The notes under the pieces: model-generated | The model's input: the letters and a program-made list of their open reading frames with translations, nothing else | The model's database searches: none | What the model was told of the DNA's origin: nothing | NCBI RefSeq assembly: GCF_003121705.1 | Contig: NZ_PYHR01000002.1 | Span: 434,001-498,000, forward strand | From: Serinibacter arcticus | GTDB taxonomy: Bacteria; Actinomycetota; Actinomycetes; Actinomycetales; Beutenbergiaceae | Reading direction: 5' to 3' | Length of the DNA: 64,000 nucleotides | Translations under genes and position numbers: made by a program | In this document: positions 1 to 64,000 of the stretch, in pieces | How positions within the stretch are numbered: position 1 is the stretch's first letter | How the letters are laid out: each line of letters starts with the position of its first letter

Positions 1-396
1 CTGGGCGGGCGTCCGGCTCACGCCGGTCACCTCGACCTTGACCGCCAGACCGCCCGCGCGGAGCAGCGCGCTGCCGGCAGCCATCGCGGCCGCGGCGCGC
101 TCCGGCGAGCCGCCCGCGTCGACCAGGTAGGCGACGCTGCGGTGCCCGGCGATCGCCGTGAGGTCAGGACCGTCCGGCAGGGCGCCGGCCGAGGCTGCGA
201 CGGCGGCCACGAGGCGGGGTTCGGGACCCTCCAGCTGCACGACGTGGTTCTCGCGCGTGGCGATGTTGAGCATCACGGCCCCGGCGACGATCCAGCCGTC
301 ACGGCTGACGGCCGCGACGAACTCCTCGCGATCGGCCCACGGCCCGGGCACGCAGAGGACGACGGTCTCGGCGGGCGCCCCGCTCACGCCGCTCAC
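1..396 (-). CDS. DUF4261-like protein, N-terminal part, runs off the window
   Basis: The first 132 residues are visible and the C-terminus lies beyond position 1. The GTG start at 394-396 overlaps the stop of the upstream gene (GTGA), so the two are probably translated together. The protein begins with a short leader and then a beta strand TVVLCVPGPW. It continues through NHVVQLEGPEPRL, HRSVAYLVDAGGSPERA and an alanine-rich helix ending LLRAGGLAVKVEVTG. This order of segments resembles the N-terminal half of DUF4261 proteins, whose function is unknown. The gene is clearly coding, with strong GC at third positions. The family name is recalled from memory and was not searched. Confidence 0.6.
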   Translation of the reverse strand, partial: MSGVSGAPAETVVLCVPGPWADREEFVAAVSRDGWIVAGAVMLNIATRENHVVQLEGPEPRLVAAVAASAGALPDGPDLTAIAGHRSVAYLVDAGGSPERAAAAMAAGSALLRAGGLAVKVEVTGVSRTPAQ

Positions 397-835
397 TGCG
401 CGGTCGCGATGAGCGTCGCCAGGGTCCCGTGCTGCAGCTCGACGAGAAGGGTCCGACCGTTGACCGAGTAGTAGCGGTCGTCCCCTCGGAGTCCCACGGC
501 TTGCCGAGGACCTCGGCGAGCTCGGCCTCGGTCGCCCGCGGGGACAGCCCCACGACCAGCGCGTCGGGGCGCGGGTAGAGGACACGGTCCTCGAACGGCT
601 GGGTCCGCAGCATGAGCGAGCGCACGCGGCCCTCGACGTACGTCAGCAGCAACCCGGAGTCGTCGTAGACCTCGCCGTTGCCGTCGTCGGAGACCCGGAC
701 GGACGAGCCGAGCAGGGGACGGACGGACGCCATCTCCGGGGAGTCGGCCCGCGTGCCGATGATGGTGAGCAGCTGCGCCAGCTCGCCGTCGATCTGCGGG
801 TCACGGGAGAGCTTGCCGAGGAGCCAGGTGAGCAC
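393..835 (-). pseudogene. Small hypothetical protein interrupted by a one-base deletion
   Basis: A GTG at 833-835 opens a frame starting MLTWLLGKLSRDPQID. It reads well to GKPWDSEG and then loses sense. One extra base in the C4 run at 482-485 restores an open frame reading DDRYYSVNGRTLLVEL down to TGA at 393-395. The span is 443 bases, one short of a multiple of three. The repaired protein would be about 147 residues. It would end exactly at the GTGA overlap with the DUF4261-like gene, which supports the repair. I do not recognise the family. The product is probably cytoplasmic, since no membrane segment or signal peptide is seen. Confidence 0.6.
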
Positions 836-957
836 GGGGGATCCGATCTGTGAGGGGGTGCCTCCGACGCTAGGCGCAGCCCGTCCTCGGTGCCATGGGG
901 AGCACTCCCCATCCGTTCAGATCCGTACGACCCGTCGGACGGCCCCCGGCCCACCCG

Positions 958-2217
958 CTAGCGCAGACCGACGCGCTCCGTGAACGGTCCGGCGAACACG
1001 CCGGTCGGGTCGGCCTCGCGCACCAGGGCGACGGCGTCGTCCCAGCGGGGGTAGCGGTGGGCGACCTCCGTCGTCGCGAACACCTTGCCCCAGTGCGGCC
1101 GGTAGGAGAACGGCTCGAGCGCGGCCTCGATCGCCGGGAGGACCGCACGGACCGCCTGCTCGTCCTGCACCCAGGTCGTGTGGATCCCGACGGTCGGACG
1201 CTCGTACGCGCTGGAGAGCCAGAGGTCGTCGGCCGCCATCGAGCGCAGCTCGGAGACCAGGACGAGGTGCTGGTTCGCCTCGAGGATCGGGCGGACGGCG
1301 GCGACGGCCTGCGGAGCCAGCTCGCGCGGGACGAGGTGCTCGCTCTGGAGCTCGCCCCCGGCCGACGGCGTGAACTCGAGCCGGAAGTGGGGCAGCCGGG
1401 CGAACCACGGTCCGGGCTCGCCGAGCTGCGGCGTGCACGCGGCGCCGTCCACCCCGGGGATCGGGTGACGGATGCCGTCGGCGGGCGTGCCGCCCAGGCC
1501 GGAGAGGTCGAGCGCGGGGGCGACGTCGGTGCGGTGCTTGCGCCAGATCGAGCACCGCCCGTCCCAGCGGGTGAAGACGCTGACGCTCGTGGCGCTGGCG
1601 TGGACGGCGGCGAGGCTCTCGAGGACGGCGGTGAGGTCGGCGTCGTCGATCACCGTCTGCGCGACGTCGTAGGTCGGTTCGACCGCGAGCGTCACCTGCG
1701 TCACGATGCCGAGCGCCCCGAGGCTCACCACGGAGCCGGCGAAGACCTCGTCGCCGCGCTCGAGGCGGCGCACGGTGCCGTCGGCCCCGAGGATCTCGAG
1801 CGCGACGACGGTGCCCGCGAGCGTGGTGACGGCGTCGCCCGAGCCGTGGGTCGCCGTCGTGACGGCACCGACGACGCTGATGTGGGGAAGCGACGCGAGG
1901 GCGCCCAGCGCCCAGCCGCGGTCGTGCAGCCAGGGACCCAGCACGCCGTACGTGGTCCCGGCGGAGACGGTCACCGTCCCGGTCTCGGCGTCGAGCACGG
2001 GCTCCTGGACGAGACCCTGCAGCGTGACGAGCACGCCGGGGGAGTCGGCGAGGTCGGTGAAGGAGTGGCGCGAGCCGATCGCGCGGACGTGCTCGCCCGC
2101 CGTGACGATCGAGGCGAGCTGGTCGAGCGTGGTGGGCGCCAGGAGTGCGCGCGAGGCGTAGTGGCGGTGGCCCGCCCAGACGGTCGGGACGGGGAGGACG
2201 GCGATGTCGGAGGTCAC
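958..2217 (-). CDS. Alditol/xylitol oxidase-like FAD-binding oxidoreductase
   Basis: The 419-residue protein has the length and layout of Streptomyces alditol oxidase (AldO) in the VAO / D-arabinono-1,4-lactone oxidase family. These enzymes oxidise sugar alcohols at C1 with oxygen, forming aldose and hydrogen peroxide. The motif RAIGSRHSFTDL contains His51, matching the histidine that carries covalent 8-alpha-N1-histidyl FAD in AldO. ASLPHISVVGAVTTATHGSG is the FAD-binding PP loop region. SELRSMAAD, GIHTTWV and HWGKVF align with the active-site Glu/Arg, His and Lys segments of AldO. GTG is the start and the intergenic space upstream is 220 bases. The family is certain; the substrate is inferred and could be xylitol, sorbitol or glycerol. 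Confidence 0.85.
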   Translation of the reverse strand: MTSDIAVLPVPTVWAGHRHYASRALLAPTTLDQLASIVTAGEHVRAIGSRHSFTDLADSPGVLVTLQGLVQEPVLDAETGTVTVSAGTTYGVLGPWLHDRGWALGALASLPHISVVGAVTTATHGSGDAVTTLAGTVVALEILGADGTVRRLERGDEVFAGSVVSLGALGIVTQVTLAVEPTYDVAQTVIDDADLTAVLESLAAVHASATSVSVFTRWDGRCSIWRKHRTDVAPALDLSGLGGTPADGIRHPIPGVDGAACTPQLGEPGPWFARLPHFRLEFTPSAGGELQSEHLVPRELAPQAVAAVRPILEANQHLVLVSELRSMAADDLWLSSAYERPTVGIHTTWVQDEQAVRAVLPAIEAALEPFSYRPHWGKVFATTEVAHRYPRWDDAVALVREADPTGVFAGPFTERVGLR

Positions 2218-2279
2218 GCGTTCCAGCCTGACACGTCGATCGCCGTGCCAGGGCGGTCGTCCACCTGCTCACCCCGCAG

Positions 2280-2327
2280 ATCAACTGCTCAGAGGTGATG
2301 CCCGCGGATCAGTCGTGAGTGGTTGAT
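2280..2327. repeat. Imperfect inverted repeat between aldO-like gene and atpC-like gene
   Basis: ATCAACTGCTCA at 2280-2291 and TGAGTGGTTGAT at 2316-2327 pair in 10 of 12 positions around a 24-base spacer. The repeat lies in the 220-base divergent interval and could be an operator or a stem-loop. No partner regulator is adjacent. Confidence 0.35.
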
Positions 2328-2437
2328 GAGTCGAGGGCGCGGTCGAGTGGGAGGTCCGCACGGGACCTTCGGCCCGGATCCGGCCACCGTGCGGCGCGCA
2401 CGCTGGAGGAGGCGGGGGACGAGCTGAGGAGGACGAC

Positions 2438-2698
2438 ATGGAGTCACCGGGTGGGCGGACGCTGGCGGTGGAGATCCTCGCGCCGCAGGCGGCGCGCTGG
2501 TCGGGTCGGGCACGGCACGTGGTGGTTCCGGCGACCACGGGCAGTCTCGGGATCCTTCCGGGGCGCGCCCCCGTCGTGGCGGTGCTGGCACCGGGGACGG
2601 TCCGCGTGCAGGACCTCGACGGCGACTGGCACGCTCTCGAGATCGGTGGCGGGTTCGTCACGGTGACGGGTGGGACCGTCGAGGTCCTCGACGGCTGA
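2438..2698 (+). CDS. ATP synthase epsilon-subunit-like protein (beta-sandwich domain only), outside an atp operon
   Basis: The 86-residue product is LAVEILAPQAARWSGRARHV followed by VVVPATTGSLGILPGRAPVV and a glycine-rich end GGGFVTVTGGTVEVLDG. This is the pattern of the N-terminal beta-sandwich of F1 epsilon subunits, in which the GILPGHxPL loop contacts gamma and the c-ring. The regulatory C-terminal helices are absent, as in several actinobacterial epsilons. The start is supported by GAGGAGGACGAC directly before ATG. No atpD or other ATP synthase gene precedes it, since the upstream neighbour is an oxidase on the opposite strand, and thymidine kinase follows. It may be an orphan paralogue or a displaced atpC. 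Confidence 0.7.
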   Translation: MESPGGRTLAVEILAPQAARWSGRARHVVVPATTGSLGILPGRAPVVAVLAPGTVRVQDLDGDWHALEIGGGFVTVTGGTVEVLDG

Positions 2699-2715
2699 TC
2701 TCCTACACTCGCCCG

Positions 2716-3330
2716 GTGGCCAAGCTCTACTTCCGCTACGGCGCGATGAACTCCGGCAAGTCGACCGCGCTGCTCCAGGCGGCCTACAACTACGAGGAGC
2801 GCGGCCAGCGCGTGCTGCTCACGAAGCCCGCCGTGGACACCAAGGGCGCCGACCAGATCACGAGCCGGCTGGGCGTCACGCGCCCGGTGGACTTCGCCAT
2901 CGCCCCCGACGAGAGCGCGCGGACCGCGTTCCAGCGGGCCGCGGGCGACGGCCCGGTCGCCTGCCTGCTGGTGGACGAGGCGCAGTTCCTCTCCCCGGTC
3001 CAGGTCAACGACCTGCTGCGGATCGCCGTCCTCGACGGGATCCCCGTGATCGCCTACGGCATCCGCACCGACTTCCGCACCGAGGCGTTCCCGGGGTCGC
3101 GGCGGCTGCTCGAGATCGCGCACTCGCTGGAGGAGCTCAAGACGATCTGCCGCTGCGGGCGCAAGGCGGTCTTCAACGGTCGGGTCCTCGACGGGCGGTT
3201 CGTGTTCGACGGCGACCAGGTCGCCATCGACGCCGGCCCGGCCGCGCACGACGGCGAGGTCACGTACGAGTCGCTGTGCGCCCAGTGCTACCTGCGGGAG
3301 ACCGGCGGCGAGCTGGACGGGAAGGGCTGA
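2716..3330 (+). CDS. tdk: Thymidine kinase
   Basis: The 204-residue protein transfers phosphate from ATP to thymidine in the pyrimidine salvage pathway. The Walker A loop is GAMNSGKST at residues 9-17, and the Mg-binding LLVDEAQFL segment lies near residue 90. A zinc-binding lasso is formed by ICRCGRKA and the later LCAQCY pair, as in type II (TK1-like) kinases. The segment EVTYESLCAQCY near the C-terminus carries the thymidine-contacting loop. The GTG start lies 17 bases after the upstream stop and carries the expected MAKLYF opening. It may be co-transcribed with the epsilon-like gene. Confidence 0.95.
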   Translation: MAKLYFRYGAMNSGKSTALLQAAYNYEERGQRVLLTKPAVDTKGADQITSRLGVTRPVDFAIAPDESARTAFQRAAGDGPVACLLVDEAQFLSPVQVNDLLRIAVLDGIPVIAYGIRTDFRTEAFPGSRRLLEIAHSLEELKTICRCGRKAVFNGRVLDGRFVFDGDQVAIDAGPAAHDGEVTYESLCAQCYLRETGGELDGKG

Positions 3331-3402
3331 GCGCGCCCGGCTCCTCCGGCGGCCGCCGCGCTGCCGGAGCCGATGTCGGTGGTTCGTCCTAGTCTCGCCG
3401 GC

Positions 3403-3957
3403 ATGGCACGAATCATCTTCGACACCGCGACCACCCTCAACGGCTGGATCGCCGACGAGCACGACTCCCTCGCCTGGCTGTTCGCCGTGGACGGGGGTGA
3501 GCAGCCCGACGACGCGCTGCTGCCCGCCGGGGCGACCGTCCTGGTCGAGGGGTCGACAACCTACGAGTGGCTGCTGCGGGAGAACGACGTCCTGGCGCAC
3601 CCGGAGAAGTGGCAGGAGTTCCACGAGGAGAAGGTGACGTTCGTCTTCACGACGCGCGAGCTCCCGGTCCCCGAGGGCGCGGACGTCCGGTTCGTCTCGG
3701 GTCCGGTCCTGGACGCGCTGCCGGCGATCCGGCAGGCGGCCGGCGACGGTGACGTCTGGGTGGTGGGCGGGGGAGACCTCGCCGGCCAGTTCCTCGACGC
3801 CGACGTGCTGGACGAGATCGCGGTCTCGGTCGCGCCGGTCGCGCTGACCGGCGGGGCCCCGCTGCTGCCGCGGCGGGTGGAGTCCGACCGGCTTCGCCTG
3901 GTGTCGGCGACGGCGTACGGGCAGTTCGCGCGCCTGGTCTACGAGGTGCGGCGGTAG
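3403..3957 (+). CDS. Dihydrofolate reductase-like / RibD C-terminal domain protein
   Basis: The 184-residue protein starts MARIIFDTATTLNGWIADEH, the typical opening of the RibD_C/DHFR-fold family. It has TVLVEGSTTYEWLL in the substrate half and DVWVVGGGDLAGQFLDADVL as the NADPH-binding glycine loop. These proteins are NADPH-dependent reductases of uncertain substrate, and this one is not a true FolA by sequence. ATG at 3403 was chosen over the in-frame ATG at 3373 because the family motif starts there. A TAGTCT box ends 7 bases upstream, suggesting a leaderless transcript. Its stop codon lies inside an 18-bp tandem duplication. Confidence 0.8.
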   Translation: MARIIFDTATTLNGWIADEHDSLAWLFAVDGGEQPDDALLPAGATVLVEGSTTYEWLLRENDVLAHPEKWQEFHEEKVTFVFTTRELPVPEGADVRFVSGPVLDALPAIRQAAGDGDVWVVGGGDLAGQFLDADVLDEIAVSVAPVALTGGAPLLPRRVESDRLRLVSATAYGQFARLVYEVRR

Positions 3958-3978
3958 GGGGAGGTGCGGCGGTAGGGG
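3943..3978. repeat. 18-bp perfect tandem duplication across a stop codon
   Basis: GAGGTGCGGCGGTAGGGG occurs at 3943-3960 and again at 3961-3978. The first copy holds the last codons and TAG stop of the DHFR-like gene, and the second copy is non-coding. Confidence 0.9.
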
Positions 3979-4004
3979 GACGGACGGAGGGCCGGCCCGG
4001 CAGG

Positions 4005-4394
4005 TCAGCCGGCGAGCAGCCCGATCACGACGGCGAGGACGCCGAGCAGCGGCAGCGTGAGCTGCGTCAGTGCCGCCCGCGCCTTCGAGCGCGACGACAG
4101 CAGCAGCACGAGCCCGGCCAGCACCATCGACCCGGCACCCACGAGGACCAGGGTGAGACCGACGGCCTCCTGCCCGAGCGCCGTCGTCACGATCCCGACG
4201 AGCACGGCGACGGCCAGGAACAGGTTGTAGAACCCCTGGTTGAACGCCATCTCCTTCGTGGCCTCGGCCTGCTCGGCGGTCAGGCCGAACGTGGCGCGCG
4301 TGCGGGCCGAGGTCCAGGTGACCGACTCCATCACGAAGATGTAGACGTGGAGGAGGGCGGCGAGGCCCGTCAGGACGAGTCCGGCGACGATCAT
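4005..4394 (-). CDS. DUF1304 membrane protein
   Basis: The 129-residue protein has four hydrophobic segments: residues about 2-22, 50-75, 80-103 and 108-128. The conserved ALLHVYIFVMESVTW and KEMAFNQGFYNLFLA stretches are characteristic of DUF1304 integral membrane proteins. Their function is unknown. ATG at 4394 was preferred over longer frames because GGAAGAGG precedes it and MIVAGLVLTG starts the first membrane helix. The gene is divergent from the neighbouring F420-type oxidoreductase. Confidence 0.8.
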   Translation of the reverse strand: MIVAGLVLTGLAALLHVYIFVMESVTWTSARTRATFGLTAEQAEATKEMAFNQGFYNLFLAVAVLVGIVTTALGQEAVGLTLVLVGAGSMVLAGLVLLLSSRSKARAALTQLTLPLLGVLAVVIGLLAG

Positions 4395-4545
4395 GGGGCT
4401 GCCTCTTCCGTTCCGCGACGCCCGCCGACCGACGGGCACCACAGGGTAGCGACGCCGTCCTGGACACCGTCGCCGGACACCCCGGACAGTGGAGGTGGCC
4501 GCCGAGCAGGCCGGCACGCAGGGGCACGAGAGTCGGGAGTCGACG

Positions 4546-5517
4546 ATGACGACGCGTTTCGGGTACACCCTCATGACCGAGCAGAGCGGGCCGCGCGAGC
4601 TGGTGCGGTACGCCGCGGCCGCCGAGGCGCTCGGGTTCGACTTCGAGGTCTCCAGCGACCACTACTCGCCCTGGCTGACCGAGCAGGGCCACTCGCCGTA
4701 CGCGTGGGCGGTCCTCGGCGCCGTCTCGCAGGTCACCGAGCGCGTCGAGCTCATGACGTACGTCACCTGCCCGACGATCCGGTACCACCCAGCCGTCGTG
4801 GCCCAGAAGGCCGCCACGCTCCAGCTCCTCAGCGACGGCCGGTTCACCCTCGGTCTCGGGTCGGGCGAGAACCTCAACGAGCACGTCGTGGGCGAGGGCT
4901 GGCCGTCCGTCGCCGTGCGGCAGGACATGCTCGAGGAGGCCGTCGAGATCATCCGCGAGCTCCACACCGGCGAGCTCGTCACCTACGACGGCGAGTACTT
5001 CCGCGTGGACTCGGCCCGGATCTGGGACCGTCCCGAGCAGGAGATCCCGATCGCGCTCGCCGTGTCGGGCGACGCCTCGATCGAGCGGTTCGCCCCGCTC
5101 GGCGACCACCTCATCACCACCGAGCCCAGTGCCGACCTCGTGAGCGCCTGGGACGCCCGCCACCCCGGCGGCGCCTCGCGCAAGATCGGCCAGGTGCCGA
5201 TCAGCTGGGACCCTGACCGGGACGTCGCGGTCCGACGGGCCCACGAGCAGTTCCGCTGGTCCTCGGGCGGCTGGAGCGTGAACGCCGATCTCCCGACGCC
5301 GGCGGGCTTCGCCGGGGCGTCGCAGTTCGTCAGGCCGCAGGACGTCGCCGAGTCGGTCGCCTGCGGGCCCGACCTGGACGAGCTGGCCGCGAGCGTACGG
5401 CCCTACCTCGAGGCCGGGTTCACCGACGTCGCCATCGTCCAGGTGGGCGACGAGGCGCAGCAGCGGTTCCTCGACGAGGCCGCCGGACCCCTGCTGGAGC
5501 GCCTGCGGGCGCTGTAG
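4546..5517 (+). CDS. LLM-class F420-dependent oxidoreductase (TIGR03557-like)
   Basis: The 323-residue TIM-barrel protein begins MTTRFGYTLMTEQSGPREL. It contains FDFEVSSDHYSPW, TCPTIRYHPAVVAQKAATL and FTLGLGSGENLNEHVVG. This is the pattern of the F420-dependent glucose-6-phosphate-dehydrogenase-like subgroup of bacterial luciferase-family oxidoreductases. It should use reduced or oxidised deazaflavin F420, but the substrate cannot be read from the sequence. The start ATG at 4546 follows CGGGAGTCGACG and was chosen over an upstream in-frame ATG at 4489. No F420 biosynthesis gene is in the window. Confidence 0.85.
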   Translation: MTTRFGYTLMTEQSGPRELVRYAAAAEALGFDFEVSSDHYSPWLTEQGHSPYAWAVLGAVSQVTERVELMTYVTCPTIRYHPAVVAQKAATLQLLSDGRFTLGLGSGENLNEHVVGEGWPSVAVRQDMLEEAVEIIRELHTGELVTYDGEYFRVDSARIWDRPEQEIPIALAVSGDASIERFAPLGDHLITTEPSADLVSAWDARHPGGASRKIGQVPISWDPDRDVAVRRAHEQFRWSSGGWSVNADLPTPAGFAGASQFVRPQDVAESVACGPDLDELAASVRPYLEAGFTDVAIVQVGDEAQQRFLDEAAGPLLERLRAL

Positions 5518-5600
5518 CCCCGGACGGACACCCCGGTCCTGACGGACCCGCGGTGACGCCCTCGCGCGCACGGGGGCGTCACTGGCTAGGGTGACGGCTC

Positions 5601-6119
5601 ATGGGCTACCCCGAGGACACGCTGGCGCAGGACGAGCAGCTCGTGCTGCACCGGCACCCGCACTTCAAGACGCTGATCCTGCCGTTCCTGGCGCTCGTGA
5701 TCCTCACCACGGCGGCGGTGCTGGCGTGGAGCTGGAGCCGGAACGCGGACATGTCGGACTCCGCCTCGACGATCCTCGGGATCGTCGTCGGGGCCTTGTG
5801 GCTGATCGGTGTGCTCTGGCTGTTCGCGTGGCCGATGCTGCGCTGGGCCACGACGCACTTCGTCATCACCGACCGCCGTGTCATGTTCCGGCACGGCATC
5901 CTCACCCGGACGGGCATCGACATCCCGATGTCGCGCATCAACACGGTGCAGTTCCGGCACGGTGTGATCGACCGGATCCTGCGCACCGGGACCCTCATCA
6001 TCGAATCGGCCTCGGACGACCCGCTCGAGTTCAACGACATCCCGCGCGTCGAGCACGTCCACTCGCTGCTGTACCACGAGGTGTTCGACGACGAGGGCGA
6101 CGGCCCGCGCCGGAGCTAG
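5601..6119 (+). CDS. PH-domain (YdbS/bPH2-type) membrane protein
   Basis: The 172-residue protein has two hydrophobic segments, about residues 25-47 and 58-80. A bacterial pleckstrin-homology domain follows: HFVITDRRVMFRHGILTRTG, then IDIPMSRINTVQF and GTLIIESASDDPLEF. Such proteins are membrane-anchored and of poorly known function, some linked to membrane or antibiotic stress. TAGGGT at 5586-5591 lies 9 bases before ATG. The stop TAG shares four bases (CTAG, 6116-6119) with the stop of the convergent hemA gene. Confidence 0.8.
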   Translation: MGYPEDTLAQDEQLVLHRHPHFKTLILPFLALVILTTAAVLAWSWSRNADMSDSASTILGIVVGALWLIGVLWLFAWPMLRWATTHFVITDRRVMFRHGILTRTGIDIPMSRINTVQFRHGVIDRILRTGTLIIESASDDPLEFNDIPRVEHVHSLLYHEVFDDEGDGPRRS

Positions 6120-7366
6120 TCGCCGTCGACCCGGAGCTGGTCCCCGTCGACGTCCACGCCGAGCACGACGCCCAGCGCCTGCTCGAACTCGGCCACGCGG
6201 CCGTCGGCGGCCGCCTGCCGAGCACGAACCGACGGGCCGTGCTGCAGCACCCCGGCGAGGTGGCGCAGCGCCTCCTCGGTCCGGTCGGCCTCCTCGGCGG
6301 TGGACGCCCGTCGTCGTGACCGGTCGATCTCGGCCTCGAGGAGGCTGCCCACGTGGCCGCGGAGCGCGACGACGGCGGCCGTCGCGTCCTGCTGGGCGGT
6401 GTACTCGGCGACCGCGTCGGCGATGAGGGACGCGGAGATGTCGTCGCTGGTCAGCCCCGGCACCTGGGCGTGCTTGGCGATGGTCGCGAGGTCGAGCAGG
6501 TCGACACCGGGCAGGTCGCCGACGGCGGGGTCGACGTTGCGGGGGAGACCCAGGTCGATCACGAGCAGGCGGCGCGCGCGGCGCGGGCCGATCTCCAGCT
6601 CGCCGATCGCGACGCGGCTCGTGCAGGTGAGCACGACGTCGGCCTCGGCGATGCCGAGCCCGAGGTCGCCGACCGCCTGCGCCCCGTGCTTGGCGGCGAA
6701 GTCCTCGGCGCGTCCGGCGGCGGAGTAGACGGCGACGTCGCGGACGCCGCGCGCCGCGAGGGCCGTCACCGCGGTCCGAGCGTGCGCGCCGGTCCCCACG
6801 AGCAGCACGCGCGCGCCGCGCAGATCGGGCAGGTGGCTCGCGGCGAGCTCGAGGGCGAGGTGCGTCACCGAGGCGTCGCCGGTGTGGTGGGCGCGACGAC
6901 GGACGTCGCGGGAGACGTGCATGGCGCGCTGGAAGGCCTGGTCGAGCGTGGCGGTCGTGCACCCGGCGACGCGGGCGGCGTCGTAGTCGCGCCGCACCTG
7001 GCCCGCGATCTCCGGCTCGCCGACGACCAGGGAGTCGAGGCCGCACGTCACGGCGAAGAGGTGGCTGACGGCGTCGCCGTCGAGCCGGACCGCGACGGCC
7101 GACGTGAGCTGTGCCACATCGCCTCCGGTGCGCTGCGCGAGCGAGGCGACCAGCTGCTCCGTGACGACGTGGTCGGTCCCGGGCGCGACGTCGAGGTAGG
7201 CCTCGAGCCGGTTGCAGGTGGAGAGCACCACGGCCCCGGAGACGTCGTCGCGCTCCATCGTGCGAGCGATGAGATCAGGTGTCGCGAGGCCGGCGAACGC
7301 GGCCGTCGTCCGCTCCAGGACGTCGAACCCCGCCGTGGCGTGGGTGAGCGACAGACTGAGGAGCAC
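6116..7366 (-). CDS. hemA: Glutamyl-tRNA reductase
   Basis: The 416-residue enzyme reduces glutamyl-tRNA(Glu) to glutamate-1-semialdehyde with NADPH, the first committed step of C5 heme synthesis. The catalytic cysteine is Cys51 in VVLSTCNRLEAYLDV. The substrate loop FAVTCGLDSLVVGEPEIAG follows, and the NADPH site is ARVLLVGTGAHARTAVTAL. The GTG at 7364-7366 gives the conserved start VLLSLSLTHATAGFDVLER. A TACGAT box at 7373-7378 sits 6 bases upstream, which suggests leaderless expression. It is divergent from hemE and the rest of the heme operon, so both directions can respond to signals in the 142-base gap. Confidence 0.95.
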   Translation of the reverse strand: MLLSLSLTHATAGFDVLERTTAAFAGLATPDLIARTMERDDVSGAVVLSTCNRLEAYLDVAPGTDHVVTEQLVASLAQRTGGDVAQLTSAVAVRLDGDAVSHLFAVTCGLDSLVVGEPEIAGQVRRDYDAARVAGCTTATLDQAFQRAMHVSRDVRRRAHHTGDASVTHLALELAASHLPDLRGARVLLVGTGAHARTAVTALAARGVRDVAVYSAAGRAEDFAAKHGAQAVGDLGLGIAEADVVLTCTSRVAIGELEIGPRRARRLLVIDLGLPRNVDPAVGDLPGVDLLDLATIAKHAQVPGLTSDDISASLIADAVAEYTAQQDATAAVVALRGHVGSLLEAEIDRSRRRASTAEEADRTEEALRHLAGVLQHGPSVRARQAAADGRVAEFEQALGVVLGVDVDGDQLRVDGD

Positions 7367-7372
7367 GACGTC

Positions 7373-7378
7373 ATCGTA
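7373..7378 (-). promoter_or_regulatory. -10 box of a probable leaderless hemA promoter
   Basis: TACGAT on the minus strand is separated by 6 bases from the hemA GTG. There is no convincing ribosome-binding site between them, so transcription probably begins at the start codon. Confidence 0.5.
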
Positions 7379-7449
7379 GGTGCCTTTTCGAGCCGCCCCC
7401 AGTAAGGTGACCCTCAGCATCGTCGCAGGTCAGAGGGATATGACGGGCT

Positions 7450-7471
7450 GTCACGACAGATCGTCACGACA
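7450..7471. promoter_or_regulatory. Paired GTCACGACA repeats in the hemA/hemE divergent region
   Basis: GTCACGACA occurs at 7450-7458 and 7463-7471, a 13-base period separated by GATC. The pair lies 37 bases before the hemE start and inside the only gap shared by both heme transcripts. It is a candidate operator, but the cognate regulator is unknown. Confidence 0.4.
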
Positions 7472-7508
7472 TGCCCGAGACCCCCTCCAACGGTGCGAGG
7501 ATGACGCG

Positions 7509-8591
7509 GTGACCCTCCCCAGCACGCACCCGCTCGTCGACGGCCGCACCTCCGACTCACCCCTCGTCCGCGCCTACCGCGGCCAGCTCACGCAGCACAC
7601 CCCGGTGTGGTTCATGCGGCAGGCCGGCCGGTCGCTGCCCGAGTACCGCGAGCTGCGCGCCGGCGGCGACATGCTCGCCGCCTGCCTCGACCCCGCCACC
7701 GCGAGCGAGATCACCCTGCAGCCGGTCCGGCGGCACGGCGTCGACGCCGCGATCCTCTTCAGCGACATCGTCATCCCGGTGCTGCTCGCCGGCGTCGACG
7801 TGGAGATCGTGCCCGGCCGTGGCCCCGTGTTCGCGACGCCGGTACGCACGGCCGCGGACGTGGCGGCTTTCCCGCGACTCGACGGCGCCGCGCTCGACCC
7901 CATCCGCGAGGCGGTCGCGCTCACCGTCGCCGCACTCGGCAGCACGCCGCTCATCGCGTTCGCCGGTGCCCCGTTCACGCTCGCGTCCTACCTCGTCGAG
8001 GGCGGACCCTCGAAGGACCAGCAGCGCGCGCGGACCCTCATGCACGCCGACCCCGCGACCTGGACGGCGCTGCTCGAGTGGTGCGCCGGGGTCTCCGGCG
8101 CGTTCCTGCGCGCCCAGGTCGAGGCGGGCGCGAGCGCGGCGCAGGTGTTCGACTCGTGGGTCGGCTCGCTCAGCCGTGAGACCTGGCGCGCCCACGTCGC
8201 CCGCCACACGGCGCGCACGCTCGCCGCGGTGGACGGCCTCGGCGTCCCGAAGGTGCACTTCGGGCTCGGCTCGGCCGGCATCCTCGACCTGCTGCCCGGC
8301 ATCGGTGCCGACGCCGTCGGGGTGGACTGGCGGACCCCGCTGGACGAAGCCGCCGCGCTCGTGCCGCGCTGGCCGCTGCAGGGCAACGTCGACCCGGCCG
8401 TGCTCGGCGCCCCGTGGGAGGTCGTCGAGGCGCACGTGCTCGACGTCCTGCGCCGCGGCGCCGCCGCGCCCGCCCACGTCCTCAACCTCGGCCACGGCGT
8501 CCCGCCGGAGACCGACCCGACGGTCCTGACCCGGATCGTCGAGCTCGTGCACGCGCAGGGCCGTCCGGCCGTCGGGGGCGCGCGCGGATGA
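7509..8591 (+). CDS. hemE: Uroporphyrinogen decarboxylase
   Basis: The 360-residue enzyme decarboxylates the four acetate side chains of uroporphyrinogen III, giving coproporphyrinogen III. The signature PVWFMRQAGRSLPEYRELR is near residue 35, with both substrate-contacting arginines. FSDIVIPV and IAFAGAPFTLASYLVEGG follow, and the C-terminal NLGHGVPPETDP is also conserved. GTG at 7509 was chosen because GAGG lies 8 bases upstream and earlier in-frame starts have no family similarity. It is the first gene of an eight-gene heme operon and its TGA overlaps the hemY ATG. Confidence 0.95.
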   Translation: MTLPSTHPLVDGRTSDSPLVRAYRGQLTQHTPVWFMRQAGRSLPEYRELRAGGDMLAACLDPATASEITLQPVRRHGVDAAILFSDIVIPVLLAGVDVEIVPGRGPVFATPVRTAADVAAFPRLDGAALDPIREAVALTVAALGSTPLIAFAGAPFTLASYLVEGGPSKDQQRARTLMHADPATWTALLEWCAGVSGAFLRAQVEAGASAAQVFDSWVGSLSRETWRAHVARHTARTLAAVDGLGVPKVHFGLGSAGILDLLPGIGADAVGVDWRTPLDEAAALVPRWPLQGNVDPAVLGAPWEVVEAHVLDVLRRGAAAPAHVLNLGHGVPPETDPTVLTRIVELVHAQGRPAVGGARG

Positions 8592-9961
8592 CGATGCCCG
8601 CGACGCGGTCCTCCACCCCGAGCGACGCCCTCCCCGTGATCGTCGTCGGGGCAGGGATCGCGGGGCTGGTCGTCGCGCGCGACCTCGCGGCAGCCGGGGT
8701 TCGCGTCGTCGTCCTCGAGCGCTCGGAGCGCCTCGGCGGCCAGATCGACTCGGCGATGCTCGCGGGCCGCCGCGTCGACGTCGGTGCCGAGTCCTTCGCC
8801 ACCCGGGGCTCCGCGGTCGCCGACCTCCTGGCCGACCTCGGGCTCGCCGACCACGTCCGCAGCCCGCTGGACCGGCCCGCGTGGATCCACTACTCCACGG
8901 GGCGCAGCTATCCGCTGCCGGCGGCGGGCATGCTCGGGATCCCGGTGCGGCCGCTCGCGCGCGAGATGGTCGCGGTGCTCGGCTGGCGGGGTGCGCTGCG
9001 CGCCGCGGCGGATGCCGTGCTCCCGCGACGATCCTTCCCGGCGCGTGCGAGCGTCGGCGACGTGGTCGGCGCGCGCATGGGTCGCACCGTCGTCGAGCGG
9101 CTCGTGGATCCGGTCGTGCGCGGCGTCTACTCCTCCGCGGCCGACAGCCTCCCGCTCACGACGGCGTCGCCCGCCCTCGCCGAGGAGCTGACCCGGACGC
9201 GCCGGCTCGGTCGGGCCGCCCGGAACGTGCGCGCCGCCTCCCCGGCGGGATCGCAGGTCAACGGTCTCGACGGCGGGCTCGCCGCCCTCGTGGACGCGCT
9301 GGCCGCACAGGTGCGGAACGCGGGTGGCACGATCCGCACCGGCGTCGAGGTCGTCAGCCTCGTGCCCGGGGGCCTCCGGGTCCGCCCGCACGACGGCGGT
9401 GCGCCGGGCTCCGAGGAGGAGGTGGCAGGGCCGGTGGTGCTGGCGGCACCGGGGATCGCCCCGGGGACCACGCGCGAGCGCGAGATCACCGTCGTCGCGG
9501 CCGCCGTCCGCTCGCACCGACTGACCGGGGCGCCCCGCGGCACCGGCGTGCTCGTCTCGGCGGGCGCGCCGGACGTCGCCGCCCGCGCGCTGACCCACTC
9601 GAGCGCCAAGTGGTCCTGGCTCGCGGCCGTCGCCGACGTCCACCTGGTCCGGCTGTCCTACGACGTCCCACCCGCGCCGGAGGACCTCGAGCGGGTGCTC
9701 GAGTGCGACGTCCGCGCGCTGACGGGTGCGACCGATGCCGAGGTGCTCGAGCACGTCGCCCGCACCTGGCGGCGCACGCTCGCCGTCTTCCCCGATCCGC
9801 AGGCCGACCCGGCGGGCTCGCCCCGGCTCGTCGGCGAGGCCTCCGGCCGCACCGGGCTGGCGTCGATCGTGCCGCACGCCCGAACGGTCGCCGCCGAGCT
9901 CGCCGCGGCCGAGCCCCTCTCCTCCTCCACCACCTCCACCACCCAAGGAGCACCGTCATGA
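8588..9961 (+). CDS. hemY: Coproporphyrinogen III oxidase (HemY/CgoX type, FAD flavoprotein)
   Basis: The 457-residue flavoprotein belongs to the protoporphyrinogen-oxidase-like amine-oxidase fold. In Gram-positive bacteria with HemQ, it oxidises coproporphyrinogen III to coproporphyrin III with oxygen. The dinucleotide motif IVVGAGIAGLVVARDL is at residues about 18-33, followed by VLERSERLGGQI. GRTVVERLVDPVVRGVYS and the C-terminal FAD contact LVGEASGRTGLASIV are also seen. It overlaps hemE and hemQ by ATGA at both ends. The operon context with hemQ and hemH argues for the coproporphyrin rather than the protoporphyrin route. Confidence 0.92.
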   Translation: MTMPATRSSTPSDALPVIVVGAGIAGLVVARDLAAAGVRVVVLERSERLGGQIDSAMLAGRRVDVGAESFATRGSAVADLLADLGLADHVRSPLDRPAWIHYSTGRSYPLPAAGMLGIPVRPLAREMVAVLGWRGALRAAADAVLPRRSFPARASVGDVVGARMGRTVVERLVDPVVRGVYSSAADSLPLTTASPALAEELTRTRRLGRAARNVRAASPAGSQVNGLDGGLAALVDALAAQVRNAGGTIRTGVEVVSLVPGGLRVRPHDGGAPGSEEEVAGPVVLAAPGIAPGTTREREITVVAAAVRSHRLTGAPRGTGVLVSAGAPDVAARALTHSSAKWSWLAAVADVHLVRLSYDVPPAPEDLERVLECDVRALTGATDAEVLEHVARTWRRTLAVFPDPQADPAGSPRLVGEASGRTGLASIVPHARTVAAELAAAEPLSSSTTSTTQGAPS

Positions 9962-10611
9962 CCACCGAACGTCTCGGTTACGCGCTGTGGGCGGTCTTCC
10001 GCCGCGAGGGAGCCCACCCGGTCGCCGACGGCCTGGCCGGTGCCGGCGAGGAGATCGCCGCGCTCGGCGTCGACCTGCGAGGCATCTACGACGTCTCCGG
10101 CCTGCGGTCCGACGCCGACCTCATGGTCTGGCTGACCGGCGAGGAGCCCTCGGCGCTGCAGCGGGCCCTGCGTGTGCTGCGCCGCCTCGAGCCTTTCGCC
10201 TCGATGCCGGGCACGTGGAACGCGCTCGGGGTGCACCGCGAGGCCGAGTTCACCGCCAACCACTCGCCGGCGTACATGAAGGGCCTGCCGCCGAAGCCCT
10301 GGCTGACGGTCTACCCGTTCGTGCGCAGCTACGAGTGGTACGTCCTGCCCGAGGAGGAGCGCCGCGCGATGCTCGGCCAGCACGGCCGGTCCGGCTCGGC
10401 CTACCCCCAGGTGCAGACCAACACGGTCGCGAGCTTCGCGCTCGGCGACTACGAGTGGCTGCTCGCGCTGGAGTCGGAGGAGCTGGTCGACCTGGTCGAC
10501 CTCATGCGCCACCTGCGGGCCACCGACGCCCGCCTGCACGTCCGCGAGGAGATCCCGTTCTTCACGGGACGACTGATCAGCACCGACGAGATCGAGGAGG
10601 TCGTGGCATGA
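9958..10611 (+). CDS. hemQ: Coproheme decarboxylase
   Basis: The 217-residue chlorite-dismutase-family protein performs the last step of the coproporphyrin-dependent pathway. It decarboxylates Fe-coproporphyrin III (coproheme) to heme b with hydrogen peroxide. Diagnostic segments are FVRSYEWYVLPEEERRAML, then GQHGR with the proximal heme-ligand histidine, and QVQTNTVASFALGDYEWLLA. AAGGAG lies 7 bases before ATG. The start overlaps the hemY stop and the stop overlaps the hemH start. Its presence defines the pathway used by this organism. Confidence 0.95.
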   Translation: MTTERLGYALWAVFRREGAHPVADGLAGAGEEIAALGVDLRGIYDVSGLRSDADLMVWLTGEEPSALQRALRVLRRLEPFASMPGTWNALGVHREAEFTANHSPAYMKGLPPKPWLTVYPFVRSYEWYVLPEEERRAMLGQHGRSGSAYPQVQTNTVASFALGDYEWLLALESEELVDLVDLMRHLRATDARLHVREEIPFFTGRLISTDEIEEVVA

Positions 10612-11819
10612 GCACCCAGCCCACCGTCAGCGAGCACACGAGCGCAGCGGCCAGCGGCGCGACCACCGGCGAGGTGCTGTTCGCCTCTGCCGCCGCCTCC
10701 ACCGGGCCCCGCCACGTCGAGGTCCCCACGGCCTACGACGGCATCCTGCTGGCCGGCTTCGGCGGCCCCGAGGGGCAGGAGGACGTCATCCCGTTCCTGC
10801 GCAACGTCACCCGCGGCCGCGGCATCCCGGACGAGCGGCTGGAGGAGGTCGCGCACCACTACCGCCACTTCGGCGGTGTGAGCCCGATCAACGAGCACAA
10901 CCGCGAGCTCAAGGCGGCCCTCGAGGCCGAGCTCGCGGCCCGCGGGATCGACCTCCCCGTCTACTGGGGGAACCGCAACTGGGCGCCCTACCTGAACGAG
11001 GCCGTCGAGCAGGCCGAGGCGGCGGGGGACCGCACCCTGATCGCCATCGCCACCAGCGCCTACTCGAGCTTCTCCTCCTGCCGGCAGTACCGCGAGGACT
11101 TCGCGAGGGTGCTGACGGAGACGGGTCTCGGGGGCACCGTCACCATCGACAAGGTGCGTCCGTTCTTCGACCACCCCGCGTTCGTGCACACGTTCATCGA
11201 GGGCGTGCGCGACGCCGTCGCCACGCTGACGGCCGACGGCGTGGCCACCTCAGCGATCCGCGTGCTGTTCTCCACCCACAGCATCCCCACGGTCGACGCC
11301 ACCCGCTCGGGCCCGTCGTTCCTCGAGCTGGGGGAGCACGGCGCGTACGAGGCGCAGCACCTCGCCGTGGCGGAAGTGGTGATGGCGGCGCAGGAGGTCG
11401 AGGGCGTGGCCTGGAACCTCGTCTACCAGTCGCGGTCGGGGCCGCCCACGCAGCCCTGGCTCGAGCCCGACATCAACGACCTCATCGAGACGCTGCCGGG
11501 CGAGGGCGTCGAGGCGGTCGTCATCGTGCCGCTCGGGTTCGTCAGCGACCACATGGAGGTCATGTGGGACCTGGACGAGGAGGCGACCGAGAGCGCGGCC
11601 GAGCACGGTCTGCGGTCGATCCGCACGCCCACGCCCGGCATCGACCCCACCTACGTCACCGGACTGGTCGACCTCGTGCTGGAGCGCGTGAACGGCACCC
11701 CGGCCGCGCAGCGCCCCGCGGTGACCGAGCTCGGCCCGTGGTTCGACGTCTGCCGCCCGGGCTGCTGCGAGAACATCCGCGCCGGGTTCAAGCCCGCGGC
11801 CGCCGGCGTGGTGCCGTGA
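10608..11819 (+). CDS. hemH: Coproporphyrin III ferrochelatase
   Basis: The 403-residue enzyme inserts Fe2+ into coproporphyrin III. An unusual polar N-terminal extension of about 40 residues precedes YDGILLAGFGGPEGQEDVI. The catalytic histidine lies in VLFSTHSIPTVDA and the metal-site glutamate region in VIVPLGFVSDHMEVMWDLD. A cysteine in YSSFSSCRQY and three near the C-terminus (VCRPGCCEN) match the positions used for a [2Fe-2S] cluster in actinobacterial ferrochelatases. Coupling to hemQ and hemC is by 4-base overlaps. The role in the coproporphyrin route is inferred from hemQ. Confidence 0.93.
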   Translation: MSTQPTVSEHTSAAASGATTGEVLFASAAASTGPRHVEVPTAYDGILLAGFGGPEGQEDVIPFLRNVTRGRGIPDERLEEVAHHYRHFGGVSPINEHNRELKAALEAELAARGIDLPVYWGNRNWAPYLNEAVEQAEAAGDRTLIAIATSAYSSFSSCRQYREDFARVLTETGLGGTVTIDKVRPFFDHPAFVHTFIEGVRDAVATLTADGVATSAIRVLFSTHSIPTVDATRSGPSFLELGEHGAYEAQHLAVAEVVMAAQEVEGVAWNLVYQSRSGPPTQPWLEPDINDLIETLPGEGVEAVVIVPLGFVSDHMEVMWDLDEEATESAAEHGLRSIRTPTPGIDPTYVTGLVDLVLERVNGTPAAQRPAVTELGPWFDVCRPGCCENIRAGFKPAAAGVVP

Positions 11820-12748
11820 CGCCGCTGCGCATCGGCACGAGGGCCAGCGCGCTCGCGCTGACCCAGACGACGGCGTGGGCCTCCTCCCTCGGTCTGCCCG
11901 AGGGTTCCTACGAGCTGGTCCGGATCACGTCCGAGGGCGACCGCAGCACCGCGTCGCTGGCCTCCCTCGGAGGGACCGGCGTGTTCGTCTCGGCGCTGCG
12001 GGAGGCGCTGTTGGCGGGTCAGGTCGACGTGGTCGTGCACTCCTGCAAGGACCTGCCCACCGCCCCCGCCGACGGCATCGACCTCGTCGCGGTACCGCCG
12101 CGCGAGGACCAGCGCGACGCGCTCGTCGCCGCGGGCGGCCTGCGGCTCGAGGCCCTGCCGGAGGGCGCCGTGGTCGGGACCGGGTCGCCGCGGCGCCGGG
12201 CGCAGCTGCGCGCCCGCCGGCCGGACCTGCTCGTCGTCGACATCCGCGGCAACGTCGACACCCGGTTGCGACGGGTGCTCGACCCCACCACCGAGCCCGA
12301 GCGCCGGCTCGATGCCGTGGTGCTCGCGGCGGCCGGGCTCGCCCGGCTCGGCCGCAGCGACGTCGTGACCGAGCTGCTCGAGCTCGAGGACTGGCCGACG
12401 GCGCCCGCGCAGGGGGCTCTCGCCGTCGAGATGCGGGCCGACGCAGATCCCGAGCAGCGCGCGGCCGTCGCCGGCACCGACCACGCCGCCACCCGCACGG
12501 CGATCGCGTTCGAGCGGGACGTGCTGCGGATCCTCGAGGCCGGCTGCGCCGCGCCGCTCGGGGTCTCGGCGCTGCCGTCGCGCGACGGCGAGCCGGGCAC
12601 CGACCCCACCGACGTGGAGGTCGTGGCCGGGGCGTACTCGCTCGACGGCGCCCGGAGCGTGCGTGCGCGCGCCCGGCTGGGCTCGGCCACGCCCCAGGAC
12701 GTCGTGACCGAGCTGCTCGCGGGCGGGGCCGAGGCGCTGCTGCGATGA
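11816..12748 (+). CDS. hemC: Hydroxymethylbilane synthase (porphobilinogen deaminase)
   Basis: The 310-residue enzyme polymerises four porphobilinogens into hydroxymethylbilane. LRIGTRASALALTQT opens the protein. VHSCKDLPTAPADGI holds the catalytic Asp, and GTGSPRRRAQLRARRPDL holds the substrate-binding arginines. LEAGCAAPLGV carries the cysteine that binds the dipyrromethane cofactor. The GTG start overlaps the hemH TGA. The stop codon lies in a 14-bp tandem duplication, and hemD begins 24 bases later. This is the only gap inside an otherwise overlapping operon. Confidence 0.95.
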   Translation: MTPLRIGTRASALALTQTTAWASSLGLPEGSYELVRITSEGDRSTASLASLGGTGVFVSALREALLAGQVDVVVHSCKDLPTAPADGIDLVAVPPREDQRDALVAAGGLRLEALPEGAVVGTGSPRRRAQLRARRPDLLVVDIRGNVDTRLRRVLDPTTEPERRLDAVVLAAAGLARLGRSDVVTELLELEDWPTAPAQGALAVEMRADADPEQRAAVAGTDHAATRTAIAFERDVLRILEAGCAAPLGVSALPSRDGEPGTDPTDVEVVAGAYSLDGARSVRARARLGSATPQDVVTELLAGGAEALLR

Positions 12749-12768
12749 CGGACCTGCGATGACGGACC
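12741..12768. repeat. 14-bp tandem duplication at the hemC stop
   Basis: TGCGATGACGGACC is repeated at 12741-12754 and 12755-12768. The first copy contains the hemC stop. The duplication creates the hemC-hemD gap and probably replaced an original stop-start overlap. Confidence 0.85.
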
Positions 12769-12772
12769 GGTC

Positions 12773-13564
12773 ATGAGCGACGACGACGCCACCTCCGACG
12801 GTGACGGCCTCCGCGGCCGCACCGTGCTGCTCACCCGCGCGGGTGAGGGCGGCCGGATCTGGCAGACCCAGGTGCGCGCCCGCGGTGGTGACGCGCTGCT
12901 GGACGCCCTCCAGGACTACCGTCCGACGTCGCGGCCCGAGGCCCTGATCGCGGCGGCCGCCGACCTCGCGGGCTACGACTGGCTGGTGCTCACGAGCGTC
13001 CGGGCCGTCGAGGCTCTCGTCGCGGCCGCCGGCGCGGGCGGGCTGCGCCCCGGCGGGGTCGCCGTCGCCGCGGTGGGGAACGCGACCGCCGAGGCCGCGC
13101 GGCGGGTGGGGCTCGCCGTCGTCCTCGTCCCGGAGCGCCAGAGCGCCGAGGGACTGCTGGCCGCCTGGCCGCTGACGACCGCCGGCGCCCGGGTGCTGCT
13201 GCCGCTGTCCGCGCTCGCGCCGTCGACCCTGCCCGACGCCCTCGCGGCGTTCGGGGCCGTGCCCGAGCGGGTGGAGGCGTACACGGTCCAGCCGCGTCCG
13301 CCGCGACTCGAGGTCGAGCGCGCGCTGAGCGAGGGCCGCGTCCACGGCGTCGTCCTCACCTCCGGGAGCACCGCCCGCCGGTTCGCGGAGGTCGCCGCCG
13401 CGCACCCGCCCGTCCCCGTCGTCGTCGCGATCGGTCAGCCGACCGCCGAGGCGGCCACCGCCGCCGGCCTCACCGTCGACGCCGTCCCCGACCACCCCGA
13501 CCCGGGCAGCGTGCTGCTGACCCTCGCCGACGCCCTCGACGCCCGTCTGGAGAACCGCCCGTGA
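12773..13564 (+). CDS. hemD: Uroporphyrinogen-III synthase
   Basis: The 263-residue protein closes hydroxymethylbilane with inversion of ring D. Sequence conservation in this family is low. Support comes from [20 protein letters not shown] at the start, [15 protein letters not shown] (the W-x-x-F/V-T-S motif), [15 protein letters not shown], and [16 protein letters not shown] in the second domain. Position between hemC and hemB in the heme operon confirms the call. It ends with a GTGA overlap onto hemB. Confidence 0.88.
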
Positions 13565-14538
13565 CCCCTGCCCCGTACCTCCGCCCCCGCCGGCTGCGGG
13601 CGACGCCCGCGCTGCGCGAGCTGACCCGCGAGACCCGGCTCCACCCGCGTCAGCTCGTGCTGCCGATGTTCGTCCGGGAGGGAGCGTCCGAGCCCGTGCC
13701 GATCGCCTCCATGCCCGGCGTCGTGCAGCACTCCACCGACAGCTTCCGTCGCGCGCTGGTGGAGGCCGCCGAGGCCGGCATCGGTGGCGTGATGCTGTTC
13801 GGCGTCCCGACCGCCAAGGACGCGCGCGGCTCCGGTGCCGACGACCCCCGCGGCGTGCTCAACGCCGCGACGGCCGTCGCCGTGGCCGAGGTCGGCGACG
13901 CGCTGGTCGTGCAGACCGACCTGTGCCTGGACGAGTTCACCGACCACGGCCACTGCGGCGTGCTGGACGCCCGCGGCGACGTCGACAACGACGCCACGCT
14001 CGAGCGCTACGCCGCGATGGCGCTGGCGCAGGCCGAGGCGGGTTCGGCCCTGCTGGGGCTGTCGGGAATGATGGACGGTCAGGTCGAGGCCGTCCGCGCC
14101 GCGCTCGACGACGCCGGACGCTCCGGCACCGCGATCCTCGCCTACAGCGCGAAGTACGCCTCGGCGTTCTACGGCCCGTTCCGCGAGGCCGTCGACTCGT
14201 CGCTGCAGGGCGACCGCCGCACCTACCAGCTGGACCCGGGCAACGCCCGCGAGGGCCTGCGCGAGGCCGAGCTCGACGTCACGGAGGGGGCCGACGTCGT
14301 GATGGTCAAGCCGGCGGGCTCCTACCTCGACGTGCTCGGCGCGCTGGCGGCGACCTCCCCGGTCCCCGTCTGGGCCTACCAGGTCAGCGGCGAGTACTCG
14401 ATGATCGAGGCCGCCGCCGCGCACGGCTGGATCGACCGCCGGCGCGCGGTCGAGGAGTCGCTGCTCTCGATCCGCCGGGCCGGTGCCGACGCCGTCCTGA
14501 CCTACTTCGCCACGGAGGTGGCCGCATGGCTCCGCTGA
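13561..14538 (+). CDS. hemB: Delta-aminolevulinic acid dehydratase (porphobilinogen synthase)
   Basis: The 325-residue enzyme condenses two aminolevulinates to porphobilinogen. The Schiff-base lysines are in [16 protein letters not shown] and [15 protein letters not shown]. The metal loop reads [15 protein letters not shown] with Asp replacing one cysteine of zinc enzymes, so this copy may depend partly on magnesium. [14 protein letters not shown] is the conserved active-site lid region. The GTG start overlaps hemD. The 3' end overlaps hemL by 13 bases, tighter than the rest of the operon. Confidence 0.95.
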
Positions 14539-15893
14539 CCCGGACCGGGCAGACCGACCCGAGCACGCCGACCAACGAGCAGGAGTTCGACCGCTCGCGC
14601 GCCGTCATCCCCGGCGGCGTGAACTCGCCGGTGCGCGCGTACGGCTCGGTCGGCGGCACGCCGCGGTTCCTCGCGAGCGCCTCGGGCCCGTACGTCACGG
14701 ACGTCGCCGGTCGCACCTACGTCGACCTCGTCTGCTCGTGGGGACCCGCGCTGCTGGGCCACGCGCACCCCGAGGTCGTGGCCGCCGTGCAGGAGGCCGC
14801 CGCCCGCGGGCTGTCGTTCGGCGCCCCCACCCACGGCGAGACCGAGCTCGCCGAGACCGTGGTGGCGCGCCTCGACGTCTCCGGTCGCCGCGCGCTCGAG
14901 CGGCTGCGCCTCGTCTCCACGGGTACCGAGGCGACGATGACGGCGATCCGGCTCGCCCGTGGTGCGACCGACCGCCCGCTGGTGGTGAAGTTCGCCGGCC
15001 ACTACCACGGCCACTCCGACGGCCTGCTGGCCGAGGCGGGCTCCGGCGTCGCCACGCAGGGGCTGCCCGGATCCGCCGGCATCCCCGCCGAGATCGCGGC
15101 GCAGACGCTCGTGCTGCCCTACAACGACCTGGACGCGCTCGACGTCGCGTTCGCCGCGCACCCGGGTCGGATCGCCGCCGTCATCACCGAGGGCGCCGGC
15201 GCGAACGCCGGTGTGCTCCTCCCGCAGACCGGTTTCAACGCCGCCCTGGCCGCGCGCACCCGCGCGGCGGGCGCCCTGCTGATCCTCGACGAGGTGCTCA
15301 CCGGCTTCCGCGTCGACCCCGCCGGCTGGTGGGGACTGGAGCAGCGCGACGGCGCCGACTGGACTCCCGACCTCGTCACGTTCGGGAAGGTCGTCGGAGG
15401 CGGGATGCCACTGGCGGCCGTCGGCGGGCGACGCGACGTGCTGGAGCTGCTCGCCCCGCTCGGCCCCGTCTACCAGGCGGGCACGCTGAGCGGGAACCCG
15501 CTCGCCGTCGCGGCCGGGCTCGCGACGCTGCGGCTCGCCGACGCCGACGTCTACGCACGCGTCGACGCCGCGGCCGGCGCGATCGCCGACGGGCTGGAGG
15601 ACGTGTTCGTCGCCCTCGGGCACGCCGTCACCGTCTCGCGGGCCGGCAGCTTGTTCTCGCTGGCGTTCCGGGACGGCGAGGTGCGCGACTACGACGACGC
15701 CCGCGACCAGGAGGGGTGGCGCTACCGCGCGTTCTTCGCCTCGATGCTCGAGCAGGGGATCTCGCTGCCCCCGAGCGTCTACGAGGCGTGGTTCCTCTCG
15801 GCGGCGCACGACGACGCCGTCGTCGACCGGGTCCTGCAGGCGCTGCCGGCGGCCGCTCGTGCCGCGGTCGAGGCGCGGCCGCCCGCGGCCTGA
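14526..15893 (+). CDS. hemL: Glutamate-1-semialdehyde 2,1-aminomutase
   Basis: The 455-residue PLP enzyme converts the hemA product glutamate-1-semialdehyde to aminolevulinate. [20 protein letters not shown] begins the conserved part, [18 protein letters not shown] binds the PLP phosphate, and [19 protein letters not shown] contains the Schiff-base lysine. The ATG at 14526 lies inside hemB. It is the last gene of the heme operon, and a GC-rich hairpin follows at 15894-15922. Having hemL in one direction and hemA in the other places the two ALA-forming steps under separate promoters. Confidence 0.95.
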
Positions 15894-15922
15894 GGGGGCG
15901 CGGCCCGAGGGCCGCGGCGCCC
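15894..15922. terminator. GC-rich hairpin between convergent hemL and siderophore gene
   Basis: CGGCCC-GAG-GGGCCG forms a stable inner stem, with partly paired flanks GGGGGCG and CGGCGCCC. It lies in the 30-base gap between two convergent genes. There is no U-tract, as is common in actinobacteria. Confidence 0.45.
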
Positions 15923-15923
15923 G

Positions 15924-16876
15924 TCAGGCGTTGCGCTCGGACTGGCCCTCGCGCCAGTAGCCCATGAACGCCACGCGCTTGCGGTCGATCCCGCGGCCGG
16001 TGACCAGGGCCCGGCGCATCGCCTTGATGACGGCGGACTCGCCGGCGAGCCAGGCGTAGAGCTCGCCCGAGCCCACGGCCTCGGGCGACTCCCACAGGCC
16101 CTGGGTGTCGACGTCGACGTCGTCGAGGTTCTGGGGCCGGGGCGCCGCGGCGGCCGAGACGATCGCGGGGTGGTCGTCGAGCCAGCGCGTGACGGCCGGC
16201 AGCACGCGCTCGCCGACGCGCCGGCCGTCCCGGGGAGCCAGGTCACGGAGAACGAGGCCGGGTGGTCGACGGTCAGCACGTCCGCGGCGGTCGGCACCTC
16301 GATGAACGCGTGCACGTCGCGGCCGGCGGGCAGCATCTCCAGGATCGCGCAGATCGCGGGGGCGGCCGTCTCGTCGCCCGCCAGGAGCAGGTGGTGGGCC
16401 GTGCCCGGACGGAAGTCGATCCCGAGCGAGGACTGCTCCGAACGCCCGTCGGGGCCGACCAGCACGAGCTCGTCGCCCGGGACCGCGCGCTGGACCCAGC
16501 GCGAGGCCGGACCCATGTCGCCGTGGCAGACGAAGTCGACCGTGACGGTCCGCGCGGCGGTGTCGACCCGACGCACGGTGTAGGTGCGGATCGGGTTGCG
16601 ATCCTCGACGGGGGTGGCGCGCCAGGTCCCGTACCAGGCGAAGGCCTCGCTCTGCTCGTCGTCGTCGGCCCCGAGGTCGGCCAGACGGCCGTCGGGGAGC
16701 GGGAAGACGAGCTTGATGCGCTGGTCGAGGCGATCCGTCCCGAAGTGCTCGAACCGGGGCGAGGTGAACACGACGCGGAGGAAGTGCTCGCCGAGCGGCT
16801 GCACCGACTGCACCCGGGCGCGGTACGGCCGGCTCGCCGGCCTGGTGGCCGGGGCGAGGGAGCTCGGGACGGGCAT
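15924..16876 (-). pseudogene. Siderophore-interacting protein (FAD ferric-siderophore reductase) with a frameshift
   Basis: The N-terminal frame starts at ATG 16876. It has the FAD-binding PYRARVQSVQPLGEHFLRVV, NPIRTYTVRRVD and GPASRWVQRAVPGDEL segments, and the NAD-side LLLAGDETAAPAICAILEML. It reads to FSVTWLPG, where the frame breaks. One added base in the G4 run at 16232-16235 restores RDGRRVGERVLPAVTRWL and the end ALVTGRGIDRKRVAFMGYWR, typical of the family C-terminus. The full protein would be about 317 residues. It should reduce imported ferric siderophores in the cytoplasm, and an IdeR/DtxR-like box lies upstream. The break may be a sequencing undercall. Confidence 0.8.
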
Positions 16877-16926
16877 GCGGGGGATCGCCTCCAGGGTGCG
16901 GCGGGGATGACGGACGCGTTGTTGAC

Positions 16927-16945
16927 TGAGGCGAGCCTAACCTCC
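16927..16945. promoter_or_regulatory. IdeR/DtxR-like iron box upstream of the siderophore-interacting gene
   Basis: The 19 bases TGAGGCGAGCCTAACCTCC match the DtxR/IdeR consensus TWAGGTWAGSCTWACCTWA at 14 of 19 positions, including the whole right half AGCCTAACCT. The site is 51 bases upstream of the ATG on the minus strand, suited to iron-dependent repression. Confidence 0.65.
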
Positions 16946-17001
16946 CACGGCCGCCGATGGGGCGTGAGCCCGGTCTCAGGGGTCGGCCGTAGGGTCGAGG
17001 T

Positions 17002-17649
17002 GTGAGCCAGCAGCCCCCCGCCGACCGTCCCGTGCCCGACGTGCCCCGACGTCCGTCCCGCTGGGAGGAGATGGTGGCGGCGAACCCGGCGCACTCCACC
17101 TGGTACGTCGAGCGCTTCAGGGAGATGGCGGCGCAGGGCCGGGATCTCGACGGCGAGGCGCGCCTCGTGGACGCGATGCTCGCGCGCGGCTCACGCGTGC
17201 TGGACGCGGGGTGCGGCCCCGGTCGCGTGGGCGCCGCCCTGGCCGCCCGCGGTCACACGGTCGTCGGGGTCGACGTCGACCCGGTGCTGATCGGGGCGGC
17301 GGAGGCGGACCACGCCGGCTCGACCTGGCTCGTGGGCGACCTCACCGAGCTCGACCTCCCCGCGCGGGGCGTCGCGGAGCCGTTCGACCTCGTCGTGTGC
17401 GCCGGCAACGTCATGACCTTCCTCGCCGAGGGGACGAGCGGCGAGGTGCTGCGTCGCCTCGCCGCACACCTCGCGCCGCAGGGCCGGATCGTGCTCGGGT
17501 TCGGGGCGGGCCGCGGCTACACGCCCGACGACCTCGCCGCCGACGCGGCCGGCGCCGACCTCCGCGAGGACCTGCGGCTGGGCACCTGGGACCTGCGTCC
17601 GTTCACGTCCGAGTCCGACTTCCTCGTCACCGTCCTGAGCCGCGCCTGA
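17002..17649 (+). CDS. Class I SAM-dependent methyltransferase
   Basis: The 215-residue protein has motif I VLDAGCGPGRVGAALAARG at residues about 65-83, an acidic loop VVGVDVDPVLIGAAEAD, and a motif IV-like FDLVVCAGNVMTFLAEG. It begins RWEEMVAANPAHSTWYVERF, as in many small actinobacterial methyltransferases. The substrate is unknown. TAGGGT at 16990-16995 lies 6 bases before the GTG, implying a leaderless transcript divergent from the siderophore gene. Most of this gene is overlapped antisense by the open frame of the GtrA fusion. Confidence 0.85.
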   Translation: MSQQPPADRPVPDVPRRPSRWEEMVAANPAHSTWYVERFREMAAQGRDLDGEARLVDAMLARGSRVLDAGCGPGRVGAALAARGHTVVGVDVDPVLIGAAEADHAGSTWLVGDLTELDLPARGVAEPFDLVVCAGNVMTFLAEGTSGEVLRRLAAHLAPQGRIVLGFGAGRGYTPDDLAADAAGADLREDLRLGTWDLRPFTSESDFLVTVLSRA

Positions 17650-18690
17650 CGCGAACACCACGGCGCGCTGCACCCCGAACGAGACCGCGAGCAGCGCGAC
17701 GTCGGTGACCACCTTGGCCGGCAGCACCGGCAGCCCCGCCTCGGTCAGCACCCGCAGGCCGAGGTAGCCGGCCGCCAGGAGGGCGACGGCGAGCGCCGCG
17801 TACCGCACCGCCTGCCGGGCCGTCCCGCGGCGGTCGTGACGGTCGCGGCGCCCCGCCCCGAAGACGACGCGCCGGTTGACGGCGAAGTTCACCCCGGCGC
17901 TGACGATCCTGGCCCCGACGACGGCGACCAGCAGGTGCTGCGTGAGCGCGCCGAGGAGCACCACGAGCGCGGCGTCGATCGCGAACGCGACCATCGACGA
18001 GGCGGCGAAGGCGATGAGGGGTCGCACCACGCGCGCCGAGTCCCGCACCGGCCGGAAGTGGGAGGAGGCGTTGCCCTCGAGGTAGATCGTGGCGATCTCC
18101 CGCTCGACCACCGCCACCCCCTGCCGGGCGCCGGTCACCAGCAGGGCGAGCTCGTACTCGAAGCGGTCGCCCCCCACCGTGAGCAGCCACGGCAGGAGGG
18201 CCGCCGGGTATCCGCGCAACCCGGTCTGGGTGTCGCTGATCCGGACCCCGGCGACCAGGGCGAGCAGCGCCGTCGAGATGCGGTTGCCCACCCGCGAGCG
18301 CCACGGCACGTCGCCGACGAACCGGCGCACCCCGAGCACCACGGCGCGCCGTCCCGAGGCCGCGACGACGGCCAGGTCGGCCGCGACCGCCGCCACGTCG
18401 TCGGGCGTGTGCTGACCGTCGCTGTCGACGCAGACGACGTCGTGGCCGGCCGCGTGCTCCGCCAGCCACGCGACGCCGGTGCGCAGCGCCGCACCCTTGC
18501 CGCGGTTGACGGGGTGGGCGACGACGACGGCGCCCCGTGCGCGGACGGCGTCGAACGTCGCGGCGTGCGCCGGACCCGAGCCGTCGTCCACCACGAGGAC
18601 GCCGGCGGGCGGGCGCTCGCCCGCCCGGAGCGAAGCGACGAGCCGGGCGAGCCGGTGGTCGGGCTCGTAGGCGGGGACGAGGATCCACAT
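17191..18690 (-). CDS. Glycosyltransferase family 2 fused to a GtrA-like membrane domain, with antisense tail
   Basis: Residues 1-215 form a GT2 (dolichyl/polyprenyl-phosphate sugar transferase-like) domain: MWILVPAYEPDHRLARLVAS, VLVVDDGSG, NRGKGAALRTG and VCVDSDGQHTPDD. The segment SDTQTGLRGYP and the acceptor-side IATIYLEGNASSHF follow. Residues about 225-350 hold a four-helix GtrA domain ending FGVQRAVVFA. Such proteins make or flip polyprenyl-phosphate sugars for envelope glycosylation. The open frame then continues about 150 residues, nearly all of it antisense to the methyltransferase gene, with atypical composition. The true end is probably near 17627-17650; one extra base close to there would give TGA at 17627. 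It lies 10 bases after the phosphodiester glycosidase gene. Confidence 0.75.
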   Translation of the reverse strand: MWILVPAYEPDHRLARLVASLRAGERPPAGVLVVDDGSGPAHAATFDAVRARGAVVVAHPVNRGKGAALRTGVAWLAEHAAGHDVVCVDSDGQHTPDDVAAVAADLAVVAASGRRAVVLGVRRFVGDVPWRSRVGNRISTALLALVAGVRISDTQTGLRGYPAALLPWLLTVGGDRFEYELALLVTGARQGVAVVEREIATIYLEGNASSHFRPVRDSARVVRPLIAFAASSMVAFAIDAALVVLLGALTQHLLVAVVGARIVSAGVNFAVNRRVVFGAGRRDRHDRRGTARQAVRYAALAVALLAAGYLGLRVLTEAGLPVLPAKVVTDVALLAVSFGVQRAVVFASGAAQDGDEEVGLGRERTQVPGAQPQVLAEVGAGRVGGEVVGRVAAARPEPEHDPALRREVCGEATQHLAARPLGEEGHDVAGAHDEVERLRDAPRGEVELGEVAHEPGRAGVVRLRRPDQHRVDVDPDDRVTAGGQGGAHATGAAPRVQHA

Positions 18691-18700
18691 CGCGGCCGCC

Positions 18701-19642
18701 CTAGCCCACGTAGAGGATGTCGGAGGTACCGCGCTCGGAGCCGCGGCCCAGCGGGTCGTTCACGAGGTCGCCGTCGGCCACCATCGTGGAGGAGCCGCCC
18801 CCGTCGAGGTTGTAGGCCTCGGTCGCCCCGAGGTCGGCCATCAGCCGGGCGAGCTCGGGCAGCGTCACCCCCGCGCTCTCGTCGGAGCGCCCGTCCACCA
18901 CCACGAGGATCAGGTGGTCGGCCTCGATCATGCCGATCGCGGTGCGCGGCTGGTCGCCCTGGATGGAGTGGTTGCCGACGTTGGTGTCGATCTCGACCTG
19001 GTCGATCCCCGCGACCACCTCGCCGTCGTCCACGAGGCCCGGGCCGAACGAGAGCGTCTGCCAGACGCCGTCGTCCACGAGCTGCTGGGCGCTGGTGGTG
19101 GTCTCGTCGTACAGCTCCAGCGTGCCGTCGGCGTTGATCGCCAGCCCCTCGCGCGCCGCCTCGTCGCGGTAGGCGACGCCGTTGCGGATCATGATGCCGG
19201 TCGAGCGGAAGCCGTAGTAGTCACCGTTGACCGCGAGGCTCGCCCCGACGCTCTCGGCGATGACGGACGGCAGCTCGACGATGTTCTCGCCGAACGCGTC
19301 GTCGGCGAAGGCGGAGCGCAGCTGGGTGATGTCGTCGAGGACGAGGTCGGCGACGTAGTAGGTCGCGGCGTCCTCACCCTCGCCGACGGTGCCGGACGTG
19401 ATCGTGACCTGCGGCTCGGCGCCGTCGGGGACGGACACGGCCTCGACGTCCTGCTCCTCGACCGCGCTCACGTCGGCGATCTCGACGTGCTCGATGACGA
19501 ATCGGTCCAGGGCCCACGCGGCACCGCCGGTGAGCGCGGTGGTGAGGGCGAGGGCGCCGACGGCGACGCTGCGCCGCAGTCGGCGTCGTCGCCGCGGGGC
19601 GTCGGACGGGCGGGCGGGACCGGGGGAGTGGTGGCGGCTCAT
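18701..19642 (-). CDS. Phosphodiester glycosidase family protein (NAGPA domain), membrane-anchored
   Basis: The 313-residue protein has a basic N-terminus and one hydrophobic segment at about residues 24-47 (SVAVGALALTTALTGGAAWA). This would anchor it or export it. The C-terminal NAGPA-like domain has SLAVNGDYYGF, RTAIGMIEADHLILVVVDGR and AYNLDGGGSSTMV, the conserved active-site region of PF09992. Members remove sugars attached through phosphodiesters and often act on envelope polymers. The following GT2-GtrA gene starts 10 bases downstream, suggesting a two-gene envelope operon. The exact substrate is not predictable. Confidence 0.85.
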   Translation of the reverse strand: MSRHHSPGPARPSDAPRRRRRLRRSVAVGALALTTALTGGAAWALDRFVIEHVEIADVSAVEEQDVEAVSVPDGAEPQVTITSGTVGEGEDAATYYVADLVLDDITQLRSAFADDAFGENIVELPSVIAESVGASLAVNGDYYGFRSTGIMIRNGVAYRDEAAREGLAINADGTLELYDETTTSAQQLVDDGVWQTLSFGPGLVDDGEVVAGIDQVEIDTNVGNHSIQGDQPRTAIGMIEADHLILVVVDGRSDESAGVTLPELARLMADLGATEAYNLDGGGSSTMVADGDLVNDPLGRGSERGTSDILYVG

Positions 19643-19730
19643 GCCCCAGGTCTAGGCACCGGACCCGTGCCCGGGGTCGGCTGTCGCTGTGCGGGCGCTG
19701 AGAGTGCGCCCGGCCACGGTGCGGGCGCTG

Positions 19731-20183
19731 CTACAGCTCGGCGACACCGCGGTTGGCGAGCTGGTCGGCCCGCTCGTTGCCCGGGTCGCCCGCGTGGCCC
19801 TTGACCCAGACCCACCGCACCTCGTGCTGGGCGATCTCCTCGTCGAGCGCGCGCCAGAGGTCGGCGTTCTTGACGGGCTGCTTGGAGGACGTGCGCCAGC
19901 CGTTGCGCTTCCAGCCGGCGATCCAGCTCGACATCCCCTGCATCACGTAGGTCGAGTCGACGTGGAGCACGATCGAGCACGGCCGCTTGAGCGCGCGCAG
20001 GGCCTCGATGACCCCGGTCAGCTCCATGCGGTTGTTGGTGGTGGGCGACTCCCCGCCCCACAGCTCCTTCTCGCGGCCACCGGCCACCAGCAGGGCCCCC
20101 CAGCCGCCGGGTCCCGGGTTGCCCTTGCAGGCCCCGTCGGTCCAGATCTCCACGGTCTCGGGCTTGGTCTCGTCCGTCACCAC
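19731..20183 (-). CDS. rnhA: Ribonuclease HI
   Basis: The 150-residue enzyme cleaves RNA in RNA-DNA hybrids. The DEDD residues are visible in [19 protein letters not shown] (Asp), [13 protein letters not shown] (Glu), [13 protein letters not shown] (Asp) and [12 protein letters not shown] (Asp). [10 protein letters not shown] carries the conserved histidine loop. Tandem GTG codons occur at 20181-20183 and 20178-20180. A TAGGTT box at 20187-20192 is 6 bases before the second, so a leaderless start at 20180 is likely and the coding sequence may be one codon shorter. Confidence 0.93.
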
Positions 20184-20249
20184 GCCAACCTAGGCGATCG
20201 GACGTGGACGACCGAACCTCGACGCGCAGGCCCGGTTAGGGTTGTCGGC

Positions 20250-21641
20250 ATGAGCGAATCCGGACGTTCCCTTTCCATCGAGCGGATGCAGGAGGGGGGC
20301 GTTCCCGACCTCGCGATCGCCACCTTCGTGCGCCTGTACGGCGAGCTGGAGGCCGGGGCCACCGGCCTCATCCCCGAGGCCGACATCGAGCCGCTGACCG
20401 GCATCGACCGCCAGGCCGACCTCGAGATCGACGGGGCCGCCGCCGCCGAGGCGATGGCCAGCACCGTCGTCATCAAGCTCAACGGCGGTCTCGGCACCTC
20501 GATGGGCCTCGAGGCCGCGAAGTCGCTGCTCCCCGTGCGGGACGGTGCGTCGTTCCTCGACCTCATCGCCCGCCAGGTGCTGGCGGCCCGCGAGCGGCAC
20601 GGCGCCCGGCTCCCGCTCGTCCTGATGAACTCCTTCCGCACCCGGGCCGACTCCTTGGAGGCCCTGGCCGCCTACCCGGAGCTCGCCGTCGACGGCATCC
20701 CCGCCGACTTCGTCCAGAACCGCGAGCCCAAGCTCGACGCCGAGACGCTCGAGCCCGTGCAGTGGCCGGCCGACCCGAGCCTGGAGTGGTGCCCGCCCGG
20801 TCACGGCGACCTCTACACGGCGCTGCAGACCTCGGGGATGCTGCGCACGCTGCTCGACGCCGGCTTCCGCTACGCGACCGTCAGCAACGCCGACAACCTC
20901 GGCGCGGTGCCCGACGCCGACATCGCCGCCTGGTTCGCCGCGAGCGGTGCGCCCTACGCCGCCGAGCTGGTGGCCAAGTCCGACGCGGACGTGAAGGGCG
21001 GCCAGCTCGTCGTGCGTCGCAGCGACGGTCAGATCATCCAGCGCGAGACTGCCCAGGTGGTGCCCGGAGAGCTCGACGTCGCCAACGACCGCCACGTGCA
21101 CCCCTACTTCCACGCCAACAACCTGTGGTTCGACCTCGAGCAGCTCGCGGACCTGCTGGCCGTCCACGACGGCGTGCTCCCGCTCCCGCTGATCCGGAAC
21201 CTCAAGACGGTGGACCCGAGCGACAAGACCTCCACCAAGGTCGTCCAGCTCGAGACCGCGATGGGGGCGGCGGTCAACGTCTTCCCCGGCGCGCGCGTGA
21301 TCGAGGTCGAGCGCGCTCGTTTCCTGCCGGTGAAGACCACCAACGACCTGCTGGTCCTCCGTTCCGACGTCTACGAGCTCACCTCGGAGCACCACCTGCT
21401 CGCCCGCCGGCCCGCACCGCTGGTCCAGCTCGACGAGTCGTTCAAGCTCATCGCCGACTTCGAGGAGCGCACGCCCTCGGGGCCGCCGTCGCTGCTCGGG
21501 GCGGACTCGCTGACGGTCCAGGGCGACTGGACCTTCGGGGCCGACGTCGTGGCCACGGGCGAGGCCGTGCTCGTCGCGCCCGACGGCGGGGCGCACGTCG
21601 TGCCCGACGGTTCCCGTCTCGGTCCCGACGGCCTGCTGTGA
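20250..21641 (+). CDS. UTP-glucose-1-phosphate uridylyltransferase (UDPGP type 1 family)
   Basis: The 463-residue enzyme makes UDP-glucose from UTP and glucose-1-phosphate. The nucleotide-binding loop is VVIKLNGGLGTSMGLEAAKS, resembling eukaryotic UGP2 rather than bacterial GalU. The segments WCPPGHGDLYTAL and YATVSNADNLGAVPD bind sugar phosphate and uridine. FHANNLWFDLEQL and VVQLETAMGAAVNVFPG are also conserved. TAGGGT at 20237-20242 is 7 bases before the ATG, suggesting a leaderless mRNA. Its TGA overlaps the GTG of a NUDIX gene. It supplies UDP-glucose for envelope glycans and trehalose. Confidence 0.88.
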   Translation: MSESGRSLSIERMQEGGVPDLAIATFVRLYGELEAGATGLIPEADIEPLTGIDRQADLEIDGAAAAEAMASTVVIKLNGGLGTSMGLEAAKSLLPVRDGASFLDLIARQVLAARERHGARLPLVLMNSFRTRADSLEALAAYPELAVDGIPADFVQNREPKLDAETLEPVQWPADPSLEWCPPGHGDLYTALQTSGMLRTLLDAGFRYATVSNADNLGAVPDADIAAWFAASGAPYAAELVAKSDADVKGGQLVVRRSDGQIIQRETAQVVPGELDVANDRHVHPYFHANNLWFDLEQLADLLAVHDGVLPLPLIRNLKTVDPSDKTSTKVVQLETAMGAAVNVFPGARVIEVERARFLPVKTTNDLLVLRSDVYELTSEHHLLARRPAPLVQLDESFKLIADFEERTPSGPPSLLGADSLTVQGDWTFGADVVATGEAVLVAPDGGAHVVPDGSRLGPDGLL

Positions 21642-22123
21642 CCTCGCCCGACGACGGCGCGGCCACCCCGACCTGGCCGGGTGACCGGCCGCGGGTCTCG
21701 GGCTACGCCGTCGTCGTGCGCGACGGTGAGGTGCTGCTCGCGCACCTGTCCCAGGAGCCGGGGTGGGACCTCCCCGACGCGTGGACGCTGCCCGGGGGTG
21801 GACTGGAGTTCGGCGAGAGCCCCGTGGACGCCGTCGTCCGCGAGGTCAGGGAGGAGACGGGCCTCGACGTCGTCGTCGGCGAGCTGCTCGGGATCGACTC
21901 GCTCGTGCACGACTCCAGCCACGGGCCGGCGCACGCGCTGCGTATCGTGCACCGCGCCACCGTCGTGGGCGGAACGCTGCGGCCGGAGACCGGCGGCTCG
22001 ACCGACCGGGCGGCCTGGGTGCCCGTGGCCGACGTCCCCGAGCTCACCCTGGTCGAGCTGGCCGGCACGGCGCTCGGGTGGGCCGGCCTGCCCGGGCCCG
22101 GCCCCGCCGACGTCGTGACGTAG
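21638..22123 (+). CDS. NUDIX hydrolase
   Basis: The 161-residue protein contains a complete Nudix box, GGLEFGESPVDAVVREVREE followed by TGL. It sits in a typical alpha/beta NUDIX fold from RVSGYAVVVRDGEVLLAHLS to DRAAWVPVADVPELTL. It would hydrolyse a nucleoside diphosphate linked to another moiety; the substrate is unknown. The GTG start overlaps the uridylyltransferase stop, so expression is coupled. This suggests possible housekeeping of UDP-sugars or related nucleotides, which is only inferred. Confidence 0.85.
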   Translation: MTSPDDGAATPTWPGDRPRVSGYAVVVRDGEVLLAHLSQEPGWDLPDAWTLPGGGLEFGESPVDAVVREVREETGLDVVVGELLGIDSLVHDSSHGPAHALRIVHRATVVGGTLRPETGGSTDRAAWVPVADVPELTLVELAGTALGWAGLPGPGPADVVT

Positions 22124-22145
22124 GGCCGGGCCGGGCACCGCGTCG

Positions 22146-22313
22146 TCAGGACGCGGGGTCCTGGCTGCGCACCTCGTGGGGATCGGGCTCGGAGCGCAGG
22201 ACGTCGGCGATCTCCTCCTCCGGGCGCGGCGGGACGTTCTCGTCCTCCTCCAGCACGCGCAGCTCGAGCTCGGGCTCGTCGGGGTGGGCGGGGTCGATGT
22301 GGATCTCGCTCAT
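22146..22313 (-). CDS. Small acidic hypothetical protein
   Basis: The 55-residue product runs from MSEIHIDPAHPDEPELELRV to a polar C-terminus and is rich in Asp, Glu and Pro. A strong ribosome-binding site GAGGAGGAACG directly precedes the ATG at 22313, and codon usage is typical. It has no membrane segment and no cysteine. It lies 101 bases downstream of the LLM oxidoreductase gene and may be transcribed with it. I do not recognise a family. Confidence 0.55.
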   Translation of the reverse strand: MSEIHIDPAHPDEPELELRVLEEDENVPPRPEEEIADVLRSEPDPHEVRSQDPAS

Positions 22314-22414
22314 CGTTCCTCCTCGTGGTCGGTGGTTCTCGTGCTGCCGCGGTCCGGACGGGCCGCGGTGGTTCGGGGGCGGGTGGACGGGGCGGCGCGG
22401 GCGCGACGCCTCGG

Positions 22415-23413
22415 TCAGACGAGGTGGGGGAGCACCTCGCGCTCGAACAGCTCGATGCCCGAGGTGTCGTAGGCGGCCTCGGGGAAGTAGAAGATCCCGT
22501 AGGTCATCCCGGCCTCCCGCATCCCCAGGAGCCGCTCGACGACCTGCTCGGGCGTGCCGAACGCCAGCGACGACCGGTAGCCGCTCACCGCCTCCTCGGT
22601 CCGCTCCGCCCCGAGGTGCGGCAGGAGCCGCTCGTGCAGCACCGTCAGCCGCTCCTGCGCCTCGGCCTCGGTCGTGCCGAGCGCCACGTTGTAGTTGGAG
22701 CTGCGGGTGATGGCCCCGAAGTCGGTACCGACGTCGGCGCAGTGCTGCTCGAGCAACCGCGACTTGTGCGCGAACCCCTCGGGCGAGCCGTCGAAGTTCG
22801 TGTGGGTCGCGTACTGCGCCGCGATCTTCAGCGTCACCTTCTCGCCGCCGCCGGCGATCCACAGCGGGATGCCGCCCTCCTGCAGGGGCAGCGGCCGCAC
22901 GATGGCGCCGTCGACCTGGTAGTGCTCGCCGTGGTGCGTGGCCACGCCGTCGCGCCACGCGTCACGCATGATCTGCACGCCCTCGCGCAGCATCCCGAGC
23001 CGCTCGCCGGCGCGCGGGAAGCCGTAGCCGTAGGCGCGCCACTCGTGCTCGTACCAGCCGGCCCCGATGCCCATCTCGACGCGACCGCCGCTGATGACGT
23101 CGATGGTCGCGGCCACCTTCGCCAGGTAGGCGGGGTTGCGGTACGCCATGCACGTGCACATCTGACCCAGCCGGACGCGGTCGGTGATCGCCGCGAACGC
23201 CGACATGAGCGTCCACGCCTCGTGCGTGGCCTCCTCGCTGGGGACGGGCGTGGTGTGGAAGTGGTCGTAGACCCAGACCGAGGAGAAGGCCGTGCCGGTG
23301 TCGGCGTGGCGGACGAGTCGGGCCATCGCCTCCCACTGCTCGGCCGGGTCGATCCCCACCAGGTCGAAGCGCCAGCCCTGCGGGATGAAGAGTCCTGCCT
23401 CGAAGTTCGCCAT
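22415..23413 (-). CDS. LLM-class F420-dependent oxidoreductase (TIGR03560-like)
   Basis: The 332-residue TIM-barrel protein begins MANFEAGLFIPQGWRFDLVG. It has SSVWVYDHFHTTPVP, LGQMCTCMAYRNPAYLAKVA and GGRVEMGIGAGWYEHEWRAYG, the signature of a deep actinobacterial F420-dependent luciferase-like group. The substrate is unknown. The ATG at 23413 is preferred because MANFEAGLF is the family start. A TAGGCT box 7 bases upstream suggests a leaderless transcript. The gene is divergent from the DUF881 block, with only 38 bases between the two start codons. Confidence 0.85.
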   Translation of the reverse strand: MANFEAGLFIPQGWRFDLVGIDPAEQWEAMARLVRHADTGTAFSSVWVYDHFHTTPVPSEEATHEAWTLMSAFAAITDRVRLGQMCTCMAYRNPAYLAKVAATIDVISGGRVEMGIGAGWYEHEWRAYGYGFPRAGERLGMLREGVQIMRDAWRDGVATHHGEHYQVDGAIVRPLPLQEGGIPLWIAGGGEKVTLKIAAQYATHTNFDGSPEGFAHKSRLLEQHCADVGTDFGAITRSSNYNVALGTTEAEAQERLTVLHERLLPHLGAERTEEAVSGYRSSLAFGTPEQVVERLLGMREAGMTYGIFYFPEAAYDTSGIELFEREVLPHLV

Positions 23414-23451
23414 GCCTGCGAGCCTACGCAGCGCTGGGTTAGCCTGCACGG

Positions 23452-24387
23452 GTGAGCAGGGACCAGGGCGCGGGCGGGGTCGTGGTCCGTCGACCCGACG
23501 CGTCGATGACGCTCCTGCGCGAGGTCACCGAGAGCCCGCTCGACCCGTCGTACGCCGAGGCCGCCCGCCGTCAGCGCACCGGCCACCACCACGCCGCGGC
23601 CCGCGGCACCCAGCGGATCCTCACGCTCGTGCTCGCCGTCGCGCTCGGGATCGGTCTGGTCACCGCCATCGTCTCGCTCCGTGAGCCCACGGGGGTCAGG
23701 GACCGCGCCCGGGAGCTCCTCGTGGGCCAGGTGGAGGAGCGCTCCGCCCTGCAGGAGCAGCTGACGACCGACAACGCCGCCCTCACCGCCGAGATCGCCC
23801 AGCTCTCGACGCTGGCGCTCGGGACCACCGACCCCGCGCTCGTCGCCCAGCTCGAGGTGCTCGGCATCGTCTCCGGCGTGACCCCCGTCGAGGGTGACGC
23901 CTACGTCCTCACCTTCAGCGACTCGCAGCAGGCCGCGCAGGACCCCGCGGCCTACCCCGAGGAGCGGGTGACCGCCGTGGACCTCCAGATCGTCGTCAAC
24001 GCGCTCTGGGCGGGGGGCGCCGAGGCCATCACGGTCAACGGCACCCGCGTGAGCGGCTCCGGGGCGATCCGCGGCGCCGGCTCGGCGATCCTCGTCGACC
24101 TGGTCCCGGTGACGTCCCCGTACGAGGTCATCGCGATCGGCGACGTCGGCGACGTCCGCCGCTCGGTCGCCTCGTCCTCGGCCGCCGCCCACATGTCCGT
24201 CCTGCGCGACCGCTACCGGATCGGCATCACGAGCGGGACGCGCGACGACGTGCGGATGCCCGGCGTCCGCACGACCCAGCCGCGGTTCGCCGTCGCCCTC
24301 GGCACGGGGGAGACTGGGGACGGGGACGGCGACGACCAGCCGCCCGAGGAGCTGGCCCCACCCGGGGCGGGAGGTGAGATCCAGTGA
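23452..24387 (+). CDS. DUF881 membrane protein (first copy)
   Basis: The 311-residue protein has one membrane segment at about residues 58-80 (LTLVLAVALGIGLVTAIVSL), then a coiled coil rich in Glu/Gln. The extracytoplasmic DUF881 domain has VTAVDLQIVVNALWAGGAEA and ITVNGTRVSGSGAIR. DUF881 proteins resemble the sporulation protein SpoIIQ/YlxW-type family, but their role here is unknown. TAGCCT at 23440-23445 is 6 bases before the GTG. Its stop overlaps the small basic protein gene. The order matches Rv1823-Rv1825 of mycobacteria. Confidence 0.85.
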   Translation: MSRDQGAGGVVVRRPDASMTLLREVTESPLDPSYAEAARRQRTGHHHAAARGTQRILTLVLAVALGIGLVTAIVSLREPTGVRDRARELLVGQVEERSALQEQLTTDNAALTAEIAQLSTLALGTTDPALVAQLEVLGIVSGVTPVEGDAYVLTFSDSQQAAQDPAAYPEERVTAVDLQIVVNALWAGGAEAITVNGTRVSGSGAIRGAGSAILVDLVPVTSPYEVIAIGDVGDVRRSVASSSAAAHMSVLRDRYRIGITSGTRDDVRMPGVRTTQPRFAVALGTGETGDGDGDDQPPEELAPPGAGGEIQ

Positions 24388-24716
24388 TCGCAGTCATCGG
24401 CCTGGTGCTGGGGATCGTCGTCGGACTGATCTTCTCGCCCGACGTCCCGCCGGCGTTCCAGCCCTACCTCCCGATCGCGGTCGTGGCCGCCCTCGACGCG
24501 CTCTTCGGCGGCGTCCGCGCGCAGCTCGAGGGCGTGTTCAACGACCGGGTCTTCATCACCTCGTTCCTCTCGAACGTCGTCGTGGCCGCCCTGCTGGTCT
24601 TCCTCGGCGACCAGCTGGGGGTCGGCTCCCAGCTGAGCACCGCCGTCGTCGTCGTGCTCGGCATCCGGATCTTCTCCAACGCCGCCTCGATCCGACGCTC
24701 GATCTTCAAGGCGTGA
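24384..24716 (+). CDS. sbp: Small basic family membrane protein (DUF1290)
   Basis: The 110-residue protein has three hydrophobic segments. It contains PPAFQPYLPIAVVAALDALF, GGVRAQLEGVFNDRVFITSF and GIRIFSNAASIRRSIF, diagnostic of DUF1290 (Sbp). This is a conserved companion of DUF881 proteins near cell-division and envelope genes. The GTG start overlaps the upstream TGA, and the stop overlaps the next GTG. The three genes are therefore likely translated as one unit at the membrane. Confidence 0.9.
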   Translation: MIAVIGLVLGIVVGLIFSPDVPPAFQPYLPIAVVAALDALFGGVRAQLEGVFNDRVFITSFLSNVVVAALLVFLGDQLGVGSQLSTAVVVVLGIRIFSNAASIRRSIFKA

Positions 24717-25573
24717 GCATGGGCGACGACGACGCGAGGACGCCGGGGGCGGCGCGTCACCGGCACGCGCACGCCGCCCCGGCGCCGACCGCCCCCGACA
24801 CCGGCGCCGACCCTGCTGCCGACGCCGCCCCGACCGCCGCGGTCACGGGAGCGACCACCGCACGTCCGGCCGCGTCAGCCACGGGCTCGGGCTGGGGCAC
24901 GCGCTCGCACCTGCTCGTGGCGCTGCTGTGCGCGCTGCTCGGCTTCGCGATCGTGGTCCAGGTGCGGCAGACCAACAGCGACGAGCTCGCCTCGCTCCGT
25001 CAGGACGACCTCGTCCGGCTGCTCGACGAGATCACCCTGCGCAACGACCAGCTCGAGACGGAGCAGGCCCAGCTGACGATCGACCGCAACGACCTCTCCT
25101 CCGGCGCCGACGCCCAGGTGGTGGCCGAGCGCAACGCCGAGGTGCAGGGGATCCTCGCCGGCACGATCGCGGTCGAGGGTCCCGGGATCGACCTCGTCGT
25201 GCGCGAGCAGGGCCGGGTGGTGCCGGCGTCGGCCTGGGTCAACCTGGTCGAGGAGCTGCGCAACGCCGGGGCCGAGGCGATCGAGGTCGACGGCGTGCGT
25301 GTCGGTGCGTCGACCTGGTTCGCCGACCGCGACGGCGGCGTGGTCGTCGACGGTGTGGAGCTCACCTCCCCGGTCTCCGTCCGGGCCATCGGGGACCCCC
25401 AGGTGCTCGAGGTGGCCCTCGGCATCCCGGGCGGCGCGCTCGCCACCCTGCGCACCAACGACGCCGTGCCACAGGTCGAGGCGAGGGACTCCCTCGAGAT
25501 CCTCTCGGTGCGTGACCTCACCGCTCCCGAGGTGGCCTCTCCCGCGCCTGAGCAGACCTCGAGTTCGGGATAG
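24713..25573 (+). CDS. DUF881 membrane protein (second copy)
   Basis: The 286-residue protein has an Ala/Pro/Thr-rich cytoplasmic tail of about 60 residues. A membrane segment LLVALLCALLGFAIVVQV, a coiled coil and the DUF881 domain (VNLVEELRNAGAEAIEVDG) follow. The start may be the overlapping GTG at 24713 or the ATG at 24719; both give the same protein apart from two residues. It is paralogous to the first DUF881 gene and flanks sbp as in mycobacteria. The gcvH found between this gene and garA in mycobacteria is absent here. Confidence 0.85.
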   Translation: MSMGDDDARTPGAARHRHAHAAPAPTAPDTGADPAADAAPTAAVTGATTARPAASATGSGWGTRSHLLVALLCALLGFAIVVQVRQTNSDELASLRQDDLVRLLDEITLRNDQLETEQAQLTIDRNDLSSGADAQVVAERNAEVQGILAGTIAVEGPGIDLVVREQGRVVPASAWVNLVEELRNAGAEAIEVDGVRVGASTWFADRDGGVVVDGVELTSPVSVRAIGDPQVLEVALGIPGGALATLRTNDAVPQVEARDSLEILSVRDLTAPEVASPAPEQTSSSG

Positions 25574-25632
25574 TGTGTCCTCCTGCCCGTCGGCAGCCCG
25601 GCCGGTAGTCCAGCATCGTGAAGGGGTCCTGA

Positions 25633-26109
25633 ATGAGCGCGAACGACGAGACCTCGGTCAACCGCGACCTGGGGAGCGTTGACGGGCCGACGACCGCCCA
25701 CCTCGAGGCGATCCGCGAGGGCGACGCCCTCCCGTCGAACCCGCCCGGTGGGGGCGGGGCCCAGGCCGCCGCCGCGATCGACGCGCTCCCGCCGGACAGT
25801 GCGCTCCTGGTGGTGCAGCACGGTCCCAACACGGGAGCCCGCTTCCTCCTCGACGCCGACGTCACGACCGTCGGCCGCGACACGCGCTCGGAAATCTTCC
25901 TCGACGACGTGACCGTGTCGCGTCGTCACGCCGAGTTCCGCCGTGTCGCCGACGGTTTCGAGGTCCGCGACGTCGGCTCGCTCAACGGCACCTACGTCAA
26001 CCGTGAGCGGATCGAGGGCGGTGCGCTGCGCAGCGGCGACGAGGTCCAGATCGGCAAGTACCGGCTGACGTTCCACCCGAGCCCGCACCGCGCGGCGGAG
26101 GGCTCGTGA
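25633..26109 (+). CDS. garA: FHA-domain protein GarA/OdhI homologue
   Basis: The 158-residue protein carries a C-terminal FHA domain: TTVGRDTRSEIFLDDVTVSR, RHAEF and SLNGTYVNRERIEGG. GarA/OdhI inhibits 2-oxoglutarate dehydrogenase and glutamate dehydrogenase until phosphorylated by Ser/Thr kinases at an N-terminal ETTSVFR motif. Here the motif is DETSVNRD. The second threonine (Thr7) is kept, but the first is replaced by Glu and the segment starts only five residues from the N-terminus. GAAGGGG precedes the ATG. The GTG of ftsR overlaps its TGA. Confidence 0.9.
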   Translation: MSANDETSVNRDLGSVDGPTTAHLEAIREGDALPSNPPGGGGAQAAAAIDALPPDSALLVVQHGPNTGARFLLDADVTTVGRDTRSEIFLDDVTVSRRHAEFRRVADGFEVRDVGSLNGTYVNRERIEGGALRSGDEVQIGKYRLTFHPSPHRAAEGS

Positions 26110-26891
26110 CGCCAGCCCACCGCGAGGTGCCGGCCGCGGCGAGGCCGACCTCCCCGGCGGCGGACGAGCGACCTTCCGCACTGACGTCCCTCGCCCACGA
26201 CCCGTGGCCGCGCGGGGCGTCCCGCAAGCCGACGATGAACATCGGGGCGGTGCTCGCCGTCCTCAAGCGCGAGTTCCCGGCCGTCAGCCACTCCAAGATC
26301 CGCTTCCTCGAGGAGCAGGGTCTGGTGACGCCCCAGCGCACCCCCGCCGGCTACCGCGTGTTCTGCGAGGCCGACGTCGAGCGGCTGCGCTACGCGCTCG
26401 CGGCCCAGCGCGACTCCTTCCTCCCGCTGCGCGTGATCCGCGACCGGCTCGCCGCGCTGGACGCCGGGCTGGAGGATGACGCCCCGCTTCCCCCGCAGCC
26501 CGCCTCGGCCGGTGGCGGCCGCATGCAGCTCGCCGAGCTCGCGGCCCTGTCCGGGTCGACGCCCGAGCAGGTGCTCGAGCTCGATCGCGCGGGGCTGATC
26601 GCCACGGACGGCGGAGGCCGCTACCCGGCCTCGTGCCTCGCCGTCGTGCAGCTCGCGGGCGAGCTCACCGTCCACGGGCTCGACACGCGTCACCTGCGTC
26701 TCATGCGCAGCGCCGCCGACCGCCAGGTCGACGTCGTCGCCCAGCTCACGTCGCCGTTGCGCGGCCGTCCCAACACGCCGCAGGACGCCCGCGGTCGCGA
26801 GCGCGCCGTTTACGCGGCGGGCGAGCTGTCGACGTTGCTGTCGCGGCTGCACGGCGCCCTGGTGACCTCCGGGGTCGAACGGCTCTTCTGA
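26106..26891 (+). CDS. ftsR: MerR-family transcriptional regulator FtsR
   Basis: The 261-residue protein has a MerR winged-helix domain at about residues 42-110: MNIGAVLAVLKREFPAVSHS, KIRFLEEQGLVTPQRTPAGYR and DVERLRYAL. A second winged-helix-like region and a C-terminal dimerisation helix follow. FtsR (Rv1828 orthologue) activates ftsZ in Corynebacterium, so this gene links the block to cell division. The N-terminal 40 residues are long and polar. The GTG at 26106 overlaps garA. Confidence 0.9.
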   Translation: MTPAHREVPAAARPTSPAADERPSALTSLAHDPWPRGASRKPTMNIGAVLAVLKREFPAVSHSKIRFLEEQGLVTPQRTPAGYRVFCEADVERLRYALAAQRDSFLPLRVIRDRLAALDAGLEDDAPLPPQPASAGGGRMQLAELAALSGSTPEQVLELDRAGLIATDGGGRYPASCLAVVQLAGELTVHGLDTRHLRLMRSAADRQVDVVAQLTSPLRGRPNTPQDARGRERAVYAAGELSTLLSRLHGALVTSGVERLF

Positions 26892-27388
26892 TGCACCGCA
26901 TGACCGTGCGCGGGGTCAGGGTTCACGTCCCGCTCGGCGAGGTCGTGCTCCTCCTCACCGCTGACGGCCTCGACCTCGTGCTGCCCGTGACCATCGGGCC
27001 GCGCGAGGGCGCGGCGATCGCCTCCGTGCTCGCCGGCATCGCCCCGCCGCGCCCGATGACCCACGACCTGACCCTCGACCTCCTGCGGGCGGCCGGGACG
27101 GGGATCGACAGGGTGGAGATCGTGGGGCTGCGCGGGGGAGTCTTCTTCGCCGAGATCGTCCTGACGGACGAGACACGGGTGGACGCCCGCACCTCCGACG
27201 CCGTGGCGCTGGCGCTGCGCGCGCAGGTGCCGGTGCTGTGCGACGGCGACGTGCTGGAGCGCGCCGGCGAGCTGGACCTCGGGTCCGAGGAAGACGCGGG
27301 GGAGCGGCCGGGCGAGAGCGAGCTGGCCCAGTTCCGCGCCTTCCTCGAGAGCGTCGAGCCCGAGGACTTCGACGATGCGGACTCCTGA
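26891..27388 (+). CDS. DUF151 / bifunctional nuclease family protein
   Basis: The 165-residue protein has the DUF151 core: LVLPVTIGPREGAAIASVLAG, PRPMTHDLTLDLL and DARTSDAVALALRAQVPVLC. Plant members show nuclease activity on RNA and DNA; the bacterial role is unproven. ATG at 26891 shares one base with the ftsR stop, and a second in-frame ATG at 26900 could also be used. It corresponds to Rv1829 in the conserved order garA-ftsR-DUF151-merR. The C-terminal 40 residues are acidic. Confidence 0.88.
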   Translation: MHRMTVRGVRVHVPLGEVVLLLTADGLDLVLPVTIGPREGAAIASVLAGIAPPRPMTHDLTLDLLRAAGTGIDRVEIVGLRGGVFFAEIVLTDETRVDARTSDAVALALRAQVPVLCDGDVLERAGELDLGSEEDAGERPGESELAQFRAFLESVEPEDFDDADS

Positions 27389-27498
27389 CGTCGTCGGTCC
27401 GGGCCTCGATCCGGGCGCCGTGATCGTTTCGTCACCGGATCGCGGTCTGCGGCAGCCCCGTTGCAGGGGTGCGGCGGACCCTCGGCGCACCCCGTCTT

Positions 27499-27516
27499 GA
27501 CCTTCAGGTGGAGGTC
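27499..27516. promoter_or_regulatory. MerR-type dyad upstream of the merR gene
   Basis: GACCTTCAGGTGGAGGTC reads as an imperfect palindrome with GACCT/AGGTC ends and inner CA/TG, 18 bases long. MerR-family operators often have such spaced dyads, so autoregulation by the following MerR gene or FtsR is possible. Confidence 0.4.
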
Positions 27517-27520
27517 GAGA

Positions 27521-27558
27521 CTCGCCGCGAAAACACGCCCTCGGCGTGTCGCGGCGAG
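27521..27558. terminator. Long hairpin between DUF151 gene and merR gene
   Basis: CTCGCCGCG and CGCGGCGAG pair as an outer 9-bp stem, and ACACGCC and GGCGTGT as an inner 7-bp stem closing a CTC loop. A short A bulge separates the stems. It ends six bases before a TTGACG -35 box. It could terminate the upstream operon or influence the next promoter. No U-tract follows. Confidence 0.5.
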
Positions 27559-27563
27559 GTGCG

Positions 27564-27592
27564 TTGACGGGCCTGGCGACGGTCCCTAGGTT
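27564..27592 (+). promoter_or_regulatory. Sigma-70-type promoter of the second merR gene
   Basis: TTGACG at 27564-27569 and TAGGTT at 27587-27592 are separated by 17 bases. They are about 80 bases before the GTG start, giving a normal leader with a GGAGGAG ribosome-binding site. Confidence 0.55.
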
Positions 27593-27673
27593 GACGTGTG
27601 GAAGCTCGTCCGCACGCCGCGGAGAGCGCTACGATGAGTCGTTGTCACGGTCGGTGACCGGGAGGAGATGCGG

Positions 27674-28258
27674 GTGTCCAGCAGCGAGGCAGGTGCGGCC
27701 CCAGCAACCCACCAGATCAGTCAGGGTCTGCTCTTCGGCGAGGAGCTCCCGGACCTTGATGCCAACACCGGCTACCGCGGTCAGGTCGCCTGCCGCGCGG
27801 CCGGCATCACCTACCGCCAGCTCGACTACTGGGCTCGCACCGGGCTCGTCGAGCCCAGCGTCCGCCCGGCCACCGGTTCCGGCACGCAGCGCCTGTACTC
27901 CTTCCGCGACGTGCTCGTGCTCAAGGTGGTCAAGCGTCTGCTGGACACCGGGGTCTCGCTGCAGCAGATCCGTCAGGCCGTCGAGCACCTGCGGGAGCGC
28001 GGTGTCGAGGACCTGGCCCGCATCACCCTGATGAGCGACGGCGCCTCCGTGTACGAGTGCACGTCGGCCGACGAGGTCTTCGACCTGGTCCAGGGCGGGC
28101 AGGGTGTCTTCGGCATCGCCGTCGGACGCGTGTGGCGCGAGGTCGAGGCCACCATCGCGACGTTCCCGGTGGAGTCCACCGAGGAGAACGTCGCCACCGA
28201 ACCGCACCCGAGCGACGAGCTCGCCCGCCGTCGCGCCGCCAAGCGCGAAGCCGTCTGA
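27674..28258 (+). CDS. MerR-family transcriptional regulator (Rv1830/ResR-like)
   Basis: The 194-residue protein has GLLFGEELPDLDANTGYRGQ, VACRAAGITYRQLDYWARTG and RLYSFRDVLVLKVVKRLLDT. This is the conserved MerR pattern of the Rv1830 orthologues adjacent to DUF151. In mycobacteria this regulator (ResR) affects growth recovery and division timing. GTG at 27674 is favoured because GGAGGAG ends 6-8 bases before it, whereas the ATG at 27668 is too close. It has its own promoter, separate from the garA operon. A long perfect hairpin at 28298-28330 follows. Confidence 0.88.
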   Translation: MSSSEAGAAPATHQISQGLLFGEELPDLDANTGYRGQVACRAAGITYRQLDYWARTGLVEPSVRPATGSGTQRLYSFRDVLVLKVVKRLLDTGVSLQQIRQAVEHLRERGVEDLARITLMSDGASVYECTSADEVFDLVQGGQGVFGIAVGRVWREVEATIATFPVESTEENVATEPHPSDELARRRAAKREAV

Positions 28259-28297
28259 CCCAGGCGCACCGCCGACCGACGGCCTCCACGTCCTTCC

Positions 28298-28330
28298 GAC
28301 GCCCACGACCGCCATCCGGTCGTGGGCGTC
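28298..28330. terminator. Perfect 14-bp stem-loop after the merR gene
   Basis: GACGCCCACGACCG at 28298-28311 and its exact complement at 28317-28330 enclose a five-base loop. It lies between the convergent merR and DUF1697 genes and can serve both strands. Confidence 0.75.
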
Positions 28331-28379
28331 GCCCGTTCTCGGCTGCCAAGGCACGATCAGCCGGCCGCCGATCGGTCGA

Positions 28380-28952
28380 TCAGCCTGCCGTCAGCCTCAG
28401 CACGGTGCGCAGGTTCCTCGTGGTGGTGAGCACCCCGCGCGAGTGCTTGTCGGTCGCCTTCGACACCGGCGTCGACAGCGACGAGCCGCGCGGACACCAC
28501 CAGTAGACGACGCCGTCACCCAGCGCGATCTGCTCGTCGGCGTCGACCTCACGACCCGGAGGGTCGGCGAGCGCAGCACCGAGCTGCTCGTAGGAGGCCG
28601 AGGCCGCCTCGCGATCGGCGAAGAACACCACGTAGGCGTGGTGGGTCGTCGAGTCCGACGCGTAGGGGCAGGCCGCCGCCACGGCGGCCAGCTCCTCCTG
28701 CGTGCGCACGATCACGCGGACCTCACGGTCGAACGTCGCCAGCAGCGCCGCCTCCGCGCGTGCACGCACGGTGGCCGCCGTCGCCCCTGCTGCCGTGCTC
28801 GACGCGTCGGTGACGAGCGCGTTGCCGCTCGCGAGCACCGTCCGCACGTCCGCGAAGCCAGCCGTGGAGAGCGACTCGCGCAGGGCCGCCGACGTGACCT
28901 TCACGCCGCCCACGTTGACGCCCCGCAGTAGCAGCCCCCAGCGCGTACTCAT
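28380..28952 (-). CDS. DUF1697 protein
   Basis: The 190-residue protein begins MSTRWGLLLRGVNVGGVKVT. It has GFADVRTVLASGNALVTDAS and the C-terminal SKATDKHSRGVLTTTRNLRT, the typical DUF1697 pattern of a ferredoxin-like fold. The function is unknown. The ATG at 28950-28952 overlaps the TGA of a 22-codon upstream reading frame. There is no good ribosome-binding site, so translation probably depends on that upstream frame. Confidence 0.85.
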   Translation of the reverse strand: MSTRWGLLLRGVNVGGVKVTSAALRESLSTAGFADVRTVLASGNALVTDASSTAAGATAATVRARAEAALLATFDREVRVIVRTQEELAAVAAACPYASDSTTHHAYVVFFADREAASASYEQLGAALADPPGREVDADEQIALGDGVVYWWCPRGSSLSTPVSKATDKHSRGVLTTTRNLRTVLRLTAG

Positions 28953-29017
28953 GCCCGGACGACCGACTCGAGCAGCGCGCCGTCGAGGCGTGGGCCGGGA
29001 ACGAGGATGATCGTCAT
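28949..29017 (-). CDS. 22-residue leaderless small ORF, alpha/beta-hydrolase-like N-terminus
   Basis: ATG at 29017 encodes MTIILVPGPRLDGALLESVV and two more residues, then TGA overlaps the DUF1697 ATG. A TAACCT box lies 6 bases before the ATG, as in other leaderless genes of this window. The peptide resembles the first strand and oxyanion loop of alpha/beta hydrolases, which often begin TIILVPGFWLDG. It may be a relic of a deleted hydrolase gene that now serves as the entry point for translating DUF1697. Confidence 0.5.
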   Translation of the reverse strand: MTIILVPGPRLDGALLESVVRA

Positions 29018-29026
29018 GGCGCCAGG

Positions 29027-29647
29027 TTAGGGGTGACCACCGACAACGGGGCCGCCGGGCGTGCGATCCGCCTCGGTCACGGTGCGCAGCACGCGGCACG
29101 GCGACCCGACGGCCACCACCATCGGCGGGACGTCGCGCGTGACGACGCTCCCGGCGCCGACCACGGAGCCCGCCCCGATCGTGACCCCGGGGAGGATGAC
29201 GACGCCCGCGCCGATCCACACGTCGTCGCCGATCGTCACGGGGCGGGAGAACTGGGTGCCGCCGGTCCGGGAGGCGGGATGCACCGGATGTCCCGCCGTC
29301 GAGATGGTCACGTGCGGCGCGATCATCACGCGATCGCCGATGCGGACCTCGGCGTCGTCGACGAGCGTCAGCCCGAAGTTCGCGTAGAAGTCCGCCCCCA
29401 CGTGGACGTGGGTGCCGTAGGAGGCGTGCAGCGGCGGCTCGATCCAGGCGCCCGGGCCGACCGAGCCGAGGATCTCCGTCAGGAGCTGCTCCCGCCGCGC
29501 GGACTCGCCCGGGCGGGTGGCGTTGTAGTCGTGGATGCGCTCCTTGCCCGCGAGACGTTCGGCCTCGAGCCACTCCAGGCCGGGGCCGTAGTCGACGTAG
29601 AGCGAACCGTCGTTGAGGATCTGGTGCATCTGCTCGGGCGTGGTCAC
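29027..29647 (-). CDS. Sugar O-acetyltransferase (maltose/galactoside acetyltransferase type, LbH fold)
   Basis: The 206-residue protein has the N-terminal Mac domain MHQILNDGSLYVDYGPGLEW. A left-handed beta-helix follows with hexapeptide repeats: VRIGDRVMIAPHVTIST, VTIGDDVWIGAGVVILPGVT and IGAGSVVGAGSVVTRDVP. The catalytic histidine is in ISTAGHPVHP. It transfers acetyl from acetyl-CoA to a sugar hydroxyl. The GTG start overlaps the stop of the MFS gene (GTGA), so acetylation may detoxify the sugar or analogue handled by that transporter. Confidence 0.88.
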   Translation of the reverse strand: MTTPEQMHQILNDGSLYVDYGPGLEWLEAERLAGKERIHDYNATRPGESARREQLLTEILGSVGPGAWIEPPLHASYGTHVHVGADFYANFGLTLVDDAEVRIGDRVMIAPHVTISTAGHPVHPASRTGGTQFSRPVTIGDDVWIGAGVVILPGVTIGAGSVVGAGSVVTRDVPPMVVAVGSPCRVLRTVTEADRTPGGPVVGGHP

Positions 29648-30948
29648 GAGGCCTCCAGGGCGCGGTCGTCGGATCGGTCGGTGGGGGAGTGGTCGTCGTC
29701 GGCGGGGGCCGGGTCCGGGACGCGCATGGCCGGTCGCGCGACGAGGGCCGCCGCGACGACGAGAGCGAGCACCGCGAGCATCGCGTTGCGCAGGCCGTGG
29801 TGCTCGCCGAGCAGTCCCAGCAGGGGCGGCCCGACGAGGAAGGCGATGTAGCCCGCCGTCGCGACGGCGCTCACCTGCGCGGCCGAGTCCGTCGGGTGGT
29901 CGCCGGCGGCGGAGATGACGACGGGGAAGCCCAGCGAGGCACCGAGGCCCCAGAACAGCACCGCGACCCCGGCGAGCACGGGCGACGGGGAGAAGACCAC
30001 GCCGGCGATCCCGACGGCGGCGGTCAGCACGCTCGCGAGGAGGACCGGACCGCGTCCGAACCGGTCGAGGAACCAGGCCCCGGCGAACCGTCCGGTCGTC
30101 ATCGCGACGGCGAAGCCCGTGTAGACGAGCGAGCCGACCGTGGGGTCGAGGCCGTGGCCGTCGACCATGATCAGCGGGAGCCAGTCGTTGGCCGCTCCCT
30201 CCGCGAGGGCCATGCCCAGGATGAGGACGCCGAGCAGCACGACGGTGGGGCGCCGCAGCACCTGCAGCATCGTCGCCGCGGGGGCCACCGGCGCCGCGGG
30301 AACCTCGACGGCGTCGCGCGTGGGGTCGATCGCCGTCGCCGTCGTCCGCTGACCCGTGCGGGCGGGCAGTCCCGGCAGCGCCCCGGCGACGATCGCGAGG
30401 CCGGCGACCGTGACGGCCAGCAGGTGCCAGAACGGGCTGACGTCGACGGCGGTCGCGAGGATGCCGCCCAGGGCGCCGACGACGGTGCCGAGGCTGAAGC
30501 ATCCGTGCAGGATCGGGAGCACGGCGCGCCCCAGGGCCTTCTCGACGGCGGCGCCCTCGATGTTCAGCGCGATCTCCGACAGCCCCATCCCGAGCCCGAA
30601 GAGCAGGAGGCCGAGGAAGATCGCCGGCGCCGATCCGGTTCCTGCTCCCACGGTGATGGCGAGCATGCCGAGGGTGATGCTCGCGCAACCGGCGATCGCG
30701 ACGGGGCGGCAGCCGAGTCGCTGCACGAGCGCTCCGGAGCTGAGCACGCCGGCCATCGACCCGATCGACAGCCCGAGCAGGAGGAGTCCCATCTCCGCGG
30801 TGGACGCCCCGACGGCGTCGCGGATGGCCGGCGTCCGCGTGACCCACGAGGCCAACGAGAGCCCGAAGACCACGAACGTCGCGTAGAGCGAGGCGCGCCA
30901 GCGCCGGAGGGAGGGAGGAACGGACGTGTCCGCCCGATATGTTCGCAC
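29644..30948 (-). CDS. MFS transporter
   Basis: The 434-residue protein has about twelve hydrophobic segments, a short basic N-terminus and an acidic Asp-rich tail. Motifs include ASWVTRTPAIRDAVGAS at the first helix, SSGALVQRLGCRPVAIAG (the loop 2-3 motif) and GRFAGAWFLDRFGRGP in the second half. It resembles the fucose permease/YbjJ-like group of exporters. GTG at 30948 lies 6 bases after TAGACT and is chosen as a leaderless start; an upstream GTG at 30954 is the alternative. It is divergent from a TetR gene and translationally coupled to the acetyltransferase. Confidence 0.88.
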   Translation of the reverse strand: MRTYRADTSVPPSLRRWRASLYATFVVFGLSLASWVTRTPAIRDAVGASTAEMGLLLLGLSIGSMAGVLSSGALVQRLGCRPVAIAGCASITLGMLAITVGAGTGSAPAIFLGLLLFGLGMGLSEIALNIEGAAVEKALGRAVLPILHGCFSLGTVVGALGGILATAVDVSPFWHLLAVTVAGLAIVAGALPGLPARTGQRTTATAIDPTRDAVEVPAAPVAPAATMLQVLRRPTVVLLGVLILGMALAEGAANDWLPLIMVDGHGLDPTVGSLVYTGFAVAMTTGRFAGAWFLDRFGRGPVLLASVLTAAVGIAGVVFSPSPVLAGVAVLFWGLGASLGFPVVISAAGDHPTDSAAQVSAVATAGYIAFLVGPPLLGLLGEHHGLRNAMLAVLALVVAAALVARPAMRVPDPAPADDDHSPTDRSDDRALEAS

Positions 30949-30954
30949 GTACAC

Positions 30955-30964
30955 AGTCTATGCT
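30955..30964. promoter_or_regulatory. Overlapping divergent -10 boxes of the MFS and TetR genes
   Basis: On the plus strand TATGCT (30959-30964) lies 7 bases before the TetR ATG. On the minus strand TAGACT (30960-30955) lies 6 bases before the MFS GTG. The boxes share two bases, so the two RNA polymerases compete and one bound TetR dimer could block both. Confidence 0.55.
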
Positions 30965-30971
30965 CGGGATC

Positions 30972-31541
30972 ATGTCGAACGCAGCCGGTGCAGCACCCGC
31001 GGTGCGTCGTGCCCGCCGGACGGACCCCGACCGCCGCAACCGGATCATCGACGCCGCGGTCGACGTGATCGCCGACCGCGGCGTCGCCGGCACCACGGTC
31101 AGGCTCATCGCGCGCGCGGCCGACGTCCCGCTCGGGTCGCTGACGTACCACTTCGACGGGCTCGACGAGCTCTTCCTGCTGGCGTTCGAGCGGGTGGCCG
31201 AGCACGGCAGCGAGACCTTCGCCGGCATCCTGGCTGGCCACGCCGACGATCCGGCGGAGGGCGTCGCCCGCATCATCGAGAACCTCGTCGCGGGGGACAC
31301 GCGCGAGCTCGTGCTCATGGTCGAGCTGTACTCCCTGGCACTGCGCCGTCCCGAGTACCGGGTGCTGACGCAGCGCTGGATGGACACGAGCCGGACGAGC
31401 CTCGCGGAGCACCTCCCGGCCGACATCGCGGCGTTCGTCGACGTCTTCATCGAGGGCGCGACGCTGCACGCGGCCCTGTCCACGGAGCCGTACGACGTGA
31501 CCGGGATGCGGGCCGCGATCCGGAGGCTGACGGCGGGCTGA
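30972..31541 (+). CDS. TetR-family transcriptional regulator
   Basis: The 189-residue protein has an N-terminal TetR helix-turn-helix: RRNRIIDAAVDVIADRGVAG, TTVRLIARAADVPLGSLTYH and FDGLDELFLLAFE. A TetR_C ligand domain follows. ATG at 30972 is preferred over 30939 and 30960 because of the TATGCT box 7 bases upstream. It likely represses the divergent MFS-acetyltransferase genes and itself. The ligand is unknown. Confidence 0.88.
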   Translation: MSNAAGAAPAVRRARRTDPDRRNRIIDAAVDVIADRGVAGTTVRLIARAADVPLGSLTYHFDGLDELFLLAFERVAEHGSETFAGILAGHADDPAEGVARIIENLVAGDTRELVLMVELYSLALRRPEYRVLTQRWMDTSRTSLAEHLPADIAAFVDVFIEGATLHAALSTEPYDVTGMRAAIRRLTAG

Positions 31542-31600
31542 GGCCCCGTCCGCCGGCGCGTCGCCGCGAGGCAGGGGGCCGCCGTGGCAGGGTGTCGCCC

Positions 31601-32392
31601 ATGGTCAGGACGGTCGCGGTGCTCTCCGACGTCCACGGCGTGCTCCCCGTGCTCGACGCGGTGCTCGCCCATCCGCTCGTGGTCGGCGCCGACGCCGTCG
31701 TGGTCTGCGGCGACCACGCCGCCGGACCCCAGCCCACGCAGGTGCTCGACCGCCTGGCCGCACTGCCCGCCGTCGTGCTCGTCCGCGGGAACGCCGACCG
31801 GGAGCTGCTCGCGGCTGCACGCGGTGAGGACGTCGACCTGCCCGATCCCGTGGTGGGGTGGGCTGCGCGCGAGCTCCGGCCGCACCACCTCGACCTCCTC
31901 GCCTCGCTCCCGCACCCGGTGACGCTGGAGGTCGACGGCTTCGGTCCGGTCGTGTTCTGCCACGGCACGCCCCGCGACGACGAGGAGGTCGTGCTCGTCG
32001 ACACCCGGCTGGAGCGCTGGGCCGAGGTCCTCGCCGACCTGCCCGCGCAGGTGCGGACCGTGGTGTGCGGCCACACCCACATGCCGTTCGTCCGGCTCGT
32101 CGACCGACGCCTGGTGGTCAACCCCGGCAGCGTCGGGATGCCGTACGGCGTCGCCGGCGGCGCGTTCGCGATCCTCGCGGACGGCTCCGTGGCCCTGCAC
32201 CGCGTCGAGATCGACGTCGAGGCCGCGGTGGCCGCCGTCGTCGCCGGCTCGACCTACCCGCAGGTGCAGCGCTGGGCGCGCGAGTACGTCGGCGCGGCGA
32301 ACAGCGATGCCGACGCGCTGCGAGCCTTCGGTCCGCGGGACGGTCGCGTCGACGGTGGTGCCGGGGCCGGTCGGGATCCGGCGTCGCGGTGA
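31601..32392 (+). CDS. Metallophosphoesterase family protein (YfcE/MJ0936-like)
   Basis: The 263-residue protein has the metal ligands in VAVLSDVHGVLPVLDAVL (D-x-H), ADAVVVCGDHAAGP (G-D), LVRGNADREL (G-N), VVFCHGTP and VVCGHTHMPF. It is a calcineurin-like phosphodiesterase of unknown substrate, probably cytoplasmic. The ATG follows a GC-rich 59-base gap after the TetR gene. Its stop overlaps the GTG of the next gene, so they form a pair. Confidence 0.88.
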   Translation: MVRTVAVLSDVHGVLPVLDAVLAHPLVVGADAVVVCGDHAAGPQPTQVLDRLAALPAVVLVRGNADRELLAAARGEDVDLPDPVVGWAARELRPHHLDLLASLPHPVTLEVDGFGPVVFCHGTPRDDEEVVLVDTRLERWAEVLADLPAQVRTVVCGHTHMPFVRLVDRRLVVNPGSVGMPYGVAGGAFAILADGSVALHRVEIDVEAAVAAVVAGSTYPQVQRWAREYVGAANSDADALRAFGPRDGRVDGGAGAGRDPASR

Positions 32393-33081
32393 GCATCGGG
32401 GAGCTGCGGGAGGGGCCGCTGCACGCCGCGCTCAAGCGCGAGCTGGCGGCTCCGGACGACGCCTTCGAGGTCCGGGTCGGCCGGTGGGTGATCGACCTCG
32501 TCCGCGCCGACGGCGAGCTGGTCGAGGTGCAGACCGGCAGCTTCGCGCCGCTCGGCGACAAGCTCGACGGGCTGCTCGACACCCGTCGGATGCGCGTCGT
32601 GTTCCCGGTCCCGGCGCGGCGACGGGTGGTGCGGATCGACGCCGGGGGAGCGGTGCTCTCGGAGCGTCGATCGCCCCGCGCGGGTCGACCCGTGGACGTG
32701 TTCGACCGGCTCGTCGCCTTCCCCACGCTGATCGGTCACCCGAACCTCGTGCTGGAGGTCGTGCTCTGCGCGGAGGACCACGTCCGCGGGGCGGAGCCGG
32801 CACGGAGCACGTCGGGACGCCGTCGTCGTGATCCGGGCGTGCGTCACCTGACCGCGATCCTCGAGCGGCACGAGGTGCGCCGCCCCGCGGACCTGCTCAC
32901 GCTGCTGCCGGGCGCTCTGCCGGCAGGGGAGTTCACGACGGCGGAGCTCGCGAGGGCGCTCCGGCTCCCGCTTGTCCTGGCGCAGCGCGTGGTCTTCTGC
33001 CTCAGGCACGCGGGGCTGCTCGACGGGGCCGGGTTGCGGGCGCGCGCGCCGCTCCACCGCCGCGCGCACGACGAGCACTAG
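32389..33081 (+). CDS. Hypothetical protein with PD-(D/E)xK-like core
   Basis: The 230-residue protein starts SIGELREGPLHAALKREL and has RVGRWVIDLVRADGELVEVQ followed by TGSFAPLGDKLDGLL. The spacing of Asp, Glu-x-Gln and Lys resembles a PD-(D/E)xK nuclease core in which the usual lysine is replaced by glutamine. The C-terminal half, from RHLTAILERHEV onward, looks like a winged helix (LLPGALPAGEFTTAELARAL). I do not recognise a characterised homologue, and the DUF8091 name comes to mind but was not checked. The GTG overlaps the phosphoesterase stop. Confidence 0.6.
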   Translation: MSIGELREGPLHAALKRELAAPDDAFEVRVGRWVIDLVRADGELVEVQTGSFAPLGDKLDGLLDTRRMRVVFPVPARRRVVRIDAGGAVLSERRSPRAGRPVDVFDRLVAFPTLIGHPNLVLEVVLCAEDHVRGAEPARSTSGRRRRDPGVRHLTAILERHEVRRPADLLTLLPGALPAGEFTTAELARALRLPLVLAQRVVFCLRHAGLLDGAGLRARAPLHRRAHDEH

Positions 33082-33126
33082 CGCGCTCGGAGCGACCCCG
33101 GCTGACCGCCGGGCGTGACGAGGGCG

Positions 33127-33642
33127 TCAGGACTGCTCGGTGCAGACGTGGACGTCGGCGGCGACGGGGCCCGCGACGATCTTGCGGGCGATCGCGCCGA
33201 GCGCCTCGAGCTCCGCGGCCGTGAGGGTGTCGACGACGAGGCGGCGGACCTCCCGGACGTGGCCGGGGGCGGTGTCGCGGATCTTGGCCAGCCCGCCCTC
33301 CGTCAGCGTCGCCTCGGCCCGTCGGCCGCCGAGCTCGGTGCAGTCACGGCGCTCGACCCAGCCCGCTCGTTGGAGGCGGGTCAGCGCGTGCGAGAGCCGT
33401 GACGGCGACCCCAGGACCGCGGCCGCCAGGTCCGACAGCCCCTGGGTGCACCGCGGCTGCGAGGACAGGACCGCGAGGATCTGGTACTCGAAGGTGTTGA
33501 TCCCGGCATCGCGACGGAGCTGGACGTCGATGGCCCCGGGCAGGACGGTGACCAGCTCCATGAGCGCGCGCCACTCCTGCTGCTGCTCGGGGGTCAGCCA
33601 CGGCGCGTCCTGCGTCGCCTGCCCGGTCTCTACCTCGGTCAC
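33127..33642 (-). CDS. MarR-family transcriptional regulator, divergent from azoreductase
   Basis: The 171-residue protein has a MarR winged helix: GINTFEYQILAVLSSQPRCT, QGLSDLAAAVLGSPSRLSHA, LTRLQRAGWVERRDCTELGG and RRAEATLTEGG. The GTG at 33642 follows TAGACT by 6 bases. The shared 85-base interval to the azoreductase holds two TTGAACATTCAA palindromes that overlap both promoters. It is therefore the likely repressor of both genes. Many such pairs respond to quinones, diamide or other electrophiles. Confidence 0.88.
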   Translation of the reverse strand: MTEVETGQATQDAPWLTPEQQQEWRALMELVTVLPGAIDVQLRRDAGINTFEYQILAVLSSQPRCTQGLSDLAAAVLGSPSRLSHALTRLQRAGWVERRDCTELGGRRAEATLTEGGLAKIRDTAPGHVREVRRLVVDTLTAAELEALGAIARKIVAGPVAADVHVCTEQS

Positions 33643-33655
33643 CCTCGCAGTCTAG

Positions 33656-33679
33656 CCCGACTTGAACATTCAAGTCGGG
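33656..33679. promoter_or_regulatory. MarR operator 1, perfect 24-bp palindrome
   Basis: CCCGACTTGAA at 33656-33666 and TTCAAGTCGGG at 33669-33679 are exact complements around a CA centre. The core TTGAACATTCAA (33662-33673) recurs at operator 2. It covers the azoreductase -35 TTGAAC and lies just upstream of the marR -10. Confidence 0.75.
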
Positions 33680-33690
33680 CGACGTAGCGT
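33662..33690 (+). promoter_or_regulatory. Azoreductase promoter
   Basis: TTGAAC (33662-33667) and TAGCGT (33685-33690) are separated by 17 bases. The -35 is inside operator 1 and the expected start site is inside operator 2. Confidence 0.55.
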
Positions 33691-33695
33691 CTGTG

Positions 33696-33707
33696 TTGAA
33701 CATTCAA
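33696..33707. promoter_or_regulatory. MarR operator 2, TTGAACATTCAA
   Basis: This 12-bp palindrome is identical to the core of operator 1, with a centre-to-centre distance of 34 bases, roughly three helical turns. It lies just downstream of the azoreductase -10, where a bound dimer would block initiation. Confidence 0.7.
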
Positions 33708-33727
33708 TACGACCATCGGAGACCCGT

Positions 33728-34367
33728 ATGACACTGCTGCGCATCGACTCGAGCATCCAGGGCGAGAGGTCCGCCGGCAGCGCGCTGGCCGATGTGGTCG
33801 TGGGGGAGTTCGCGTCCGCCCACCCCGAGGCGGAGGTCGTCCGCCGCCACCTGGGGGAGAACCCCCTGCCCTCCGACGCGTGGGGCGCGGCCGTCGGGGC
33901 GGGGTTCAAGCCCCTGGACGAGCGCAGCGAGGACCAGCACCGCGCCGTGGCGCTGGCACAGGAGCTCGTGGCCGAGCTCGAGCGGGCCGATCACCTCGTG
34001 CTGACGGTCCCGCTGTACAACTTCGGCGTCTCCCAGCACCTCAAGGCCTGGATCGACCTCGTCGTGGTCGGGGCGGGACCGGGTGCCCGCCCCTGGAGGG
34101 GCGGACGGCGGTGCTGGTGGTCACGCGAGGCGGCTCCTACGGCGCGGGGACGCCCCGCGAGGGTGGGACCACGGCACGGACTACGTCCGCCGGATCCTGT
34201 CCGACGTCTGGGGCGCCGACGTCACCGTGGTCGAGCGCGAGTTCACGCTCGTCGGCGTCAACCCGGCGCTCGACGCGTTCACCGATGCCGCCGCCGCGAT
34301 GCGTGAGGACGCCGAGCGGTCGGCCGCGCGGGTGGGCGGCGAGCTGGCGGCTCGACGCGCCGCCTGA
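33728..34367 (-). other. Opposite strand of the azoreductase gene: no gene called
   Basis: Open frames on the minus strand here are shadows of the frameshifted plus-strand azoreductase; no independent coding signal is seen. Confidence 0.3.
33728..34367 (+). pseudogene. FMN-dependent NADH-azoreductase / quinone reductase with two frameshifts
   Basis: ATG at 33728 starts MTLLRIDSSIQGERSAGSAL. It continues through HLVLTVPLYNFGVSQHLKAW and IDLVVVGAGPG, the flavodoxin-like AzoR pattern. The frame breaks at the C4 run near 34090; one added base restores PLEGRTAVLVVTRGGSYGAG. It breaks again at the G3 run near 34162, where another base restores WDHGTDYVRRILSDVWGADV to the TGA at 34367. The span is two bases short of a whole number of codons. 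Repaired, the protein is about 213 residues. It would reduce azo dyes or quinones under MarR control. Confidence 0.75.
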
Positions 34368-34484
34368 CGCGCCACGCGCACGCGCACCGACGCGCCGGGG
34401 GACCGGGGGGAGGGGGCGCCCCCGGGCGACCGGAGCAAGTACTCGACGGCGACCCGCCCTGCCCAGCCTTCGTAGGATCCGTTC

Positions 34485-35327
34485 ATGACCGGGTCCACGG
34501 GCGAACGACGGCAGGGCCGGCGCGACCGGCCGCCGGCCGATCCCGTGCGGGCCGTCACGCTGCAGTTCCACCCGGACTGGCCGCACGGACCCCGCACGGT
34601 GATCGAGTCGATGGCGGCCGACCGACGCTACAGGTCCCAGTTCGTCACCGGGATCTCGAACGGCGGCCTGACGGCGTTCCCCGGGGGCGACCGCTGGCGG
34701 TGGGAGAGTCGGCTGTTCTCCGGGCGGTACGACGAGGCACCGCCGTCCTGGCGTCCGGTCTACGGGGCGTGGAACCGGCGAGCCGATCCGTTCGGCGGCG
34801 CGATCCGCTTCGGCTCGTCCTACGTGCGCCTGCGCCCCGAGGCGGTCCGACGCTCGACCTTCTGCTTCCCGGACTCGGTCCGGGAGCCGGTGCACCTCGG
34901 GGACGCCGCGCTGCTCCCGCGCCTGTGCCGCGCGGCTGACGAGTCGGGCCTCGACGACCTCGACGACTACGTCGAGGCGCAGGTTCACGGTCCCGTCGCG
35001 TTCAGCACGGATGCCGAGGCCGTCGTGCTGGACCCGTGCTACATCGGCACCGACGTGGAATCCGTGGCAGAGCGTCTGGGATGCCGGATCGAGTTCCACC
35101 CCGGTTTTCGAGCGTCACCCGACGACATCGATCCCGAGTACCGCGGCGGGCCCGTCGTCGAGCTGGCTCGATCGCTCGGACCCGAGCTGACCCCACGAGT
35201 TCTCGGTGACGCCGCTCGAACCGGCGCTGCCCCGGTGCAGACGATCAAGCAGGTCTGGCACTGCCTCGCCCGATTCGGGCGGGTGGGCGACGGGTGGTCC
35301 GGTGGGGGCGAGGCCGGAGAGGCCTAG
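34485..35327 (+). CDS. DUF3626 protein
   Basis: The 280-residue protein has AVTLQFHPDWPHGPRTVIES, QFVTGISNGGLTAFPGGDRW and FGSSYVRLRPEAVRRSTFCF. VYGAWN, HLGDAAL and AVVLDPCYIGT are also seen. This set of conserved blocks recalls DUF3626, a family of unknown function with an HxD-type motif near the start, perhaps enzymatic. ATG at 34485 begins a polar 23-residue leader. The gene stands alone and is followed by an AT-rich palindrome and a degraded acetyltransferase. Confidence 0.7.
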   Translation: MTGSTGERRQGRRDRPPADPVRAVTLQFHPDWPHGPRTVIESMAADRRYRSQFVTGISNGGLTAFPGGDRWRWESRLFSGRYDEAPPSWRPVYGAWNRRADPFGGAIRFGSSYVRLRPEAVRRSTFCFPDSVREPVHLGDAALLPRLCRAADESGLDDLDDYVEAQVHGPVAFSTDAEAVVLDPCYIGTDVESVAERLGCRIEFHPGFRASPDDIDPEYRGGPVVELARSLGPELTPRVLGDAARTGAAPVQTIKQVWHCLARFGRVGDGWSGGGEAGEA

Positions 35328-35344
35328 CGTCGCTCACCGGTACG

Positions 35345-35364
35345 TAATGACATAATGTTCATTA
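35345..35364. repeat. AT-rich palindrome in a GC-rich setting
   Basis: TAATGA at 35345-35350 pairs with TCATTA at 35359-35364, and inside the same stretch ATAATG-TT-CATTAT forms another exact dyad (35352-35365). This local AT-rich block is exceptional in the window and resembles an operator without its regulator. Confidence 0.55.
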
Positions 35365-35675
35365 TCGGCGGTGCGCGTGGCCGTCGTTGTCGACGGTGAG
35401 CAGCAACATCGCGCTGTCGCCGTGAACCGCATCGGACTCGACCTCGCCGGACTCCTCGAACCCGACCTCGCCAGGACACGCCGAGACGCGAGGTTCCACA
35501 CCCGCACCGACGCTCGCAGCCGACGATGCCCGAGATCCGCTGCGCGCGAGACGACGGCGGGAGCAGCCTCGGTGGCGCACCCGTGTCCGTGGACGCGTCG
35601 CAGCAGCTCGAACGCGAGCTCGGTCACCGAGGGTGCCCGTCGGCGTCGAGCCGCCCAGGCCGTCGTCACCGTCAT
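35362..35675 (-). pseudogene. Degenerate GNAT acetyltransferase, C-terminal half with a frameshift
   Basis: The frame from 35675 reads SVTELAFELLRRVHGHGCAT, then ASVRVWNLASRRVLARSG. These are the acetyl-CoA-binding and late-helix segments of RimJ/RimL-like GNATs. One missing base at the GGG near 35450 must be restored to continue FEESGEVESDAVHGDSAMLL to the TAA. About 80 N-terminal residues of a normal family member are absent upstream. It is therefore both truncated and shifted, unlike the other broken genes here, and is likely a real pseudogene. Confidence 0.7.
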
Positions 35676-35735
35676 CGACTCCTACCTTCGCCCGACGTAG
35701 CGTGAAGGGACAGGGGCATGCCGTCAGGAGGTCGC

Positions 35736-36803
35736 ATGACCGGTCGCCGCATCGCCGTCGTCGGCGCCAGCGGGAACGTCGGGACCGCGCTGCTGCGCGC
35801 CCTGCACACCGATCCCGAGGTCGACCACGTGCTCGGCGTCTCGCGGCGTCGACCCTCCGGATCCCCATACGACGAGGCCGAGTGGCTCACCTGCGACGTC
35901 GCCGAGCCGGACGGTCGTGAGGCCGTGCGCGCGCTGACGCAGGCCTTCGCGGGTTACGACACCGTGGTCCACCTGGTCTGGGCGATCCAGCCCAACACGC
36001 GCCGCGACGTCGTCCGCCGTACCAACGTGGAGGGCACCCGCCGGGTGACCGGTGCGGCCGTCGCGGCCGGCGTGCCCCAGGTTGTCGTGGCGAGCTCGGT
36101 CGCCGCCTACTCCCCCTCGCCCGGGCCGACGCCGCGGACGGAGACGTTCGCCACCGCGGGCGTCCGCACCTCGCACTACAGCGTCGACAAGGCGGCGCAG
36201 GAGCGCCTGCTCGACGAGCTCGCCGCGGCCCATCCCGACGTGGCCGTGGCCCGCATGCGGACGTCGCTGGTGTTCCAGCGCGACGCCGGCGCCGAGATCG
36301 CCCGCCTCTTCGTCGGACCCGTGGCGCCGCTGCGTGCGCTCCTGTCCCGCCCCCTGCCGGTGCTGCCGCTCCCCCGGGGCCTGCGACTCCAGGCGACGCA
36401 CGCCGACGACGTCGCGGCCGCGTACGCCGTCGTCGTGCGGCACCGTGCCTCCGGGGCCTTCAACGTGGCCGCCGACCCGGTGCTCACCGGCCACGATCTC
36501 GCTGATCTGCTCGGCTCGGGGCGCCTCGTGGAGCTCGCTCCGGCCCTGGTGCGCGCCGCCGTCGACCTGGGGTGGCGCACGCGCGCGGTCGCCGCCGACC
36601 CGGGCTGGCTGGACATGGCGATGAACGCCCCGATCCTGGACACGACGCGGATCCGCTCGCTCGGGTGGTCCCCGCAGCGGACAGCGGGCGAGGCCATGCT
36701 GGACGTCGTGGCCGGGATGCGCGAGCGCACCGGGACGGGCAGTCCCGCGCTGCGTCCCGACGACCGGACCCTCGACCGCGACGACCTCCGCCGTCGGGAC
36801 TGA
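35736..36803 (+). CDS. NAD-dependent epimerase/dehydratase (extended SDR)
   Basis: The 355-residue protein has the NAD-binding loop RRIAVVGASGNVGTALLRAL, the YDTVVHLVWAIQPN strand and the catalytic SSVAAYSPS with TSHYSVDKAAQERLL (Tyr-x-x-x-Lys). It is an atypical extended SDR, possibly acting on a sugar nucleotide or other carbonyl. An AGGAGG site fits ATG 35736 better than ATG 35718. It is not clearly linked to either neighbour. Confidence 0.85.
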   Translation: MTGRRIAVVGASGNVGTALLRALHTDPEVDHVLGVSRRRPSGSPYDEAEWLTCDVAEPDGREAVRALTQAFAGYDTVVHLVWAIQPNTRRDVVRRTNVEGTRRVTGAAVAAGVPQVVVASSVAAYSPSPGPTPRTETFATAGVRTSHYSVDKAAQERLLDELAAAHPDVAVARMRTSLVFQRDAGAEIARLFVGPVAPLRALLSRPLPVLPLPRGLRLQATHADDVAAAYAVVVRHRASGAFNVAADPVLTGHDLADLLGSGRLVELAPALVRAAVDLGWRTRAVAADPGWLDMAMNAPILDTTRIRSLGWSPQRTAGEAMLDVVAGMRERTGTGSPALRPDDRTLDRDDLRRRD

Positions 36804-36877
36804 CGCCTACACCTCGAAGCCGGGCTCCAGGACGCCGACCGTCACGCCTCTCGCCCGGGCGTCGACGTCACCGACGC

Positions 36878-37441
36878 TCAGACCGCTGTCGCGTCGGGTC
36901 CCTGGGGCACGACGTCGAGCGGATCGGTGTGCTCGACCTCCTCCGGCGGGTCGACGACGTCGAGGCTCGCGGCGAGCCCGATGAGGAACCGGCCGACGGC
37001 CTCGCGCTCCTCCGGGGACAAGTCCTCGGCGACCGCGAGCATCCGCTTGTGCATCGCGCCCAGCGTCCCGCGCACCTCACCGTCCATCCGGTCGGTGGGC
37101 ACGAGCGCCACCGATCGTCGGTCCTCCGGGTGCGGGGTGCGCTGGACGTAGCCGTCACGCTCCAGGCGGTCGACGAGAGCGCTGGCCGACGACCCGGTGA
37201 TCTCCAGGGCCTCGGCGAGCTCCTTCTGTCTCACGATCGCGCCGCGCTGGCGGGCCCGCGCGAGGAAGCGGAGTGCGACGAGGTCGGTCTCCCCCATCCG
37301 CATCGAGTCCTGCGTTCTCTGTCGCATGCGGCGTTCGGCGTCGCGGTACCGGCGCAGCAGGTTCAGGAGGTCCACCGGTCCCGGCGCTCCTGTCAGCTCG
37401 GGGTACCAGTAGCCGGCTCCACCCGCGTCTTGAGTGGTCAT
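36878..37441 (-). CDS. MarR-family transcriptional regulator
   Basis: The 187-residue protein has the winged helix RQKELAEALEITGSSASALV, DRLERDGYVQRTPHPEDRRS and VALVPTD. An N-terminal helix (VDLLNLLRRYRDAERRMRQR) for dimerisation precedes it. Its ATG at 37441 follows AAAGGATCG. It is divergent from two unknown genes across a 148-base, unusually AT-rich interval. There TTGAACC occurs twice in tandem (minus strand near 37468-37481), a candidate binding site. Confidence 0.85.
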   Translation of the reverse strand: MTTQDAGGAGYWYPELTGAPGPVDLLNLLRRYRDAERRMRQRTQDSMRMGETDLVALRFLARARQRGAIVRQKELAEALEITGSSASALVDRLERDGYVQRTPHPEDRRSVALVPTDRMDGEVRGTLGAMHKRMLAVAEDLSPEEREAVGRFLIGLAASLDVVDPPEEVEHTDPLDVVPQGPDATAV

Positions 37442-37589
37442 GGTCGATCCTTTCAGATGACACCGGTTCAAGGTTCAACTAGCGCCGTGTCGTCGTTCCG
37501 TGATAGATAGTTTACCGAACGATTAGTGGATCGAAGCAAAGCGATGTGGTCGGCGCTACCGGCCCGGCGATGAGCACTCAGGAGATCCG
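37442..37589. promoter_or_regulatory. AT-richer divergent control region of the second MarR gene
   Basis: The stretch around 37500-37550 (GATAGATAGTTTACCGAACG and following) is clearly lower in GC than its surroundings. Nearer the marR start the minus strand holds direct repeats TTGAACC TTGAACC. Promoters for both directions probably lie here, but I cannot assign the boxes securely. Confidence 0.4.
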
Positions 37590-37934
37590 ATGACAGCGGT
37601 CCTCACCGACCACCACGACCTGCTCGAGGACGAGCGGGCGGACTGGTCGCGCCCCCACCCCACGGCGGCCGCGCGGGTGGCCCGCGCCGAGCAGCTGCGC
37701 ATCGCCCACCAGCTCGACGCCGAGCTCACGATCGTGGTCGACGGCGAACCCCACTCCCCCACGCTCCACGTCGAGTGCCTCACCCGCTCCCCGCGGGCGA
37801 CGGCCCTCGTGCTGGCCCACCTCGACGAGCACACCGTTCCGGCGCTCGAGCGCGCCACCGGTGTCCCGTTCCTCGAGCGCCACCTCCGCGTCTCCCACGA
37901 CCTGTCCCCCCTCTGCCCCTCCCGAAAGGTCTGA
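37590..37934 (+). CDS. Hypothetical protein, His/Asp-rich, 114 residues
   Basis: The product begins MTAVLTDHHDLLEDERADWS. It has AEQLRIAHQLDAELTIVVDG and the end ERHLRVSHDLSPLCPSRKV. There is a good ribosome-binding site CAGGAGATCCG, and third-position GC is normal. No membrane helix or signal is seen. It is the first gene after a MarR-controlled interval and is followed 4 bases later by another unknown gene. I do not recognise a family. Confidence 0.6.
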   Translation: MTAVLTDHHDLLEDERADWSRPHPTAAARVARAEQLRIAHQLDAELTIVVDGEPHSPTLHVECLTRSPRATALVLAHLDEHTVPALERATGVPFLERHLRVSHDLSPLCPSRKV

Positions 37935-37938
37935 CGCC

Positions 37939-38445
37939 ATGACCGGTTACGTCTCCCCCATGCGCCACCCCCGTCTGACCCTTCTCCAGCCGCTGGAGTC
38001 GGGCGGCTCCACGACGCGGCTGCTCCCCACCACCGACCTCGACCTCGCACGTCTGGACGCCGAGATCACGCGGCTGCGCGGCGAGGGCGACCGGATCTGC
38101 CGCCTGCTCGGCATGACGAGCGACTGGGCGACCACGCGCTGGGCCGCCGGCGAGCGCCCCAGCGCCGTCGTGGCCTCCTACACCGTCCGCGTGCACGGTG
38201 AGTCCCCGACGCCCGAGGTCACGCGCGGGCTGACCCGCCGCCTCGCCCGCCAGGGCTGGGTCGGCAAGGTCCTCTCGGAGGGCTCCACCCTGCGCATCGA
38301 GGCCGTCCAGGGCGACCTCAGCATGCGGCTGGTGGCGCACGACCGCCGCGTCACGCTCCGCGTGAACGGTCCGCAGATCGAGATCGGTCGTCCGCACGCC
38401 AAGGCGCTGCTCGCCGGCGTGTTCGAGGACGACGTCGCCTCCTGA
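37939..38445 (+). CDS. Hypothetical protein, 168 residues
   Basis: The product begins MTGYVSPMRHPRLTLLQPLE. It has SGDRICRLLG-like helical text (EGDRICRLLGMTSDWATTRW) and a beta-rich C-terminal half (GEKVLSEGSTLRIEAVQGDL-type strands). It could belong with the preceding gene as a two-gene unit under the divergent MarR. A perfect terminator hairpin follows. No family is recognised. Confidence 0.6.
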   Translation: MTGYVSPMRHPRLTLLQPLESGGSTTRLLPTTDLDLARLDAEITRLRGEGDRICRLLGMTSDWATTRWAAGERPSAVVASYTVRVHGESPTPEVTRGLTRRLARQGWVGKVLSEGSTLRIEAVQGDLSMRLVAHDRRVTLRVNGPQIEIGRPHAKALLAGVFEDDVAS

Positions 38446-38472
38446 CGATCGGACGTCGGGCCCGCACGACGA

Positions 38473-38510
38473 ACGCCCCGGTCCCCACCGTGCGGTGGGG
38501 ACCGGGGCGT
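38473..38510. terminator. Perfect 17-bp stem-loop terminator
   Basis: The 17 bases at 38473-38489 (ACGCCCCGGTCCCCACC) and their exact complement at 38494-38510 close a GTGC tetraloop. It separates the convergent hypothetical gene and the UvrA-like gene. A short pyrimidine-rich tail CTCCC follows on the plus strand. Confidence 0.85.
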
Positions 38511-38540
38511 CTCCCGTCCGGGCTCGCGCGTCGCCCCATC

Positions 38541-40919
<2,379 letters not shown>

Positions 40920-41071
40920 CGCGTTCTCTCTCGTCAGACCTGCGGGACCGCCCCGGCGGCCAGGGACGGCCGAGGTGGCGTGCAGCAGTATGACTGCCGC
41001 CGCCGGCAGAACTGTGCGGTGTCCGACGGCGACGCGCCGCTCCCGTCTGGGCCGCCGTTACGCTGGCGCCC

Positions 41072-41293
41072 GTGACCTCTCTCCCCGCGACGGACGACCT
41101 CGCCTGGACGGCCCTCGGTGTGCTCGCCGTCGGGCTGCTCGTGGCGGCGCTCGTGGTGTGGTCACGCTCGACGGACCGCTCGATCGTGGCCCTCGCGTGG
41201 TTCTTCGGGATGCTGGTGCTCCCGATCCTCGGACCGGTCGGCTACCTGGTCGACACCCGCCGTCGCCGTCGGCTCGCGCAGGCCACCGACTGA
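41072..41293 (+). CDS. PLD nuclease N-terminal-like (PLDc_N) small membrane protein
   Basis: The 73-residue protein has two transmembrane segments and SIVALAWFFGMLVLPILGPV followed by GYLVDTRRRRRL, the PLDc_N motif also found at the N-terminus of cardiolipin synthases. A TACGCT box lies 7 bases before the GTG, suggesting a leaderless mRNA. It stands alone between convergent and divergent neighbours. The function is unknown. Confidence 0.75.
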   Translation: MTSLPATDDLAWTALGVLAVGLLVAALVVWSRSTDRSIVALAWFFGMLVLPILGPVGYLVDTRRRRRLAQATD

Positions 41294-41324
41294 CGCGGCT
41301 GACGGGTCCGACGCGTCCGGAGGG

Positions 41325-41882
41325 TCAGCAGCCCTCGTCCGGCGACGCCGCCTCGTCCACCCCGAGCCGCGCCGCGATCTCCCGCACGACCGCCCCGAGC
41401 GTGCGCTGGTCGGTGTCGACGACGAGGTTGCTCACCCGCTCGTAGGTCGGGCGGCGCGCGGCGAGGATGCGGGTCCACCGCTCGCGCGGGTCGTCCGCGA
41501 GCATCGGCCGGGACGCGGCCGATCCGATGCGGTGCATCGCGTAGCGGAGGCTGACGTCCAGCAGCACCACGAGACCGCCGTCGGCGCGGTAGTCCGCCAG
41601 CACGCTCTGCGTCCGCGGGTCCATCACCGCGCCGCCCCCGAGCGACAGCACGCCGGGGTGCTCGGTCAGGGCGCGCGCCACGGCGTCGTGCTCGAGATCG
41701 CGGAAGTGCGCCTCGCCGTCGCTCGCGAAGATCTCGGCGATGGTGCGGCCAGCGCTCGCCTCGACGTCCGCGTCGACGTCGCGGAACGGTAGCCCGATCC
41801 TCGTGGCGAGCCGGCGGCCGACCGCACTCTTGCCCGAGCCCATCGCGCCGCACAGCACGACGGCGGGGCGCACGGCCGTCAC
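41325..41882 (-). CDS. aroK: Shikimate kinase
   Basis: The 185-residue enzyme phosphorylates shikimate in the aromatic amino-acid pathway. Walker A is VLCGAMGSGKSAVGRRLATR, substrate contacts include FRDVDADVEASAGRTIAEIF and LSLGGGAVMDP, and the lid is SRPMLADDPRERW. GTG at 41880-41882 overlaps the aroD stop, so aroD and aroK form a coupled pair. It is separated from other shikimate genes. Confidence 0.92.
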   Translation of the reverse strand: MTAVRPAVVLCGAMGSGKSAVGRRLATRIGLPFRDVDADVEASAGRTIAEIFASDGEAHFRDLEHDAVARALTEHPGVLSLGGGAVMDPRTQSVLADYRADGGLVVLLDVSLRYAMHRIGSAASRPMLADDPRERWTRILAARRPTYERVSNLVVDTDQRTLGAVVREIAARLGVDEAASPDEGC

Positions 41883-42649
41883 GCGGTCACCGCGCTCACC
41901 GGGCCGTCGGCAGCGGTGAGGGCGTCGTGGATCGCGTCGAGGGCGTCGCGCAGCTCCGGCACGGGTACCTGGCCGGGCGCCGAACCCGTGCCCACGAGGC
42001 CGAACGTGGCGGGCGCGCCCCAGCACTCCCCCGCGATCCGGGTCAGGACGCCGGCCGGGCCCATGGCGATCGGCAGCACGGGGCGCCCGTGGCGTCGGGC
42101 GGTGTGCGCGGCGGCGAGCAGGCGGGCGACGTCGCCGCCGTCGGACGCGGTCACGGCCACCTTCAGCACGTCGGCGTCACGGGCGGCGAGAGAGTCGAGG
42201 ATCGCGCCGAGGCGGTCGGTCGACGGGGTGCCGGCGAAGTCGTGGCTCGACCCGACGACCACCGTGCCGGCGTCGCGGGCGGCGGTGGTGATCGCCGTCG
42301 CGACGGCGTCCGGTCGGCTCAGCTCGACATCGACACCCTCGACCCGAGCGGCGACGAGCGCGAGCAGGAGGGCCGTGTAGCCGGCGTCGTCGAGTCCGCC
42401 CGGACCACCCTCCGCCAGGGACCGGTAGGTGGCGAGCACGGGCAGGGACCCCAGGGCGGACCGGAGGGCCGGCAGCATCTCCAGGGCGCCCTCGCCGTCG
42501 TGCGCCCCCCACGTGTCCAGCCGCCACTCGGCGACGTCCGCCCCCGAGGCGGCGACCTCGCGGGCGTGCGCGAGCACGGCGTCCGCGTCGGCGCCCGCGA
42601 GCGGGACGACCACGGCCGGCCGGGCGTCGGGGGTGGGGAAGAGGCTCAC
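41879..42649 (-). CDS. aroD: 3-dehydroquinate dehydratase, type I
   Basis: The 256-residue class I enzyme uses a Schiff-base lysine, visible in ADVLKVAVTASDGGD, and the catalytic histidine in VVVGSSHDFAGTPS. GADVAEWRLDTW is the substrate-binding EWR motif. Most actinobacteria use type II AroQ, so this type I form is less common. It is followed directly by aroK with a GTGA overlap. Its start is 203 bases from rbpA on the other strand. Confidence 0.9.
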   Translation of the reverse strand: MSLFPTPDARPAVVVPLAGADADAVLAHAREVAASGADVAEWRLDTWGAHDGEGALEMLPALRSALGSLPVLATYRSLAEGGPGGLDDAGYTALLLALVAARVEGVDVELSRPDAVATAITTAARDAGTVVVGSSHDFAGTPSTDRLGAILDSLAARDADVLKVAVTASDGGDVARLLAAAHTARRHGRPVLPIAMGPAGVLTRIAGECWGAPATFGLVGTGSAPGQVPVPELRDALDAIHDALTAADGPVSAVTA

Positions 42650-42741
42650 GGTCCTATCCCACCACCTCGGGGACCCACCCGGCGACGCCGCCCCGGGTGG
42701 ACGCGTGTGGCGGCCTTCACCCGACCTTCACGTGCGCGGGT

Positions 42742-42767
42742 GGAACACACGGGGCCCGTTCGGCGTT
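42742..42767 (+). promoter_or_regulatory. SigR/SigH-type promoter upstream of rbpA
   Basis: GGAAC at 42742-42746 and GTT at 42765-42767 are separated by 18 bases. This matches the thiol-oxidative-stress sigma consensus GGAAT/C-N18-GTT. In Streptomyces coelicolor, rbpA is transcribed from a SigR promoter, so a conserved oxidative-stress control is likely. Confidence 0.65.
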
Positions 42768-42852
42768 GACTCCCCTGGAAGCTCGCGTGGCGGCTGATCC
42801 GGGTCCCTACCGAGGACCTCGGGCTGACCACGCCGAATGTGAGGAGAACACC

Positions 42853-43197
42853 ATGGCAGAGCGCACTCTTCGGGGCATGAAGATCGGTGCCAACAGCATG
42901 GAGTCCGAGGTCGGGGTCGAGTTCGCTCCGCGCGTCGAGGCGGTCTACGACTGCCCGGACGGCAGCGTGCTCGTGATCCCGTTCTCGGCCGAGGCCGACA
43001 TCCCGGCGATCTGGGAGGCCCCGGGCGGCGGCGAGGCGCTGCTGCGCGACGCCGAGCGGCCGGAGCCCGGCCCGGTGAAGCCGCAGCGGACCCACTGGGA
43101 CATGCTGCTCGAGCGTCGGACCATCGCCGAGCTCGAGGACCTGCTCAACGAGCGCCTCGACCTCCTGCGTTCCGGGGCGCTGCGCAAGAGCGCGTGA
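42853..43197 (+). CDS. rbpA: RNA polymerase-binding protein RbpA
   Basis: The 114-residue protein has the N-terminal MAERTLRGMKIGANSMESEV and the core CPDGSVLVIPFSAEADIPAI. The C-terminal sigma-interacting domain is RTHWDMLLERRTIAELEDLL followed by NERLDLLRSG. RbpA stabilises the open complex of actinobacterial RNA polymerase with SigA/SigB. A GAGGAGAACACC ribosome-binding site precedes the ATG. It sits alone between aroD and the ppm1-lnt pair, which are transcribed toward it from the other side. The upstream SigR-like promoter indicates disulfide-stress control. Confidence 0.95.
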   Translation: MAERTLRGMKIGANSMESEVGVEFAPRVEAVYDCPDGSVLVIPFSAEADIPAIWEAPGGGEALLRDAERPEPGPVKPQRTHWDMLLERRTIAELEDLLNERLDLLRSGALRKSA

Positions 43198-43218
43198 CCT
43201 CGGGGAGCGGATCCCCGT

Positions 43219-44034
43219 TCAGTCGCGGCTGAGCACTGCTGGAGCGGAAGCCTGGCGTCGGAGACGGCGCCAGGCTTTCTGCATCCCCCACCGGGTCACG
43301 TTGACGAACGCCTCCACCACGATGCTCCGCGACATCTTCGAGACGCCCTCGACGCGCTCGACGAAGGTCACCGGCACCTCGACGATCCGACCACCCGCCG
43401 CGTGCACGCGGTGAGTCATGTCGACCTGGAAGCAGTAGCCCTGCGACGTCACCTCACCCAGCGGGAGCGCGCGCAGCACCCAGGCGGGGTAGACGCGGAA
43501 GCCGGCGGTGGCGTCCTTCACCGGCAGCTGCAGCGCGAGCCGCGCGTAGGTGGTGCCGGCGCGCGAGATGAGCTGGCGGTAGGCCGGCCAGTTGACGATC
43601 GACCCGCCCGGCACCCACCGGGAGCCGATCACGAGGGCGACGCGCTCGTCGTCGGCCGCCGCGAGCAGCGCGGGCAGCTCCTCGGGCTGGTGCGAGGCGT
43701 CGGCGTCCATCTCGACGACGAGGTCGTAGCCCCGTTCCAACGCCCAGCCGAAGCCCGCGACGTAGGCGCGCCCGAGCCCGCCCTTGCCGCTGCGGTGGAG
43801 GACGTGCACGTGCGGGTCGACCTCCGAACGCTCCTGCGCCCACTCCCCCGTGCCGTCGGGGCTGCCGTCGTCGACGACCAGCACGTCGGCGGTCGGGACC
43901 GCGGCCCGCAGCCGGGCGAGCGTCCCTGGCAGCGCCGCGCGCTCGTCGTAGGTCGGGACGATCACGAGGGTGCGCCGCGGGGCCGGTGGGGCGCCGGGTC
44001 CACCCGTCGCGTCCGAGGAGGGGGTGGACGTCAC
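43219..44034 (-). CDS. ppm1: Polyprenol-phosphate mannosyltransferase
   Basis: The 271-residue GT2 enzyme begins TLVIVPTYDERAALPGTLAR. It has VLVVDDGSPDGTGEW, GYDLVVEMDADASHQPEELP (the DxD/DAD motif) and DATAGFRVYPAWVLRALP. It transfers mannose from GDP-mannose to polyprenyl phosphate for lipoglycans and protein mannosylation. Its GTG overlaps the stop of lnt. In mycobacteria Lnt and Ppm1 are fused in one protein; here they are separate but translationally coupled. Confidence 0.9.
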   Translation of the reverse strand: MTSTPSSDATGGPGAPPAPRRTLVIVPTYDERAALPGTLARLRAAVPTADVLVVDDGSPDGTGEWAQERSEVDPHVHVLHRSGKGGLGRAYVAGFGWALERGYDLVVEMDADASHQPEELPALLAAADDERVALVIGSRWVPGGSIVNWPAYRQLISRAGTTYARLALQLPVKDATAGFRVYPAWVLRALPLGEVTSQGYCFQVDMTHRVHAAGGRIVEVPVTFVERVEGVSKMSRSIVVEAFVNVTRWGMQKAWRRLRRQASAPAVLSRD

Positions 44035-45653
44035 GCGCGGACCTTGGCCTTTCGAGGGGTGGAGCCAGGGCCGGACGACCCCGAGCCGGAGCGCCGACGG
44101 CGTCGCGCCGGCACGACGAGGCCGGCGAGCAGGAGCAGCCCCGTGGCGGCGACGACCACGACGTCGGGCGTCGTGCCCATCCGGGTCGCCAGGGTGAGCG
44201 AGGTGCGCAGCCCGAGGGTCGCCGTCAGCGCGTCGGCGGTGAAGAGCCCGGTCCGCTGGGTCACGACGCCGTTCGGGGTCACGACGCCGGAGACCCCGAC
44301 CGTGGAGACCTGGACGGCGGCGCGGCCGTGCTCGACAGCGCGGAAGACGGTCATCGCGAGCTGTTGCTCCGACTCGGCGGTCTCGCCGAACGAGGCGTTG
44401 TTGGTCGGGACGACGATGACCTCGGCGCCCTGGGCGACCGACTCGCGCACGATCGCGTCGTAGGCGACCTCGAAGCAGATCGCGACGCCGAACGGCACGT
44501 CCCGGCCGTCGATCGGCACGGGCACGATGCCGACCTCGGTCCCCGGCGCCATGTCGACAGAGACGAGGTCGACGGCGGCGGAGAACCGACGCGCGATGTC
44601 GCGCAGCGGGATGTACTCGGCGAAGGGGGCCGGGTGCTGCTTGGCGTACACCTCCGTGGCACCGATCCCGGGCTGCCACAGGACGACGTCGTTGTAGCGC
44701 GCGTCCGCCCGGCCGTCGTCGCCGAAGGTGTAGCTCTGGGTGCCGAGCATGATCGGCGCGCCGATCGCGGTCGCCGCGCCGTCGATCGCCTCGCGGGCCT
44801 CCGCATCCGTGCGGGGGTCGTAGTCGGCCGCGTTCTCGGGCCACAGGACGACGTCGAGCTCGCCCGCGTGGTCCGCCGCCAGGCCGATCGTCCCGTCCGC
44901 GTGGTTGCCGATGACCTCGCGCGCGTTGTCGAAGGCGCCGAGCCCCGGTTCGGACACGTTGCCCTGGACGATCCCGACGCGGGCGGTGCCCGCCTCGGCG
45001 CGGACGTCGAGCGGGACGGCGAGCGAGACGACGGGGACGGCCACGAGGGCGAGGACGGCGGCCGTCGTGCGCGCGGGGTGCCGCCGTCGCGCGCTCCACC
45101 ACGCCGACGCGAGGACGAAGCCGAGGACGGCGACGAGCGTGGAGACGAGTGTGGTGCCGCCCACGGCGGCGAGCCGCAGCAGCGGCCCGTCGGTCTGGCT
45201 GAACGCGAGCTTGCCCCACGGGAAGCCTCCGAAGGGGCCGGCCGAGCGGAGGATCTCCCAGGTCGTCCAGGCGAGGCCGAACGCCAGGCCGGACAACCAG
45301 GGCCGGCGGGCGACGGGCGCGAGCCGGCGGATCCAGATCCACGTCACCGCGAACAGCCCGACGGCGATCGACTGGGCCACCGAGAGCGCGGCCCAGGGGA
45401 CGACGCCGACGGCCTCGTTGGCCCACCAGATGTGCACCAGGAAGAAGCTCAGGCCCCAGGTCAGGGCGACGAGGAAGCCCCAGCGGGCGCTGTCGCGGCG
45501 CAGGGCGAGCACGAGGAGCGCCAGGCCGACCATCGCCGCGGGCCACCAGCCGCGCTGCGGGAAGGCGGCATCCGTGACGAGGCCGCCGAGCACCGCGAGG
45601 AGGAGGGTCGTCGCCCGCGACGGAACTCGGAGCTCATCGGGGGGCGGCACCAC
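44031..45653 (-). CDS. lnt: Apolipoprotein N-acyltransferase
   Basis: The 540-residue protein has about eight hydrophobic helices in its N-terminal half and a nitrilase-like domain in its C-terminal half. The catalytic Glu is in VVLWPENAADYDP, the Lys in VYAKQHPAPFAEYIP and the Cys in GVAICFEVAYDAIV. It attaches a third acyl chain to bacterial lipoproteins. GTG at 45653 is followed by a second GTG at 45650; a TATCCT box lies 6 bases before the latter, suggesting a leaderless start there. It overlaps ppm1. Confidence 0.9.
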   Translation of the reverse strand: MVPPPDELRVPSRATTLLLAVLGGLVTDAAFPQRGWWPAAMVGLALLVLALRRDSARWGFLVALTWGLSFFLVHIWWANEAVGVVPWAALSVAQSIAVGLFAVTWIWIRRLAPVARRPWLSGLAFGLAWTTWEILRSAGPFGGFPWGKLAFSQTDGPLLRLAAVGGTTLVSTLVAVLGFVLASAWWSARRRHPARTTAAVLALVAVPVVSLAVPLDVRAEAGTARVGIVQGNVSEPGLGAFDNAREVIGNHADGTIGLAADHAGELDVVLWPENAADYDPRTDAEAREAIDGAATAIGAPIMLGTQSYTFGDDGRADARYNDVVLWQPGIGATEVYAKQHPAPFAEYIPLRDIARRFSAAVDLVSVDMAPGTEVGIVPVPIDGRDVPFGVAICFEVAYDAIVRESVAQGAEVIVVPTNNASFGETAESEQQLAMTVFRAVEHGRAAVQVSTVGVSGVVTPNGVVTQRTGLFTADALTATLGLRTSLTLATRMGTTPDVVVVAATGLLLLAGLVVPARRRRRSGSGSSGPGSTPRKAKVRA

Positions 45654-46018
45654 GCCAGGATACGTCGTCGCGGAGGAGCGACCGGCACCGTCGAGCGGCC
45701 TGCCGTGTCCGTGCTCCCGGGCTCTCCCGGGTCGGTCCGCGTGGGCTTCGGGCCGTCGGTGTCCTCGGGACGCCGACGTTGTCTAGTGCCTCACGCGGAC
45801 CGGACCACGGTCCGCCCCGCTGCGGGTGAGCTGGTTCGTGCATGCCCCCATCCGCACGGTGCTCACGGCAGACAACTCGTCCGGGAGGCCGGTGTCAAGC
45901 GGGTGTCGTCGCAGGTAACGGACGTCCCTGCAGGTCAGCACGACCCGTCCACGAGGTGAACGACAGGGGGCGTCCGGCGTGTCGGACGGCGTGTCGGCCG
46001 GGTCCGTCCACTCAGTGG
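45654..46018. other. 365-base interval with a weak ORF and scattered promoter-like elements
   Basis: A 79-codon minus-strand frame (46022 to 45783) overlaps the stop of the amidohydrolase gene by GTGA. Only its first 18 or so codons look protein-coding, so it is not accepted. A TTGACA...TTGTCT pair (45893-45898 and 45870-45875, 17 bases apart) on the minus strand could be a promoter. No other gene is visible. Confidence 0.4.
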
Positions 46019-46798
46019 TCACAGCCTCCCGGCAAGGATGGCGACGCCGTCGACGACCGTGCTCACGCACCGCGGCGGCTCCCACGTCAGGTCGGTGACG
46101 GCGCCGAGCCGCGGCAGCGGCGGCACGCCGGACCGCGAGTCCAGCGACCACGCCGAGCGCCGGGCGTCGGCCGCCTGCGTCACGAGCTCGTCGGCGTCCC
46201 ACACCGCGAACGTCGCGGGCGAGCCGACGTGCAGCCGCCCGAGCGTCGGTCCGTCGGGGCGGCTGCTGGCGCGCCAGGCCCCGCGGGTGTGCGCGACGAA
46301 CGCCGCCCGGGCGGACAGCCCCGCCGCCAGGGCGTGCTGGACGCGGCGCCACGGCCCGCCGGCGGCGTCGTCCGCGAGCCCGAGGGCGAGCGGCACCCCG
46401 GCGGCGGCGCGGGCCGCCAGGTCCACGTCGCCGAGGCCGACCGGGTCGAGGCAGGCCACCGTGCCGGGCGCGAGGGCGTCCAGCTCGGCCTCGCTGCGCA
46501 CGACGCGAGCCCACGGGCTGCGAGAGGTCTCGTCGAGACGGGCCGCGATCCCCATCGCGGCCAGCGCCGCGGGGTCCGCCACGGGAGCCTGTCCCACGGC
46601 GTCGACGAAGCCGGGGGCCAGCAGCGCGCCGGCGAGGTCGACGACGACCAGGTCGTCCCCGCCGACCCGGGCCTGGACGTCGGCGCCCTCCTCGTCCCCG
46701 AGCCAGGCGATCACCCCGCCGGAGACGAGCAGCGCCGTCGCGAACGGGTCGGCGTCGCTGTGGACGGTGCCGGCGCGGTACAGCGTCGCGGCGCTCAC
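46019..46798 (-). CDS. Degenerate amidohydrolase-family protein
   Basis: The 259-residue protein has the beta-sandwich start TLYRAGTVHSDADPFATALL, the APGFVDAVGQAPVADP region and a C-terminal VGSPATFAVWDADELVTQAA. The usual PGFVDxHxH metal motif is absent: VDA is followed by VGQAP. The barrel is also much shorter than in normal members of about 360-400 residues. It is probably not a metal hydrolase any more. The GTG start overlaps the HelY helicase stop, so it remains translated with that gene. Confidence 0.7.
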   Translation of the reverse strand: MSAATLYRAGTVHSDADPFATALLVSGGVIAWLGDEEGADVQARVGGDDLVVVDLAGALLAPGFVDAVGQAPVADPAALAAMGIAARLDETSRSPWARVVRSEAELDALAPGTVACLDPVGLGDVDLAARAAAGVPLALGLADDAAGGPWRRVQHALAAGLSARAAFVAHTRGAWRASSRPDGPTLGRLHVGSPATFAVWDADELVTQAADARRSAWSLDSRSGVPPLPRLGAVTDLTWEPPRCVSTVVDGVAILAGRL

Positions 46799-49659
46799 AC
46801 GAGCTCCTGCGCGACGACGCCGCGACGGACGAGGCCCATGGCCTCCCGGGCGCGGGACCGCAGGGCCGGGGACGGCGCGGCGTTGGTCAGCTGGTCGAGG
46901 ACGTCGAGCACCTGCTTGCACCACCTCACGAAGTCACCTGCTGCCATGTCACCGCTGCTGAGCACGTCGCTCAGGCTGGTCCCGCGGGCCCACGAGTGCG
47001 CGAGCCGGACGAAACCGGTGTCGATCGGCGGTGCCGGCGTCAGCCCCGCCTCGCGCTCGAGCCCCTCGACCTCGGCCGCGGCCCGTGCCGTGGCGTCGAG
47101 CGCCTGCCCGAGCCGCGCCCCGACCCCGTGCACCACCTGGGGGCCGCCCTCGTCGTCGCCGCGCGAGGAGTAGACGATCGTCGTGACGGCGGCGGCGAGC
47201 TCCGCGGCGTCCAGGGCGTCCCACGCGCCGGACTGCAGGCACTGCGCGAGCACGAGGTCGCGCTCCGCGTACAGCCGACGCAGCCACCGTCCTGCCGGCG
47301 TCACCCGCGTGTCCTCGCCCTCGCGCTCGAGGTAGCCGAGCTCGAGCAGAACCTCGCAGACGCGGTCGAAGTCGCGGGCGATCGAGGCGGTCCTGCTGGC
47401 GATCCGGGCGTTCAGCCGCGTCTGGTCGGCGAGCAGGCCCTCGGCGCGGCGCGCCCAGCGCAGGTGGTCCTCCCGCTCGGGGCAGCCGTGCACGGGGTGC
47501 TGACGGAGCGCGGAGCGCAGCCGGGCGATGCTCGACTCGGACCCCGGCGTCTCGTGCGCGGCGTTCTCGGCCGACCCGATGGAACCCGGCCCACCCGCCC
47601 GGTCGCGCTCGCGGGCGCTGCCGGGGAAGCCGGAGGCGAGGCCGTTGCGCAGCGTGGACGCGAGGTCGCGCCGGGCCCGCGGGTCGCGCGCGTTGAAGTC
47701 GCGCGGCACCTTGACACGGCCGGCGACGCGGACGCCGTGCGGCACCTCCGCCGTCGTGAGGACGCGGACCTGGTGCTCGGAGTTGAGCACCTGGGGGCGC
47801 GGCCCGTCGAAACCGGGCGTGCCCGTGTCCACGACGACGGCCCAGCCCGAGCGGCGTCCGCGCGGGATCTCCAGCACGTCGCCCACGCGCAGGCCGCCCA
47901 GGGAGTCGGCGACCGCGCGCCTGCGGGCCTGCGACCGCTCGCGCTGACCGTCCGCCTCGACGTCGGTCAGGGTGCGCAGGAGCTCGAGGTAGGAGTCGAT
48001 GTCGCCCCGGTCGCACGCCATCGCCTCCCGGTAGCCGGCGAGCGCGTCGGCCTGCTTGTGCGCCTGCCGCGCGAGCCCGACGACGCTGCGGTCGGCCTGG
48101 AACTGCGCGAACGACTGCTCGAGCGTGTCGCGCACGCGCGGGTACGGCGCCTTGCTGAGGAGGTTGACGGCCATGTTGTAGGTCGGACGGAAGCTGGAGC
48201 GCAGCGGGTAGGTGCGGCGCGAGGCGAGGCCGGCGACGGCGTTGGGATCCACGCCCGAGGCGTACAGCACGACGGCGTGCCCCTCGACGTCGATCCCGCG
48301 CCGACCGGCCCGGCCGGTCAGCTGCGTGTACTCCCCCGGTGACAGCGCGGCGTGCTCGCGGCCGTCCCACTTCACCAGACGCTCGATCACCACGGAGCGC
48401 GCGGGCATGTTCACGCCGAGCGACAGCGTCTCGGTGGCGAAGACGACCTTGACCAGCCCGCTGACGAACAGCGCCTCGACCGCCTCCTTGAAGGCGGGCA
48501 GCAGCCCGGCGTGGTGGGCGGCGACCCCGCGCATCGCGGCGACGGCGAAGGAGGAGAACCCGACGGCGTCGAGGTCCTCGGCCGGGATCCGCACGGACGT
48601 GGCCTCGAGGATCTCGCCGATGCGCTTCTGCTCGGCCTGCGTCGTCAGCCGCAGCCCGGAGGCCACGACCTGGTCGACGGCGGCCTCGCAGCCGGCCCGG
48701 GAGAAGACGAAGACGATCGCCGGCAGCAGCCCGACGGCGTCGAGCCGCTCGACGACCGTGTCGCGGCGCGGGGGTCGCACACCCGCCGGCCGGTCGTTGC
48801 GTCCGCCGCCGGACGACCGACCGCCGCGGCCCTGGCGCCCGCGACCCCGGTCGTTGCGTCCGCCGTAGCTGCCCGGCCCGGCGGTCGAGCGCTCGACGCG
48901 ACGCACCGCCTCGACCAGGTCGGGGTTGAGGACGCCGGCCTCGGCACCCGGGCCGTTGTCGCGGGTCGTGTAGAGGTCGAGCACCTCGTGCCTGACCATC
49001 ATGTGCTGCCACAGCGGGACGGGACGGTGCTCGGAGACGACCACCGCCGTCGTGCCCCGCACCTCCGTGAGCCACTCGCCGAACTCCTCGGCGTTGGAGA
49101 CGGTGGCCGAGAGGGAGACGAGCCGCACCGTCGGGGCGAGCAGGAGGATGACCTCCTCCCACACCGGACCGCGGAACGCGTCGGCCAGGTAGTGCACCTC
49201 GTCCATGACGACGTAGCCGAGGTCGTCGAGCGTGCTCGAGGAGCCGTAGATCATGTTGCGCAGCACCTCGGTCGTCATCACGACGACGGGGGCCTCGGAG
49301 TTGATCGACACGTCGCCGGTGAGCAGGCCGACCTTGTCGGGGCCGTGCACGCGGGCGAGGTCGAGGTACTTCTGGTTCGACAGCGCCTTGATCGGCGTCG
49401 TGTAGAACGCCTTCCGCCCCGAGGCGAGCGCGAGGTGGACGGCGCACTCCCCCACGACCGTCTTGCCCGCGCCGGTGGGCGCCGCCACCAGCACGTCCTC
49501 GCCCGAGGCGAGGTGGCGGCAGGCCTGCTGCTGGAAGTCGTCGAGCGGGAAGTCGAGCTCGCGCTCGAACTCCTCCAGGGCCGGTGCCAGGGCCCCCATC
49601 GCTGAGGTCTGCCTGGCCCGTCGGCGCGAGGCCGCGTACCGCTCGGCCGGAGTGGTCAT
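46795..49659 (-). CDS. helY: SKI2/Mtr4-like DEAD/DEAH-box helicase HelY
   Basis: The 954-residue helicase has motif I VLVAAPTGAGKTVVGECAVH, motif II YVVMDEVHYL, motif III LVSLSATVSN and motif VI YTQLTGRAGRRG. The C-terminal half carries the actinobacterial DSHCT-type helical domain. It probably unwinds structured RNA. Between motif III and the second RecA domain, about residues 250-293, sits an Arg-Gly-rich insert (SYGGRNDRGRGRQGRGGRSS and more). ATG at 49659 starts MTTPAERYAASRRRARQ. Confidence 0.9.
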   Translation of the reverse strand: MTTPAERYAASRRRARQTSAMGALAPALEEFERELDFPLDDFQQQACRHLASGEDVLVAAPTGAGKTVVGECAVHLALASGRKAFYTTPIKALSNQKYLDLARVHGPDKVGLLTGDVSINSEAPVVVMTTEVLRNMIYGSSSTLDDLGYVVMDEVHYLADAFRGPVWEEVILLLAPTVRLVSLSATVSNAEEFGEWLTEVRGTTAVVVSEHRPVPLWQHMMVRHEVLDLYTTRDNGPGAEAGVLNPDLVEAVRRVERSTAGPGSYGGRNDRGRGRQGRGGRSSGGGRNDRPAGVRPPRRDTVVERLDAVGLLPAIVFVFSRAGCEAAVDQVVASGLRLTTQAEQKRIGEILEATSVRIPAEDLDAVGFSSFAVAAMRGVAAHHAGLLPAFKEAVEALFVSGLVKVVFATETLSLGVNMPARSVVIERLVKWDGREHAALSPGEYTQLTGRAGRRGIDVEGHAVVLYASGVDPNAVAGLASRRTYPLRSSFRPTYNMAVNLLSKAPYPRVRDTLEQSFAQFQADRSVVGLARQAHKQADALAGYREAMACDRGDIDSYLELLRTLTDVEADGQRERSQARRRAVADSLGGLRVGDVLEIPRGRRSGWAVVVDTGTPGFDGPRPQVLNSEHQVRVLTTAEVPHGVRVAGRVKVPRDFNARDPRARRDLASTLRNGLASGFPGSARERDRAGGPGSIGSAENAAHETPGSESSIARLRSALRQHPVHGCPEREDHLRWARRAEGLLADQTRLNARIASRTASIARDFDRVCEVLLELGYLEREGEDTRVTPAGRWLRRLYAERDLVLAQCLQSGAWDALDAAELAAAVTTIVYSSRGDDEGGPQVVHGVGARLGQALDATARAAAEVEGLEREAGLTPAPPIDTGFVRLAHSWARGTSLSDVLSSGDMAAGDFVRWCKQVLDVLDQLTNAAPSPALRSRAREAMGLVRRGVVAQELV

Positions 49660-49668
49660 GCCTCCACT

Positions 49669-50637
49669 TTAGGCGAGCACCGCGAGCGCTCCGGGGACCA
49701 CGCGCAGGCGCAGCGGGACGCGTCCGACCGGTTCGCCGTCGGCGTGCACGAGCGGGGGCGGCGCGAGCCGGCGCTCGGTGCCGGGGCCGGGCAGCAGGTG
49801 CACCTCCGAGGCCCGCGTGACGCTGACGGCGGGGTGGGACAGGTGCGTGCCGCCGTAGACGCGCGGGAAGACGCGCAGCAGGGTGCGGCGCGGGATCGTG
49901 CGCGCCGTCACGACGTCGAACTGGCCGTCCGTCCAGGAGGCGTCCGGCGCGATCTGCATCCCGCCCCCGATCGAGCGCGAGTTCGCGACGGCGAGGAGCG
50001 TCCCGGCGTCCCCGAGGTCGACCCCGTCGGCCACGACGCGGACGTCGAATCCGCGGAACGCGGCGAGCTCGGCGGCGAGCGCGATGACGTAGCGGGCGGG
50101 GCCGCGCGGTCGCGAGATGCGGTTGGCCCGCCCGTTCACGGCGGCGTCGATGCCCGCGCTGAGCACGTTGAGGAAGAACCGGCGCACGCCGTCGGGGGTG
50201 GCGTCCCCGTCCGCCGCGGTCGCGTCCTGCCGGAGCGTCGTGATCTCGCCGACGTCGAGCCGGCGCGGCGGTCGGGTGAGCGCCGCGACGACGTGGGCCA
50301 CGCCGGTGACCGGGTCACGCAGGTCGAGCCCGAGCGACCGGGCGGTGTCGTTGCCGGTACCGGCCGCGACCAGGCCGAGGGGGACGTGGGGCGCGTGCGT
50401 GAGGATCGCGTTCACCGCGAGGTTCACGACGCCGTCGCCCCCGACGCCCACGAGCGCGTCGGCCCCGGGGGCCTGGAGGAAGGCGGCGGTGCGGGCGCGG
50501 GCGCTCGTCACGTCCGGGGTCGTCAGGTCGACGACGTCGTGGCCCGCGGCGCGCAGCTGGTCGGCCACGACCGGACCCGCCGCCGCGGCGCGGCCGCGCC
50601 CCGCCGCGGGGTTGACGACGAGCCCGATGCGGCTCAT
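49669..50637 (-). CDS. Diacylglycerol kinase-like lipid kinase (DagK_cat domain)
   Basis: The 322-residue protein begins MSRIGLVVNPAAGRGRAAAA. It has LVGVGGDGVVNLAVNAILTH (the GGDGT-like active site, here GGDGV) and VPLGLVAAGTGNDTARSLGL. The C-terminal MQIAPDASWTDGQFDVVTA is also conserved. It would phosphorylate diacylglycerol or a related lipid, perhaps for lipid II recycling or glycolipid synthesis. The ATG overlaps the stop of the coiled-coil membrane gene. Confidence 0.85.
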   Translation of the reverse strand: MSRIGLVVNPAAGRGRAAAAGPVVADQLRAAGHDVVDLTTPDVTSARARTAAFLQAPGADALVGVGGDGVVNLAVNAILTHAPHVPLGLVAAGTGNDTARSLGLDLRDPVTGVAHVVAALTRPPRRLDVGEITTLRQDATAADGDATPDGVRRFFLNVLSAGIDAAVNGRANRISRPRGPARYVIALAAELAAFRGFDVRVVADGVDLGDAGTLLAVANSRSIGGGMQIAPDASWTDGQFDVVTARTIPRRTLLRVFPRVYGGTHLSHPAVSVTRASEVHLLPGPGTERRLAPPPLVHADGEPVGRVPLRLRVVPGALAVLA

Positions 50638-50969
50638 GCGCCGTCGCCGCTGATCTCGTCCCAGCGCCGTGCGGCGCGGTCGTAGCGTCCCTGACGGCGG
50701 TGGCGGCGGGTGGCCCTGACCTCCGCCCGCTCGGCGCGCAGCTCCTCGCGGCGGGCGGCCGACGCGGTGATCTCGGCCTCGATCTCGGCCGCCCTGTCCT
50801 CGAGCGCCTCGAGCTCGGCCATCCGGGCCTCGAGGCGCTCCAGGACCGCCTGCGCCTGCTGCACCTGCGCCATCAGGGCGCGGAAGGACCTCCAGAGCCG
50901 GAGCCCGATCCACACCAGGAGCGCCAGCGCCGCCAGCACCAGGATCACCCACACGAGCCACCAGGGCAT
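50634..50969 (-). CDS. Single-pass membrane coiled-coil protein in the tatA position
   Basis: The 111-residue protein has a hydrophobic N-terminal helix (WWLVWVILVLAALALLVWIG). A long Glu/Arg coiled coil follows, then a basic tail RATRRHRRQGRYDRAARRWD. It lies where tatA and tatC sit in many relatives (pafB-pafC-tatA-tatC-helY), but the TatA FG hinge motif is not present. It overlaps pafC and the lipid kinase by one to four bases. The function is unknown. Confidence 0.65.
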   Translation of the reverse strand: MPWWLVWVILVLAALALLVWIGLRLWRSFRALMAQVQQAQAVLERLEARMAELEALEDRAAEIEAEITASAARREELRAERAEVRATRRHRRQGRYDRAARRWDEISGDGA

Positions 50970-51946
50970 CAGGACACCTCTCCGTAGGCGGCCAGAGCCG
51001 AGGCGGCCCGGACAGCGATCGCGTCAGCGACGTGGGCCGGCGCCAGCGCCAGCACGTCGGGACCCAGGTCGAGCACGAGCCGGGCCAGCCAAGCCTCGTC
51101 CGCGACGTCGAGCTCGACGTCGATGTCGCGCTCCCCCTCGCGCACGACGTCGCCGCCGAACCGCTCGGCCACCCAGCGGCTCCGGGGCGTCAGCGTGAGC
51201 GTGGCGCGCAGCGCCGAGGCCTCCGGGCGCACCCGGCCGGAGGTCGCCCCGACGTCGTGCGGCTCGACGGCGACGCCGGTCGCCGCGACGACGCCGATCC
51301 GGTCCAGCCGGAAGTGGCGCACGCCGTCGGCGAGCAGGCACCAGCCGCGCAGGAACCACGCCTCGCCGTCGCTGAGCAGCTCGAGCGGGTCGACGTCGCG
51401 CTCGGTCGTGCGGTCGGAGGCGTCGGTGTAGCGCAGGTGCACGCGCTCCCCCGCCGCCAGGGCGGCGCGAGCGACGCCGAGCACGCGGGCGACGTGGGCG
51501 TCCAGCGCGGGATCCGCACCGTCGGCCGGGGCGATCGCGACGGCCTCGGCGGCGGTCGCGGCGTCACCCGCAGCCGCCGTGAGCTTGGCCAGCGCCGAGG
51601 ACAGCGCGGGGTCGGAGCCGAGGCCGGGCAGGTTCGCCATGGCACGCAGCGCGACGATCAGGGCGACGGCCTCGCCCGGTCCGAGCCGCAGCGGCCGGTC
51701 CATGCCGCGGGCGTTCGTCAGCGTGATGCGCTGGGAGTCGTAGGAGTCCGCCGAGAAGTCGAGCAGGTCGTCGGGCTGGTAGCCGGGCGTCCCGGAGACC
51801 CACAGCGTGTCGACGTCGCGCATGATCTGCGCCGGCGGCACCCCGAAGTGCTCGGCGAGCTCGGCGACCGGGACGTCGTCGCGGTCGGCCAGGTAGGCCA
51901 CGAGGGCGAGCAGGCGCGCGAGCCGCTCGGAGGTCGCCTCAGCCAC
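50969..51946 (-). CDS. pafC: PafC, WYL-domain regulator
   Basis: The 325-residue protein has an N-terminal winged helix (RLARLLALVAYLADRDDVPV), then a WYL domain with GEAWFLRGWCLLADGVRHFR and LDRIGVV, and a C-terminal WCX extension. PafB and PafC form a heterodimer that activates the LexA-independent DNA-damage regulon in mycobacteria. GTG at 51946 is inside the end of pafB (8-base overlap), typical of the pair. No proteasome genes are in the window. Confidence 0.92.
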   Translation of the reverse strand: MAEATSERLARLLALVAYLADRDDVPVAELAEHFGVPPAQIMRDVDTLWVSGTPGYQPDDLLDFSADSYDSQRITLTNARGMDRPLRLGPGEAVALIVALRAMANLPGLGSDPALSSALAKLTAAAGDAATAAEAVAIAPADGADPALDAHVARVLGVARAALAAGERVHLRYTDASDRTTERDVDPLELLSDGEAWFLRGWCLLADGVRHFRLDRIGVVAATGVAVEPHDVGATSGRVRPEASALRATLTLTPRSRWVAERFGGDVVREGERDIDVELDVADEAWLARLVLDLGPDVLALAPAHVADAIAVRAASALAAYGEVS

Positions 51947-52913
51947 GGGCCACCCCCGTGAGGGCTGCGACGGCGCGCAGCCGCGTCAGGACGGCGTCGC
52001 GCAGGGGCGGCGGGTCCAGGACGACGACGGCATCGGTCTGGCCGGCCAGCAGCCCGGCGAGGTCCTCGACGTCGCCCAGCGACAGCTCGAGCACGTCCCA
52101 GCCCTCCCACTCCCCCGCGCCCGGCGTCGTGCTGCGGGCGCGCAGCCGGACCTCGGCGGCACGCTCGGGGCGGACGGCGACCGTGGCGGGTGCGGTCCGG
52201 GCCGACGAGTCCGACGGGCCCGTCGCGGCGCCTCCGCGCGGCGCCGTCGCGGAGCCCGCGGCCCCGACCTTCACCGAACCGGTGATGCGCGAGAGCCGGA
52301 ACAGCCGCTCGGCGTCGCGGACGAGGTCGTGACCCTGGACGTACCAGGCGCCGTCGCGCACGAGGAGTCGCCACGGCTCCACCCGGCGCTGCCCCGGGGC
52401 CGCCGAGGTCGCGGCACGGTAGGTGAACGTCACCGCGGCCCGGTCCTCGATCGCGGTCAGCAGCGGGTCGAAGGTCGCCGTCGGGGGTGGGATGCGCAGC
52501 ACGTGGCCGCTGAGCTCGGGCGACGCGGCCGGCGCGACGGCGCGCAGCTTCGTCAGCGCGCGCCGGGCCGGCAGGTCGAGGTGGGCGCCGTCCCAGACCT
52601 GGGCGGCGACGCTCAGCACACCGATCTCGGCCGGGGTGAGGTCGACGCGCGGCAGGTCGTAGCCGTCGAGGTCGATGCGGTAGCCGATGTCGTCGCCGTG
52701 GGCGTCGTCGGTGAGGGTGACCAGCGGGATGCCGAGCTCCCGGAGGGTCACCTTGTCGCGCTCGAACATGCGCTCGAACGCGTCGTCGTTGCTCGCCTGC
52801 GAGTAGCCGTTCACGGTGGACCGGACGTCCTGCTTGGTCATCCGGTGCTCGGTGTGGGTCAGCGCGATCACGAGGTCGAGGAGCCGTTCAGCCGGCGTCA
52901 CGGATGTGGACAT
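51939..52913 (-). CDS. pafB: PafB, WYL-domain regulator
   Basis: The 324-residue protein has an HTH of the PafB type (RLLDLVIALTHTEHRMTKQD, VRSTVNGYSQASNDDAFERM) and the WYL-domain DGAWYVQGHDLVRDAERLFR. A long Ala/Gly/Ser-rich linker follows near residue 225. It partners PafC in the DNA-damage response. The ATG at 52913 is used; a GTG immediately before it is also possible. The divergent gene starts 24 bases upstream, so a single short promoter region serves both. Confidence 0.92.
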   Translation of the reverse strand: MSTSVTPAERLLDLVIALTHTEHRMTKQDVRSTVNGYSQASNDDAFERMFERDKVTLRELGIPLVTLTDDAHGDDIGYRIDLDGYDLPRVDLTPAEIGVLSVAAQVWDGAHLDLPARRALTKLRAVAPAASPELSGHVLRIPPPTATFDPLLTAIEDRAAVTFTYRAATSAAPGQRRVEPWRLLVRDGAWYVQGHDLVRDAERLFRLSRITGSVKVGAAGSATAPRGGAATGPSDSSARTAPATVAVRPERAAEVRLRARSTTPGAGEWEGWDVLELSLGDVEDLAGLLAGQTDAVVVLDPPPLRDAVLTRLRAVAALTGVARG

Positions 52914-52936
52914 CACCGGCCAGCCTAGTGCGCGGC

Positions 52937-54475
52937 ATGATGGTCGCCATGATCATCTGGCGCGACGGCGTGGTGACGGCGACCGGAACGTCGTGGCGGG
53001 GTGCGGTGGAGCTGCGCGTGGAGATCACGGCTGGCCCGGCCGCACCGGTCTCGGTGGCCCCCGGGACGGTCGTCAAAGCGCTCGCCTACCCCGAGCTGGT
53101 CGGGACGCCACGGGTCGGCGACCGCGTCAGCCTCACCTGCTCGGCGCTGGCCCGCGGCCTCGGGACGGGGGGCTACGCGATGGTCGCGGCGATCCCCGAC
53201 GCGCTGCCCGCCGATCCGCCGCCCTCCCCCGGCCACCTCGTCAAGGCGCGCTACACGCCGCTCCAGTCCATGGTGCTCGGGGTCGACGAGCAGGAGTCCG
53301 ACTCCCACGCGGTGCTGGCCGACGCGGACGACCTCGGCGGGATGCCGGTCGTCGTCGCCGACCTGCACTCCGCGCTCCCGGCCGTCCTCGCGGGGCTGCG
53401 GGCCGAGGCCGCGGCCGCCGGCCGGCCCGCTCCCCGCGTCGCGTACGTGATGACCGACGGCGGGGCGCTGCCTGCCTGGTTCTCCCGCTCGCTCGCCCAG
53501 CTGCGCGAGGCGGGCTGGCTCGAGGCGTCCGTCACGGTCGGGCAGGCGTTCGGCGGCGACCTCGAGGCCGTCACGCTGCACTCGGGGCTGCTGGCCGCGA
53601 AGCACGTGCTCGGCGTCGACGTCGTGATCGTCGCGCAGGGGCCGGGCAACCTCGGGACGGGCACACGCTGGGGCTTCTCGGGCGTGGCCGCGGGCGAGGC
53701 GCTCAACGCCGTCGCGGTCCTGGGCGGCCGGGGGGTGGCATCGCTGCGGGTGTCCAACGCCGACGCGCGGGGGCGGCACCGGGGCGTCTCCCACCACTCG
53801 ACGACCGCCTACGGTCGCGTGGCGCTGGCGGCGAGCGACGTCGTCGTGCCGGTCTCCCACCACCGTCACGACGTGCCGGGCTGGGACGCGGACCTGGGTC
53901 GCTACGTGATGCTCTCGGCGCAGGAGATCACCGCGCCGCACACGCCGCACCGCCTCGTCCCGGTCCCGGTCGCGGGACTGGAGGTCGCGCTCCGGGACGT
54001 CCCGGTCCGGCTCTCCACGATGGGGCGGACGCTCCAGGACGATGCGACGCCGTTCCTCGCGGCCGCCGCCGCGGGGCGGTGGGCGGCGCGCCTGCTCGCC
54101 CCGGTGACGGGAACGATCTGGCACCTCGCGCTCGAGTCCGACTGGGCTCGCGCCGTCGAGCACGGGAGCTACGAGACGTCCACGCGCGACTGCCCGCTGG
54201 CCGAGGTCGGTTTCGTCCACGCGTCCCTGGACCACCAGGTCGACGGCGTGGCCGCGGCGGTGTACGGCGACCTCGCCGGATCCGGCGCCGTGCTGCTGGA
54301 GATCGACGCCGACGCGCTGGCTGCGGGCGGGGTGGCCGTGGTGCGCGAACCCGGCTCGCCCGACCAGAGCGGCGACCGGTTCCCGCACGTCTACGGCGCG
54401 GTCCCGGTGACGGCGGTCCGCGCGGTCCGGCCCTGGCGCGGGACGCTCGCGGCGACGACCGGCGCGGGGTCCTAG
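52937..54475 (+). CDS. DUF3866-DUF952 fusion protein
   Basis: The 512-residue protein has an N-terminal DUF3866 region of about 380 residues: MVLGVDEQESDSHAVLADAD, SLRVSNADARGRHRGVSHHS and VVPVSHHRHDVPGWDADLGR. A C-terminal DUF952 domain begins GTIWHLALESDWARAVEHGS and ends FPHVYGAVPVTAVRAVRPWR. DUF3866 is common in actinobacteria, often near PafBC. DUF952 is a small glutathione-S-transferase-like fold domain usually found as a separate protein. The fusion is unusual. The start of MMVAMIIWRDG at 52937 is chosen, and ATG at 52949 is an alternative. Its stop is within a 15-bp repeat array. Confidence 0.85.
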   Translation: MMVAMIIWRDGVVTATGTSWRGAVELRVEITAGPAAPVSVAPGTVVKALAYPELVGTPRVGDRVSLTCSALARGLGTGGYAMVAAIPDALPADPPPSPGHLVKARYTPLQSMVLGVDEQESDSHAVLADADDLGGMPVVVADLHSALPAVLAGLRAEAAAAGRPAPRVAYVMTDGGALPAWFSRSLAQLREAGWLEASVTVGQAFGGDLEAVTLHSGLLAAKHVLGVDVVIVAQGPGNLGTGTRWGFSGVAAGEALNAVAVLGGRGVASLRVSNADARGRHRGVSHHSTTAYGRVALAASDVVVPVSHHRHDVPGWDADLGRYVMLSAQEITAPHTPHRLVPVPVAGLEVALRDVPVRLSTMGRTLQDDATPFLAAAAAGRWAARLLAPVTGTIWHLALESDWARAVEHGSYETSTRDCPLAEVGFVHASLDHQVDGVAAAVYGDLAGSGAVLLEIDADALAAGGVAVVREPGSPDQSGDRFPHVYGAVPVTAVRAVRPWRGTLAATTGAGS

Positions 54476-54542
54476 CAGGCGGGGTCCTAGCCGGGAGGGT
54501 CCTGGGCGGCAGGGTCCTCGCCGGCAGGGTCCTGGGCGGGGC
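54468..54542. repeat. Five-copy 15-bp tandem repeat at a gene end
   Basis: GGTCCT recurs at 54468, 54483, 54498, 54513 and 54528, a strict 15-base period with units such as GGTCCTAGCAGGCGG. The first unit contains the TAG stop of the DUF3866-DUF952 gene and the second carries another TAG. On the minus strand the array would encode DPAGE-like pentapeptides beyond the GNAT stop. Copy number may vary between strains. Confidence 0.85.
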
Positions 54543-54566
54543 CTCGACCCCGCCCCCGGCCCGGCC

Positions 54567-55715
54567 TCACACGATCGGGACGTCCCGGTGCCAGGACTCG
54601 GTCACGTAGCGCAGCCGCCACCCCAGCGCGGAGTAGATCTCCTGGGCGCGCGTGGAGGAGTCGGCGTCGACCTCGAGCCCGACGCGGTCGCGGCCGCGGC
54701 TCGCGGCGTCGGCCACGATCGAGTGCAGCAGGCCCTTGGCCACGCCGCGCCCGCGGGCCGTCCCCAGCACGCCGAGGTAGGACACGTAGGAGCCGTCCGG
54801 CCCGTCCTGGCTCTCGCTCACCGTTCCCACGAGGGCGCCGACCGGGATCGGTTCCCCGGGGCGATCGACGAGCTCCGCGAGCCACCAGTGGTCCCACCGG
54901 TGCCCCGGGTCCTCGCGGAGTCGGTGCAGGAACTCGTCGAACGTCTCGGCCCACGAGTTGAAGTGGTCGGTGAAGGCGTCCTCGAGGATCTCGTGGACGG
55001 CCCGCAGGTCGGACTCCTCTGGCAGCCCGACGCCGTCGCGACGCACGAGACGGAACCGCACGCCCGAGCGCTCCCACGAGTGCGGATCGGTGACCAGGTC
55101 GGCGTCCTCGTCCTGCGCCGGGCGCGACATCTGCCACCAGGTGCGGACCTTGGCGAAGTCGGCGGCGGCCAGCCAGGCGTGCAGCCGCTCGTCGGCGGCG
55201 AAGGCCCCGGTGTCGATCTGCTGGACGTCGAGGCCGCGGGCCGAGCCCACGGCGGCGGCCTGGGCGACGGCCCAGTCGACGAGGACGCTCGCGCAGGCGT
55301 CAGCCTCGGCGGTGGGGAGGTCGTGGCTCACGACGTGGACCAGCAGCATCCGGCCGCCGGCGCGGTCGTGCACGCTGCCCCAGGCCTGGATCCGCTCGCG
55401 GCCGTCGAGCACGACGACGTTGGCGCGGGTGCGCTCCGCGGGGACGCCGATCTCACCGAGCACCGCGGCCTCGTCCGACCCCGGCCACCCGCGACCGCGA
55501 GCCTCGTGGTCGCGCAGCAGGGCCGTCAGCCGCTCGACGACGGCCGGGTCGCCGGCGTCGGGCCGGGCCACCGTCCATCCAGGTGGGAGCGCCGGCGTGA
55601 CCGGGAGCACCGCCGCCGGGTCGTCGACGAATCGGGACTCCGCGGGGGGCGCGACGTCCTCGACGGGCGCGGCGTCCTCGGGGGGCGCGGACTCCTGGCG
55701 AGTCGCGTCGGGCAT
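54567..55715 (-). CDS. Twin-domain GNAT N-acetyltransferase
   Basis: The 382-residue protein has an acidic Pro-rich leader (QESAPPEDAAPVEDVAPPAE). A first GNAT-like domain and a second, better conserved one follow, with VSYLGVLGTARGRGVAKGLL, the R-G-x-G-V-A acetyl-CoA loop, and VGLEVDADSSTRAQEIYSAL. The acceptor is unknown. A KNAT-like twin arrangement is also seen in mycothiol synthase, but the active segments do not clearly match. AAGGAG lies before the ATG. It is preceded by a PH-domain gene on the same strand. Confidence 0.82.
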   Translation of the reverse strand: MPDATRQESAPPEDAAPVEDVAPPAESRFVDDPAAVLPVTPALPPGWTVARPDAGDPAVVERLTALLRDHEARGRGWPGSDEAAVLGEIGVPAERTRANVVVLDGRERIQAWGSVHDRAGGRMLLVHVVSHDLPTAEADACASVLVDWAVAQAAAVGSARGLDVQQIDTGAFAADERLHAWLAAADFAKVRTWWQMSRPAQDEDADLVTDPHSWERSGVRFRLVRRDGVGLPEESDLRAVHEILEDAFTDHFNSWAETFDEFLHRLREDPGHRWDHWWLAELVDRPGEPIPVGALVGTVSESQDGPDGSYVSYLGVLGTARGRGVAKGLLHSIVADAASRGRDRVGLEVDADSSTRAQEIYSALGWRLRYVTESWHRDVPIV

Positions 55716-55741
55716 GGGGGTGCTCCTTCCGAGGTCCGGGC

Positions 55742-56215
55742 TCAGCGGTCGACCGCGGTCCCGTACCGGTTCACGAGGGCGGCGAGACGCCGCGCCTCCT
55801 GGATCGAGCGATCGCCGTCGGCCTTCTGGATGGCCATCACCGCGATCTCGTCGCCCTCCGCGAGGTCCAGCTGGGCCCAGGCGCGGTCGGCGGAGTAGCG
55901 CACGGAGACGACCTCGGCCCACTCCAGGCGACGGGTGGTCAGCAGGTTGCGCACCGTCAGGCCGTCGGCGTCCGGCACCGCACGGACCGTGGCCTGGCGC
56001 CAGAGGATGCCCCAGAGCACGCAGGAGAACACGATCATCAGCAGGTAGTCGTCCGGCGCGAGCCGGGTGGCCGCGTTGGGCCGCACGAACACGAACAGCG
56101 CGACGAGGCTGACGAGCACGACGATCGACAGCACGGCTGCCACCAGCCGCGCCCAGCGGGGCTGGAACGGTGCGAGGACGGCGTCTGTCGGGGACACGGG
56201 TGTCGGCGTCGTCAC
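55742..56215 (-). CDS. PH-domain membrane protein
   Basis: The 157-residue protein has two membrane segments (LVAAVLSIVVLVSLVALFVF and DYLLMIVFSCVLWGILWRQA). A bacterial PH (bPH) domain RAVPDADGLTVRNLLTTRRL follows, then EWAEVVSVRY and DEIAVMAIQKADG. This is a second, unrelated-position PH gene besides the one at 5.6 kb. GTG at 56215 starts 7 bases after hisG ends, so it is likely co-transcribed with the his genes, as commonly seen in actinobacteria. Confidence 0.8.
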   Translation of the reverse strand: MTTPTPVSPTDAVLAPFQPRWARLVAAVLSIVVLVSLVALFVFVRPNAATRLAPDDYLLMIVFSCVLWGILWRQATVRAVPDADGLTVRNLLTTRRLEWAEVVSVRYSADRAWAQLDLAEGDEIAVMAIQKADGDRSIQEARRLAALVNRYGTAVDR

Positions 56216-56222
56216 GGGGGCG

Positions 56223-57065
56223 TCAGAGGCGGGTCGCGTGGATCTGCGTGACGAGGATGGCGCGGGCGCCGATCTCGTAGAGCTCGTCCATGATCCGGTG
56301 GCTCGCGCGGCGCGGGACCATCACCCGGACGGCGGCCCAGCCGCGGTCGTGCAGCGGCGAGACGGTCGGCGACTCGAGGCCGGGCGAGATCTCGACGGCG
56401 CGGGCCACGCGCTCGACGGGGATGTCGTAGTCCATGAGGACGTACTCGCGGGCGGTCAGGACGCCGGCGATCCGGCGGTCGAGCGTGTCGAAGCCGGGGC
56501 GCGGGTCGCCGAGGGGGCGGATCAGCACGGCCTCGGAGGCGAGGATCTGGTCGCCGAAGGTCGACAGGCCGGCGGCCCGCAGGGTCGAGCCGGTCTCGAC
56601 GACGTCGGCGACGGCGTCGGCCACGCCGAGCTGGACCGTGGACTCGATCGCGCCGTCGAGGCGGACGACCTCGGCCGTCACGCCGCGGCCGGCGAGGTGG
56701 CGCTCGACCAGGACCTTGTACGACGTGGCGATGCGCTTGCCCTCGAGGTCCTCGACCGAGGTGATCTCGCTGGCCGGGGCCGCGAAGTGGAAGCTCGAGC
56801 GCGCGAACCCGAGGGCGCGGTGCTCGATGGCCTCGACGCCGGAGTCGATGAGCAGGTCGCGGCCGGTGATGCCGGCGTCCACCGTGCCCGAGCCGACGTA
56901 GACGGCGATGTCGCGCGGACGGAGGAAGAAGAACTCGACCTCGTTGTCCGCGTCGGTCAGGACGAGCTCACGGGAGTCGCGGCGCTGGCGGTAGCCCGCC
57001 TCGGTGAGCATGGTGGTGGCGGGCTCGCTGAGCGAACCCTTGTTCGGGACGGCGATACGAAGCAC
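56223..57065 (-). CDS. hisG: ATP phosphoribosyltransferase, long form
   Basis: The 280-residue enzyme joins ATP and PRPP in the first step of histidine synthesis. [20 protein letters not shown] opens the protein and [20 protein letters not shown] holds the active-site region. [19 protein letters not shown] is the PRPP-binding loop. The C-terminal HisG_C domain with ISPLHDRGW-like text ([20 protein letters not shown]) makes it the long, histidine-feedback type that does not need HisZ. GTG at 57065 follows hisE by 47 bases. Confidence 0.93.
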
Positions 57066-57112
57066 GGTGGCGGGGCTTTCTGCTGGTGAGGCGGACGGGC
57101 GGGAGCGAACCG

Positions 57113-57376
57113 TCACAGATGTCGGTAGACGTCCTGCAGCGTCAGACCCTTCGCGATCATCATCACCTGGACGTGGTACAGCAGCTGCGAGATCTCCTCG
57201 GCCGCCTCCTGGTCGCTCTGGAACTCGGCGGCCATCCAGGACTCCGCCGCCTCCTCCACGAGCTTCTTGCCGATGAAGTGGACACCGGCGTCGAGCTCGG
57301 CGACGGTGCCGGAGCCCTCGGGGCGGGTGACCGCCTTCTCCGAGAGCTCGGCGAACAGGGATTCGAACGTCTTCAC
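57113..57376 (-). CDS. hisE: Phosphoribosyl-ATP pyrophosphatase
   Basis: The 87-residue enzyme removes pyrophosphate from phosphoribosyl-ATP in histidine synthesis. Its MazG-like core is [40 protein letters not shown] and [18 protein letters not shown] on the minus strand lies 6 bases before the GTG, indicating a leaderless mRNA and a separate promoter from the ribY-like gene 72 bases upstream. It leads hisG as in other actinobacteria. Confidence 0.93.
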
Positions 57377-57448
57377 ACCCCCAGGGTATCGCCGCCCCGG
57401 GGCCCGACCCCTGGCCGTCCAGCACTCGGCGGCCGCGGAGCGGGGCTC

Positions 57449-58473
57449 TCAGCCCTCGTTCTCGACGGCGGCGTTGGTGTAGCCGCCGTCCGGAACGGCC
57501 GTGATCATGCCGGCCGCGAGCATCGCCTGCGCCATCGCGTCCCAGGTCGCCGGGTCGGTGGTGCCCGACGTGCTCAGCAGCGGGATCGTGGCCTCGAGCA
57601 CCGCGAGGGCGTCGGTGCGGGCGGACGCGGTCAGGCCCGGGATGTGCTCGCCGGCGATGTCGACGGCGGCCGCGGGATCGGCGATCGTCGCCTCGACCCC
57701 GCGCAGCGTCGCGGCCACGAACGCGGCCCGCTGGGCGTCGGTCAGGTCGCTGGTGTCCGGGAGGGCCACCCCGACGCTCACGAGGGCCTCGGGCTCGAGC
57801 GCCCGCACGGGCAGGTCCGCGGCGGCCAGGCGAACGGCGTCGCCGTTCACGTAGCCCATGACGGCGTCGACCTGATCGGTCAGCAGCGCGGACGTCTGCG
57901 TGAACCCGATCGAGGCGATCGTCACGTCGTCCGGGGTGAGCCCCGCGCCGTCGAGCAGCGTCAGGAGCCCGAGGTAGGTCGCCCCGAACTCGCCGGGGAC
58001 CCCGATCGTGAGCCCGGCGAGGTCAGCGGGCTCGGTGACGTCCGAGTCCTCGGGGACGAGCAGCGCCACCGGCGAGGTGTCGTACAGCGTGGTGATCTGC
58101 ACCAGGTCGCCGCCCGCCGCGCGCTGGGCGAGGACCTCGTCCCCGCTCGCGACGACGAGGTCCTCCTCGCCCTGCTCGATCGCGGTGAACAGGCCCTCGT
58201 TGGCGCCGTGGTGGCGCAGCGTGACGTCGAACCCGGCCTCGTCGTAGTAGCCGTTGGCCTCGGCGACGTAGAAGGGGGCGAACTGGATGTCGGGGACGTA
58301 GGTGAGCCCGACGGTGACGGCGGTGGCCGCGCCGGTCCCGCCGTCGGAGGGTCGGAGGGGCTCGGGGTGCCGGACGGGTCGGACGCGGTCGAACAGGCGA
58401 CCAGGACGAGCGCCGCGGCCGCGGACGCCGCGACGAGCAGGGACGTGCGGCGGGGGCGGGCGGGAACGATCAC
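57449..58473 (-). pseudogene. ribY: ABC transporter substrate-binding lipoprotein, RibY/NMT1-THI5-like, with a frameshift
   Basis: GTG at 58473 follows GGAG and starts a lipoprotein signal (SLLVAASAAAALVLVAC) with a lipobox LVAC. The frame reaches SGTPSPSDPP. One extra base in a C run at 58349-58360 then restores TAVTVGLTYVPDIQFAPFYV and GANEGLFTAIEQGEEDLVVA, through [20 protein letters not shown]. This is the NMT1/THI5 solute-binding fold. With an FMN riboswitch upstream, it is best read as RibY, which binds riboflavin, rather than the thiamine-precursor ThiY. The repaired length is about 341 residues. It follows the permease gene by 68 bases. Confidence 0.8.
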
Positions 58474-58541
58474 GGGGTTCTCCGGTGGGTCGGTGGGGCG
58501 GTGGGGTGCCGGTGCGGGTGCCGAGCCGTGCGGGGCTCGGC

Positions 58542-59321
58542 TCATCGCTCGGTCATCCGAGCGGCGCGCTGCTCGAGCAGGCGAACGATCGCGTAGGCGG
58601 TCATGGACGTGAGGGTGAGCACGACGAGGGTCGCGAAGAGGCCCGCCGTGTCGTTGCGGGTGCGCTGGGACTCGAGCAGTTGGCCGAGTCCTCGACCGCC
58701 GATGACGAACTCCCCGACGACGGCGCCCGTCATCGCCAGCGCGACCCCGGCCCGGAGGCCGGCGAGGAACTGGGGCAGGGCGAGCGGGGTCTCGATGTGG
58801 CGCAGCAGCCGCCAGGTGCCGGCACCGTCGACGCGCGCCGCGGCCAGCACCTCGGGGTCGAGCCCGCGCAGCCCGAGCGCCGTCGTGATCACGATCGGGA
58901 AGAAGACGAGCAGGGCGGCGAGCAGCGCCGTCGTTCCCGGTCCGTAGCCGAACCACAGGACGAGGAGCGGCGCGATCGCGACGGCGGGGATCGCCTGCGA
59001 GGCGGCGAGGTAGGGCTCCAGGGCGGCGGCCGCCGGGCGGGAGTGGACGATGAGCCACGCGAGCGGGAGGGCGACGACGACCGCGAGCAGCGCCCCCTGG
59101 GCCGCCACTCCCCCGGTCGCGCCGATGGCGGGCCAGAGATCACCGGTGGCGGCGAGCTCGCCCAGGGCGCGGACGACGGCGCTCGGCGCGGGGAGCAGGA
59201 CCGCCCCCAGTCGCCCGGCCCCCCAGGTCCACGCGAGAAGGATCGCGACGGCGAGGACGACGGCGGGCAGCACGCCGGCGGCGCCCGCGGCACCCGCGGC
59301 CCTGTCTGTTCGCCTGGTCAC
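58542..59321 (-). CDS. ribX: ABC transporter permease, RibX-like riboflavin uptake
   Basis: The 259-residue protein has five to six transmembrane helices. Its EAA motif is EVLAAARVDGAGTWRLLRHI, followed by ETPLALPQFLAGLRAGVALA. It belongs to the BPD-type permeases such as SsuC/TauC. The GTG at 59321 has GGGAGGG about 7 bases upstream. It is the first gene after an FMN riboswitch (59436-59578), strongly suggesting it imports riboflavin with the RibY-like lipoprotein. No ATPase gene is adjacent, so an ATPase encoded elsewhere must serve it. Confidence 0.85.
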   Translation of the reverse strand: MTRRTDRAAGAAGAAGVLPAVVLAVAILLAWTWGAGRLGAVLLPAPSAVVRALGELAATGDLWPAIGATGGVAAQGALLAVVVALPLAWLIVHSRPAAAALEPYLAASQAIPAVAIAPLLVLWFGYGPGTTALLAALLVFFPIVITTALGLRGLDPEVLAAARVDGAGTWRLLRHIETPLALPQFLAGLRAGVALAMTGAVVGEFVIGGRGLGQLLESQRTRNDTAGLFATLVVLTLTSMTAYAIVRLLEQRAARMTER

Positions 59322-59435
59322 TCGTCACCCTCCCGAAATCGCGTCATCGCGTTCCGGGGTGACGGGGTGCGCGAGCGCACCACGCGGGTGCACCGGACGG
59401 GCGCGCTGCGGGTGCAGCACGTCGCCGACGCACCT

Positions 59436-59578
59436 CGTGCTTCCTCCCATCCGGACTTTCACCGTCGGTCCTGGAGTTCCACCAGGTCAACCGCACCCGG
59501 TCCGAGGACTGGCCTCGTCTCAGGTGCGGGTCGCGGACTGTCACCGCCGGCTCGGACTTTCACCGACCCCGGAGCACG
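59436..59578 (-). promoter_or_regulatory. FMN riboswitch (RFN element)
   Basis: Read on the minus strand, the region contains GGTCGGTGAAAGTCCGAGCC, CCGGCGGTGACAGTCCGCGA, GGTTGACCTGGTGGAACTCC and CCGACGGTGAAAGTCCGGAT with GGGAGGAAGC. These are the conserved FMN-aptamer segments in order. P1 closes by CGTGCT (59578-59573) with AGCACG (59441-59436). It precedes the ribX-like gene by 114 bases. Inside that span GGTGCGC-GA-GCGCACC (59366-59381) can form an expression-platform hairpin. FMN binding should switch off transporter expression. Confidence 0.95.
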
Positions 59579-59726
59579 TGTGTGTTCTGGGAGCAGAATA
59601 CCGCGTCGGCGACCGCTACCGTCGTCCACGGCGCGGAGTCGTCCGGTTCGTGGACGCCTCGATCCCGTCGTCGCGTTCACGCGGGCGGGGACCGCGCGGT
59701 CGAGACGGTCGAGAGAAGGAGCGGGC

Positions 59727-60605
59727 ATGGCACGGGTCGGGATCATCGTCACGGACGGCTACTCGGTGGAGGACCCCGACGTCGACACCCCGCTGCTCCT
59801 CCCGGCGCTGCGCGAGCTCGGGCTGGACGCGGAGGCGACGGTCTGGCACGCCGACCTCGACTGGGCCGGCTACGACCTGCTCGTCCTCCGGAGCCCGTGG
59901 GACTACCCGCGACGGGTCGCGGAGTTCACCGCGTGGTTCGAGCGAGTCCAGCGGGTCACCCGGGTGCTGAACGAGCCGGCGCTCGTGCACTGGAACCTCG
60001 ACAAGCGCTATCTCGCCGAGCTGGCCGAGCGCGGGATCGGCGTCGTCCCGACCTCGTACGCGACCACGACGGCCGAGGTCGCCGCGGCCCTGGCCCCCCA
60101 CGGCGCCGGCTGGGTGGTGGTCAAGCCGTCCGTGTCGGCGGGGGCCCACGACACGGCACTGGTGCGGGCCGACTCCCCCGAGGCGGCCGAGCTCACCGGA
60201 CGCATCGTCGGCCGCGGCGCGACCGTGATGGTGCAGCCCGAGGTGCCGGAGCTGTCGCACGGGGCCGAGAAGGCGCTGTACCTCGTCGACGGCGAGCTCA
60301 CCCACGCCGTCGCGAAGGGCGCCCTGCTCGAGCGCGGGGGCGGCTTCATCGGCGGGGTCTACCAGGAGACGCCGCAGCTCGTGCCGACGACCGACGACGA
60401 GGTCGCCTTCGCCGGCGCGACGATGGCGGCCATCGCCGACGCGACCGGGTTGGAGACCCCGCTGTACGCGCGGATCGACACGGTGCTCAGCGCCGAGCAC
60501 GGCCTGGTGCTGCTGGAGGCGGAGCTGTTCGAGCCGACGTTCAACCTCCACCTCGTGCCGGAGGTCGTCCAGCGCTTCGCGGCGGCCGTTGCCGCGCGGG
60601 TGTGA
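59727..60605 (+). CDS. ATP-grasp family protein
   Basis: The 292-residue protein has an N-terminal segment (MARVGIIVTDGYSVEDPDVD) and an ATP-grasp core: LVHWNLDKRYLAELAERGIG, GWVVVKPSVSAGAHDTALV, VMVQPEVPELSHGAEKALYL and the C-terminal VLLEAELFEPTFNLHL metal ligands. Members ligate a carboxylate to an amine or thiol, and the substrates are unknown. AAGGAGCGGGC precedes the ATG. It is the first gene beyond the FMN riboswitch on the opposite strand, and a 13-bp repeat follows its stop. Confidence 0.82.
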   Translation: MARVGIIVTDGYSVEDPDVDTPLLLPALRELGLDAEATVWHADLDWAGYDLLVLRSPWDYPRRVAEFTAWFERVQRVTRVLNEPALVHWNLDKRYLAELAERGIGVVPTSYATTTAEVAAALAPHGAGWVVVKPSVSAGAHDTALVRADSPEAAELTGRIVGRGATVMVQPEVPELSHGAEKALYLVDGELTHAVAKGALLERGGGFIGGVYQETPQLVPTTDDEVAFAGATMAAIADATGLETPLYARIDTVLSAEHGLVLLEAELFEPTFNLHLVPEVVQRFAAAVAARV

Positions 60606-60626
60606 GTGCCGACCGGGGGTGATCAC

Positions 60627-60656
60627 GGCCCAGCTGTGATTGGGGCCCAGCTGTGA
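60627..60656. repeat. 13-bp direct repeat after the ATP-grasp stop
   Basis: GGCCCAGCTGTGA occurs at 60627-60639 and 60644-60656 with a 17-base period. It lies in the short gap to the convergent rpe gene. It is the fourth tandem duplication of this kind at a gene end in the window. Confidence 0.8.
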
Positions 60657-60693
60657 GTACGGCCGGGCGCTGGTGGAGGGCGGCCGCCCGTCG

Positions 60694-61359
60694 TCAGTGG
60701 CGGTGCGCGCCCTCGGCGAGGCCGCGCAGGGCCTCGACCTCGGCGGCGGCGTCCTCGGCCTTGTAGACGGCCGACCCGGCGACGAACGTGTCGGCCCCCG
60801 CTTCGGCGGCGCGCTCGATCGTCTCGCGCGAGACCCCACCGTCGACCTGGATCCAGAGGTCGAGGTCCTGCTCGGTCACGGCCCGCCGCGCGGCGCGGAT
60901 CTTCGGCAGCATCGAGTCCAGGAAGGACTGGCCACCGAAGCCGGGCTCGACGGTCATGATCAGGAGCATGTCGATCTCGGGCAGCAGCTCGAGGAACGGG
61001 TCCACCCCGGTCGTGGGACGCAGTGCCAGCCCGGCACGGGCACCCTGACGACGCAGCTCGCGCGCGAGTCGGATCGGCGCCGCGGCGGCCTCGGCGTGGA
61101 ACGTCACGGACTGCGCCCCGGCCTCGGCGTAGGCGGGCGCCCACCGGTCGGGGTCGGCGATCATCAGGTGGATGTCGAGCGGGACCGGGCTCACGGGGAG
61201 GATCGCCTCGACCACCGGCAGACCCCACGTGAGGTTCGGCACGAAGTGGTTGTCCATCACGTCGACGTGGGCCCAGTCGGCCCCCGCGATCTTCGCGAGC
61301 TCGCCGCGCAGGTCGGAGACGTCGGAGTTCAGGATGCTCGGCGTGATTCGGATTCCCAC
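60694..61359 (-). CDS. rpe: Ribulose-phosphate 3-epimerase
   Basis: The 221-residue TIM barrel interconverts ribulose-5-phosphate and xylulose-5-phosphate in the pentose-phosphate pathway. Active-site residues appear in [30 protein letters not shown] (Asp and His), [20 protein letters not shown] and [15 protein letters not shown] box lies 6 bases before the GTG at 61359, so the mRNA is probably leaderless. In relatives it is close to rsmB; here an HNH nuclease gene and a GNAT gene have intervened. Confidence 0.95.
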
Positions 61360-61404
61360 ACCGGCAGCCTAGTCGGCGGCGTCGTGAGCCGGTCGGGCTC
61401 ATCG

Positions 61405-63159
61405 TCACGCTCCCAGCGGGTAGGCGTTCCACGTCTGCTCCGGCCGGGCCGACCAGGGTGACGTGATCCGGAACGGTCGCGACGGCCCCGGAGCGGTCGA
61501 GGACGTGCGTTCCACGACCCAGCGTCCGAGGTGGACGGCGTGGTGGTGGGCCGGACACAGCAGGCAGGTGTTGCCGCTGGTCGTCGGCCCGCCGGCCGCC
61601 CAGGTGATCACGTGGTGCCCCTCGGTCCAGGTCGGCGGGATCGGGCAGCCGGGGAACAGGCAGCCGCCGTCGCGGGCGATGAGGGCCTTGCGCAGCGCGG
61701 CAGGGACGAGCCGCTGCTTCGTTCCCAGGTCCAGGAGCTCGCTCCCACCCCCGAGCACGACGGGGATGACGTCGGCGTCGCACGCCAGCCGACGGAGCAG
61801 GCCCGCAGGGACGGGACCCGCGTGCGGCAGGAGGCCCTGACCGGTCCGCGCGGAGGTCGGGGCGTGCGGGCGCGTGTCTGCGGCACCTGGAGTCGGCAGA
61901 TGTGGCGATGGGGTCGGGGTCGGGGTCGGGGTCGGGGACGGAGCAGGCGCCGAGTCGGATGCCGGTGGTGGCGGTTGGCCCGCCGCCTGTTGGACGGCGT
62001 CCGCCAGGCTGAGGCCCGTACGGACCTCGAGGTCGGCCAGCCCGATGGTGACGAGCAGCTGGGGCGGGAGGCCACCCACCGAGGGAAGGACAGCGCTGCG
62101 GAGGGCTGCCTGGCAGGCAGCCACCAGGGCGTCGAGTATGCGCTGGGGACGCGTGCGGTCGTCCCGGACGTCGGATCCCACCTCGGGGCGACGTGCCGTC
62201 GCGGCCGGTCCCGAGAGGGCCGGCGCGGACCGTGCTGGCGGCACGGACGGTGCCGACGGTACTGACGGCTCGCGCGGTACGAACGGAGCAGACGGCGGGG
62301 AGAGGACGGACGGCGTGGCGGGCTGCACCGGTGTCGGTACCGCGGCGCGCGGGTTGCTGCCGGCGTCGAACACCGTCATCAGAACCTCGGCCTGGACGGC
62401 GTCGGCCCAGATGTCGAGGTGGGTGAGGCCACGCCGGGTGGCACCCACCGTCACGCCCTGGCGACGGAGCGCGTCGCGTTCGCCGGGCTCGGCACCGTCC
62501 GGATCGAGCAGCGAGATCAGGCGCCTTCCCACGCGACGCAGGGTCTCGGGATCGAACGTCCTCGCGTAGCCGACGAGGGTTCGCTCGGCGTCGTCGACGA
62601 CCTCGGCGGCGGCGACGTCCCGGATCTCGTCCGGCGCTCGCAGCACGACCTCGATTGCCTCGGGTCCGGGCGCAGCGGCGGCGCGACCCGAGGGATCCTC
62701 GGACGCGCTCTGCTCCCCGTCGGCGCTGCCGACGACGACCCCGCGCTCCGCGTCGTCCACTGTGCCCAGCCCGACCGCGAGGGAGGCCGCGATCGGTCGG
62801 AGCTCTCCCCCGGTCATCGCCCGTCGAGGGAGCACCGCGGAGGCCGCGCGGATCCGTCGTCGAGCCTCGTGTCCCGAGATGCGCAGCCGGGACCTGAGGA
62901 GGTCGCACCCCCGCCGGAACGGGACCTGCGGATCGCTGGTCGGTCGGACCGCCGGCGATTCGGACTCGACCGCACCGGCCGCCCGCACCTGGAGCCGGTA
63001 CAGGACCCGGGCCACCTGCTCGACCCGCTCGGCGAGCTCGCACGCGTCCACCACGTCCCCCGCGTCGAGGGCGGCGGTCAGGACCGCCTCGGCCGCGCCG
63101 AGATCGGCGAGGCAGGCGTCGAGCCTGTCCTCGCAGTCGTCGCGGTGAGCGTTCGTCAT
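61405..63159 (-). CDS. DUF222 / 13E12-type HNH endonuclease
   Basis: The 584-residue protein has an N-terminal DUF222 region (ELAERVEQVARVLYRLQVRA, RRIRAASAVLPRRA). Two low-complexity Pro/Ser/Thr linkers follow, one encoded by GGGGTC repeats. The C-terminal HNH domain is CLFPGCPIPPTWTEGHHVIT, then AAGGPTTSGNTCLLCPAHHH. These multi-copy actinobacterial 13E12-like proteins behave as mobile or DNA-damage-linked nucleases. A LexA-like box sits upstream. It splits the rsmB-rpe neighbourhood and may have arrived by insertion. Confidence 0.88.
   Translation of the reverse strand: MTNAHRDDCEDRLDACLADLGAAEAVLTAALDAGDVVDACELAERVEQVARVLYRLQVRAAGAVESESPAVRPTSDPQVPFRRGCDLLRSRLRISGHEARRRIRAASAVLPRRAMTGGELRPIAASLAVGLGTVDDAERGVVVGSADGEQSASEDPSGRAAAAPGPEAIEVVLRAPDEIRDVAAAEVVDDAERTLVGYARTFDPETLRRVGRRLISLLDPDGAEPGERDALRRQGVTVGATRRGLTHLDIWADAVQAEVLMTVFDAGSNPRAAVPTPVQPATPSVLSPPSAPFVPREPSVPSAPSVPPARSAPALSGPAATARRPEVGSDVRDDRTRPQRILDALVAACQAALRSAVLPSVGGLPPQLLVTIGLADLEVRTGLSLADAVQQAAGQPPPPASDSAPAPSPTPTPTPTPSPHLPTPGAADTRPHAPTSARTGQGLLPHAGPVPAGLLRRLACDADVIPVVLGGGSELLDLGTKQRLVPAALRKALIARDGGCLFPGCPIPPTWTEGHHVITWAAGGPTTSGNTCLLCPAHHHAVHLGRWVVERTSSTAPGPSRPFRITSPWSARPEQTWNAYPLGA
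61910..61939. repeat. Hexanucleotide repeat (GGGGTC)4-GGGGAC in the HNH gene
   Basis: Four exact GGGGTC units at 61910-61933 are followed by GGGGAC. On the coding strand they encode the PTPTPTPT stretch of a linker. It is a candidate for length variation. Confidence 0.85.
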
Positions 63160-63313
63160 CCTCGATTCTATCGAACACTTGTGCGTATTCCAAGATCTGC
63201 AGGCAAATCTACATCCACAGATTACTCACCAAGGAACCAGCACCTCGCGCGCCTGGGGACAGTCCACGCCCGCGCAGGCCTCCCGTTCGGGCCTGCCCCA
63301 CCCGAGCCCGGGA
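63160..63313. other. 154-base AT-richer interval between the HNH and GNAT genes
   Basis: It holds the LexA-like box and the probable HNH promoter. GATCTGCAGGCAAATCTACA and nearby text are low in GC. No gene is seen. Confidence 0.5.
63172..63185. promoter_or_regulatory. LexA (SOS) box-like sequence before the HNH endonuclease gene
   Basis: CGAACACTTGTGCG matches the actinobacterial SOS box CGAAC-N4-GTTCG with one mismatch. It lies 12 bases upstream of the HNH start, where LexA could block transcription. 13E12-family genes are known members of the DNA-damage response in mycobacteria. Confidence 0.55.
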
Positions 63314-63856
63314 TCACCTCACCGAGGCATCGATCCAGTACCGCCGCTTGACCACCCCGTCGTCACCCGAAACCACGTCCTCGAGAACCCCGCCGCACCG
63401 CTCGATGACGGCGGCCGAGCCCTCGTTGTCGTCGTCGCACGTGACGAGCACGCGTGCGACCCCCAGATCGCCCAGGCGCTCGACGGAGAGCTGGAGCATC
63501 CGCGAGGCGTAGCCGCGGCGACGATGCTCGGGCGCCACGGCGTAGCCGACGTGCCCGCCGACGGCCAGCAGGTACGCGTTCAGCTCGTGTCGCACGGACA
63601 CCCGACCGACCAGCACGCCGTCGACCTCGGCGACGAGGAAGTCGGATCGAACGCGTCCGGGAGGGAGATCGACGCCGTCGGCCTCGCGCTGCACCTGGGC
63701 CAGCAGGACGGGCCAGTCGCCGTCGGCGAGCAGGAAGGTGAACCCGTCCGCGCGCAGCTGCTCGTGGATCCGCCGGAGCACGACCTCGTCGGTCCCGGTC
63801 GGCGGCCGCAGGACCAGCCGGTCAGCGGCCGACGACCCCACGCCCACGACTCCCAC
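63314..63856 (-). CDS. GNAT-family N-acetyltransferase
   Basis: The 180-residue protein has LVLRPPTGTDEVVLRRIHEQ, the strand FLVAEVDGVLVGRVSVRHEL and the acetyl-CoA loop VGYAVAPEHRRRGYASRMLQ. ARVLVTCDDDNEGSAAVIER and CGGVLEDV follow. The acceptor is unknown. Several in-frame GTGs occur at 63841-63856 and the first is used here. It lies 8 bases after the rsmB stop, suggesting co-transcription. Confidence 0.82.
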   Translation of the reverse strand: MGVVGVGSSAADRLVLRPPTGTDEVVLRRIHEQLRADGFTFLLADGDWPVLLAQVQREADGVDLPPGRVRSDFLVAEVDGVLVGRVSVRHELNAYLLAVGGHVGYAVAPEHRRRGYASRMLQLSVERLGDLGVARVLVTCDDDNEGSAAVIERCGGVLEDVVSGDDGVVKRRYWIDASVR

Positions 63857-63864
63857 CCGTCCGA

Positions 63865-64000
63865 TCAGACCCGGCGCAGCAGCGCCAGGAACATCGCGTC
63901 GGTCCCGTGCCGGTGCGGCCAGAGCTGCACGTACGGTCCCGCCAGGCCCTCGACGGGCCGTCCGACCACCGCGTTCACCGCCGCGACCGCGTCCAGCACC
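63865..64000 (-). CDS. rsmB: 16S rRNA (cytosine-967-C5)-methyltransferase, C-terminal end
   Basis: Only the last 44 residues are inside the window: VLDAVAAVNAVVGRPVEGLA, then GPYVQLWPHRHGTDAMFLAL and LRRV before TGA. The VQLWPHRHGTDAMF end is the typical C-terminus of RsmB/Sun methyltransferases. Its usual neighbour rpe lies about 2.5 kb downstream, separated by the GNAT and HNH genes. Confidence 0.85.
   Translation of the reverse strand, partial: VLDAVAAVNAVVGRPVEGLAGPYVQLWPHRHGTDAMFLALLRRV

Follow-up and report, generated by a model that had tools for sequence, protein, structure and literature searches.

Can an FMN riboswitch followed by two transporter genes, one of them interrupted by a frame break, and by no gene for an ATPase represent a working supply of riboflavin? 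The question is raised by a minus-strand locus of Serinibacter arcticus (the host) that lies in a 64-kb window, the whole stretch of DNA analysed here. An initial annotation, made from the letters alone, had read it as a RibXY-like riboflavin importer headed by an RFN aptamer. On the evidence described below, we consider it highly probable that the locus encodes a RibXY riboflavin importer controlled by an FMN riboswitch at the level of translation, that an ATPase encoded elsewhere powers it, that it is probably the sole riboflavin supply of the host, and that the frameshift in ribY is probably an assembly error.

The riboswitch and the ribXY pair

The aptamer of the FMN riboswitch (RFN element) extends over 59434..59580 on the minus strand. 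It is complete, as previously claimed: the match to RF00050 covers positions 1-138 of the 138 of the model and scores 85.9 bits (E 3.7e-18), above the gathering score of 66.2 bits. The limits first proposed for the unit, 57449-59578, also fit, with the riboswitch reaching two bases further. No Rfam match other than RF00050 was found in the window, hence no TPP aptamer, and the riboswitch of ribXY is the single FMN riboswitch in the host genome.

Behind the riboswitch lies ribX (58542..59321, minus strand), which encodes an ABC importer permease (PF00528, 97.6 bits). RibX does not reach any curated NCBIfam equivalog; the permeases closest to it there, SaoP, SsuC and TauC, match far under their cut-offs. 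The co-directional ribY gene consists, as sequenced, of a 5' part identified by reading the sequence (58334..58473, minus strand), with start, signal peptide, lipobox and linker, and of a mature substrate-binding domain of the NMT1/THI5 family in another frame (57449..58333, minus strand; PF09084 NMT1, 133.7 bits), open to the stop codon. Hence, the riboswitch does head a permease and an NMT1/THI5-type lipoprotein, and the locus combines the features of RibXY: a permease of the sulfonate/nitrate/taurine class, a co-directional NMT1-type binding protein and an FMN riboswitch upstream. Identity to orthologues is 46-92% for RibX, over the aligned core, and 39-82% for RibY; for RibY of three Chloroflexi MAG loci (L180, L201 and L205) it is 47-49%. 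The published threshold for RibY is at least 38% identity to the Chloroflexus protein (PMC4418817).

The closest solved structure to RibY is ThiY (3ix1, E 1.7e-23), which binds a thiamine precursor and belongs to the same NMT1/THI5 family, and one may ask whether the locus encodes a ThiY-type thiamine-precursor importer that stands behind an FMN riboswitch by chance. This appears very improbable: the window lacks a TPP riboswitch, the neighbours of the pair are rpe, hisE and hisG, with no thiamine genes, the FMN riboswitch is retained at the orthologous place in 26 of the 29 permease loci fetched, and the ribXY riboswitch is the only one left in those genomes of the family that lack rib genes. 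Neither of the two outcomes that had been named as fatal to a riboflavin importer, absence of an RF00050 match on the minus strand or a ThiY accompanied by a TPP aptamer, was encountered.

The leader of ribX was examined for the mode of control. In the window, folding of the 62 bases that precede the ribX start gives a hairpin in which the ribosome-binding site is paired; this predicted expression platform (59323..59364, minus strand), identified by folding and an arm-swap test, sequesters the Shine-Dalgarno sequence immediately ahead of the start codon, GGGAGGG. By folding, a hairpin that buries the Shine-Dalgarno sequence is present in all 22 leaders considered (the window and 21 relatives), despite differing arm sequences. 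Because a MAFFT alignment of the hairpins placed gaps in the wrong arm, the arms were swapped between leaders instead. In 18 leaders, the mean was -20.5 kcal/mol with their own arms and -15.8 kcal/mol with swapped ones, and none of 20,000 permutations was as stable as the own arms, a result that is to be taken as support and not as proof, since the arms were hand-picked and the species are related.

A conserved hairpin with co-varying arms that buries the ribX Shine-Dalgarno sequence suggests that FMN would probably block translation. Transcription termination was discarded as the switching mode, as no terminator-like site was detected. A translational OFF switch is thus the best reading of the leader, the direction of switching being presumed. 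When the entire leader was folded without constraints and searched for duplexes, a possible, unproven pairing emerged between the 5' arm of the hairpin and the aptamer; the anti-sequestor, in which that arm would be paired elsewhere when FMN is absent, can only be sketched.

Riboflavin supply and gene neighbourhood

A genome search for rib genes had been recommended along with the initial reading. In a profile search, the host genome proved to lack both lumazine synthase (PF00885) and DHBP synthase (PF00926). The corresponding genes, ribH and ribB, are both missing in the same 10 of 24 family members, the host and nine others, one of which (G023) is a draft with 92% completeness. Each of these ten genomes carries exactly one FMN riboswitch, while two are found in 13 of the 14 members that possess ribH. 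The family is therefore split into riboflavin makers, usually carrying a pair of FMN riboswitches, and pure importers, whose single riboswitch stands on ribXY. In a sample taken at the level of the order, four more genomes lack both rib genes: three of them (G026, G042 and G058) have an ECF-type gene directly behind an FMN riboswitch, and the fourth (G054) likewise has a PnuC/RibM-type gene. Within these genomes, the riboswitch thus remains with an importer where synthesis is absent.

Alternative riboflavin importers were sought in the host genome and discarded: no RibM-type match (PF04973) was detected, and none to the ECF family (PF12822) exceeded the cut-off, the weak match at G000:C2:1172653 (25.0 bits) falling under it. 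The flavokinase RibF is encoded. Given that synthesis genes and other recognised importers are lacking and that RibF is present, RibXY is probably the only riboflavin supply of the host, which, judging from its gene content, seems unable to make vitamin B2. That the substrate would be riboflavin is deduced from the riboswitch, from the gene-content pattern and from published complementation: the cloned two-gene operon of Chloroflexus RibXY restored low-riboflavin growth of an Escherichia coli riboflavin auxotroph (PMC4418817). Actinobacteria that possess RibXY are also recorded in that study, some with riboflavin synthesis and others lacking it. The proposal of a RibXY-type importer under FMN control is therefore supported, its substrate by inference. 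Import-only genomes of this kind would be natural auxotrophs with a single importer, and as such usable for testing.

A tentative scheme can be drawn as follows. The RibY lipoprotein would bind riboflavin outside the cell, a RibX dimer would move it through the membrane, and an ATPase encoded at another place in the genome would power the transport cycle. RibF would then make FMN and FAD from the riboflavin brought in. When plentiful, FMN would bind the aptamer, the hairpin ahead of ribX would form and bury the ribosome-binding site, and uptake would drop; when FMN is absent, the 5' arm of the hairpin would be held in another pairing, permitting translation of ribX.

About 20 relatives have conserved the ribXY pair under its FMN riboswitch, in most cases flanked by rpe on one side and hisE-hisG on the other. 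In the window, the conserved upstream neighbour rpe (ribulose-phosphate 3-epimerase; 60694..61359, minus strand; TIGR01163, 251.1 bits) is accompanied downstream by hisE (phosphoribosyl-ATP diphosphatase; 57113..57376, minus strand; NF001610, 156.9 bits) and hisG (ATP phosphoribosyltransferase; 56223..57065, minus strand; TIGR00070, 181.5 bits). In 19 of 23 orthologous loci, hisE-hisG follow ribXY directly and on the same strand, and they are found directly behind ribH in 10 of 30 ribH loci. The two arrangements together make a riboflavin unit before hisE-hisG a recurrent gene arrangement within the taxonomic order of the host. In some families the slot ahead of hisE-hisG is occupied by synthesis genes, whereas the family of the host has the importer there. 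The idea that the riboflavin route meets histidine genes at this place consequently holds for conserved gene order; it does not extend to regulation, as a translational switch acting on ribX does not imply FMN control of hisE-hisG.

Two additional observations concern the surroundings. A divergent gene upstream of the riboswitch (59727-60605, plus strand) encodes a product of 292 aa that has relatives in the genus and no Pfam match, and that by eye has an ATP-grasp-type look. At 52904-54475 of the window (plus strand), a DUF3866 domain (400 bits) and a DUF952 domain share one open frame of 523 aa.

The frame break in ribY and the missing ATPase

As sequenced, ribY is not a single open frame from start to stop. 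The signal peptide and the lipobox (...LVLVACSTAS) are read from a GTG at 58473, and the frame of the mature domain, which ends at 57449, is a different one; the junction lies in the linker, at about 58335-58360. The frame break that had been noticed initially is therefore present in the sequence, and two explanations had been offered for it: a sequencing casualty or a recently lost transporter.

The sister genome G002 has an intact ribY. In another genome of the genus, G001, which is 95% complete, ribY carries a different, independent frameshift (locus L033, about 5177-5201). Programmed frameshifting was discarded on these grounds: the gene is intact in one genome and broken elsewhere in the other, and nothing similar is conserved. 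When the window was scanned for frame breaks against an 80-kb stretch of G002 that surrounds the same genes, one further break in a conserved gene was detected. The gene for a siderophore-interacting protein (PF08021, PF04954; 15930-16846 of the window, minus strand) has its break near 16233, next to a C/G run, and is intact in G002. Two ABC permease genes at other places in the host genome, L269 (G000:C2:2246814) and L270 (G000:C2:785198), are also split. All these frame breaks, which affect at least three genes besides ribY, coincide with or adjoin runs of C or G, and suggest an assembly with frequent single-base indels.

If the ribY frameshift were a true mutation, the transporter would be in the course of being lost and flavins would be obtained in another way. 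The fact that ribY as sequenced cannot give an exported protein is in line with such a loss, and so is the independent frameshift in G001. We deem it quite unlikely, however: the host has neither riboflavin synthesis genes nor another recognised importer and should need this one, the mature domain is conserved and remains open for about 295 codons, neither the riboswitch nor ribX is damaged, and comparable breaks at G/C runs occur in other genes of the host. At 95% completeness, G001 itself would fit a draft with indels. The similar breaks at G/C runs and the probable dependence on the importer thus favour an assembly error, and an indel introduced during assembly is the most probable origin of the ribY frameshift.

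The lack of a local ATPase admits a different explanation. No ABC ATPase was found in the 9-12 kb fetched around 23 orthologous ribXY loci, and in 80 further RibY loci from Actinobacteria and Chloroflexi none adjoins ribXY; any ATPase at all is present in only two of the 80, more than 4 kb away in both cases, some of these loci being shortened by contig ends. Two fetched loci (L054 and L055) do hold an ATPase, and they represent distant systems with a permease 37-43% identical and no riboswitch. In the literature, a few Chloroflexi do have an ATP-binding gene together with ribXY (PMC4418817). Most members of the group are thus units without an ATPase, and its absence across the orthologous and the 80 further loci is a property of RibXY and not a loss. 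The initial claim of an importer devoid of a local ATPase is borne out by these loci, which also support, by inference, an ATPase supplied from elsewhere. As the absence holds as a rule across many genera, conserved among them, the driving ATPase can be sought genetically.

Which ATPase might serve RibXY was then considered at the genome level. An orphan of the SsuB/TauB type had been anticipated; however, the four ATPases of this class in the host genome (C2:813498, 2088033, 2529738 and 3284932) all adjoin a permease of their own. RibXY might still borrow the ATPase of a co-resident system of the NitT/TauT type, for which we see an even chance: the four ATPases are of the same class as the RibX permease, and G025, a genome that has ribXY and no rib genes, encodes one ATPase of the NitT type, next to a binding protein of its own. 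On the other hand, each of the host ATPases has its adjacent permease, and no single orthologue has been established as common to all ribXY genomes. The best NitT-type ATPase of G025 resembled an orphan at first, but was rejected as one because its neighbours are a binding protein and a fragment of a permease.

Another candidate is the UgpC/MsiK-like ATPase G000:C2:1712344, an orphan that RibXY would share with sugar importers. Multitask, interchangeable ATPases are established among sugar importers and provide a precedent for sharing (PMC7658222). Among the host ATPases examined, G000:C2:1712344 is the best-scoring one without a PF00528 permease nearby, and G025 contains an orphan orthologue 70% identical to it, next to which no membrane protein was found. 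Actinobacteria commonly have MsiK irrespective of ribXY, so that co-occurrence is weak evidence, and the permease class of RibX (sulfonate/nitrate/taurine) has ATPases of its own, which the host likewise encodes. Service by this particular ATPase is possible, on the improbable side. A broader speculation, which we regard as doubtful, is that RibXY of Actinobacteria and Chloroflexi may be designed without an ATPase and depend on a general-purpose one that other importers use as well, perhaps the sugar ATPase MsiK; if true, the vitamin B2 supply of the auxotrophs would hang on a sugar-uptake motor.

The genome searches also returned three permease matches with identical scores (G000:C2:729167, 2324018 and 2788449), each accompanied by a neighbouring partner permease of equal score, which suggests a transporter cassette in three copies.

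Relation to known systems

The ThiXYZ importer of thiamine precursors shares the NMT1/THI5 family with the host system, ThiY (3ix1) being the closest solved relative of RibY. The host differs from it in having an FMN riboswitch in place of a TPP aptamer and in lacking a local ATPase. RfuABCD of spirochaetes likewise performs ABC-type riboflavin uptake; it is a four-gene system, however, that includes an ATPase and has a binding protein of another type. The multitask ATPases MsiK and MsmX (PMC7658222) serve ABC importer operons that, like ribXY, have no ATPase of their own, although their known clients are sugar importers and RibXY would be a hypothetical one.

The closest likeness is to RibXY as described in Actinobacteria, Chloroflexi and Thermobaculum, with Chloroflexus aurantiacus Caur_0816-0817 as the example (PMC4418817): the same FMN riboswitch precedes the same COG0600-type permease and COG0715/NMT1-type binding protein in a two-gene operon without an ATPase gene. 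The host locus differs in its setting, with rpe before and hisE-hisG after the pair, in its frameshifted ribY, and in the documentation of a hairpin that sequesters the Shine-Dalgarno sequence. RibXY having been published, Actinobacteria included, the host system is an ordinary one of a described kind, and the hairpin that buries the ribX Shine-Dalgarno sequence is the new detail.
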